DNA of 37,969 nt. Origin: Asticcacaulis sp. GTDB taxonomy: Bacteria; Pseudomonadota; Alphaproteobacteria; Caulobacterales; Caulobacteraceae. The position numbers and the translations under genes were made by a program. The notes beneath the pieces are model-generated. The model was not told the DNA's origin, ran no database searches, and saw only the letters and a program-made list of their open reading frames with translations. Positions 1-37,969 of the stretch are shown here, one piece after another. Each line of letters begins with the position of its first letter. The stretch's first letter is position 1. The stretch covers positions 1 through 37,969 of the forward strand of contig NZ_JAIXSV010000101.1 of the NCBI RefSeq assembly GCF_027484505.1, given 5' to 3'.

Positions 1-415
1 GCACGAACAGTACATCCAGCCGCTTGGCAAAGGCGGCGCTCGCCCCCTCATTGGAACCGGTCAGGGCGGCGGCAATCTCATCGGGTCCGCGCGTCAGCAG
101 GTTATAGACCACAGTCTGATAGGCGGGCCATGCCGTGACAAAGGTGAGTACCAGACCGATGGCCAGCACCTTCGGCGTCATGGTGGTCAGCGTCAGGCGC
201 GTGCGTCCGGTGATCAACCCGAAGGCCAGAAAGGCGATATAGAGGGTCAGGCAGATAGTCAGGGCCGTGCCCAGATAGCCACCATCGCCGAACAAACGCC
301 CGAAACTGTCTTCGACCACGCGCCCGATCTGACAGTCCACGCTCATCAGCGCGCCTGAAATACCCGTATCGCCGCTGAGCGGCATACCGGGACAGGTGGG
401 CGGTGGCGGCATCAT
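1..415 (-). CDS. virB6: VirB6/TrbL-type T4SS inner-membrane channel protein (partial)
   Basis: The C-terminal part lies beyond the window start; about 138 codons are visible. I translated the reverse strand directly: the frame opens with two consecutive ATG codons, and the first overlaps the virB4 stop as ATGA (415-412). The N-terminus is Pro-rich (MMPPPPTCPG), followed by a short soluble part and at least two hydrophobic segments, one starting TALTICLTLYIAFLAFG and one starting KVLAIGLVLTFVTAWPAY. This layout and the position directly after virB4 fit VirB6, the polytopic inner-membrane component of VirB/D4-type systems. Translational coupling to virB4 is likely. The family call rests mainly on synteny and topology, because VirB6 proteins share little sequence. 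Confidence 0.75.
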   Translation of the reverse strand, partial: MMPPPPTCPGMPLSGDTGISGALMSVDCQIGRVVEDSFGRLFGDGGYLGTALTICLTLYIAFLAFGLITGRTRLTLTTMTPKVLAIGLVLTFVTAWPAYQTVVYNLLTRGPDEIAAALTGSNEGASAAFAKRLDVLFV

Positions 416-2838
416 GCGGACACGCGCTCCATTGCGCCAAAACCCGGCCACGGCGTGCCGGTCAGGGCTTCAAACCACGCCGACGGCGCGTCGCCATGCG
501 TTTCACGTAGTTCATCCAGCTTGCGAACCGTCGATTCACGCCCCGACAGGATGGTCAGGATTTCCGGCGTCCCCGACAAGTCGAGGCGCGCCACGACCGA
601 GTGGTTACCATGCTTGACAAGGAAGGCGCGAGAATGGGGCGGCAGGGCGCGCACCAGCCCGACCTCATGCGCGCTGAGTCCGAAGCCTTCGCCATAGTCT
701 TCGAAGCGGGCGCGCGGATTGGGCATAAAGATCTGCGTCGCCGCCTGCTCGATAATCGCCGAGGAGATGCGGCTGTCGAGGGCGTCACCGGCGCTTTGCG
801 TGCCGAAACCAAGGATGGCGTTACGCTTTCTGAGCGTCTTCATCCAGTCGCGGATGCGCGCGGCAAACACCTCATCGTCCAGCGCCTTCCAGCCCTCATC
901 AATCAGAATCATGGCTGGGGTGCCGTCCAGACGCTCCTCGATACGGTGGAAGAGGTACATCATGATTGGCCCGCGCAGGACCGGCGCGTCGAGGAACTGC
1001 GTCATGTCGAAGCCCAGTACGCGCGCCGACAGGTCGAGCTGGTCCGCTTCGTTGTCGAACAGCCAGGCCCATTCGCCCGACCCAACCCACGGGGCCAGAC
1101 GCGCCGCCAGATCGGTCTGGCTGGGGCGACGGAAGCCACCGAGAAGCTCCTGAAAATAGCGCAGGCGGCGATAGGCCGGGGCCTGAGCGTACATGGCGTC
1201 GATGGCCGAAGCGATGATGGCCTCGTCTTCCGGCGGCAGGGCGGGGCCTTCGCCGGCAATCAGTCGTGACAGCAGGTCGCGCAGGAAACCGCGATTGATG
1301 GCGCTGTCGGGCAGTTGCAGCGGGTTAAAGCCGCTCGGTTCCCCGGCGCGCAGGGTGGCGTAATGGCCGCCGATAGCGCGGATGAAGATTTCCGAACCGC
1401 GATCCTTGTCGAAGATGATGGTGCGCGGGCGCGCCTTCTGGGCCTGCGCGGCGAGGAAGTTGAGCACCACGGTCTTGCCCGACCCCGACGGCCCGATCAG
1501 AGTGAAGTTACCAAGGTCCGAGGCATGGAAGTTGAAGAAGTAGGGCGTCGCCGCCGTCGTCTCAAAGACGGTGATCGCCTCGCCCCAGTGATTGCCGGTG
1601 GCCTGACCCAGCGCGAAACCGTGCAGGCTGGCCAGTCCGGAAAAGGCCGACACCGAAATCAGCGCCTTACGCGCAATATACGCCTCATTGCCCGGAAACT
1701 GCGCCCAGAAAGCGGGTTCGAGATTGATATCTTCGCGCACCGCCACAGCCCCCGTATCGGCGAGCGCCGACGTGACCTGTGCTGCTGCCTGATCCAGCGC
1801 GCTGAGTCCCGGTGCGCGCACGCAGACCGTCAGGTGATGCTCGCCCAAAGCCGTCTGGCCCGACGCCAGTTCGTCCTTGGCCGCCATCAGGCCCGCGCGC
1901 AGGGTAATGCCGTCATCATCGGCGGCGCGCAGACGGCGCAGGGCCAGATTGACGCGCTCCAGACCGATCTGACGATCCACAAACTGAAAGCTCTGCGACA
2001 CGGTCATTTCATAGGGCAGGTGCAGCAGGGCATCGAGCATCCCCGGTGCAGCCTGCGGCGGATATTCCTTCACCGAAATGAGCGCGCCGAACGATTTATC
2101 GCCGCCGGCACTTTTCATCTCAAAGGCATCGACGCCAAAGCTCAGCCGCTGATAGGGCAGGTACTGCCCCACATCGTCGCGCGCCAGCGGATCGGGCTTG
2201 AGCACCGGGCGCATTTCACCGTGCATCAGGGCCGACAGCAGTTCCAGCGGCTCCGAACAGCGACCGCCGCGCGTCTCATAGGAGGTCAGAAGGCGCGGGC
2301 CATAGCGTCCCAGCGCCGCCATCAGGGCGTCACGCGCCGCATCGAGGTCGCGCAGTTCCGCCCCCAGACCGTCGCGATCGGCGCCGGACTGCGCACCAAA
2401 CAGCTTGCCGAGGCTTTCGGACAGCCCGGCCTTGCCGCGCGCCGGGCGGCGCAGAATGGTGATAAACAGGTCGTTGACGAACAGTTCGCGCGATTGCAGG
2501 CGGTCCTGCCAGCGCGCATTGATGTAACCGGCAATGGGGTCGTCGTACTGACCGCTGCTGGTCACCGAGACCTTGCGGCGGACGATGTGGTGGTGCAGCA
2601 CCAGCCGCGAATCCCCGATGGCGCGCAGGGCGCTTTCCCGCAGGGCGTGCAGGCTGTTGAGATCGGTCGTATCCGCCGTTTCAAAGCCAAAACCGTCGAT
2701 ATAGAGGGCCTGCATCAGCGACCCGTCGCGCAGGGTAACCGTGTGGTCATTATAGAGATGGGCGTAGGGCAGGCGATCACCGATCCGCTGCTCCTTGGCG
2801 CCCAGACTCATGACTTGCCCGAACAGGCCGTTACTCAT
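412..2838 (-). CDS. virB4: VirB4 type IV secretion ATPase
   Basis: This 808-residue protein belongs to the CagE/TrbE/VirB4 family, the cytoplasmic ATPase that energises pilus biogenesis and substrate transfer. The N-terminal half (about 1-400) is the family-specific domain. The C-terminal half carries Walker A GPSGSGKT (449-456) and Walker B MILIDE (643-648), followed by GWKALDD. The length is normal for the family. It starts 9 bases after virB3 and overlaps virB6 by four bases, so all are probably cotranscribed. No damage is seen. The 725-codon open frame antisense to it is a GC-rich shadow. Confidence 0.96.
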   Translation of the reverse strand: MSNGLFGQVMSLGAKEQRIGDRLPYAHLYNDHTVTLRDGSLMQALYIDGFGFETADTTDLNSLHALRESALRAIGDSRLVLHHHIVRRKVSVTSSGQYDDPIAGYINARWQDRLQSRELFVNDLFITILRRPARGKAGLSESLGKLFGAQSGADRDGLGAELRDLDAARDALMAALGRYGPRLLTSYETRGGRCSEPLELLSALMHGEMRPVLKPDPLARDDVGQYLPYQRLSFGVDAFEMKSAGGDKSFGALISVKEYPPQAAPGMLDALLHLPYEMTVSQSFQFVDRQIGLERVNLALRRLRAADDDGITLRAGLMAAKDELASGQTALGEHHLTVCVRAPGLSALDQAAAQVTSALADTGAVAVREDINLEPAFWAQFPGNEAYIARKALISVSAFSGLASLHGFALGQATGNHWGEAITVFETTAATPYFFNFHASDLGNFTLIGPSGSGKTVVLNFLAAQAQKARPRTIIFDKDRGSEIFIRAIGGHYATLRAGEPSGFNPLQLPDSAINRGFLRDLLSRLIAGEGPALPPEDEAIIASAIDAMYAQAPAYRRLRYFQELLGGFRRPSQTDLAARLAPWVGSGEWAWLFDNEADQLDLSARVLGFDMTQFLDAPVLRGPIMMYLFHRIEERLDGTPAMILIDEGWKALDDEVFAARIRDWMKTLRKRNAILGFGTQSAGDALDSRISSAIIEQAATQIFMPNPRARFEDYGEGFGLSAHEVGLVRALPPHSRAFLVKHGNHSVVARLDLSGTPEILTILSGRESTVRKLDELRETHGDAPSAWFEALTGTPWPGFGAMERVSA

Positions 2839-2847
2839 GCGAAAACC

Positions 2848-3144
2848 TTACGGTTGATAGGAGTTGCAGCGCCAGAACTTGTAGTTCCGGATGCGCGGGG
2901 TGCGGCTCACCTTGGTGAACCACAGGTCGAACAGGCGCGGCTCACGCAGGCAGGCCAGATAGCCGACCGCGTGCACCACAAGCGCAATCCCCAGAGCCCA
3001 GAACGACCGCGTGACCAGAAAGGCCTCGGTGGTGATCATGAAGTTGAGGATGAAGTAGGAATAGGTCACGCCCGCAAACATTTGCGGCTGGGTCAGCGCC
3101 CGGAAGATGGGCGCCTTGACCAGAGCGACGGTCTCTTCGCTCAT
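2848..3144 (-). CDS. virB3: VirB3 type IV secretion protein
   Basis: This small 98-residue inner-membrane protein has the VirB3/TrbD layout: a short N-terminus (VKAPIFRALTQPQMFAG), a membrane hairpin formed by YSYFILNFMITTEAFLV and FWALGIALVVHAVGYLACL, then a basic tail ending KFWRCNSYQP. VirB3 works with VirB4 in assembling the inner-membrane complex and is sometimes fused to it; here the two are separate genes 9 bases apart. The virB2 stop lies 3 bases upstream of the start, so coupling is likely. Confidence 0.92.
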   Translation of the reverse strand: MSEETVALVKAPIFRALTQPQMFAGVTYSYFILNFMITTEAFLVTRSFWALGIALVVHAVGYLACLREPRLFDLWFTKVSRTPRIRNYKFWRCNSYQP

Positions 3145-3147
3145 GCC

Positions 3148-3438
3148 TCAGCCCACGGCCGTGCGGATGCCCGCCACGATGGTGGCCGCGCCGAACAGGA
3201 TGAAGATGCCGAGGATGACGGTGGCCCCGAAGCGCCAGTTCATGCGACCCGACAGCATCATGAACCCGACGGCGGCCACGGCGATCACGGCCACGGCGGT
3301 GGCGACATTGCCCAGCAGCGTGCCCTGAATCCAGCCGAGCGCGTTGACAATCGGGCCGGAACCGGCGGGGTCCTGCGCAAAGGCCGGAGACGCGGCCAGC
3401 AGGGGCAGAAGGGCGGGCAGGAATTTACGGACGTTCAT
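3148..3438 (-). CDS. virB2: VirB2/TrbC major pilin
   Basis: This 96-residue pilin-like protein has a cleavable signal peptide (MNVRKFLPALLPLLAASPAFA, likely cut before QDPAG). Two long hydrophobic helices follow, around GTLLGNVATAVAVIAVAAVGF and RFGATVILGIFILFGAATIV, joined by a short basic loop (SGRMNWRFG). This is the classic VirB2/TrbC architecture for the extracellular pilus subunit. It sits 10 bases after the transglycosylase gene and just before virB3, as in standard virB operons. The mature product would be about 74 residues. Confidence 0.93.
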   Translation of the reverse strand: MNVRKFLPALLPLLAASPAFAQDPAGSGPIVNALGWIQGTLLGNVATAVAVIAVAAVGFMMLSGRMNWRFGATVILGIFILFGAATIVAGIRTAVG

Positions 3439-3448
3439 GGGTCTATCC

Positions 3449-4066
3449 TTACGAGCAGGTCTCGGTCGGTTGAGGATCGGTCTTTACGCTGAGCCGGTCA
3501 AGGCTGCGGGCGACATAGGCCTGAGTTTCGGCATAGGGCGGCACGCCGCCGTGGCGGTTGACCGCGCCGGCCCCGGCATTATACGCCGCCAGCGCCAGAT
3601 CAATGCGACCGTCAAAGCGGTCAAGCTGACGGCGCAGATAGGCCGCACCTCCGAACACATTGCCCTGCGGATCAAAGGGATCGACGCCCAGTTCGGCGGC
3701 GGTCGCGGGCATAAGCTGCATCAGGCCGATGGCCCCGCGCGGCGATATGGCCTTCGGATTAAAGCCGGATTCCTGACGAATGACGGCAATCAGAAAGTCA
3801 GCACTGAGATTATAGCGATCAGCGGCGGCCTCGATGACATCCTGATAGGGCAGGGATGGCGCGTGAACGGTCACCGGCGGCACGGAGGCGCACAGGGTGT
3901 GGTAGTCGCCATTGTCGGCCACCTCAAACACCTGCGCAGCCGCGGGTAAAGCGGCGCAAAGCACCACCCCCATCGTTCCCGCTGCTGTCAAAACTGCCCG
4001 CACGGGCTGCTCCTTGCTCACACTCTGTACCGCGTCACGCCGGCGCCGATCCGGTGCAGGCGTCAT
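3449..4066 (-). CDS. VirB1-like lytic transglycosylase
   Basis: This 205-residue exported muramidase has an SLT/C-type-lysozyme-like fold. The catalytic Glu is in RQESGFNP (E99), followed by the family motifs GLMQLMP (114-120) and ALAAYNAGAGAV. The hydrophobic stretch TAAGTMGVVLCAALPAAAQ looks like a Sec signal preceded by an unusually long charged N-region, so the true start may be internal. As the first gene of the operon it would locally cleave peptidoglycan so the secretion channel can be assembled, the role known for VirB1. The 122 bases upstream (4067-4188) hold no gene and probably the operon promoter, though I see no clear consensus there. Confidence 0.92.
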   Translation of the reverse strand: MTPAPDRRRRDAVQSVSKEQPVRAVLTAAGTMGVVLCAALPAAAQVFEVADNGDYHTLCASVPPVTVHAPSLPYQDVIEAAADRYNLSADFLIAVIRQESGFNPKAISPRGAIGLMQLMPATAAELGVDPFDPQGNVFGGAAYLRRQLDRFDGRIDLALAAYNAGAGAVNRHGGVPPYAETQAYVARSLDRLSVKTDPQPTETCS

Positions 4067-4188
4067 CTGGTTAAGCGGCTCTAACAGTTAAGTTTGTCAG
4101 ATTTGTTACGCCCGCCCGTCAATGATCCTTGCACGGAGAATTTTTGCGATTCGCCGTCAAAGTCAGCATACACCGCGTGGTCGTGAAT

Positions 4189-5736
4189 TTACAGGAAGCC
4201 GAGTGTGGGCTGTGAGAAATTGCGCAGATTGGGGAAGATGGTGTTGAGGTCTGTGTCCGCAACCCCGAACCAGCGCCCCAGCGTCGCCGCGTACTGATCA
4301 ACCGAGGTGGTGGGGATAAAGGAGGCCCCCACCATGTTGGGGTTGGAGAAGCCGGACACGTCCATGCCCACCGTGGGGAACTGCCCGTACATGTCGCCAC
4401 CCTTGACCGCGCCGCCCATGATCAGTTGCGGACCGGCCCAGGCGTGATCCGTGCCATCGCCATTGGTATTGAAGGTGCGCGAGAAGTCCGAGGCCGTAAA
4501 GGTCGTCACACTGGCGCGCATATCGACGCCGTTGATATTGGCCAGCGTGCTGTCGAGATAACTCATCGCCTGCGCCACCTTGGCGAGGTTGTTCGACTGA
4601 TCGCGGTTCTGGTTGTCGTGGCTGTCCCAGCCGCCCAGCGACACCATGAACACCTGACGCTTGACGCCAAAGGCCGGAGCGGCAGCGATCATGCGCGCGA
4701 CCGTGCGCATCTGAAGCGCCAGACTGTTGGTTTCGGTCGCCCCGGTGGCCGGATTGGTATAGGTCGGCGGGGAGGGCACAGCGGTCACGACGGCGCGGCT
4801 GAAGACTTCGTTGACGACGCTGGCCGCCCCGACCGAACGGGCATTGATGCGGCCCAGATCATTGGCAAAGTCCGACGCCGTGACGGTGTCATTGATGATG
4901 GTCTTCAGCTCACCCGGCGCGGCGGAGGACCCGAACAGGGTCGTGGCCGTGGTGCCATTGACCGTCACCGCCGGGGCGGCATTGGTCGAGAGCGGATACT
5001 GAACCACGGACTGCCCCGACAGGAACACCGCCGTCCCGCCTGCTGTAATGGCGGTGAAGATGGTGTTCTGGCCATTCATATTCATCAGCATATCGCCCAT
5101 GCGCCCGCCCCAGCCGGTGCGCGCCCCTTCGGCGGCGCCAGCCTGCCAGGTCGATTGCTGGTCATTATGCGAGAACAGGTTGGCGGGCAGGGGCACACTG
5201 CGGGCCTGATACTGCGCCTTGGTGGTCGGCTGGATCAGCGTGCCGACATTGGCCAGCACCGCCAGCCGCCCCTGATCGAACAGGGTCTTGCACGGGCTCA
5301 TCAGCGGGTGCAGGCCAAAGGTGCGCGAGGTGGCATTGGTGCCCGCAGGAATGGCCTGCGCCGTCTTGGGTACGATGGGCAGGACGCCGCCCCAATGCTC
5401 AGGTTTGCCCAGCGCCGAGGCCCGACCGGTGACGGCATTGACCTGCCCCACAGGCGTAGGCGCTGTACCCACCGGCATCAGGGCAATCGGATCGGTCCCC
5501 TGATTGCGGGCGGCGAAGTAGCGGCCCCACGAGTCATTATCTGTGGCCAGAACCATGTTGTTGGCGTCATTGCCGCCAAACAGGAAGACGCAGACCAGCG
5601 CCTTATAGTCCGGGGCGCTCTGCCCGGCGGCGGAGCCCACGGCGGCCAGTTGCAGCCCAAACGAGGTGGCTGTAGTCAGGCCGGCAAGGCCAGCCCCAAG
5701 GCGGAAAAAGGCGCGGCGATCAATCTGGGATGTCAT
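4189..5736 (-). CDS. DUF1501 family Tat-exported protein
   Basis: This protein of about 515 residues belongs to the DUF1501 family (sulfatase-like fold, function poorly known). I place the start at the ATG at 5736 because a GGAG ribosome-binding site lies 10 bases upstream and because it opens MTSQIDRRAFFRLGAGLAG, a clear twin-arginine signal (RRAFF). An upstream in-frame ATG at 5766 would overlap the preceding gene. The mature part has CVFLFGGNDANNMVL, FSHNDQQSTWQ, SLGGWDSHDNQ and DHAWAGPQLIMGGAVKGG, conserved stretches of the family. It lies 13 bases after the DUF1800 gene; these families are frequent operon partners and are thought to act together in the envelope or outside the cell. Confidence 0.93.
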   Translation of the reverse strand: MTSQIDRRAFFRLGAGLAGLTTATSFGLQLAAVGSAAGQSAPDYKALVCVFLFGGNDANNMVLATDNDSWGRYFAARNQGTDPIALMPVGTAPTPVGQVNAVTGRASALGKPEHWGGVLPIVPKTAQAIPAGTNATSRTFGLHPLMSPCKTLFDQGRLAVLANVGTLIQPTTKAQYQARSVPLPANLFSHNDQQSTWQAGAAEGARTGWGGRMGDMLMNMNGQNTIFTAITAGGTAVFLSGQSVVQYPLSTNAAPAVTVNGTTATTLFGSSAAPGELKTIINDTVTASDFANDLGRINARSVGAASVVNEVFSRAVVTAVPSPPTYTNPATGATETNSLALQMRTVARMIAAAPAFGVKRQVFMVSLGGWDSHDNQNRDQSNNLAKVAQAMSYLDSTLANINGVDMRASVTTFTASDFSRTFNTNGDGTDHAWAGPQLIMGGAVKGGDMYGQFPTVGMDVSGFSNPNMVGASFIPTTSVDQYAATLGRWFGVADTDLNTIFPNLRNFSQPTLGFL

Positions 5737-5749
5737 GAGTACACCGCTC

Positions 5750-7546
5750 CTATCGTTGGGCTGCATATTCGGGCGAGGCCATGCCGAGGAAGATGGCCAG
5801 CTTTACCCGGTTGAGTTTGGCGGTGTCGATCTGGGCCTGATTGGCATTGGCCGGAATATTGACGCCGATGACCGAATTGGTGATCCGCGTTTTCAAGGTC
5901 GCAGACATGCCGCCGCCGTACAGCAACAGGTCGATGCGATCGACAAGCGCCGCCGGATCGGTCGCCAGCGCCAGTTCCTTGGTATAGGCCGACTTGATGT
6001 CGCTGCTGCTGCCGATGCCGGAATTGATCGTCGTCTGCATCAGGTTGATATAGGCCGCCGTGGTCACTTCATCGGCGATCTGCAATTCCGGTGCGACCTT
6101 GTTCTTGCCGCCCAGCGTCGTGTTCGGCGGCACATAGCCCGGACGGAAGAAGTTGAACACCGACGGCGAGGTCATGGGCGCCTGATTAAGCGAGGTCTGG
6201 GCGGCGGTTGAGGTCATCAGCCACTTGCCGCTGGTCGAGGTCGTCTCGAATGCGCGCATCCAGTGGGTCAGACGGATAACCGGCTCGCGCAGCTTGCCAT
6301 AGGTGGCGTCGGTCGAAGGGGTGCGGGCTTCGCTGTCGAGCAGAATGGCGCGCACCACGGCCCCCATATCGCCTCGGACGCCTGAGCCATTATTATTAAA
6401 CACAGCGGCCACCCGACCAGCATAGGCCGGTGAGGGGTTCGAGGTGACCAGACGCTGGATCAGTTGCTTCGAGATGAAGGGGCCAACATTCGGATGATTA
6501 TAAAGCGCATCGAGGGCCACCTTGACGTCACCGTTTGTGTCCGCCGTCGTAGACGCTGGGATGGTGGTGCCCAGAAACGTCTTGGCCGAGGTCGAATGGT
6601 AGTTGTTATAGGCGATCATCGGCTGGGTGTACGACTCCACCACGCGGCTGCCGCCGCCAAAGGTCGAGTTGGTCGGGGTCGGATGATACCAGGACAGGCC
6701 GGTGAACACCTTGGCCAGGCCCTGAATATCCGCGGTGCTGTAGGTGGGGGTGGTATTGCCGAGAAGGTCGGTCTTGGGCGTGCCGTCGGCATTCAACTGC
6801 ACCAGACCGATGGTGAAAAGCTGCATCACTTCGCGGGCGTAGTTTTCGTCCGGATTACGCCCGGTGGCCGCGTTTTCCTTCTGGTTGGCCAGATAGGTCA
6901 GGTACTGCCCCATGGCCGGATGGTAGGTGACGTCTTCCAGCAGGGTGCGGAAATTGCCAAAGGCATTGCGCCCCAGCATGTCGTAGTAAGAGGCCAGAGT
7001 CCGCGTGTCGATATTGCTGACGTAGGAGGCCACAAAGATTTCAGACAAGGCGAACTTGACGCGCTGACGCAGCTGATCTGGTGATGTGACGGCCTGACGG
7101 TAAAAGCTCTCGTAAAACTGCGTCGAGGAGAGGCTGGCATTGGCATTGGCGGCCTTAAGCTCGATCAGCCGCGCATCCATTTCCGACAGGTGCGTTGGTC
7201 CCTGTTGCAGGGCCATCTGTGCCGTTATCCAGTCGCCGTAGCTGGTTGCGGTGACCGAGGCAATCTCTGCATCCGTTGGTCCGAACGTCGCCTGAGCCAG
7301 AAACCGGCTGGCCTCCGTGCTGGTCGGCTTGGCCACGACCGGAGGCGGGGTCGTTCCGCCACCGCCTGAGGCATTGCCGCCACCCCCGCCGCCTCCGCCC
7401 CCACCGCAGGCGGACAGGGCCAGAAACGATGCTATTACGCAGGCATGGGCGGCCTTGTCGAGACGAAAGCCTGAACGCCTGCCATCCGCCGCAGAGTGTG
7501 ACACACGCTCGCGCTTTGCCAGACGGAACACTTTGAACGTCTTCAT
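5750..7546 (-). CDS. DUF1800 family lipoprotein
   Basis: This DUF1800 protein has about 598 residues if started at the ATG at 7546 (MKTFKVF). The open frame extends to 7663, but the upstream 39 codons look non-coding. A hydrophobic stretch ends in the lipobox LSAC (Cys47 in this numbering), followed by ten Gly and another Gly-rich run before TTPPPVVAKP, so it is probably a lipoprotein on a flexible tether. The conserved DUF1800 core starts at EASRFLAQATFGPTDAEI and includes PDENYAREVMQLFTIGL and ISKQLIQRLVTSNPSPAYAGRV. Family function is unknown. It precedes DUF1501 by 13 bases in the same direction. The poly-Gly tract is encoded by a long cytosine-rich run and could be prone to slippage. Confidence 0.92.
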   Translation of the reverse strand: MKTFKVFRLAKRERVSHSAADGRRSGFRLDKAAHACVIASFLALSACGGGGGGGGGGNASGGGGTTPPPVVAKPTSTEASRFLAQATFGPTDAEIASVTATSYGDWITAQMALQQGPTHLSEMDARLIELKAANANASLSSTQFYESFYRQAVTSPDQLRQRVKFALSEIFVASYVSNIDTRTLASYYDMLGRNAFGNFRTLLEDVTYHPAMGQYLTYLANQKENAATGRNPDENYAREVMQLFTIGLVQLNADGTPKTDLLGNTTPTYSTADIQGLAKVFTGLSWYHPTPTNSTFGGGSRVVESYTQPMIAYNNYHSTSAKTFLGTTIPASTTADTNGDVKVALDALYNHPNVGPFISKQLIQRLVTSNPSPAYAGRVAAVFNNNGSGVRGDMGAVVRAILLDSEARTPSTDATYGKLREPVIRLTHWMRAFETTSTSGKWLMTSTAAQTSLNQAPMTSPSVFNFFRPGYVPPNTTLGGKNKVAPELQIADEVTTAAYINLMQTTINSGIGSSSDIKSAYTKELALATDPAALVDRIDLLLYGGGMSATLKTRITNSVIGVNIPANANQAQIDTAKLNRVKLAIFLGMASPEYAAQR

Positions 7547-7849
7547 AAAATCACGCCCCACAAGGTTATGGCGGGCGTGATTTCTGACATCAAAGTCGAT
7601 CACACCATCCCCTAAGATCATTAAGACATATAATTTTGCCGTTAACAATTCGTGACATAACAACGCTCTCTCAAGGGTTGCGGAAGCGGGTCTCGCTCCA
7701 TCGAAGGGGGCTGTCGCCGGCCGTTCTGCACCGGTTTTGCGGTCTTACAAATCAAAGGACATAAGCCGGTAGGCGCGGCTCTGTGACAGTCGCGCACTGA
7801 GCGAGCACAATAACTCCGACAATTATTTTTATAATCGTATATTTTATAT

Positions 7850-7878
7850 TTGACCCCGCCGACTAAGCAGGGTTACAT
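7850..7878 (+). promoter_or_regulatory. Candidate promoter for CAZyme operon leader
   Basis: TTGACC (7850-7855) and TTACAT (7873-7878) are 17 bases apart, at the end of an AT-rich stretch. Transcription would begin near 7885, just before the first inverted repeat, leaving an untranslated leader of about 260 bases. The -10 match is modest. Alternative -10-like boxes are TATAAT at 7830-7835 and TATATT at 7845-7850. Confidence 0.35.
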
Positions 7879-7891
7879 TTTTGATGGGTGC

Positions 7892-8043
7892 GGCACTCTT
7901 GGTTCCGGTGAAGAGGCCTGTGCCCGGCTTACCGTGCGATCTCTGATGACATTATCGACTTCCTCCGGGTTATCAGAGTCCGCCAGTCCCTTGGATGTCC
8001 ACCACCCTTCGCTTTTGTCGGGTGGTGGACACCTTCTTTTTTT
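7892..8043 (+). ncRNA. Structured leader RNA or small RNA ending in a terminator
   Basis: Three consecutive stem-loops are visible on the plus strand. The first pairs GGCAC (7892-7896) with GTGCC (7920-7924), with TCTT (7897-7900) pairing AAGA (7911-7914) inside. The second pairs CTCTGATGAC (7941-7950) with GTTATCAGAG (7969-7978), ten pairs including one G-U. The third is the intrinsic terminator at 7996-8043. A structured leader with a terminator before a downstream gene is what a transcription-attenuation device looks like; a free small RNA of about 155 bases is the other reading. I could not match it to a known riboswitch class. There is only faint resemblance to cobalamin-riboswitch core words. 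Confidence 0.45.
7996..8043 (+). terminator. Strong Rho-independent terminator
   Basis: A perfect 12-bp stem (TGTCCACCACCC at 7996-8007 with GGGTGGTGGACA at 8020-8031) closes a 12-base loop and is followed by CCTTC and seven T (8037-8043). It lies 105 bases upstream of the next plus-strand start, and no plus-strand gene ends before it. It therefore terminates either a leader transcript or a small RNA. Confidence 0.8.
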
Positions 8044-8085
8044 GAGTCGGCCTCCGCAAACCTTGTGGATCAGCCAAACCCCCAA

Positions 8086-8115
8086 TGCGAAAAAGAAACC
8101 TGAGTATTTTTCGCA
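8086..8115 (+). repeat. Inverted repeat in the operon leader
   Basis: TGCGAAAAA (8086-8094) and TTTTTCGCA (8107-8115) form a perfect 9-bp stem around a 12-base loop. It is 33 bases before the ATG at 8149, so it could affect translation initiation or be a binding site. Confidence 0.5.
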
Positions 8116-8148
8116 GGTAACCCCATTTTTCACCCGACGGAGTGAACC

Positions 8149-10917
8149 ATGACGCCATCCGCCGTATCGACCCTGACCCGCCGCACCAGCCTGACGGCCA
8201 TGGCGGCCGCCCTAGCCGCGCCCGCTCTGGCGCAGGCCGCGGATACAGGGGGGCTGGCCTGGAACAGCCCGGAGGCGCAAACCACCGTTCATGAGACGCC
8301 GGACTTTCATATCGAGCTTCAGGAAACCTCCCAAACCCTCGTCTCTCTAGCCCCCAAAGGCGTAGGGGGCGGCTTTGACTTCGCACCGCGCCACCGTTTC
8401 ACCCAGCGTCTGGGCGATGGGTGCTACCGTCTGGGCGATCTGGACCTGCGCGTGCGCGTCGAAGGGGACGCAAAGTGGAGCGACCATTCGACGGCCTATC
8501 GCCGTGTGAAGGTCAAGGCCCTGCCCAAGCCGAAAGGCGCTTTGGCCTCGGCGGATATCACCCCCAGTCTCGGCGCGGACATGCCGCTGAAGGTGGTGCG
8601 GACGTGGAGCGTGTCTGAGGGCAAGCTGGTTTTGCGCTTTACCCTGACGAACCCCACCCAGAAGACGATTGAGGTCGGCGGTCTGGGTATGGCCATGGTT
8701 TTCGACAATATCATCAGCGGGCGCCACCTCGATGAGGCCCACGATGTCGCATCCTTCTACGATCCCTATGTCGGCCTGAATGCCGGCTATCTTCAGGTCA
8801 ACCGTTTGAACGGGCAGGGGCCATCGCTGCTCGTCCTGCCGGCCAGCGATACGGCGAAGTTCGAGCTGTATAAGCCGATCCTCAACACGCGCGATGCCGA
8901 CAAAAAGCCGGCCATCTATAGCGATATCGAGCCGCGCAATATGACGTTTGAAGGCTTCTATAGCTGGATGACGCACGCCAAAGGCTTTGCCGACAGCGAA
9001 TGGAAGGGCGTCGAACAGTGGAACACGCCCACTTCGCTGATCCTCAAGCCGGGGCAATCGACCAGCGTGGCGCTGAAATTCGTCCTGTCGTCGTCGATCC
9101 GTGAGATCGAGCCGACCCTGATCAAACAGGGCCGTCCGGTCGCCGTGGGTATTCCCGGCTATGTCGTGCCGACCGATCTGCCTGCCGACCTGTTTGTCCA
9201 TGCGCCAAAGGCGGTCAAGACCTTCGGGGTGCATCCGCAGGGCGCGCTGGAGGTCACCCCCGCGGGTAGCATCAAAGGCGGCTGGCTGAAATACAGCGTA
9301 GCGGGCAAGACGCTGGGTCGCGCACGCCTGACCCTGACCTATGCCGACGGTACACAACAGACCGTTCATTACAAGGTGACCAAGCCGCAAGCCGAGGCCG
9401 TGGCCGATATGGGGCACTTCCTGACCACGAAGCAGTGGTACGAAAACCCCGATGATCCGTTCAAGCGCTCGCCGTCGATCATGATTTACGACCGCGAAAA
9501 GAACGCGCTGGTGCTTCAGGACAATCGCGTCTGGGTATCGGGCCTGTCGGACGAAGGCGGGGCCGGGGCGTGGCTGGCGGCCATCATGAAACAGCTCGAC
9601 AATCCGAAGTCCGAAGAGGTGCAAAAGTTCGAGCGCTTTGCCAATACCACGCTTTGGGGGCAAATCCAGACACCGGACGGCCCGGACACATACGGCGTGC
9701 GCAAGTCGCTGATGTTCTATGACCCCGAAGGGATGCCCAAAGGCACCTATGATGCGTCTCTGAACTGGAAGGTATGGTCGGCCTGGGACCGCAAGCACGC
9801 GGCTGATCTGGGGCGGTCCTACAACTATCCGCACCCGGCGGCCGCGTGGTGGACGCTGTATCGCCTCGGTCGCTATCACACGGGCATGACGTCGGGCGAA
9901 ACCTGGCAGACCTATCTGACGCGGGCGGCTGAAACCATCAAGGCCATGATGTCTAAGGCACCGTACTACACCCAGTTTGGTCAGATGGAAGGCGATGTCT
10001 TTCTCTACATCCTGCTCGATCTGAAGCGTGAGGGCTGGACCGAACTGGCGGCTGAAGTCGAGGCGCTGATGAAGGGTCGCGTCGAAATCTGGAAGACACT
10101 GAAATACCCGTTCGGCTCGGAAATGCCGTGGGATTCGACCGGTCAGGCCGAAGTCTATATGTGGATGCGTTATTTCGGCCATCAGGATAAGGCCGACGTC
10201 ACGCGCGAAGTCATCATGGCCTATGACCCGGCCATCCCGCACTGGGGTTATAATGGCTCGGCGCGGCGCTTCTGGGACTTCCTCTATGCCGGCAAGCTGT
10301 CGCGGATTGAGCGTCAGTTGCACCATTACGGCTCGTCACTGAATGCCGTGCCTCTGTTCGATGCCTATCGCGAAACGCCGGATGACCTCTATATGCTGCG
10401 TGTCGCCTATGGCGGCCTTATGGGATCGCTGACCAATATCGACGAAGAGGGCTTTGCCTCGGCGGCCTTCCACTCCTTCCCGGACGCCATGAAGTGGGAT
10501 GCCATCAATGGCGACTATGGCATGAGCTTCTTCGGTCACGCCGTGACCTCGGCCTCGTATCTGGTGAAGCACCCGGTATTCGGCTGGACCGGCTTTGGCG
10601 GGGTGGTCAAAACGTCAGATGGCGTTATCCGTCTGAGCCCGAAGGACAGCGCACGTCGCCGCGCTTTCATCGCCCCGGCTGGTCTGTGGATCACGCTCGA
10701 TGCCGGCAAGATCGCTGAGGTCGCCTATGATAGCGTCAGCGGCAAGGTGCGCCTGACGTTGGCGGCTGCCGATGCGCAAACGCCCGTCGCCTACGTCAAT
10801 TTTGAAACCACGGTGAAGGGGGCCAGGCCCTACAGCCTAAAGGCCGATAAGGCTCTGGGCGCCTATGCGGTGCCGCTGAAGGCCGAACCCGTCACCCTTG
10901 ATCTGAACCCCGCCTGA
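8149..10917 (+). CDS. Exported DUF5695-like putative carbohydrate-active protein
   Basis: This 922-residue protein has a Tat-like N-terminus (LTRRTSLTAMAAALAAPALAQA) that would direct export. A GGAG lies 8 bases before the ATG. The sequence most resembles the DUF5695 family: an N-terminal beta-rich part (about 30-400, with FHIELQETSQTLVSLAPKG and GDGCYRLGDLDLRVR) and a C-terminal region (about 480-800) rich in Trp, Tyr and acidic residues that looks like an alpha/alpha barrel, for example EMPWDSTGQAEVYMWMRYFG near residue 660 and PHWGYNGSARRFWDFLY. I recognise the family with moderate certainty. Catalytic activity is inferred from fold-like features and from the downstream GH127-like gene 16 bases away. 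A substrate containing L-arabinose is plausible but unproven. Confidence 0.7.
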   Translation: MTPSAVSTLTRRTSLTAMAAALAAPALAQAADTGGLAWNSPEAQTTVHETPDFHIELQETSQTLVSLAPKGVGGGFDFAPRHRFTQRLGDGCYRLGDLDLRVRVEGDAKWSDHSTAYRRVKVKALPKPKGALASADITPSLGADMPLKVVRTWSVSEGKLVLRFTLTNPTQKTIEVGGLGMAMVFDNIISGRHLDEAHDVASFYDPYVGLNAGYLQVNRLNGQGPSLLVLPASDTAKFELYKPILNTRDADKKPAIYSDIEPRNMTFEGFYSWMTHAKGFADSEWKGVEQWNTPTSLILKPGQSTSVALKFVLSSSIREIEPTLIKQGRPVAVGIPGYVVPTDLPADLFVHAPKAVKTFGVHPQGALEVTPAGSIKGGWLKYSVAGKTLGRARLTLTYADGTQQTVHYKVTKPQAEAVADMGHFLTTKQWYENPDDPFKRSPSIMIYDREKNALVLQDNRVWVSGLSDEGGAGAWLAAIMKQLDNPKSEEVQKFERFANTTLWGQIQTPDGPDTYGVRKSLMFYDPEGMPKGTYDASLNWKVWSAWDRKHAADLGRSYNYPHPAAAWWTLYRLGRYHTGMTSGETWQTYLTRAAETIKAMMSKAPYYTQFGQMEGDVFLYILLDLKREGWTELAAEVEALMKGRVEIWKTLKYPFGSEMPWDSTGQAEVYMWMRYFGHQDKADVTREVIMAYDPAIPHWGYNGSARRFWDFLYAGKLSRIERQLHHYGSSLNAVPLFDAYRETPDDLYMLRVAYGGLMGSLTNIDEEGFASAAFHSFPDAMKWDAINGDYGMSFFGHAVTSASYLVKHPVFGWTGFGGVVKTSDGVIRLSPKDSARRRAFIAPAGLWITLDAGKIAEVAYDSVSGKVRLTLAAADAQTPVAYVNFETTVKGARPYSLKADKALGAYAVPLKAEPVTLDLNPA

Positions 10918-10933
10918 TACAGGAAAACGCCAG

Positions 10934-13309
10934 ATGATCCGGACGACCTTTCAAACCGATCGCCGCGCCCTGCTGTGTGGGGCCGGGGCCCTCACGCTTC
11001 TGACCGCCATCGGTGGCCCGGCCGTGGCCTCAGCCCCGATCGTCGCCACGCCCATTCCGCTGACGCAGGTGCGCCTGCTGCCATCGCCCTTCCTCGAGGC
11101 CGTCGAAGCCAACCGTCGCTACCTGCTGTTCCTGTCGCCTGACCGCTTCCTGCACAATTATCACAAGTTCGCCGGTCTGCCGGTGAAGGGGGAGATTTAC
11201 GGCGGCTGGGAATCCGACACCATCGCCGGCGAAGGGCTGGGGCACTATCTGTCGGCCCTGTCGCTGATGCATGCCCAGACGGGCGATGCCGAATGCGTGA
11301 CGCGCATCCACTACATTATTTCGGAACTTGAAAAGGTGCAGACGGCGCACGGAGACGGCTATGCAGCGGGCTTTATGCGCAAGCGTAAGGACGGTTCTAT
11401 CGTCGATGGCAAGGAAATCTTCCCGGAAATCATGGCAGGCGATATCCGCTCGGCGGGCTTCGATCTCAATGGCTGCTGGGTACCTTTCTATAACTGGCAC
11501 AAGCTGTTTGCCGGGCTTCTGGACGCGCAGGCCTATTGCGGCATCGACCGCGGTATTCCGGTGGCCGAAAAGCTGGGTGGCTATATTGAAAAGGTCTTTG
11601 CGGCGCTGGACGACGCCCAGACTCAGAAGGTGCTTGATTGCGAGCACGGCGGCCTCAATGAGAGCTTCGCCGAACTGTATAGCCGCACGAACAATCCGCG
11701 CTGGTTGAAACTGTCGGAGCGGCTCTATCACCACCGCATGCTTGACCCGCTGGCGGCCCGCGAAGACAAGCTGGCCAACAACCACGCCAATACGCAGGTG
11801 CCCAAGCTGATCGGTCTGGCGCGTCTTTATGAACTGACGCAGAAGCCGCAGTATCAGACCGCCTCCAGCTTCTTCTGGGAGCGCGTCGTCAACCACCACA
11901 GCTTCGTTATTGGCGGCAATGCCGACCGCGAATATTTCTTCGAGCCGGACACCATCTCGGCCCATATCACCGAGCAGACCTGCGAAAGCTGCAATACCTA
12001 CAATATGCTGAAGCTGACGCGCCACCTCTATAGCTGGTCGCCGAAGGCCGCCTGGTTCGACTATTACGAGCGCGCGCACCTCAATCACATGCTGGCGCAT
12101 CAGAACCCAAAGACGGGCATGTTCACCTATATGATGCCGCTGATGTCGGGCACGGCGCGCGGCTTCTCCGATGAGGAAAACTCCTTCTGGTGCTGCGTGT
12201 TGTCGGGGATCGAAACCCATTCCAAACACGGGGACTCGATCTACTGGCAGCAGGACAAGACGCTGTTCGTCAACCTGTTCATCCCTTCAAAGGTCAACTG
12301 GGCGGCGCAAAAAGCGGCGTTCGAGCTGACCACCAAATACCCGTATGAGGGGCAGGTGGCGCTGAAACTCAGCCAGCTTTCGGGGGCGAAGACCTTTACC
12401 GTGGCCGTGCGTATCCCCGGCTGGGCCAAATCTTCAACCCTGCGCGTCAATGGCAAGCCGGCTTTGGCCAAGATCAGCGACGGCTATGCCCTGATCACCC
12501 GCAAATGGCGCGCGGGCGATGTAGTGACGCTCGACCTGCCGCTGGACCTGCGTTTTGAGACCGCGGCAGGCGATGACAAGGTCGTCGCCCTGCTGCGCGG
12601 TCCGATGGTGCTGGCCGCTGATCTGGGGCCTGCGGATCAGCCGTGGGAAGGCGATGCGCCGGCTCTGGTCGGGTCTGACCTGATCGGCAGCTTCCAGCCC
12701 GTCTCGGCGGCCGAAGCGGTGTATGTATCCAAAGGCTCAGGACGTCCGGGGGATATGACTTTCCGTCCCTTCTATGCGCAATACGAACGCCGCACGGCGG
12801 TCTATTTCAACCGCTACAGCGACGCCGAATGGGCGCAGGCGCAGGTCGCCTATCGCGCCGAGCAGGCCCGCCTGAAAGATATCGCCAACCGTTCGGTCGA
12901 TGTCATGCATCTGGGCGAAATGCAGCCCGAACGCGACCACAACCTGCAAACCGGCGGCAACTCCTACCCGGTGGTCTATCGCGCCCGCAATGGCCGGGAC
13001 GCCCGTACCGGGGGCTTCTTCAGCTTCGAGATGAAGACGACCAAGGACGGTAAAGACGCGGGCCCGCTGGTGCTTCAGGCGACCTATTGGGGTTCAGAAT
13101 TCAACCGCAGCTTCACCATCGAAATCGACGGCACGGTCATCGTGCATGAGCGGCTGTCAGGCCGTCAGCCGGGGGCGTGGATCGACGTCGATTATCCCAT
13201 CCCGTACGAACTGACGCGCGGCAAACCCAAGGTCACGGTCAAGTTCAATCCGCAGGAAGGCAAGTCCGCAGGGCCGGTCTTTGGCGTACGCCTGTTTACC
13301 AAGGCGTGA
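10934..13309 (+). CDS. GH127/GH146-type beta-L-arabinofuranosidase
   Basis: This exported 791-residue glycoside hydrolase has an N-terminus (TDRRALLCGAGALTLLTAIGG) with a twin-arginine-like signal. The alpha/alpha barrel (about 40-540) carries the family's metal and nucleophile residues: EQTCESCNTYNM supplies Glu351-x-Cys353 and FWCCVLSGIETHSKHGDSIYW supplies Cys420 and Cys421. These match the Glu-x-Cys and Cys-Cys zinc site of the GH127 enzyme HypBA1, where the first Cys of the pair is the nucleophile. The word CESCNTYNML points to the related family GH146. C-terminal beta domains follow, ending WIDVDYPIPYELTRGKPKVTVKF. It is cotranscribed with the DUF5695-like gene. Expected activity is release of beta-L-arabinofuranose from plant glycans; exact linkage is unknown. 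Confidence 0.9.
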   Translation: MIRTTFQTDRRALLCGAGALTLLTAIGGPAVASAPIVATPIPLTQVRLLPSPFLEAVEANRRYLLFLSPDRFLHNYHKFAGLPVKGEIYGGWESDTIAGEGLGHYLSALSLMHAQTGDAECVTRIHYIISELEKVQTAHGDGYAAGFMRKRKDGSIVDGKEIFPEIMAGDIRSAGFDLNGCWVPFYNWHKLFAGLLDAQAYCGIDRGIPVAEKLGGYIEKVFAALDDAQTQKVLDCEHGGLNESFAELYSRTNNPRWLKLSERLYHHRMLDPLAAREDKLANNHANTQVPKLIGLARLYELTQKPQYQTASSFFWERVVNHHSFVIGGNADREYFFEPDTISAHITEQTCESCNTYNMLKLTRHLYSWSPKAAWFDYYERAHLNHMLAHQNPKTGMFTYMMPLMSGTARGFSDEENSFWCCVLSGIETHSKHGDSIYWQQDKTLFVNLFIPSKVNWAAQKAAFELTTKYPYEGQVALKLSQLSGAKTFTVAVRIPGWAKSSTLRVNGKPALAKISDGYALITRKWRAGDVVTLDLPLDLRFETAAGDDKVVALLRGPMVLAADLGPADQPWEGDAPALVGSDLIGSFQPVSAAEAVYVSKGSGRPGDMTFRPFYAQYERRTAVYFNRYSDAEWAQAQVAYRAEQARLKDIANRSVDVMHLGEMQPERDHNLQTGGNSYPVVYRARNGRDARTGGFFSFEMKTTKDGKDAGPLVLQATYWGSEFNRSFTIEIDGTVIVHERLSGRQPGAWIDVDYPIPYELTRGKPKVTVKFNPQEGKSAGPVFGVRLFTKA

Positions 13310-13329
13310 GTCCGGACGGCACGATTTCA

Positions 13330-13429
13330 GCCACGGATAGACACGGATGTCCATGGTGCATTTGAGAGGGTCGGAGCACGGACCACTGTGTCAGGCGGGC
13401 GAAGCCCGCCATCCGTCTCTATCCGTGGC
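13330..13429. repeat. Long palindromic intergenic repeat
   Basis: The arm at 13330-13349 (starts GCCACGGATAG, ends ACGGATG) and the arm at 13410-13429 (starts CATCCGT, ends ATCCGTGGC) are inverted copies over 20 bp with one mismatch. Inside lies a perfect 7-bp hairpin, GGCGGGC-gaa-GCCCGCC (13394-13410). An A run, not a T run, follows on plus, so it is not a typical terminator for the upstream operon, although the structure may protect the mRNA end. A similar but divergent palindrome lies at 26250-26347. Confidence 0.8.
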
Positions 13430-13434
13430 AAAAA

Positions 13435-13502
13435 AATCTATCCCCGCTCAGATACACACAATTTCAATTGCTTAAGCGCGTTTTCTCACAATCTATCCCC
13501 GC
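13435..13502. repeat. 13-bp direct repeat pair
   Basis: AATCTATCCCCGC occurs at 13435-13447 and again at 13490-13502, 55 bases apart start to start, just upstream of the next gene. It may be a pair of regulator sites or a duplication scar. Confidence 0.5.
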
Positions 13503-13529
13503 CGCAGAAACCTCTGTCATGCTGAGCCC

Positions 13530-14033
13530 ATGACACAGATTGCCTCTCACATCCCCGCCGCCCACACCGCTGCCTATGACCGCCTGATGCGCCTCGCGGA
13601 TCAGATTCTGACCGCGCTCGAAACCGCGCCGCGCCCCACCACGGCTATCGAGATTGGTCGCACGGCCCGTGCCATCATGGCCGTCGAGCGGATGCTTCGC
13701 GCCATTTACACGCCGCTGCTGAAGGCGAAACCGAAGCCGGTCAAGGAGGTAACTCCGGTCGAAACGCCCCCTCCGTCTCGTCGCTCTCGCGCCGATCCAC
13801 CGCCCCCGTCGCGCCCTGACGGGCTTACAGGGGAGGAGATAGACAGCCCCGTGAACGGAGGGGCGTTGGCCCCTGAACGGACAGAAGAAGCGAAACCAGA
13901 GGCAACGCCTTCAGCCTCTCCGCACGGTGAGTGGTCAAAAGGCTGGGCCGACAAACAGTCTCAGATGCGCGAACAACGCGCCGCCCGCATTGGCAAATGG
14001 CCCGACGGCACGCCGTATAAGAAGTCGGGTTAA
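13530..14033 (+). CDS. Hypothetical protein with repeat-derived Pro-rich insert
   Basis: This is a 167-residue protein of unknown function. Residues 1-75 look like a genuine helical domain (AYDRLMRLADQILTALE, then TARAIMAVERMLRAIY). The middle, about 79-113, is Pro/Arg-rich and is encoded by a palindromic DNA repeat (13763-13867). The C-terminus (about 130-167, with GEWSKGWADKQSQMREQRA and IGKWPDGTPYKKSG) again looks protein-like. The repeat keeps the frame open, so the gene may encode a longer version of an originally shorter protein. No strong ribosome-binding site is seen. Confidence 0.6.
   Translation: MTQIASHIPAAHTAAYDRLMRLADQILTALETAPRPTTAIEIGRTARAIMAVERMLRAIYTPLLKAKPKPVKEVTPVETPPPSRRSRADPPPPSRPDGLTGEEIDSPVNGGALAPERTEEAKPEATPSASPHGEWSKGWADKQSQMREQRAARIGKWPDGTPYKKSG
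13763..13867. repeat. Palindromic repeat inside a coding region
   Basis: AACGCCCCCTCCGT (13763-13776) and ACGGAGGGGCGTT (13855-13867) are inverted copies with one extra C. Between them are smaller pairings such as CCCGTC with GACGGG. The composition is like the GC-rich intergenic repeats elsewhere in the window. Confidence 0.6.
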
Positions 14034-14137
14034 CGTTTCCTCCCCATCGCTGACGCGACAGGGAGGAGAAGACGGTCTAAGTCCCGGAAAAAACCCGACG
14101 ACACACCATTTCACGGCTTTTCCTGTCCGGGTAACAT

Positions 14138-14152
14138 GTTCTATACATGTTC
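14138..14152 (+). promoter_or_regulatory. LexA (SOS) box GTTC-N7-GTTC
   Basis: GTTC (14138-14141), seven bases (TATACAT), GTTC (14149-14152) exactly matches the direct-repeat LexA operator known in alphaproteobacteria. The spacer itself reads as a -10 box (TATACA, 14142-14147), so LexA would block RNA polymerase directly. The site ends 1 base before the rarA ATG at 14154. Confidence 0.82.
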
Positions 14153-14153
14153 C

Positions 14154-15509
14154 ATGTCTTCTGCGCCCCATGACCTGTTTCAGGCGGCTGGCCTGACGCC
14201 GTCCGCTCCCACCCTGACCGCCGCCCCCGAAGGGTTCAAGCCGCTGGCTGAGCGTTTGCGGCCGCAGGCCCTGTCCGAGATTGTGGGGCAGGACCATCTG
14301 CTGGGCGAAGGCGGGGCCATTGCGCGCGCTGTCGATCGCGGGTTTTTGCCGTCGCTGATCCTGTGGGGGCCGCCGGGCGTTGGCAAGACGACCATTGCGC
14401 GGTTGCTGGCCGCCAGTGTCGGCTATGAGTTCCAGCAGATTTCGGCTGTTTTTTCCGGTGTGGCCGATCTGAAAAAGGCCTTTGAATACGCGCAGGCCCG
14501 CCGCAATCAGGGGGTGCGCAGCGTCCTGTTTGTTGATGAAATCCATCGCTTTAACCGCGCTCAGCAGGACAGCTTCCTGCCCTATGTCGAAGCCGGCGTG
14601 GTCACCCTGATCGGGGCGACGACGGAAAACCCGTCGTTTGAGCTGAACGGCGCGCTTTTGTCGCGCTGTCAGGTCTTTGTGCTGAAACGCCTCGATGACG
14701 AGGCGATGGACAAGCTCATTGCCCGCGCCGAAACGCATCTGGGGCACGCCTTGCCGCTGACGGACGAGGCGAAGGAGACGCTGAAAGGCCTGGCCGATGG
14801 CGACGGACGCTATCTGCTGACCCTGATCGAGTCTTTGGCCTCGATGGGGTTTGAGGCCCCGCTGAACAGCGACGCCCTGCTGCAAAACCTGCAAAAGCGT
14901 CGGCCCAATTATGACAAGGACCGCGAAGGCCACTACAACCTGATCTCGGCCCTGCATAAGTCGGTGCGGGGTTCCGACCCCGATGCGGCGCTCTACTGGT
15001 TCGCGCGCATGCTTCAGGGGGGCGAAGACCCGCTGTACATCGTGCGACGGATGCAGCGCATGGCTTCTGAAGACATCGGCAATGCTGATCCCATGTCGCT
15101 GATCATGACCAATGCTGCGCGCGAAACCTATGAGGTGCTGGGCTCTCCGGAAGGCGAACTGGCCATTGCTCAGGCCCTTGTCCATATGGCCTCGGCGCCC
15201 AAATCGAACGCCGTCTATACGGCCTTCAAGGCGGCGATGAAGGCAGCGAAGGAAACCGCGACTCTGGACCCGCCCGAAGTCATCCGCAACGCCCCGACCA
15301 AATTGATGAAGCAACTGGGCTATGGCGAAGGCTATATCTACGACCCGGATGACCCAGATGGCTTTTCGGGGCAGAACTATTTTCCGGACGGTATGTCAAG
15401 GCCCCGCTTCTATGACCCGAAAGGCGAGGGGCACGAGGGCAAGACCCGGCAAAGACTTGAATACTGGGCACAATTGCGGGAAAAGAAACAGCAGCAAAGG
15501 GGGGAGTGA
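14154..15509 (+). CDS. rarA: RarA/MgsA replication-associated recombination AAA+ ATPase
   Basis: This protein of about 451 residues is closely similar to RarA (MgsA), a clamp-loader-related ATPase acting at stalled replication forks. Walker A is GPPGVGKTT (72-80) and Walker B LFVDEIHRF has the acidic pair at 128-129. GATTENPSFELNGALLSR is the sensor region, and SDPDAALYWFARML with YIVRRMQRMASEDIGNADP is typical of the C-terminal domain. I choose ATG 14154 (MSSAPHDLF) because the alternative at 14136 lies inside the LexA operator. With -10 TATACA, transcription should begin at or next to the A of this ATG, so the mRNA may be leaderless; no Shine-Dalgarno is present. The stop overlaps the next gene. 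Confidence 0.96.
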   Translation: MSSAPHDLFQAAGLTPSAPTLTAAPEGFKPLAERLRPQALSEIVGQDHLLGEGGAIARAVDRGFLPSLILWGPPGVGKTTIARLLAASVGYEFQQISAVFSGVADLKKAFEYAQARRNQGVRSVLFVDEIHRFNRAQQDSFLPYVEAGVVTLIGATTENPSFELNGALLSRCQVFVLKRLDDEAMDKLIARAETHLGHALPLTDEAKETLKGLADGDGRYLLTLIESLASMGFEAPLNSDALLQNLQKRRPNYDKDREGHYNLISALHKSVRGSDPDAALYWFARMLQGGEDPLYIVRRMQRMASEDIGNADPMSLIMTNAARETYEVLGSPEGELAIAQALVHMASAPKSNAVYTAFKAAMKAAKETATLDPPEVIRNAPTKLMKQLGYGEGYIYDPDDPDGFSGQNYFPDGMSRPRFYDPKGEGHEGKTRQRLEYWAQLREKKQQQRGE

Positions 15510-15982
15510 TGTACGATCTGGGGGGAGAGTCTTACCTTTATCTTGCGGCGGTTTCTGTGCTGCCGTCCGCTTTGGCGATCGTCTGGTTTAACCTCAAAAA
15601 ACCTGCCGATGCCCTTCGTTTCGGAGCCCCGCCGCATGGACGGTTAAGCCTCGGCAGCGGTGTCGTGACGGCACTGGTGCGCGGGCTGAATTTCACAGGT
15701 CGCGCCACCCGCTCGCAATTCTGGTGGTTTTCTCTGGTCTATTTCACGGTGCTACTGCCCGTCGGCTATCTGGCCAAAGGCTACAATCCGGTGCTGGGGT
15801 ATGTCGTTTATGCTCTGATCGCCGTGCCAATGCTTTCAGTGGGCGTGCGTCGCCTTCACGACATAGGCCGCAGCGGGTTATGGTGGTTGCTTTTGCCGAC
15901 ATTGCTGGGTGTTCTGCCGCTAATCATCCTGTGGGCCTTGCCGGGGCAAAAGCGACAGGCGGAACCGGAGTCTGTGTTTTAA
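15509..15982 (+). CDS. DUF805 membrane protein
   Basis: This 157-residue membrane protein starts at an ATG overlapping the rarA stop (TGATG), preceded by a GGGGGGAG tract. The DUF805 signature is clear: FTGRATRSQFWWFSLVYF, then membrane segments, VGVRRLHDIGRSGLWWLL and a final hydrophobic segment. It has an extra N-terminal helix and the motif LRFGAPPHGRL, shared with the DUF805 gene at 16085, so the two are probably tandem duplicates. DUF805 function is unknown. Confidence 0.9.
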   Translation: MYDLGGESYLYLAAVSVLPSALAIVWFNLKKPADALRFGAPPHGRLSLGSGVVTALVRGLNFTGRATRSQFWWFSLVYFTVLLPVGYLAKGYNPVLGYVVYALIAVPMLSVGVRRLHDIGRSGLWWLLLPTLLGVLPLIILWALPGQKRQAEPESVF

Positions 15983-16084
15983 GCCTTCAGGTCACAGTCC
16001 CCTCTCAGCTCTGTGATAATCGCTCCCCATTTCCGGCCCATTTGCCCTCCAGACTGTGCGTCAGCTTCATGAAGGAGACGCGAT

Positions 16085-16567
16085 ATGTCACCGGAAACCC
16101 TGCAACAACTGGCCGTTCTGCTGCTGTGGATAGCACCGGCCTTTTTGCCGTTTGTCATTCATCCCTCAGGCCCGAACCGCTTTGGCGCGCCGCACCGCAC
16201 GGCAGGCTTTGAGGCGGCGGTGCGCAGTGGTTTTGCCCGCGCTTTTGACTTCAAAGGCCGGGCCTCGCGCGGCGAATATGGCGGCTTCCTGCTGCTGTTT
16301 GTCGGCGTCTATTGCGCCGCCGCCCTTGTGGATGGGGCCTTTGGGCTGAGCTGGCTGTATATCGCGCCGATAGTCCTGCTGGTCCCCTATATAGCGGTTA
16401 CCACCCGCCGTCTGCACGACCTGAACCGGTCCGGCTGGTGGCAGTTGCTGGCTCTGGGCGCGGGTATCTTCGTGTTGTTTTACCTGCTGGCGCAGCCGTC
16501 AGTGCAGCCTCTGCGGCAATCCCTGCGCCGTCCGGTGGGACCCGTGCGTATGGCTGGTCATCGCTAA
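16085..16567 (+). CDS. DUF805 membrane protein (second copy)
   Basis: This 160-residue protein has the same layout as its upstream neighbour: an N-terminal membrane segment, NRFGAPHRTAGFEAAV, then the DUF805 core FDFKGRASRGEYGGFLLLF and TTRRLHDLNRSGWWQLL, with about four membrane segments in all. A good ribosome-binding site (GAAGGAG) lies 7 bases upstream. The C-terminal tail after LLAQPSVQPL is basic and probably disordered. The 102 bases before it hold no gene. Confidence 0.88.
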   Translation: MSPETLQQLAVLLLWIAPAFLPFVIHPSGPNRFGAPHRTAGFEAAVRSGFARAFDFKGRASRGEYGGFLLLFVGVYCAAALVDGAFGLSWLYIAPIVLLVPYIAVTTRRLHDLNRSGWWQLLALGAGIFVLFYLLAQPSVQPLRQSLRRPVGPVRMAGHR

Positions 16568-16607
16568 CGAGAGGCTATAGGCTCGTCTCTCCACAGTGAG
16601 GTGACGG

Positions 16608-16871
16608 ATGAGCCAGGTCGTGCGGATTTTGAAGATAGGGGCGGGGATCATCGCTGCCGTCTTTGCGGCTGTGGTGGTACTGGCCCTCTATGCGCCCTAT
16701 GAGGCCGGAAAGGTGTTGCGCGCCTTGAATATCGGCATCAGTGGACAATGGCTGGCCGTCTGGGCCGCCTTTGCGCTGGGGGCGCTCATCGTTTTGGTGG
16801 CCCTGTTCGGCGCGCTGAGCGGCTCCGGCTTTGTGGGCCGTCGCGGGGCGGGCAAACGACGCGAAGACTGA
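16608..16871 (+). CDS. Small two-helix membrane protein
   Basis: This 87-residue protein is of unknown function. Two hydrophobic segments are visible (about 8-28, GAGIIAAVFAAVVVLALYA, and about 47-72, QWLAVWAAFALGALIVLVAL), with a basic C-terminus RRGAGKRRED. GAGG upstream of the ATG could serve as ribosome-binding site. It lies between a DUF805 gene and the pseudouridine synthase, 40 bases after the former, and codon usage matches the neighbours. Confidence 0.65.
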   Translation: MSQVVRILKIGAGIIAAVFAAVVVLALYAPYEAGKVLRALNIGISGQWLAVWAAFALGALIVLVALFGALSGSGFVGRRGAGKRRED

Positions 16872-16914
16872 AAGGCCTATGGGCAAGCGCACACGGCTAT
16901 AGTATGAGCCGCGC

Positions 16915-17790
16915 ATGACCCCGAAAAAGCAGGACAAGCTCAACCGTAAAAAGGCCTCGCGTCAGTCGCCGCAGCACAAGGCCGCCATTGCCGAGCGCGA
17001 ATCCAAAGGTTGGGCCCGCCCGACCCAGACTCCCAAAAACCCGAAGGCCATCGACCGTCCGCTGAAACTGTCCGACGAAGAGATTGTGTGGGTGAAGTCC
17101 ATGCTGATCCACGAAGACGGGGTGATTATGGGCTTCAACAAGCCGTCCAACCTGTCGTCACAGGGCGGGCGCGGCAACTTCCATAATCTCGATGACATGC
17201 TGTGGGCTTTTGCCCGCTCGAACGGTAACAAGCCGCGCCTGCTGCACCGGCTGGACCGCGACACGTCGGGCATTATTCTGGCAGCCAGGACGCGCACCTC
17301 AGCGGCCTTTGTCGGCAATGCCATAGCCGCCCGCGATGTGCACAAGACCTATGTCTGCATCGTCGCCAATCCACATAATCTGAAGGACGAAGGCGTCATC
17401 GACGTGCCTCTGCGTCGTGAAGAGATCGGGCGCGAAGCCTATAGTCGCGTCTGCGCCCCCGACCATCCCGATGCGATGACCGCCCGCACCACCTATCGCG
17501 TGCTCGGCCGCACCGATACCTCGGCGCTGGTGCAATGTGAGCCGTTTACGGGCCGGATGCATCAGATCCGCGTGCACATGGCGCATCTGGGCTGCCCCAT
17601 TGCCGGGGATGTCCGCTACGGCGGCGCGCTCAGTCTGGATGGTCTGCGCGTGCCGCGCCTGATGCTGCATGCCCGCGCCATAGAGTTTCCGCATCCCGAT
17701 GGCGGTCGCCGTCGCTGGGAGGCACCGTTGAGCCCGGATATTCGGGTCCTGTGCGAAGGCCTTGGGCTGGGGAGCGAAAAAACGTCGTAA
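16915..17790 (+). CDS. RluA-family pseudouridine synthase
   Basis: This 291-residue RNA-modifying enzyme isomerises uridine to pseudouridine. The catalytic motif HRLDRDTSG (111-119) gives catalytic Asp114. Other family words are CEPFTGRMHQIRVHMAHLGCPIAGD and VPRLMLHARAIEFPHP. The N-terminus (1-50) is very basic (MTPKKQDKLNRKKASRQS), probably an RNA-binding extension, and there is no recognisable S4 domain. Substrate RNA and exact subfamily cannot be decided from sequence alone. Confidence 0.92.
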   Translation: MTPKKQDKLNRKKASRQSPQHKAAIAERESKGWARPTQTPKNPKAIDRPLKLSDEEIVWVKSMLIHEDGVIMGFNKPSNLSSQGGRGNFHNLDDMLWAFARSNGNKPRLLHRLDRDTSGIILAARTRTSAAFVGNAIAARDVHKTYVCIVANPHNLKDEGVIDVPLRREEIGREAYSRVCAPDHPDAMTARTTYRVLGRTDTSALVQCEPFTGRMHQIRVHMAHLGCPIAGDVRYGGALSLDGLRVPRLMLHARAIEFPHPDGGRRRWEAPLSPDIRVLCEGLGLGSEKTS

Positions 17791-17850
17791 GGCTTCCCGC
17801 CGTTTACGGTAAACACGTATTGAGCTTAACGGCGCATTAGCGATGCTTCT

Positions 17851-17879
17851 TTCTCGGTCATTAATGTGTTTCTTATAAT
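17851..17879 (+). promoter_or_regulatory. Candidate promoter for TadG-like gene
   Basis: A consensus TATAAT (17874-17879) lies 38 bases before the ATG at 17917 in an AT-rich stretch. The best-spaced -35 is TTCTCG (17851-17856), which is weak. Confidence 0.4.
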
Positions 17880-17916
17880 AATTGCCTGACTGTGTATCCT
17901 TTGGGGCAGAAAAGAC

Positions 17917-19629
17917 ATGTTGAAGCAATCCCGCGGTCGTCTGCGCCAAATCCGCGGTCAGGTGCAGAGGGCGGGTTTCTGGAGTAATGCCCGCGGCAAC
18001 ACCCTGATTGTTTTTGGTCTGCTTGCGGCCACTGTAGTGGCGGCCGCCGGGGGCGGGGTCGAGTTCAGCCTGGCTAACGAGCAGAGCAACCGGCTGCAGG
18101 ACGCAGCCGATGCTGCGGCGCTGCGTGGGGCCTTGATGGCCAAGGACGAAACCGCCGCCAAGGCTGCCGCTGATACCGTGTTCAATCTCAACCTGACAGA
18201 CAGCGGCATTACACCGACCTCCAAAGGCCTGACGTTCGAAACGAGTGGTTCGCACAAAACGGCGATTTATACGGCCAGGGCGCAGATCAACACGACCTTT
18301 CTGAGCATGATGGGCATCAAAACGCTCAGCATCGGCGCAACCTCTACCGCCGAAGCCGAAATGCGCAAGTCCGAAATCGCTCTGGTGCTCGACTCGACGG
18401 GGTCCATGTCGCGGGACTCGCGCATGACCAACCTTAAGGCCGCGGTGGACAGTGTGCTGGCTTCGTTGCTGGTCAATGGCCAGAATGTGTGGGATGCTCG
18501 GGTGGGTATCGTGCCCTTTGATACTCAGGTCAATATTCAAGGGGTTCCGGCCGGTGGCATCGCCGGAGAGTTTGGCGAGACGCCCTATACCTATAGCTGC
18601 ACGGGCAGCAGCATGACGGCGGATCGCTGTACCTCCGCGGGGACGACGCGCGATCTGATGTGTAGCGGCGCGGCGGATGTGGCTGCCTGTAAAGCCAATG
18701 CCCGAATCTATGCCTACACGACCAGCGGTGGCACCTATCGAGTGTTTGTGACCTCCTATTATTCGCAAAACAACGGGTCTTGCTGGGCCGGGTACTATTA
18801 CTACAACAGTTGTAATTACACGGTTGTGTCGCGGACCGACTACTATGCCGCCACGACCTGGGCGCGCACGAACAACACCAGCAATTCCACGGCGTGGCCT
18901 TGGGGGGCCTATTATGATCGCCCCAATAACAATTATGCGCAGTATACGGGCACGATCACCGCGACGCCGACCAGCGCCGGGGGCTATGGCTCAGGATCGA
19001 CGACGACCATCAAGGACAACACCACCATTACGGCCAATTCGGACCTTTTGGGCGTCGGCACCGATAGCTGGAACGGCTGTGTCATCGACCGCAAGCAACC
19101 CTATGATGTGTCGGGCCAATCCCCCATAGCTTCCAATGCTGACACGCTTTATCCGGCGGCCAAATGCGCCACCAACAACCTTTTGCCGGTGATGGGGCTG
19201 ACCACGGATATTGCCGCTGTGCGTGCCCATGCCCAGAAGCTGACACCGGCCGGCAATACCAATATCACTATCGGTGTGCAGTGGGGTATGGAGCTTTTGT
19301 CGCCGGAACTGCCGTTCAATACGGCCAAGGCCTACAGTGACAAGACCAACTACAAGTACATGATCGTCATTACCGACGGTGAAAACACACAGAACCGGTG
19401 GACCACCTCGGCGTCTTCGATCAATGCCCGAACACTGCTGGCCTGTCAGGCGGCGAAGGATCTGGGGATCACCGTCTATACGATCCGCGTCATGGAGGGG
19501 AACTCCGACATGCTCAGATCCTGCGCCAGCCGTCCGGAATACTTCTATGATGTCACGGCCGCCAGCCAGTTGACCTCGACTCTGGCTAAGGTCTTCTACT
19601 CGATCCAGAGCACGCGCCTGACGAAGTAA
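17917..19629 (+). CDS. TadG-like protein with von Willebrand A domain
   Basis: This 570-residue protein has a basic N-terminus, then RGNTLIVFGLLAATVVAAAGGGVEFS (from residue 26), the TadE/TadG pilin-like membrane segment; the following SNRLQDAADAAALRGAL is typical of TadG proteins. A vWA domain begins near 152 with EIALVLDSTGSMS, where D159-S-T-G-S163 is a MIDAS metal site, and continues to the C-terminus. It is split by a long insert (about 240-380) rich in Tyr, Asn, Thr, Ser and some Cys. The protein is likely inner-membrane anchored with the vWA domain in the periplasm or outside. A paralogue follows 137 bases downstream. No other tad/cpa genes are nearby. Confidence 0.88.
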   Translation: MLKQSRGRLRQIRGQVQRAGFWSNARGNTLIVFGLLAATVVAAAGGGVEFSLANEQSNRLQDAADAAALRGALMAKDETAAKAAADTVFNLNLTDSGITPTSKGLTFETSGSHKTAIYTARAQINTTFLSMMGIKTLSIGATSTAEAEMRKSEIALVLDSTGSMSRDSRMTNLKAAVDSVLASLLVNGQNVWDARVGIVPFDTQVNIQGVPAGGIAGEFGETPYTYSCTGSSMTADRCTSAGTTRDLMCSGAADVAACKANARIYAYTTSGGTYRVFVTSYYSQNNGSCWAGYYYYNSCNYTVVSRTDYYAATTWARTNNTSNSTAWPWGAYYDRPNNNYAQYTGTITATPTSAGGYGSGSTTTIKDNTTITANSDLLGVGTDSWNGCVIDRKQPYDVSGQSPIASNADTLYPAAKCATNNLLPVMGLTTDIAAVRAHAQKLTPAGNTNITIGVQWGMELLSPELPFNTAKAYSDKTNYKYMIVITDGENTQNRWTTSASSINARTLLACQAAKDLGITVYTIRVMEGNSDMLRSCASRPEYFYDVTAASQLTSTLAKVFYSIQSTRLTK

Positions 19630-19766
19630 AGTGATATTTCCTGATTTGTTTCAGGTGCTTCCAAGCTTTTCCTTGTGCGACATGACAGGGTTTTGCAATA
19701 GAGTGAATCTTAAGCTTTGGCGCGTAAATTGCAGGTGCCAAACCGAACAGAGACACGGATACCCCC

Positions 19767-21233
19767 ATGCGCCTGCCTGACTTCTTCCGCGATCGCCGTG
19801 GCAACACGGCCGTTATGTTCGGTCTGTTTTTCTTTCTGCTGACGGCGGCCATGGCCGGCGCGCTGGACTTTTCGACCGTCATTTCCCGTCGGGCCAAGGC
19901 GCAGGATGCGCTGGACGCGGCGACCCTGGCCGTGGCGATCCTGCGTCCGTCTACGGTTGAGCAGGCCAAGACGGCAGCGACCTTACGCCTCAATAAGGAA
20001 CTGGGCGACAATCCGGACAAGGTAGCCATAGACCAGTTCCAGTATGACACGGCGACGCGCACCTACTATGTGACGGCCAAGGGGAGCTATAAAACCTTTC
20101 TTCTGGGCGTCGTGAACATCAAGGAGATGCCTTATCAGGTGCTCAGCAAGACCATTCAGGCGGCCAATGGCACGCTGGAGCTGTCGCTGGTGCTCGATAA
20201 TACCGATTCGATGGGTGAGCTTCTGGATGGGTCCAAGTCTAGACTGGATGTGCTGAAGACTGCGGCGACCAACCTTGTCAACACGATCATGACGGACGCT
20301 AACAAGGACTATGTTAAAGTTGCCATCGTGCCCTATGCCAACTATGTCAATGTCGGTGTGGCCAATCGCAATCAGCCCTGGGTTTCGGTTGGTGGCGATT
20401 ATACGGTGCCTGCAGCGGCTAAGACCTGTACAGAGATCAAAACGAAGAGAGTTTGTAAGGGCGGATATACGACTACCTGTAGCGATCTAAGGGATGGTGT
20501 TCCGTACACCTATCCATGTAAGAAAGGTGAGGTTTGTACGGATGAGCCCATCACACCTTACATATCCTGTACTAATCCTCAACCCACCTACTACAAGTGG
20601 TATGGCTGCGTGCGTCATCAGGTCGATTCCAAGACCAAATTGCTCGTCATGCCTGATCCGCTGACAGCCTATACAGGTGTCCTTGAAACGGCGCAGAACT
20701 GCCCAATGCCTATACAGCCGCTGACCAATGACAAGACTGTGGTGACCAATTCTATCAAGGGGCTGGTCAATAAAATAGGTAACTATAAACCAGATACTTT
20801 TATTCCTGGCGGTTTGCATTGGGGCGTCAATACGCTCTCGCCGCCCGCGCCCTTCAAGGAAGGGCAAGCCTATGATGCCAAGAACAAGGAACCGAAGAAA
20901 GTCATTGTTCTGATGACGGATGGGGCCAATACGCTTTATACGAACTCTTCCGGTCAAACGGTATCGGCAAAGAACGGTAATCCGCCCACGATCAACACCA
21001 CACTGATCGCACCGACCTACACGGCACAAGATAATGTGTGTAAATACGCCAAGGGCAAGAATATCGAAATCTTCGTTATCGGCCTTGGGGTGACGGACCC
21101 CACGGCGCTGAGCGCACTGAAATCCTGCGCCACGGATGCCCAGCACTATTTCGATGCCCAGAGTGCGAATGAGTTGATTCAGGCATTTAACATCATCGGC
21201 GGCAAGCTGAGCGTCGTGCGCCTGATGCAATAG
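19767..21233 (+). CDS. TadG-like protein with von Willebrand A domain (paralogue)
   Basis: This 488-residue protein has the same layout as the gene upstream: RDRRGNTAVMFGLFFFLLTAAMAGALDFS (membrane segment), AKAQDALDAATLAVAI, then a vWA domain from LSLVLDNTDSMG (D144, T146, S148 form the MIDAS pattern) to GLGVTDPTALSALKSC. The insert in the vWA domain (about 218-285) is Cys-rich (Cys at 221, 230, 238, 251, 257, 268, 281) and unlike that of the paralogue. The DNA encoding it (roughly 20430-20600) is AT-richer than its surroundings. Disulfide-bonded surface exposure is plausible. A terminator follows at 21305. Confidence 0.88.
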   Translation: MRLPDFFRDRRGNTAVMFGLFFFLLTAAMAGALDFSTVISRRAKAQDALDAATLAVAILRPSTVEQAKTAATLRLNKELGDNPDKVAIDQFQYDTATRTYYVTAKGSYKTFLLGVVNIKEMPYQVLSKTIQAANGTLELSLVLDNTDSMGELLDGSKSRLDVLKTAATNLVNTIMTDANKDYVKVAIVPYANYVNVGVANRNQPWVSVGGDYTVPAAAKTCTEIKTKRVCKGGYTTTCSDLRDGVPYTYPCKKGEVCTDEPITPYISCTNPQPTYYKWYGCVRHQVDSKTKLLVMPDPLTAYTGVLETAQNCPMPIQPLTNDKTVVTNSIKGLVNKIGNYKPDTFIPGGLHWGVNTLSPPAPFKEGQAYDAKNKEPKKVIVLMTDGANTLYTNSSGQTVSAKNGNPPTINTTLIAPTYTAQDNVCKYAKGKNIEIFVIGLGVTDPTALSALKSCATDAQHYFDAQSANELIQAFNIIGGKLSVVRLMQ

Positions 21234-21304
21234 CTGCGGCAGAAAAGCAGCGCTGCCTCAGATAAGCGTCTTTTCTCAAGCGGTTGACGGTGTTAAGCGA
21301 AGAG

Positions 21305-21331
21305 GCGGGGACTTTCTGTTCCCGCTTTTTT
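21305..21331 (+). terminator. Rho-independent terminator after TadG-like genes
   Basis: GCGGGGAC (21305-21312) pairs with GTTCCCGC (21318-21325), eight pairs including one G-U, with loop TTTCT and six T after the stem. It ends 13 bases before the ATG of the next gene at 21345. Confidence 0.8.
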
Positions 21332-21344
21332 CGTGGGATGGGTC

Positions 21345-21758
21345 ATGAACCAGAAAATCGACTGGACCGAACTGTTCTTTTCGTCCACCGGACGGGTGCG
21401 TCAGACGCCGTTTCTGATCGCTCTGGCCGTGCTGGTCGGGCTGTTCATGATCTATGACTCGGCCATTACCGGTGCACCACGTGTGCTGACCGGGTGGGTG
21501 GTCTATCCGGCGCTGCTGTTTTGTGCCGCGTGCGTGCTGTCGAAGCGCCTACACGACCGGGGGCGCTCCGGTTGGTGGGCGGCGGTGATCCTGATTGCGT
21601 TTATGATGGTGTGGCCGCGCCCGGATAACTTCCTCGACTTTGTCGGGGCGCTGGTGCTGCTGTGGGCCGCCATTGACTTAGGCGCGATGCCCGGCGAACG
21701 AGGGGCAAACAGATACGGCCGTTCCACGCGGTTTGCCGAGCCCATTGAGACTGTTTGA
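21345..21758 (+). CDS. DUF805 membrane protein (third copy)
   Basis: This protein of about 137 residues starts at MNQKIDW, preceded by GGGATGGG. The DUF805 features are STGRVRQTPFLIALAVLVGLF, LSKRLHDRGRSGWWAAVIL and a last hydrophobic segment before GAMPGERGANRYG. It is shorter than the other two copies, lacking their N-terminal extension, so it is a canonical stand-alone DUF805. It converges with lipB, the stops being 3 bases apart. Confidence 0.9.
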   Translation: MNQKIDWTELFFSSTGRVRQTPFLIALAVLVGLFMIYDSAITGAPRVLTGWVVYPALLFCAACVLSKRLHDRGRSGWWAAVILIAFMMVWPRPDNFLDFVGALVLLWAAIDLGAMPGERGANRYGRSTRFAEPIETV

Positions 21759-21761
21759 CGC

Positions 21762-22511
21762 TTATTCGGCCAGATCAACCAGCCCGAAGCGCGTGATAAA
21801 TTCCTGACGCAGGGCGTAGTCCACCTCATCCATCGTTACCGGCAGGCCCAGATCAATCAGGCTGGTCACGCCGTGTTCCGAGATGCCGCACGGCACTATG
21901 CCATTGAAATGGCTGAGGTCCGGTTCGACATTCAGGCTGATACCGTGAAAACTGACCCAGCGGCGCAGCTTGATGCCGATGGCGGCTATTTTATCTTCGG
22001 GAACCGGTGTGATGCCCTTATCGCGGCGTTCGACCCACACGCCAACGCGCCCGTCGCGGATATGGCCTTCGACATTGAACTGCCACAGGGTGCCGATGAT
22101 CCAGCCTTCCAGCGCCTTGATAAAAGCGCGGATGTCTTTGGTGCGCCGGTTGAGGTCCAGCATCACATAGATCACCCGCTGGCCGGGGCCGTGATAGGTG
22201 AATTGCCCACCGCGTGCGCTGTCGAACACCTCGAAACGCTCAGGCTCCAGCAGGTCTTCGCGCTTGGCCGATACACCGGCCGTGTAAAGCGGCGGGTGCT
22301 CGATCAGCCAGATCAGCTCGCGCGCCTCGCCCTTGAGGATGGCTTCGACGCGGGCCTCCATCGCGGCCACGGCGTCGGGATAGGGCACCTGACCCGCAGA
22401 CATGCGCCATTCCGGCAGACCGTTTTCCGGGTCTTTCAGGAAAAAGTCCGGCGACACAAAATCGGACGGAGTGTCATCGGAATCTGCGGGGCTTAACCTG
22501 TCGTTCAGCAT
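21762..22511 (-). CDS. lipB: Octanoyltransferase LipB
   Basis: LipB moves octanoyl from acyl carrier protein to lipoyl domains, the first step of lipoate synthesis, in the cytoplasm. Family motifs are [48 protein letters not shown] (Lys181 with start at 22511) and GIVPCGI with catalytic Cys208. The frame stays open to an ATG at 22565, but that start would overlap the divergent fliN-like gene, so I prefer ATG 22511; an even later start is possible because the first 35 residues ([18 protein letters not shown]) are not conserved-looking. No clear Shine-Dalgarno is seen at 22511. Confidence 0.95.
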
Positions 22512-22553
22512 GTTCGGCCATTCTGCGGCGGATGGGGTAGGACTCCTCCCTAT

Positions 22554-22835
22554 ATGGGCATTCAAGGGATCAAGTCGAGCGTGTCGTCTCAGGTCAATTC
22601 CGTACCGGTGGAAATCTCAGTGCTTCTGGGGCGTTCCGTCCTGCCGATGCAGCAACTTCTGCGCATGGGCCGCGGCGCGGTGATCCCGCTGGATGCACGT
22701 GAGCACGATGAGGTGTGGATACTGGCCAACAATCACCCCGTCGCGCGCGGTGAAATCCAGATTTTCGAAGAGAAAATCTCGATCGTGGTTACCCGCCCGG
22801 CCAATGTCTATGACTTTATGGCCCTGGGGAATTAG
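22554..22835 (+). CDS. fliN: FliN-like flagellar motor switch (SpoA domain) protein
   Basis: This 93-residue protein is almost entirely a SpoA/FliN C-terminal domain: [31 protein letters not shown], then [17 protein letters not shown] and a short tail VYDFMALGN. FliN forms the bottom of the flagellar C-ring and sets rotation direction and export. It stands alone, divergent from lipB, without other flagellar genes in the window. The length fits a minimal FliN. The gene symbol is by family; other SpoA-domain proteins are possible. Confidence 0.85.
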
Positions 22836-22855
22836 ACGAGGATAGCGTAACGTCT

Positions 22856-22930
22856 CTTACACCTCCCCAGCTTGCTGGGGAGGGGGACCACACGAGCCCG
22901 CATAGCGGGCAAGATGTGGTGGTGGGGTAT
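22856..22930. repeat. Left structured inverted repeat flanking DUF559 gene
   Basis: This copy contains CCTCCCCAGC-tt-GCTGGGGAGG, then ACCACA (22887-22892) pairing TGTGGT (22915-22920), enclosing the hairpin GCCCGC-ata-GCGGGC (22896-22910). It is an inverted, diverged copy of 23316-23386. Its inner end GGGGTATCTTT is shared with the repeat at 27275-27395. Confidence 0.85.
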
Positions 22931-22982
22931 CTTTGGGGGCAACATGACCGACATTCGCCGCAAAACCGCACTGGCGCGATAG

Positions 22983-23315
22983 ATGCGCAAAGTGCTGACC
23001 ACGCCGGAATGGTTGCTGTGGGAACGCTTGAAGCACCGCAGCGATGGCCTGATCTTCAAGCGCCAGTTTGCGATAGGGCCGTACATCCTTGATTTTTATT
23101 GTTTCAAGGCACGTCTGGCTGTTGAAGTGGACGGCACGTTGCACAGTCTGAATGAACGGGTGGAAAAAGATGCTGCGCGCGATGCATGGTTACGGTCGCA
23201 AGGGCTTGAGGTTTGCCGCCTGGCTGCCGCCGATGTGTACCGGGATGCTGATGGCGTTGCTGATAGGGTGAGGTTGCTGGCTCTGGAAAGAGCGGCGCGT
23301 TTTTCAAAAAGATAA
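22983..23315 (+). CDS. DUF559 endonuclease-like protein (5' end broken by TAG)
   Basis: This DUF559 protein is 110 residues as written; the family is related to Vsr and other restriction-endonuclease-like folds. The core is well kept: TTPEWLLWERLKHRSDGLIFKRQFAIGPYILDFYCFKARLAVEVDG. Asp in ILDFYC and Glu in AVEVDG are the usual nuclease residues, and LRSQGLEVCRLAAADV follows. Upstream in the same frame ATG 22944 would give MTDIRRKTALAR, a fitting family N-terminus, but a TAG at 22980-22982 immediately precedes the ATG at 22983. The gene is thus either a recent nonsense mutant, reinitiated at 22983, or a sequencing difference. It is enclosed by inverted repeats that touch both ends. Confidence 0.8.
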   Translation: MRKVLTTPEWLLWERLKHRSDGLIFKRQFAIGPYILDFYCFKARLAVEVDGTLHSLNERVEKDAARDAWLRSQGLEVCRLAAADVYRDADGVADRVRLLALERAARFSKR

Positions 23316-23386
23316 GCCCCCCACCACCGCATCTCACCGCCTTTGGCGGCTCGTGCGGTCCCCCCAACACGTTGGGGAGGTATAAG
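23316..23386. repeat. Right structured inverted repeat flanking DUF559 gene
   Basis: This is the reverse complement of the left copy with substitutions. ACCGCA (23326-23331) pairs TGCGGT (23354-23359), enclosing CCGCC-ttt-GGCGG (23337-23349); the outer hairpin is CCCCAAC-ac-GTTGGGG. Where the left copy has A-T pairs this one has G-C pairs, so pairing is kept. It begins at the base after the DUF559 stop. Confidence 0.85.
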
Positions 23387-23422
23387 ATATTATTTCAGTA
23401 TAGTGGGGCATGGAAGACGCTT

Positions 23423-23971
23423 ATGACCAAACGATACATCTCCGATATTCTGTATCGCCGTCAGCGTCGAACAAAGACGATGATGCGAAACATGAAGGTG
23501 TGGTCGGAAACGCTTGCCGATGAATGGCCGGAGGCAACACCGCGTGGACGGGGATTTCATAACTGGAAAACGCCTGTCTGGAGCGGGCTGATCAATCCGC
23601 CTCGATCCTCGCTGCATACCCAGCGCCGTTATATAGAGCTTATCCTGCGCGCGGCCGCAAAGATGCAATCCAGCAAACCTGAACACCTCCAACACGCACG
23701 GGTAACGGCGATAATTTCTTATCCAGACCTGTTTCGCAGCAGCGTAGATGTGTTTTTCGATCAGGACTATTGGGCGGCTTTCGCGATCCGTTCTGATGCG
23801 AATGATCTATGGACGCCCCTACCGACCTCGCGCAGTCTGATGAAGTCCTACGGCTTGAAAGTACCCGCAGGCTTCAGGGAGCAAGGCTACAGCACCTACT
23901 GGCGCGACGATGACTTTGATCCGCCATATGAAAACCGGCAGCAGGTCTGGATTTACAGCGAAGTGATGTAA
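23423..23971 (+). CDS. DUF3916-like hypothetical protein
   Basis: This soluble protein of about 182 residues starts at MTKRYIS (GGAAG 6 bases upstream); the longer open frame from 23372 would run through the flanking repeat. The pattern NWKTPVWSGLINPPRSS, QRRYIELILRAAAKM, ARVTAIISYPDLFRSSVDVFFDQDYW and LKVPAGFREQGYSTYWRDDDF resembles DUF3916, whose function is unknown. GC content is visibly lower than in the neighbouring lipB and groEL genes, suggesting acquisition from elsewhere. It ends just before a terminator shared with the convergent groESL operon. Confidence 0.65.
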   Translation: MTKRYISDILYRRQRRTKTMMRNMKVWSETLADEWPEATPRGRGFHNWKTPVWSGLINPPRSSLHTQRRYIELILRAAAKMQSSKPEHLQHARVTAIISYPDLFRSSVDVFFDQDYWAAFAIRSDANDLWTPLPTSRSLMKSYGLKVPAGFREQGYSTYWRDDDFDPPYENRQQVWIYSEVM

Positions 23972-23972
23972 A

Positions 23973-24000
23973 AAAGAGCGGGTCGTGAGACCCGCTCTTT
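23973..24000 (-). terminator. Bidirectional terminator between DUF3916-like gene and groESL
   Basis: AAAGAGCGGGTC (23973-23984) pairs perfectly with GACCCGCTCTTT (23989-24000) around GTGA. On minus it is followed by six T, a good terminator about 100 bases after groEL. On plus only three T are present, but it starts 2 bases after the stop, so it can serve both strands. Confidence 0.8.
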
Positions 24001-24068
24001 CCACATTGGACTCGGAAATTTTGCGACGGGCCGACCCCAGCAAAATTTTCTCGCTATGTACTTTTTTC

Positions 24069-24097
24069 CACGTCCCGATCCGCAGGATCGGGACGTG
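24069..24097 (-). other. Hairpin directly after groEL stop
   Basis: CACGTCCCGATCC (24069-24081) and GGATCGGGACGTG (24085-24097) form a perfect 13-bp stem with loop GCA, 7 bases after the groEL stop codon. No T tract follows on minus, so I read it as an mRNA 3'-end stabiliser or helper of the terminator at 23973. Confidence 0.6.
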
Positions 24098-24104
24098 AGC
24101 CAAA

Positions 24105-25772
<1,668 letters not shown>

Positions 25773-25799
25773 TTATCGGGATAGGGGGGGCAGAGCGGA

Positions 25800-26090
25800 T
25801 TAACGCTCAACCACACCCAGGATGTCGGATTCTTTGAGGATCAGCAGGTCTTCGCCATCAAGCTTGACCTCGGTGCCGCCCCACTTACCGAACAGAATGC
25901 GGTCGCCGACCTTGACGTCCAGAGCGACTTGCTCGCCCTTTTCGTTGCGGGCGCCCGGCCCGACAGCGACGACTTCGCCTTCTTGCGGCTTTTCCTTGGC
26001 CGTATCAGGGATGATGATCCCGCCCTTGGTCTTGGCTTCTTCTTCAACGCGCTTCACGAGAACGCGGTCGCCCAGCGGACGAAAGCTCAT
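25800..26090 (-). CDS. groES: Co-chaperonin GroES (Hsp10)
   Basis: This 96-residue GroES is complete. It opens [24 protein letters not shown], with the mobile loop region [17 protein letters not shown] and the C-terminal [16 protein letters not shown]. It forms the lid on GroEL. GGAG lies 6 bases before the ATG. It is the first gene of the heat-shock operon, preceded by CIRCE and a promoter. Confidence 0.99.
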
Positions 26091-26120
26091 ATGATGTCTC
26101 CGATGTTATTCAGATGAATG

Positions 26121-26147
26121 TTAGCACTCAGTATGCCTGAGTGCTAA
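26121..26147 (-). promoter_or_regulatory. CIRCE operator (HrcA binding site)
   Basis: TTAGCACTC (26121-26129), nine bases, GAGTGCTAA (26139-26147) is a perfect CIRCE palindrome, the site of the HrcA repressor. It lies in the 5' untranslated part of groES, 31 bases before the start, immediately downstream of the predicted transcription start. Confidence 0.97.
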
Positions 26148-26156
26148 CGCGCCCCT

Positions 26157-26185
26157 GAGTTAGGGTTGCGACCGCGGAGAGTCAA
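26157..26185 (-). promoter_or_regulatory. groESL promoter
   Basis: Reading minus, TTGACT (26185-26180) and TAACTC (26162-26157) are 17 bases apart, placing the start near 26150, just before CIRCE. A heat-shock sigma-factor promoter may overlap, but I cannot separate it from this one by eye. Confidence 0.55.
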
Positions 26186-26249
26186 GAAGCGGCGAAGCGG
26201 ATTCGTGTGAAATTTTTTCGCCGGGCTTGAGGTGATACGAGAAGGTCAA

Positions 26250-26347
26250 ACCACAGATTTCACAGATGGCACAGATTAAGGCATTTGGGGCAAAGCGCTT
26301 CGGTTGCCACCCACAGGTGCGAAGTGCCTATCTGTGTCATCTGTGGT
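26250..26347. repeat. Palindromic intergenic repeat
   Basis: The left arm (26250-26276) holds three iterations of an ACAGAT-type unit (ACCACAGAT, TTCACAGAT, GGCACAGAT); the right arm (26330-26347) reads ATCTGTGTC then ATCTGTGGT. The outer nine bases pair exactly. It separates the groESL promoter from the stop of the EEP gene and resembles in design the palindrome at 13330. Confidence 0.7.
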
Positions 26348-26360
26348 CCCCTTATAACCC

Positions 26361-27188
26361 TTATTTCAGCTCGATATCGGCCACGATGGGGAAGTGATCG
26401 GAAATGACCTTGCCCGAAAAGCTGTCGGTCAGGGTGGCGAAGCTCTTAACCGTCAACGCCCGATCCACAAAAATATGGTCGATAGCTTCGCCATCCGTCT
26501 GACGGATATCAAAGCCGTTGAAGGTGCCGGTCGGGCCAAAGCGGCGGGCGCTGACCACACGGCTGTCTTTCAGCGGGCTGGTTTCGGCGGTGAAGCGCTT
26601 ATAGGGCGCGCTGTCCATACCGGTGTTGAAATCGCCCAGTACGATCAGGTGCGCGCCCGGCACCGTCGGCAGGCTCAGAATCTGCGCCGCACAGTTTTCA
26701 CGCGCCTTGACGCCGACATGGTCAAAATGGGCGTTGCGCACATCAAAGACCTGACCGCCGCGTTTATCCTTCAAAATCAGGCGCGTGAAGGTGCGCGGCA
26801 GGGCGGCATCGGCGTCCTTGGACGGCGTATCGGGCGTCTGACCGCACCATTGCGTCGCTGCTGAGACCTTCTCGAAACGGTCGCGACGCCAGAAGACGGT
26901 CGTGCTTTCGCCGGCCTTGGCCCCGTCATCCCGGCCGACACCGTAATGGTCATAGTCTCCAAGGGCTTGCGACAGGTCATCGACCATCGGCAGCAGGGCC
27001 TCCTGTACACCGAGCACGTCGGGCGCGAGGAAGCTGATCTGCGCCGCCATGCGCGGGCCGCGCTCCGGCCACGGCGGCACGTCCTGCGGATTGGCGTAGC
27101 GGATATTGTAGCTCATCAGGCGCAGCGGGTCGGCAGAAGCGGGCGCGGCGACAAGCAGGGCGGCAGCGAGGAGGGGCAGCAGTTTCAT
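26361..27188 (-). CDS. Secreted endonuclease/exonuclease/phosphatase family protein
   Basis: This 275-residue EEP-fold protein has a Sec signal MKLLPLLAAALLVAAPASA. Fold motifs in order are LMSYNIRYANPQD, VLGVQEALLPM (catalytic Glu), DVRNAHFDHVG (His), LIVLGDFNT (Asp, Asn), EAIDHIFVD and the final ISDHFPIVADIEL (Asp-His). All metal and catalytic residues are present, so it should be an active periplasmic or secreted phosphodiesterase or nuclease. The substrate is not deducible. It is on the same strand as, but well separated from, groES. Confidence 0.9.
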   Translation of the reverse strand: MKLLPLLAAALLVAAPASADPLRLMSYNIRYANPQDVPPWPERGPRMAAQISFLAPDVLGVQEALLPMVDDLSQALGDYDHYGVGRDDGAKAGESTTVFWRRDRFEKVSAATQWCGQTPDTPSKDADAALPRTFTRLILKDKRGGQVFDVRNAHFDHVGVKARENCAAQILSLPTVPGAHLIVLGDFNTGMDSAPYKRFTAETSPLKDSRVVSARRFGPTGTFNGFDIRQTDGEAIDHIFVDRALTVKSFATLTDSFSGKVISDHFPIVADIELK

Positions 27189-27274
27189 AGGGTCAGTTTA
27201 GGGCTCGGCAAGGGCGGGGTCCAATGACATTCATATGACGTTTTTGAGCCGGGCTACCGTTTCACGCGGCTACT

Positions 27275-27395
27275 CTTCCTCCTCCCCACCTGTGGGGAGG
27301 TGGCGGGCGAAGTCCCGCCGGAGGGGTATCTTTTCGGCAGGGGTATACCCCTCCGCCTCGTAAACTCGGCACCTCCCCATACAATGGGGAGGAGG
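27275..27395. repeat. Paired inverted GC-rich repeat (same family as DUF559 flanks)
   Basis: Two head-to-head copies are present: the left hairpin CCTCCCCA-cctg-TGGGGAGG (27281-27300), then GGCGGG-cgaagt-CCCGCC and GGGGTATCTTTT; the right part returns with ATACCCCTCC and the hairpin CCTCCCCAT-aca-ATGGGGAGG (27372-27392). The words CCTCCCCA at the outer end and GGGGTATCTTT at the inner end match the repeats around the DUF559 gene. No gene lies between the copies here. Confidence 0.75.
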
Positions 27396-27417
27396 GAAAT
27401 CGTGAAGTCGTACCGAT

Positions 27418-28371
27418 CTAAAGCGCGGGCGTGGTTACGGTCGCGCCCTGCTGCTCCAGTTGTTGCAAAGCGCCGCCCGGGATGAGAAGCGCCGATAAAG
27501 GGAGCACAATCAGGGACTTGCCTGGCGTTTCTAAGGCGTTGTTGATCGCGCCCACTGTCTGTTCGACCGATTGCCCCAGCATGGCCTTGGTCGAAGGCGC
27601 GCCTTCGAGGCAGGCCAGAAGGGCGGAATCCGGTGACAAACGCTGCACGGCCTTGAGGTCGCCAGTGGCCCAGGCTTCGGTGGCGGCGCGGGCGTTCTTT
27701 ACGGCGAAGTCGATTTCATCCAGCGTGGCGGCGACGCAATGCGCCTGTTGCTGCGCGCTAAAATCGTCGATGCGCCCCAGCGTCTTGGCTACGGAGAAAC
27801 TGCCTGATGGCTTGGTTTTCAGCTTCTGGGCCTTGGCGAAACGCAGCAGCGTCTTTTCCGGGTCGCGCGTGGCAATCCCCGTCTTATCATAAATGTCTTC
27901 GCGCAGGGTGGCCGCCGCCCAGATGGGCGATAGTTTCTTGTACTTTTCGCGGTCCAGACCGTAGGCATCGGCCAGCGTATAGAAACGCTTCGACAGATCG
28001 GCCGGCAAGACCTCATCCAGCTTTTTGCCCAGCGGCAGGCGGCGGTCCATCAGAAGCCGCGCACCGCCGATCAGCCCACCTTTGGCTTCGGGCGCGGTGA
28101 GCAGCACATTCGACAGGCCGATGACCCGCTCGACGCGTTTGGAATCCCACGGTATGCGCTTGGTCATCACGGGCATGGCCCCCAGCACATAGACCTCGCT
28201 GTCGCCCTTGCGCACGCGCCACAGGGCCGGGCCGGGCAGGCGGGCGGTCACCACCACGTCGGTGATCCACTCGTCGCCGTCCTTGACGGTGCTGCCTTCG
28301 CTGATCGTCTCCTGCGCGAAGGCCGCGGGCGCGCTCAGGACCAGCGCAGCGAGACAAACGGATTTGAACAT
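27418..28371 (-). CDS. TraB/GumN family protein
   Basis: This protein of about 317 residues is chosen to start at MFKSVCLAALVLSAPAAFA because AGGAG lies 7 bases upstream of it; a further ATG at 28389 would place that site inside the coding region. The N-terminus is a Sec signal. LWRVRKGDSEVYVLGAMPVMTKRIPW is the typical opening of the TraB/GumN domain, and SLIVLPLSALLIPGGALQQLEQQGATV the usual end. Members are proposed metalloprotease-like proteins with unclear roles. The GAMP word replaces the more usual G-T/S-H-x-H-type metal site, so activity may be lost or altered. Confidence 0.8.
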   Translation of the reverse strand: MFKSVCLAALVLSAPAAFAQETISEGSTVKDGDEWITDVVVTARLPGPALWRVRKGDSEVYVLGAMPVMTKRIPWDSKRVERVIGLSNVLLTAPEAKGGLIGGARLLMDRRLPLGKKLDEVLPADLSKRFYTLADAYGLDREKYKKLSPIWAAATLREDIYDKTGIATRDPEKTLLRFAKAQKLKTKPSGSFSVAKTLGRIDDFSAQQQAHCVAATLDEIDFAVKNARAATEAWATGDLKAVQRLSPDSALLACLEGAPSTKAMLGQSVEQTVGAINNALETPGKSLIVLPLSALLIPGGALQQLEQQGATVTTPAL

Positions 28372-28435
28372 GGCGGGGCTCCTATTCAACTGCCATTTAA
28401 GCCCTAACTCCGTGACCGCAATGGGGCGGGCCCGC

Positions 28436-28681
28436 TCAGTCGCCGCCCTTCGCCGTCAGATCAGCCTCATCGGGGAGGTATGCCATGATGTCGCCCGGCT
28501 GACAGTCCAGCAGGAAACAGATTTTCGACAAGGTATCAAAACGCATCCCTTTCACCTTGCCGGTGCGCAGCAGCGACATCTGGGTTTCCGAGATGCCAAC
28601 CTGCGCCGCTAAATCCTTGGCGCGCATCTTGCGCCGCGCCAGCATCACATCAAGCGTTACATTGACCGGCATATCAGACAT
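28436..28681 (-). CDS. XRE-type HTH regulator (YozG-like)
   Basis: This 81-residue Cro/C1-type regulator is a single helix-turn-helix: MLARRKMRAKDLAAQVGISETQMSLLRTGKVKGMRFDTLSKICFLLDCQPGDIMAYLPDE. It overlaps the end of the DUF2975 gene by 8 bases and is last of a three-gene operon. Such small regulators are typical partners of DUF2975 membrane proteins, perhaps with the membrane protein sensing a signal. Confidence 0.92.
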   Translation of the reverse strand: MSDMPVNVTLDVMLARRKMRAKDLAAQVGISETQMSLLRTGKVKGMRFDTLSKICFLLDCQPGDIMAYLPDEADLTAKGGD

Positions 28682-29162
28682 ACTGCTCCAGTTCCGCCGA
28701 CAGGGCCTCGCGCGCCGCCTGAAGCATACGGATGCGCTGGCTTAGGCCAAGCAGGATCAGGCCCAGAGCGACAAAGATCAGGGTCAGCAGGACGTCATTT
28801 GCGACGCCGGGCTGCCGGCCGGTATTGTTATAGACCTCGCCCCATACCCAAGGTGTGACGTTCAGCCCTATAGCCAGACCGCCAAGGACCAACCCCGCCC
28901 CGCTGCGGCGTAGCCCTTTGGACAGAACCGGCTCCAGCGGCGTAACCGGACGAATGCGGGCGATCATGTCGGCAGCGAACCACAGGGCAATAGCGAAGAA
29001 GCCATAGGGCAACAGCGGTAAGCCGCCCTGCAACAGCGCCAGACCGAAAATGTCGGGCCGATGGCTGGTATGCGCCCACAGTTTCGGCAACTGAATGACC
29101 ATCAGCAGCACCATGATCCCCATCGGCAGGCCGATCATGATTTTAAGAATAAGGGCCTTCAT
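28674..29162 (-). CDS. DUF2975 membrane protein
   Basis: This 162-residue protein has four hydrophobic segments (near 5-25, 42-62, 88-108, 122-142) and the DUF2975 layout: a first helix, a loop, then LPYGFFAIALWFAADMIARIRPVTPLEP. The charged C-terminal tail may be cytoplasmic. Its start overlaps the preceding DUF2975 gene by four bases (29159-29162) and its end overlaps the HTH gene, so the three are translationally coupled. Function is unknown. Confidence 0.8.
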   Translation of the reverse strand: MKALILKIMIGLPMGIMVLLMVIQLPKLWAHTSHRPDIFGLALLQGGLPLLPYGFFAIALWFAADMIARIRPVTPLEPVLSKGLRRSGAGLVLGGLAIGLNVTPWVWGEVYNNTGRQPGVANDVLLTLIFVALGLILLGLSQRIRMLQAAREALSAELEQYV

Positions 29163-29650
29163 ACGAAGCTCTCCATATCGGTTTGCAGCTTTTCACCGGC
29201 CTGCGTAATCAACCACAGCATCAGGCCGATCAGGCCGATAGTCAGGGGCTCGATGGCGAAATCATAGCGCACGCCGCGGAAGCGATCCTCGGTCATCGCG
29301 GTGAGGGTCGGCATAATAAGGATCGCCGCGATGGCCCCGTATATCAGGTTTGAACCGACATCTTTCAGGCCCTTGACGACCGAAGCCCCAAAGCCTTCGC
29401 CCTTATGCAGTCGCATAAAGACATCCGAAGCCGACCACAGGGCCCACAGATAGCAGATGGGAGCCAGAAGGCTGATCCAGAAGGACGGCAGCACCATGCT
29501 GATCGACAGAAGCGACACCTGAACGGACGGGTCCGGGTGCATGTCGTTCAGGGGGGCGGCCTTTTCGACCACCAATCCGGCGATAAGCCCTACGACGGCG
29601 ACCTTCGTGCCTATGCCGATCAGGTCCAGCGGTAATTTGTGTGCAGACAT
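29159..29650 (-). CDS. DUF2975-like membrane protein (first of the module)
   Basis: This 163-residue protein also has four hydrophobic segments and LAPICYLWALWSASDVFMRLHKGEGFGASVVKGLKDVG, a variant of the DUF2975 middle region, so it is probably a diverged duplicate of the next gene. Upstream (29651-29712) is an AT-rich stretch that probably holds the operon promoter. The family call is less certain than for its neighbour. Confidence 0.7.
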   Translation of the reverse strand: MSAHKLPLDLIGIGTKVAVVGLIAGLVVEKAAPLNDMHPDPSVQVSLLSISMVLPSFWISLLAPICYLWALWSASDVFMRLHKGEGFGASVVKGLKDVGSNLIYGAIAAILIMPTLTAMTEDRFRGVRYDFAIEPLTIGLIGLMLWLITQAGEKLQTDMESFV

Positions 29651-29712
29651 GTGTGAACAGCCCCTCTGACAAATTAATGTTAGGGGTGTATAAATTTAAA
29701 TTAGACTTAAAG

Positions 29713-30387
29713 TCAAGAGCCGGTGAGACGCAAGCCCAGCGCCTGTTTCACCTGCCGGGCCTGACGCGCCTGATCGGTCAGGGCCCAGCCCGGCACGCCC
29801 ATCAGCAGAATCGACGCCAGCGCAAAGACCAGCGTCCGCAGCGCGCTGTTGTCTCCAAACATGAAGCTCAAGGCCGCCATCAGCAGCCATCCGGCGGAGG
29901 GGATCAGCATCCAGTCGCGGCGGCAGGCGGCCCCGGTCACGGCGCTGATCAGGGCGAAGACAATGGCCAGAAAGGCCATGTTGGACACCGGATTATAGGT
30001 ACCGGCGACGACATTGCCGACTGAATAGACAAAGATGCCGGCTGCTGCGAACAGCCAGGCCGCCGAAACGGCCTCGGTGCGCCAGTTGGACAACAGGCTG
30101 TGCTTGCGCACACGCACGGCGATAACCACCGTGCCGATCAGGCCGGCCGTAAAATAGATGAGCCCGTAGGGTAGGGCGGGTAAAAGCCCGGCATAGGCCA
30201 GACTCAGGCACAGATGGCCCACGCCCAGAACGCCACCCCACCATAACAGGATCGGGCCACCGGCGAGACCCGCCGACTCTCCGCGCTCCATCAGTCGTCG
30301 CAGCCGCGTCAGTTCGTCATCCATGCCGGCGACGTCCTCCGGCGACAGAGGCGGTAACAGGCTATCGAGCTTGGGGCCCTGGATCAT
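29713..30387 (-). CDS. Polytopic membrane protein of unknown function
   Basis: This 224-residue protein has a soluble N-terminus with a short helical stretch (MDDELTRLRRLMERGES), then about six hydrophobic segments from GGPILLWWGGVLGVGHLCLSL to LVFALASILLMGVPGWALT, and a basic amphipathic tail (DQARQARQVKQALGLRL). I do not recognise a family. It is divergent from the cyclophilin gene and 62 bases upstream of the DUF2975 operon. Confidence 0.75.
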   Translation of the reverse strand: MIQGPKLDSLLPPLSPEDVAGMDDELTRLRRLMERGESAGLAGGPILLWWGGVLGVGHLCLSLAYAGLLPALPYGLIYFTAGLIGTVVIAVRVRKHSLLSNWRTEAVSAAWLFAAAGIFVYSVGNVVAGTYNPVSNMAFLAIVFALISAVTGAACRRDWMLIPSAGWLLMAALSFMFGDNSALRTLVFALASILLMGVPGWALTDQARQARQVKQALGLRLTGS

Positions 30388-30516
30388 GGCGCGCTCCTCT
30401 TATGAATATAAGCGTTACCACTGATTGCCCGAAGGTAAAGCGGAATCGTCTGGTTCAACCCGGTTGCCAAGTCCGGCTCCTTTCCGATAGTTTTGTCATG
30501 AGACAGGGAGCACAGC

Positions 30517-31191
30517 ATGACGCATCGGCGGCAATGGATGATCGGTATGGCGGCACTGATGGGAGTGACGCTCCTGCAAGGCTGTTTTCCGGCACAGCAA
30601 AAGCCTGCGGAAAACACCGAAGCGCCGAAAGCCCCGACCAAGCCCAAGCCGCTTTATCGCGATTTGCCCGTACCGCCGGACTCGGTGCGCGTGCTGATTC
30701 AAACCACTAAGGGTGATATTGTCGTTGAGTTGGACGGCAAGCGCGCACCGATTTCAACGGCCAACTTCCTGCAATATGTGGACTCCGGAAAGATGACGGA
30801 CGCCCAGTTCTGGCGCGCCATGAAGTCGGGCAAGGGCGGGTTTGTTCAGGTCGAAGCGGCGGGCCACCGTTATCAGCCGATTCCGCACGAGCCGACCTCT
30901 CAGACCGGCCTGTCGCACGCCGACGGGACGATTTCGACGGCCCGCTATGCCGTGGGTACAGCCAGCAATCAGTTCACCATCTCGGTCGGCGATATGTCCT
31001 ATATGGATGCCGGACGTGATCCGGAAGGCGACAATCAGGGCTATGCCGCGTTCGGCAAGGTGGTGTCGGGCATGGACGTGGTGAAGAAAATCCTCAACGG
31101 CAAGATCACCAAAAAGAAGATCGAGGGTGGCTGGGACGGGCAGAATCTCGAAAACCCGGTCAAGGTGCTCTCGGCCAAACGACTGAATTAG
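30517..31191 (+). CDS. Cyclophilin-type peptidyl-prolyl isomerase lipoprotein
   Basis: This 224-residue protein has a short signal ending in the lipobox LLQGC (Cys23), then a Pro/Lys-rich linker and a cyclophilin domain from VRVLIQTTKGDIVVELDGKRAPISTANFLQYV. It keeps ISTARYAVGTASNQFTISVGD and GYAAFGKVVSGMDVVKKIL. The usual FHR element reads FWRAM, so Phe and Arg positions are partly kept, and the GG of the Q-G-G element is replaced (VQVEAAG). It is probably anchored to a membrane in the periplasm and may have reduced isomerase activity. Confidence 0.88.
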   Translation: MTHRRQWMIGMAALMGVTLLQGCFPAQQKPAENTEAPKAPTKPKPLYRDLPVPPDSVRVLIQTTKGDIVVELDGKRAPISTANFLQYVDSGKMTDAQFWRAMKSGKGGFVQVEAAGHRYQPIPHEPTSQTGLSHADGTISTARYAVGTASNQFTISVGDMSYMDAGRDPEGDNQGYAAFGKVVSGMDVVKKILNGKITKKKIEGGWDGQNLENPVKVLSAKRLN

Positions 31192-31287
31192 GTGACGTCG
31201 CCTTGCCGTTTTTTTGAGCCTCCCTCGACGGCGTAGGGTTGAGGACTAAAAATCTGTATAAAATATCTTCAATCGGCCTTTATTACC

Positions 31288-31310
31288 AAAAAGCAACTTG
31301 ACGCTTTTTT
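31288..31310 (+). terminator. Weak terminator-like hairpin
   Basis: AAAAAGC (31288-31294) pairs GCTTTTT (31303-31309), an AT-rich 7-bp stem ending in a T run, about 100 bases after the cyclophilin stop. It could end that transcript before the TldD operon. Confidence 0.35.
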
Positions 31311-31404
31311 GACGGGATGATCGTCTCAGCCGTAACGGGGCGGGCGCGACGCGTGGCGTTCCGGAACATCCTTTCATTCCGGACATCTTTTAAGGAGATA
31401 CGCC

Positions 31405-33039
31405 GTGCACAGACGCAACTTTCTGGCCATGACCGGCCTGACGGCGGGCAGCCTGCTCGTGCCGTCGCTTTACGGGCGGGCCGTCGCCGCCGAAGTGCTT
31501 CAGGAGACGATCGACGTCAAGGTGAAGAAGACGCTGGCCGACGCCGGTCTGAACGCCGCGACCGGTTCCGGGGCCAGCTATTGCGACGTGCGCGTCGGGC
31601 GCTATCTGCGCCAGTTCGTCATCACGCGCGAAGATCGCGTTGAAAATGTCGTGAATACCGAGTCGCTGGGTGTGGGCATCCGCGTCATCGCCGATGGGGC
31701 CTGGGGCTTTGCGGCCACGAATGACATGACCACCGAAGCCGTGGCCAGGGCCGCCAAGCAGGCCGTGGCCGTCGCCAAGGCCAATGCGAAAATCCAGACC
31801 GTTCCGGTCAAGCTGGCCCCCGTCAAGGGCGTCGGTGAGGTGTCGTGGAAGACTCCAATCAAAAAGAACAGCATGGAGGTGCCGATCAAGGAAAAGGCCG
31901 AGCGCCTGATCGACGTCAATACCGCCGCGCTGAAGGCCGGGGCCGACTACGTCAATTCGATGATGTTCCTCGTCAATGAGCAGAAATATTTTGCTTCGAC
32001 CGACGGCTCCTATATCGATCAGGACGTGCACCGCATCTGGGTGCCGATGACCCTGACCGCTATTGATAAAGAATCGGGCAAGTTCCGCACGCGCGATGGC
32101 CTGTCGGCGCCGATGGGTCTGGGCTACGAATATCTGGACGGCGACGCCAAGCAGAAGTTCACCGACCCGGCGGGCGTCACCGGCTATGGCCTCAGCTATG
32201 ATATGAAGGAAGACGCGATCGCGGGCGCCAAACAGGCGCGCGAAAAGCTGAAGGCGCCGTCGGTCAAGCCGGGTAAGTACGATCTGGTACTCGACCCCAG
32301 CCATATGTGGCTGACCATCCACGAATCGGTGGGCCACCCGACCGAGCTTGACCGCGTTCTGGGCTATGAGGCCAACTACGCCGGCACCTCATTTGCGACG
32401 CTCGACAAGCGCGAAGCGAAGTTCCAGTACGGCTCGGAAAACGTCAATATCGTCGCCGACAAGACGCAGTTCGGCTCACTGGGCTTCGTCGGTTACGACG
32501 ACGAAGGCGTCAAGACCAAGAAGTGGGACATCATCCGCGACGGCAAGCTGGTCGATTATCAGGCCATCCGCGATCAGGCGCATATTCTGGGTAAGACGGA
32601 ATCAGACGGCTGCTGCTACGCCGACTCGTGGTCGTCCGTGCAATTCCAGCGCATGGCCAATATCTCGCTGGAGCCGGGCAAGAAAAAGCTCAGCGTCGCC
32701 GATATGATCAAGGGCGTCGAAAACGGCATCTATATTGTGGGCGATGGCTCCTTCTCGATCGACCAGCAGCGCTATAACGCGCAGTTCGGCGGGCAACTCT
32801 TCTATGAGATCAAGAACGGCAAGATCACCCAGATGATCGAGGACGTAGCCTATCAGATCCGCACGCCGGAATTCTGGAACGCCTGTTCGGCGATCTGCGA
32901 CGAAAGCGATTATCGCCTGGGTGGCTCCTTCTTCGACGGCAAGGGGCAGCCGGGTCAGGTGTCGGCGGTGTCGCACGGCTCCTCCACCAGCCGTTTCAAC
33001 GGCATCAATGTCATCAACACCGCGCGTTCGCTCGGTTAA
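31405..33039 (+). CDS. tldD: TldD-family metalloprotease, Tat-exported
   Basis: This 544-residue protein starts at GTG 31405, preceded by TAAGGAG. The N-terminus MHRRNFLAMTGLTAGSLLVPS is a clear twin-arginine signal, unlike the cytoplasmic TldD of E. coli. The zinc motif HESVGH (His306-Glu307-x3-His311) is the TldD HExxxH site, in WLTIHESVGHPTELDRVLGYEA. The C-terminal end CDESDYRLGGSFFDGKGQPGQ is the family's conserved tail. With TldE it should form a heterodimeric protease acting on small or unfolded peptides. It is 24 bases upstream of tldE, in a row with DUF4159, MoxR, DUF58 and a BatA-like gene. The symbol is by family. Confidence 0.92.
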   Translation: MHRRNFLAMTGLTAGSLLVPSLYGRAVAAEVLQETIDVKVKKTLADAGLNAATGSGASYCDVRVGRYLRQFVITREDRVENVVNTESLGVGIRVIADGAWGFAATNDMTTEAVARAAKQAVAVAKANAKIQTVPVKLAPVKGVGEVSWKTPIKKNSMEVPIKEKAERLIDVNTAALKAGADYVNSMMFLVNEQKYFASTDGSYIDQDVHRIWVPMTLTAIDKESGKFRTRDGLSAPMGLGYEYLDGDAKQKFTDPAGVTGYGLSYDMKEDAIAGAKQAREKLKAPSVKPGKYDLVLDPSHMWLTIHESVGHPTELDRVLGYEANYAGTSFATLDKREAKFQYGSENVNIVADKTQFGSLGFVGYDDEGVKTKKWDIIRDGKLVDYQAIRDQAHILGKTESDGCCYADSWSSVQFQRMANISLEPGKKKLSVADMIKGVENGIYIVGDGSFSIDQQRYNAQFGGQLFYEIKNGKITQMIEDVAYQIRTPEFWNACSAICDESDYRLGGSFFDGKGQPGQVSAVSHGSSTSRFNGINVINTARSLG

Positions 33040-33063
33040 TCGGCGGATTGGGAGATTACAGAT

Positions 33064-34398
33064 ATGGGCATCCTTACCGAAGCCGAAGCCAAAGCCATTC
33101 TCGACAAGGTTATCAAGCTGTCGAAGGCCGACGAATGTACCGCCACCCTGTCGGGATCGATCAACGGCAATATCCGCTTTGCGCTGAATAACGTCTCGAC
33201 CAGCGGCATCATCACCAATACCGAGCTGGGGGTTCAGGTGGCCTTCGGCAAGCGCGTCGGCATCGCCACCATCAATGCCTTTGACGACGCCTCGCTGGAG
33301 CGCGTCGTGCGCCGGGCCGAGGATCTGGCCAGGCTGGCCCCGGAAAACCCGGAATTCATGCCGGCCGTGGGCAAGCAGACCTACACGCCGACCAATACCT
33401 TCAGCGAAGCGACGGCGACCGTTACCCCGGAACAACGCGCCGAGGTGGCCGCCAAGTCGATCACCCCGTGCAAGCAGGCCAAGCTGATTGCCGCGGGCTT
33501 CCTGTCGGATGGTCAGGGTTTTCAGGCCTTTGCCAATTCCAACGGCAATTTCGGCTATCAGAAATCGACCTCGATGGACTATACCTGCACGGTGCGCACC
33601 GAAGACGGTCGCGGTTCGGGCTGGGTCGCGCGCAACCTTCAGAGCGTTGCCGACTTCAAGCCGGACACCGAAATCCAGATCGCCATGAAGAAGGCCGCCG
33701 AATCCGCCGACGCCAAGGCGCTGGAGCCCGGCAAATATACCGTCATCATGGAACCGGCCGCTTCGGCGGGCCTGATCTCGTTCATGATGAACTTTTTTGA
33801 CGCCCGCTCGGCCGATGAAGGCCGCAGCTTCCTGTCGAAAAAGGGCGGTGGCAACAAGCTGGGTGAGCAGGTCTATGATCCGCGCGTCACCGTCTATGCC
33901 GACCCGTCGCATCCGGACGCCGCCGTGCTGCCGTGGGATGGCGAGGGCCTGCCGCGCAAACGCCTGCCCATCATCGAAAAGGGCAAGGTGGCCAGCCTGC
34001 AATATTCCCGCTACTGGGCACAGAAGCAGGGCAAGACGGCCGACGCCTCGCCGGGCAATCTGATTATGGAAGGCGGCACCAAATCGACCATGGATCTCGT
34101 GCGATCGACGCAGAAGGGGATTTTGGTCACCCGCACCTGGTATATCCGTATGGTTGATCCGCAGACCGTTTTGCTGACCGGCCTGACGCGCGATGGCACC
34201 TTCTATATCGAAAACGGCCAGATCAAGTATCCGATCAAGAACTTCCGCTTCAACGAGTCGCCGGTCATCATGCTCAACAATATCGAGGAGCTGGGTAAAC
34301 CGGTGCGCGTCGGCGACGATGAATCGCCGTTCGTGATGATGATCCCGGCGATGAAGCTGCGTGACTTTACCTTCACGTCGTTGTCGGATGCCGTCTAA
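33064..34398 (+). CDS. tldE: TldE/PmbA-family protein
   Basis: This 444-residue partner of TldD lacks the HExxxH site, as TldE/PmbA proteins do. Recognisable stretches are LGVQVAFGKRVGIATINAFDDASLERVVRRAEDLARLAPENPEF, EPAASAGLISFMMNFFDARSADEGRSFLSKK and the C-terminal RVGDDESPFVMMIPAMKLRDFTFTSLSDAV. It has no signal peptide although TldD next to it carries a Tat signal; the pair may be exported together as a folded dimer. GGGAGATTACAGAT precedes the ATG. The symbol is by family. Confidence 0.9.
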   Translation: MGILTEAEAKAILDKVIKLSKADECTATLSGSINGNIRFALNNVSTSGIITNTELGVQVAFGKRVGIATINAFDDASLERVVRRAEDLARLAPENPEFMPAVGKQTYTPTNTFSEATATVTPEQRAEVAAKSITPCKQAKLIAAGFLSDGQGFQAFANSNGNFGYQKSTSMDYTCTVRTEDGRGSGWVARNLQSVADFKPDTEIQIAMKKAAESADAKALEPGKYTVIMEPAASAGLISFMMNFFDARSADEGRSFLSKKGGGNKLGEQVYDPRVTVYADPSHPDAAVLPWDGEGLPRKRLPIIEKGKVASLQYSRYWAQKQGKTADASPGNLIMEGGTKSTMDLVRSTQKGILVTRTWYIRMVDPQTVLLTGLTRDGTFYIENGQIKYPIKNFRFNESPVIMLNNIEELGKPVRVGDDESPFVMMIPAMKLRDFTFTSLSDAV

Positions 34399-34404
34399 AA
34401 TCCA

Positions 34405-34473
34405 CCTCCCTCTTCCCGACCTCGGCGGCAGCCAGACGGGGAGAGGGGGGCGGTGTCCAGCCGGGGTGAGGGG
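34405..34473. repeat. GC-rich intergenic repeat
   Basis: CCCTCTTCCCG and CGGGGAGAGGG pair with one mismatch, followed by GGCGGTGTCCAGCCGGGGTG. This is one of the palindromic units typical of these genomes, lying between tldE and the DUF4159 gene and directly upstream of a second unit at 34518. Confidence 0.65.
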
Positions 34474-34505
34474 CTTCTTTCCAACGTCAAGCAGACGAGC
34501 AAAGT

Positions 34506-35261
34506 GTGAACCGTAGATTACCCCTTATCCGGCGCGTTGCGCCACCTTCTCCCCGCTCGCGGGGCGAAGGGATGGGGCGAGGTGCGTTTCTGTCACTGCT
34601 CGCCGGGGGGCTGGCGGCGGCGCTGGCACGCCCGGCGCAGACGGCCAGCTACGACTTCTGGTTCACGCGCCTGAAATACGCCTCCGGTGACTGGGACGTC
34701 GATCAGCGGATGCCAGCCAATCTGATCACCTCCCTGATCGACTACACGACCCTGCGCGTCGATCCGAAGGAGCATGTGATCGACCTGTCCGATCCGAAGA
34801 TGCTCAGCGCGCCCTTCTGCTATCTGGCCGGGCACAAGCTGGTCGATTTCAGCCCGGCGGAGCGACGCAATTTCGAGACCTATGTGAAAAATGGCGGCTT
34901 CGTCTTTGTCGATGACTGCAACCACGACATTGACGGCCTGTTCGCCAAGTCGTTCGAGCGGCAGATGGCAACGATTTTTGGCCCGCAGGCGCTGAAAAAA
35001 CTGCCCAATACGCACGCCATCTACAAGAGCTTTTTCCAGTTCGACGGCCCGCCCAATACCGCGTTTGAACTGAACGGCTGGGGCGACGATCTGGTGCACG
35101 ACTATCTGAAAGGCATAGAGATCAATGGCCGTCTGGGCGTCCTCTATTCCAACAAGGACTATGGCTGCGAGTGGGACTACGATTGGCGCAACAAGCGCTT
35201 TCTGGCCGAAGACAATACCAAATTCGGCATCAATATTGTGATTTATGCTTTGACGAACTGA
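34506..35261 (+). CDS. DUF4159 protein with repeat-interrupted signal sequence
   Basis: This 251-residue protein, read from GTG 34506, has a mature part YDFWFTRLKYASGDWDVDQRMPANL, NFETYVKNGGFVFVDDCNHDIDGLFAKSF and GWGDDLVHDYLKG that is DUF4159. The N-terminus is odd: MNRR is followed by about 21 residues (LPLIRRVAPPSPRSRG...) encoded by a palindromic DNA repeat, then GAFLSLLAGGLAAALARPA. Without the repeat it would read NRRGAFLSLLAGG, a textbook Tat signal. Either export now depends on the longer N-region, or the ATG at 34572 is used, giving a Sec-like signal. It lies between tldE and moxR. DUF4159 is often linked to BatA-type proteins. Confidence 0.85.
   Translation: MNRRLPLIRRVAPPSPRSRGEGMGRGAFLSLLAGGLAAALARPAQTASYDFWFTRLKYASGDWDVDQRMPANLITSLIDYTTLRVDPKEHVIDLSDPKMLSAPFCYLAGHKLVDFSPAERRNFETYVKNGGFVFVDDCNHDIDGLFAKSFERQMATIFGPQALKKLPNTHAIYKSFFQFDGPPNTAFELNGWGDDLVHDYLKGIEINGRLGVLYSNKDYGCEWDYDWRNKRFLAEDNTKFGINIVIYALTN
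34518..34582. repeat. Palindromic repeat within DUF4159 signal region
   Basis: CCTTCTCCCCGC (34545-34556) pairs GCGGGGCGAAGG (34559-34570) with one mismatch, next to GGCGC-gtt-GCGCC (34531-34543). The unit encodes residues 5-25 of the DUF4159 frame. Confidence 0.75.
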
Positions 35262-35309
35262 GACGTCAGACGGCCTTCGCCTCCGGGGCCCGATTATGGG
35301 GATTAAGAT

Positions 35310-36293
35310 ATGTCGATCAGTGAAACCGAGATCAGGGAAAGGCTGGCCCGCCTGGGTCACCTGCGTCAGGCCATCGCTCAGGCTATTGTCGGTCAGGCCG
35401 ATGTGGTCGAACAACTCCTGATCGGGCTGCTGGCCGGCGGGCATTGCCTGCTGGAAGGCGTGCCGGGGCTGGGTAAGACGCTTCTGGTGCGCTCACTGGG
35501 GCAGGCGCTGGAGCTGCAATTCCGCCGCGTACAGTTCACCCCCGACCTGATGCCCAGCGATATTCTGGGGACCGAACTGCTGGAGGAGGATCACGGCACC
35601 GGTCACCGCCATTTCCGTTTCCAGCCGGGGCCGGTCTTTACCAACCTGCTGCTGGCGGACGAGCTGAACCGCACGCCGCCCAAGACGCAGGCCGCCCTGC
35701 TGGAGGCGATGCAGGAGCGCACTGTGTCCTATGCCGGGGTGACGCATACCTTGCCGTCACCCTTCTTCGTACTGGCGACGCAGAATCCGCTGGAGCAGGC
35801 CGGGACCTATCCGCTGCCCGAAGCGCAGCTTGATCGCTTCCTGCTGCATATCCGCGTCGATTACCCGACGGAGTCCGAAGAACACGACATTCTGCGCCAA
35901 ACCACCGGTGCCGGCGGTGGGGCGGTGCCCAAGGTGATGGGGGCTGAGGACGTGCTGGTGCTGCAAAAACTGGTGCGCGACGTGCATGTCGGCGAAGACC
36001 TGCTACGCTGGATCACGCGGCTGGTGCGCGCCACGCGGCCGGGTGAGGGCGCACCGCAGGCCGTCAACACCTATATCAAATGGGGGGCTGGGCCGCGCGC
36101 AGGTCAGTCTCTGGTGCTGGCGGCCAAGGCGCGGGCCCTGTTGCAGGGACGGCTGGCAGCCACCCGCGAAGACGTGATGGCGCTGGCCGCCCCCGTCATG
36201 CGCCACCGCCTGCTGATGTCGTTTGCTGCTGAGGCCGAGGGCGTGGCCCCCGATACGGTCGTGGCCGCTATTCTGAGCGCCGTAAAGCTCTGA
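35310..36293 (+). CDS. MoxR-family AAA+ ATPase
   Basis: This 327-residue MoxR-type ATPase is complete. Walker A is GVPGLGKT (50-57), Walker B LLLADELNRTPPKTQAALLEAMQE; FFVLATQNPLEQAGTYPLPEAQLDRFLLHI contains sensor 1 and the arginine-finger region. MoxR proteins act as chaperones that activate or insert metal in partner proteins, usually partners carrying vWA domains. DUF58 follows 4 bases later and a BatA-like gene after that, the standard trio. Confidence 0.95.
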   Translation: MSISETEIRERLARLGHLRQAIAQAIVGQADVVEQLLIGLLAGGHCLLEGVPGLGKTLLVRSLGQALELQFRRVQFTPDLMPSDILGTELLEEDHGTGHRHFRFQPGPVFTNLLLADELNRTPPKTQAALLEAMQERTVSYAGVTHTLPSPFFVLATQNPLEQAGTYPLPEAQLDRFLLHIRVDYPTESEEHDILRQTTGAGGGAVPKVMGAEDVLVLQKLVRDVHVGEDLLRWITRLVRATRPGEGAPQAVNTYIKWGAGPRAGQSLVLAAKARALLQGRLAATREDVMALAAPVMRHRLLMSFAAEAEGVAPDTVVAAILSAVKL

Positions 36294-36297
36294 GCGC

Positions 36298-37197
36298 ATG
36301 GTGTATGACCCGATCCCTCCTGAGGTGCGCCACAGGCTAAAAGGCCTGCGCCTGAGCGCGCGCCGCGCGTCCGGGGCGTCGGGGATCGGGCTGCACGCGT
36401 CGCGCTCACGCGGGGCGGGGCTGGAGTTTGCGCAGTACCGCGCCTATGAGTCGGGCGACGAACTGCGTCAGATCGACTGGAAGCTCTATGCGCGCTCGGA
36501 TAAGTTTTTCGTGCGCGAATCCGAGCGCGAAAGCCCGCTTAGGGTGTGGATGGTGCTCGACCTGTCGGCGTCGATGGGCCAGACCGATACGGCGAAACCC
36601 GATTGGAGCCGCCTTGAGGCCGCGAAGACCATGGCCGCCTGTGTCGGCGAACTGGCCCTGCGTCAGGGGGACGCCTTTGGCCTGATCACCCTCAGCGATC
36701 GCGGTGTCGCCGTCGTCGAGGCCGCAGCGGGGTTGAAGGCGCGCGACCGGCTGCGGCTGGAACTGTTCAAGCTGAAAGCGGGCGGTGGGTTTCCCTCAGT
36801 GACGCAGTTGTCGCCGGTCTGGGGACGCATTCGCGCGCAGGACATGGTCATGGTGTTCAGCGACGGCTTCGACGAGGGCTGCGCCGAGCTGATGACGCGG
36901 CTGTCGGCGGCCGGGCGCGACGTGCTGATGGTGCAGACCCTGACCGCCGAGGAGCGCAATTTTCCGTTTCAGGGTGGCTATCGTTTCGACGATCCGGAAG
37001 GCGGGGCCGAGGTGCTGGGTGACGGCAAGGCCCTGCGCGCCGACTTCCTCAAGCGCTTTGCCGCTGCCCGTCAGGCTTTCGAGGCGCGGCTGTTCGCGGC
37101 AGGGGTGCGGCATACGCATTACTGGCTGGATGAGCCGGTGGACGCGCCGCTGTTTCGGTTGTTCGGCCAAAAAACATCAGGAAAGGAGACGGCCTGA
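36298..37197 (+). CDS. DUF58 protein (vWA-like)
   Basis: This 299-residue protein has the DUF58 signature SRGAGLEFAQYRAYESGDELRQIDWKLYARSDKFFVRE (38-74), followed by a vWA-like fold with VLDLSASMG (Asp88-x-Ser90-x-Ser92, a MIDAS pattern). It is the usual partner of MoxR ATPases. The start is 4 bases after moxR, and its stop overlaps the next start as TGATG, so translation is coupled. Confidence 0.93.
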   Translation: MVYDPIPPEVRHRLKGLRLSARRASGASGIGLHASRSRGAGLEFAQYRAYESGDELRQIDWKLYARSDKFFVRESERESPLRVWMVLDLSASMGQTDTAKPDWSRLEAAKTMAACVGELALRQGDAFGLITLSDRGVAVVEAAAGLKARDRLRLELFKLKAGGGFPSVTQLSPVWGRIRAQDMVMVFSDGFDEGCAELMTRLSAAGRDVLMVQTLTAEERNFPFQGGYRFDDPEGGAEVLGDGKALRADFLKRFAAARQAFEARLFAAGVRHTHYWLDEPVDAPLFRLFGQKTSGKETA

Positions 37198-37969
37198 TGC
37201 CCGCGCTCCTGTTTCCGTTAGGTCTGGCAGCTCTGCTGGCCGTGGTTGTGCCGCTGGTCATCCACCTGATGCGACGCGACGAGCTGCGCCCGGTGGTCTT
37301 TGCCGCCCTGCGCTGGCTCGATCCGCGCCCCAAACCGCGCCAGCGTATCCGGTTCAGCGAATGGCCGCTGCTGATCGTGCGTCTGCTGCTGATTGCGGTG
37401 CTGGCCCTGCTGCTGGCGCGGCCCGTCCTGACCGCACCGCTCAGTGATAAGCCCTATGTGGCTGTGGTGCCGGGGGCTGATCCGAAGGCGGCGCAACAGG
37501 CGGTGGGGGAAGACGCCGAGGCGCATTGGCTGACAGCGGGCTTTCCGCGCTTAAGCGACACTCCGGGGGCGGTGGGAGAAGTGAGCAGCCGTCTGCGGCA
37601 ACTCGACGCGCAATTGCCGCCGGGGGTCAAGCTGACCATTGTGGTACCGCAAACCCTGCAAGGGGTCGATGCCGAACGCCCCATCCTCAGCCGCACTGTG
37701 GACTGGCGCATCGTCGCCGGGGCCATGCCCGCCGCTCAGGCGTCGGCGACGAAACTGCCCGTCCTCAGCGTGCGGTATGCGCCGGACCACGCCGCCGACG
37801 TGCGTTGGTTCCGCGCTGTGTCTGCCGCCTGGCAGACGCCGTTCGAGGCCGCCGGGGTGGACGCGACCCTGCCGTCGAAGGATCAGGTTTTGGTGTGGCT
37901 GGGCAGCGGTAACGTCCCGCCTGTCGTCAGTGCGCGTGTGAAATCGGGCGGGACGGTCCTCTTGGGGGC
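37197..37969 (+). CDS. BatA-like membrane protein (partial)
   Basis: Only the first 257 codons lie in the window. The start MPALLFPLGLAALLAVVVPLVIHLMRRDELRPVVFAALRWL is the BatA N-terminal domain (aerotolerance family): one membrane helix, then basic RPKPRQRIRFSEWPLLIVRLLLIAVLALLLARPV with a second helix. The rest is probably periplasmic. The 3' end is missing, so whether it carries vWA or DUF4159 domains further on is not visible. Confidence 0.88.
   Translation, partial: MPALLFPLGLAALLAVVVPLVIHLMRRDELRPVVFAALRWLDPRPKPRQRIRFSEWPLLIVRLLLIAVLALLLARPVLTAPLSDKPYVAVVPGADPKAAQQAVGEDAEAHWLTAGFPRLSDTPGAVGEVSSRLRQLDAQLPPGVKLTIVVPQTLQGVDAERPILSRTVDWRIVAGAMPAAQASATKLPVLSVRYAPDHAADVRWFRAVSAAWQTPFEAAGVDATLPSKDQVLVWLGSGNVPPVVSARVKSGGTVLLG

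Follow-up and report, generated by a model that had tools for sequence, protein, structure and literature searches.

A DUF559 gene that stands between two inverted, hairpin-forming repeats raises the question of whether gene and repeats form a single mobile unit and, if so, which enzyme moves it. We studied such a locus in the genome of an Asticcacaulis sp. (the source genome), within a stretch of 37,969 nucleotides that was analyzed as a whole and is referred to as the window.

Architecture of the window cassette

The unit spans 533 bp: a DUF559 gene with an arm of about 80 bases on each side, the two arms being inverted relative to each other. Its features, in window positions and with the means by which they were located, are as follows.

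22855 to 22934, forward strand: left arm, with outer end, outer hairpin, inner hairpin and G-rich inner end (local alignment and repeat search)
22862 to 22883, forward strand: left outer hairpin, 9 bp with the loop CTTG (folding)
22887 to 22920, forward strand: left inner hairpin, lower stem ACCACA/TGTGGT, upper stem GCCCGC/GCGGGC (folding)
22944 to 23315, forward strand: DUF559 gene (PF04480, E = 1.5e-23), with a TAG at 22980 to 22982 and an open frame at 22983 to 23315 (110 amino acids)
23308 to 23387, reverse strand: right arm, an inverted copy of the left arm, with the stop codon of the gene in its inner end (alignment)
23326 to 23359, reverse strand: right inner hairpin, lower stem ACCGCA/TGCGGT, upper stem CCGCC/GGCGG (folding)
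23360 to 23380, reverse strand: right outer hairpin, shortened compared with the left one (folding)

An inverted-repeat search of the window paired positions 22882 to 22927 with 23319 to 23364 (80% complementarity) and positions 22855 to 22880 with 23362 to 23387 (85% complementarity). Folded as single-stranded DNA, each arm formed two hairpins, and the stem pairs that the initial annotation had named by inspection agreed with this folding. For the left arm, the folding z-scores of the two strands were -4.6 and -5.2, and none of 200 shuffles of either strand folded equally well; for the right arm they were -2.4 and -3.2, and 4 and 0 of 200 shuffles did so. The right repeat had been described as beginning after the stop codon; instead, the right arm starts inside the last codons of the gene, and its inner end includes the TAA at 23313 to 23315. 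Searching Rfam at gathering thresholds gave no match anywhere in the window, and the GTAG tag was absent from the two window arms when both strands were read. A DUF3916 gene occupies positions 23423 to 23968, between the cassette and groEL.

The TAG at 22980 to 22982 breaks the frame that starts at the ATG at 22944, so that only the frame from the ATG at 22983 is open. Related genes at four other loci (L101, L086, L099 and L117) read through the corresponding place. Judging from this stop, which falls at codon 13, and from the shortened right outer hairpin, the window copy is probably decaying.

The cassette encodes a predicted nuclease

The window protein matched the PF04480 profile with 83.2 bits, compared with a curated cutoff of 20.6. 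We built a structure model of its 110 residues (mean pLDDT, 93) and searched with it using Foldseek. The top match was the catalytic domain of I-Bth0305I (3r3p, E = 1.8e-5; TMt of 0.78 for 3r3p_A), followed by 3hrl, an endonuclease-like protein of Neisseria (TMt of 0.87), and then by PvuRts1I-type enzymes; E. coli Vsr stood lower in the list (E = 0.009 and 0.016; TMq of 0.61 for 1cw0). A sequence-profile search returned 3hrl (4e-24), PvuRts1I (1.5e-5) and 3r3p (0.002). According to the model, the window protein has the Vsr/EDxHD nuclease fold, its nearest neighbor is the homing endonuclease I-Bth0305I, and it is a predicted nuclease. The pattern D-F-Y-C...E-x-D-G was present in 81 of the 94 short DUF559 genes of the genus. 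PADLOC gave a weak partial match alone (DpdF, E = 6.6e-5).

Inverted arms flank short DUF559 genes

Four PF04480 matches were found in the source genome: the window gene, a tandem pair on contig C52 and a gene on contig C261 that has an internal stop. By eye, all four are adjoined by inverted repeats of the same plan. For a quantitative measure we aligned the upstream flank locally with the reverse-complemented downstream flank and took the best match as the flank score, with a threshold of 40; two of the four loci reached it (65 and 46), and the others scored 34.

Among 25 Asticcacaulis genomes, 23 contained PF04480, with 113 matches altogether. We analyzed 108 of these loci and left out five short fragments. 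A flank score of at least 40 was obtained for 62 of the 108 loci, some of which are the same site in related genomes and hence partly dependent, compared with 1 of 92 displaced windows. When loci were divided by open-frame length, the threshold was reached by 61 of 94 short DUF559 genes, leaving 33 below it, and by 1 of 14 long ones. The single long positive, L143, lies inside an array of three cassettes, in a unit of 532 bp whose frame is merely open further upstream. The thirteen other long genes (L065 to L071, L074, L079, L080, L100, L118 and L164) are without arms and have common flanks; they are possibly of the VsrA kind.

Control genes gave much lower counts. In G020, where genes of at least 90 amino acids were taken by a simple script from 20 evenly spaced stretches, 0 of 322 had matching inverted flanks. 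The control from the source genome comprised 20 stretches plus the window, several of them chosen for holding repeats; here 5 of 341 genes had such flanks, or 3 of 338 once three DUF559 genes were removed. Outer-hairpin matches were fewer in G020 than in the source-genome sample (16 and 51). Cross-pairing the flanks of different DUF559 loci yielded matches in 39 of 540 pairings between genomes and 35 of 522 within a genome. For short DUF559 genes, the expectation in the initial annotation that such repeats would be more frequent than around other genes was thus confirmed. The three source-genome genes outside the DUF559 family that lie between inverted flanks (scores of 45 to 66; L305, 1764 to 2493 and 5440 to 5890; L302, 12274 to 13732) are perhaps carried, or there by chance.

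A scan of named genomes extended the association beyond the genus. Of its best 80 loci, 63 lay outside Asticcacaulis, mostly in Caulobacterales and Sphingomonadales, and 36 of these 63 scored at least 40, compared with 0 of 60 displaced windows and 44 of 496 cross-pairings. In a sample of the phylum, 86 of 249 genomes contained PF04480; among the 30 loci listed, each the best of its genome and taken without a control set, 9 scored at least 40 (six outside the class), several of them with a CTCTCCC-type repeat. In plasmids, distant relatives were present in 38 records, all at less than 60% identity, so that no strain-level movement was seen among plasmids.

Pairing is kept while arm sequence varies

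Units of the family are mostly about 470 to 600 bp long, with the DUF559 nuclease gene enclosed by an arm on one side and its inverted counterpart on the other. An arm comprises an outer hairpin whose base is conserved (in most, CTCC../..GGAG), an inner hairpin that varies and an inner end rich in G. Comparing the two window arms, the initial annotation had concluded that base changes keep the pairing, and this was borne out across copies. In 65 distinct copies of the window arm family, the fifth pair of the inner hairpin was C-G in 51, T-A in 13 and broken in 1, and the fourth pair was G-C in 20, G-T in 20, A-T in 13 and non-standard in 12. The upper stem of the inner hairpin varies in sequence among copies with its pairing kept: a run of at least 4 pairs was present in 26 of 45 distinct copies, compared with 3.9 when partners were shuffled. 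Likewise, the inner part of the outer hairpin had a run of at least 3 pairs in 60 of 84 copies, compared with 10.4 with shuffled partners.

Protein similarity and arm similarity were correlated (Spearman coefficient, 0.26; 50 cassettes, 1,204 pairs), and the maximum of 2,000 permutations was 0.18. The analysis had excluded from the start eight cassettes whose arm alignments were composite, and 21 same-site pairs were then removed. No correlation between protein and arm similarity was seen within genomes (48 pairs; 0.10, P = 0.48).

Units have inserted, spread and inverted as wholes

We identified 60 pairs of cassettes with well-defined arms and homology over the gene. In 38 of them the homology also extended beyond an arm (same site, array or neighboring repeat), and these were set aside; in the 22 pairs kept, no homology reached more than 40 bases past an arm. 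All four homology ends lay no more than 15 bases from the arm ends in 13 of these 22 paralogous pairs at different sites, and in the other 9 the homology did not end at the arm ends. The 13 pairs include L131 and L140, both in G009, which show 76% over 499 bp with ends within one base, as well as L089 and L101, both in G016, of which L101 is an intact relative of the window cassette. Equal flanks around a reversed cassette were found at two sites, L109 versus L113 and L082 versus L114 and L162.

The joined flanks of 24 cassettes were searched across the genus. We examined the sequence of relatives at L090, L160, L122, L089, L140, L162, L142, L106, L150, L165 and L103, as well as at the L120, L085 and window sites; for the other ten of the 24, no empty counterpart was read. 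Repeat-free empty sites were found for five cassettes: L090 (three relatives), L160 (one), L122 (two), L089 (three) and L140 (one). Two candidates were not accepted. At L120, G014 has unrelated DNA and G018 a decayed copy; at L085, a longer, diverged duplication is present in the flanks, and the right flank of the relatives is not comparable.

At the L089 insertion point the sequence was uninterrupted in all three relatives, and no base was clearly duplicated. L160 is bordered by a 17-bp duplication with one mismatch, TAGCGTATCGCGGT(G/A)AT on both sides, which is single in G002, a genome that has both flanks. L106 has a 24-base flanking duplication, also with one mismatch; a 621-bp stretch of G001 contains the 24-mer once, and its right side is unlike the occupied flank. 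The flanking duplication at these three loci was 17 bp, 24 bp and none (L160, L106 and L089, respectively). A flanking-duplication score of at least 10 was reached by L160 and L106 only, that is, by 2 of 58 cassettes compared with 0 of 580 cross-pairings, and in the rest of the 58 there was little excess of duplications beside the arms at lower scores. A wider search gave 17 of 169 with a score of at least 13 where 0.5 were expected, several of these lying inside repeats or tandem copies.

For other family members, both occupied and empty loci, which the initial annotation had proposed to look for, thus exist. No empty site was found for the window copy itself, and five relatives that lack a cassette behind fliN have different DNA at that place. 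A related cassette in G004 has the same right flank as the window copy and a different left flank. Together, these sequence comparisons indicate that arm-gene-arm units of the family have inserted, spread and inverted as wholes. Near-identical copies at distant sites were not seen among the cassettes, suggesting that the movement is slow or old.

Solitary outer hairpins and gene-less arms

Solitary outer hairpins occur in relatives at three sites: L162 in G005 and G020; L142 in G008, where about 590 bp of unrelated DNA follow before the right flank; and L106 in G001, where other DNA follows. At two of these sites, L162 and L142, the outer end is present on either side in the relative. Repeats without the gene were found in G005, G008 and G010 at the L150, L165 and L103 sites. 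A deletion running from one outer hairpin to the other could account for these solitary hairpins no less well than could the insertion of cassettes into them.

Arms without a gene are also dispersed in the genome. The source genome contains 250 outer-hairpin matches, and the left arm of the window alone gave 48 BLAST matches in it, itself included (E up to 1), compared with 4 DUF559 matches. G006 and G024 have no PF04480, yet they hold 72 and 105 outer-hairpin matches, compared with 7 and 4 for the reversed pattern. These repeats argue against strict dependence on the nuclease, and DUF559 presence was discarded as a predictor of repeats, as it fails in 2 of 25 genomes. G011 has 4 PF04480 matches and 14 outer-hairpin matches, and its arms have another outer hairpin. 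A generic arm pattern detected 5 arms in 400 kb of G020 and 18 in the source-genome sample, numbers too small for an analysis of gene-less pairs.

What moves the cassette

In the most likely reading, the cassette is a REP-like element, and a nuclease takes the place of the RAYT transposase as the product of its autonomous form. As to the agent, we lean towards a family of mobile elements spread by its DUF559 nuclease, which would act on the arms of its own family and leave the joining to host repair. We infer this role for the nuclease because its gene is the one found between the arms throughout, because it has the catalytic fold of a homing endonuclease and because the flanking duplications vary. 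Indirect support comes from the correlation of nuclease and arm similarity, which does not extend to the within-genome pairs. The nuclease would recognize the arms or the outer hairpin of its own family, probably when these are folded out, and would cut or nick there; host repair would then fill the break with the unit by copying or joining. The non-autonomous form would be represented by the gene-less arms, which would stand to the cassettes as REPs do to RAYTs. Such a cut-and-repair model would account for insertions with or without a flanking duplication, for solitary outer hairpins where a relative has the whole cassette, and for tandem cassettes together with dispersed gene-less arms.

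A special form of this explanation is a homing-type drive, in which the nuclease cuts solitary outer-hairpin palindromes and repair copies the cassette in. The solitary hairpins at three sites would suit it, as would the outer end on both sides at L162 and L142 and the closest fold, that of a homing endonuclease catalytic domain. However, five cassettes stand at sites that are repeat-free in relatives, and at L142 and L106 what follows the solitary hairpin is not the DNA of the occupied flank. We regard this special form as somewhat unlikely.

We give less weight still to the explanation that the DUF559 gene is a passenger whose arms are moved in trans by another enzyme of the cell, a transposase of the IS200/RAYT type or of another kind. 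The persistence of repeats in two genomes without PF04480 and the many arm matches away from DUF559 genes (48 to the left arm of the window, with 4 DUF559 genes in the same genome) would be expected of a passenger, and a nuclease without joining activity would need help; PD-(D/E)XK nucleases are not known to join DNA by themselves. A passenger, on the other hand, would hardly be the same gene family between such arms in several orders, with a similarity that tracks that of the arms, when merely 3 of 338 other genes of the source genome lie between such flanks.

It is quite improbable that the DUF559 protein is a cellular, Vsr-like repair nuclease and that the repeats are terminators or processing hairpins that insulate the gene by chance. 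The available part of a report on Caulobacter VsrA, a DUF559 protein, links it to DNA damage in cells without a cytosine methylase (PMC12907096), and the long DUF559 genes of the genus share conserved flanks without arms. A repair gene of this kind is difficult to reconcile, however, with many short genes at differing sites across genomes and with empty sites, inversions and a duplication. Finally, outright coincidence of two repeats and a gene in a repeat-rich genome is a negligible prospect despite the 250 outer-hairpin matches and the occasional match of cross-paired flanks (39 of 540 and 35 of 522), as 0 of 322 and 3 of 338 other genes had such flanks, compared with 61 of 94 short DUF559 loci.

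If the nuclease does spread its own cassette, this may be a tiny mobile element driven by a kind of enzyme not known for such a role. Many bacterial genomes are full of REP-like palindromes, for which a nuclease whose gene moves flanked by similar hairpins is a candidate enzyme. The cassettes offer a testable substrate and natural empty sites, and a role in them, if true, would give short DUF559 proteins a function. Only tentatively, and with more doubt than belief, do we extend this to a transposase-free class of bacterial mobile elements, in which a Vsr-fold nuclease would cut solitary hairpins and repair would copy the cassette in; such a nuclease would then be the enzyme so far missing for much of the REP-like load in Alphaproteobacteria and, perhaps, in other Proteobacteria.

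Comparison with known systems

MITEs are small inverted-repeat units, many of them gene-less; the cassette differs in carrying its own nuclease gene. Nearest in architecture are the RAYT-REP elements. In a REPtron, as outlined in the accessible part of one account (PMC8266576), inverted hairpin repeats likewise surround a single gene, and many gene-less copies are dispersed. The analogy drawn in the initial annotation, that of REPs and RAYTs with an unrelated enzyme in place of the RAYT, is therefore a good one in architecture. The enzyme here has the predicted Vsr/EDxHD nuclease fold and is no HUH tyrosine transposase, the arms have two hairpins, and the window copy is without the GTAG tag. 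Since TnpA-REP belongs to the HUH superfamily (the same part of PMC8266576) and the cassette enzyme does not, the cassette is no member of the RAYT-REP elements.

CGTC-tagged palindromes predominate in Alphaproteobacteria, apparently without a dedicated transposase, according to the portion available of Di Nocera et al. 2013 (PMC3733652). The window cassette comes from the same bacterial class, and some arms of the family carry GACG, which is CGTC on the other strand, beside the inner hairpin. By a strict pattern the tag was present in 15 of 116 arms, and the AT stem start described for CGTC REPs in that portion (PMC3733652) was found in 2 of 22 arms tagged by a looser pattern. The window arms are untagged, and we did not retain an identification of the window family with the CGTC REPs.

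The EDxHD homing endonucleases, represented by I-Bth0305I (PMC3943268, available in part), resemble the cassette enzyme in the fold of the catalytic domain, by both sequence profile and Foldseek. Compared with I-Bth0305I as described there, the cassette has no intron, its 110-residue protein has no added DNA-binding region, and hairpin arms surround its gene. Caulobacter VsrA shares the DUF559 domain and the Vsr-like fold; its proposed role is mismatch repair, and the available part of the report does not name flanking repeats for it (PMC12907096). Our literature search, with sparse coverage of subscription journals, found no work that links DUF559 to flanking repeats.

Two other repeats came to light near family members. 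The left flank of L095 (query 2401 to 2510) holds a different dispersed repeat of about 110 bp, which recurs more than 10 times in G019. At L002 (1180 to 1352), palindromic stretches with CTAGTGG/CCACTAG-like ends around AAATGTCAAA are perhaps another small element beside tandem cassettes.
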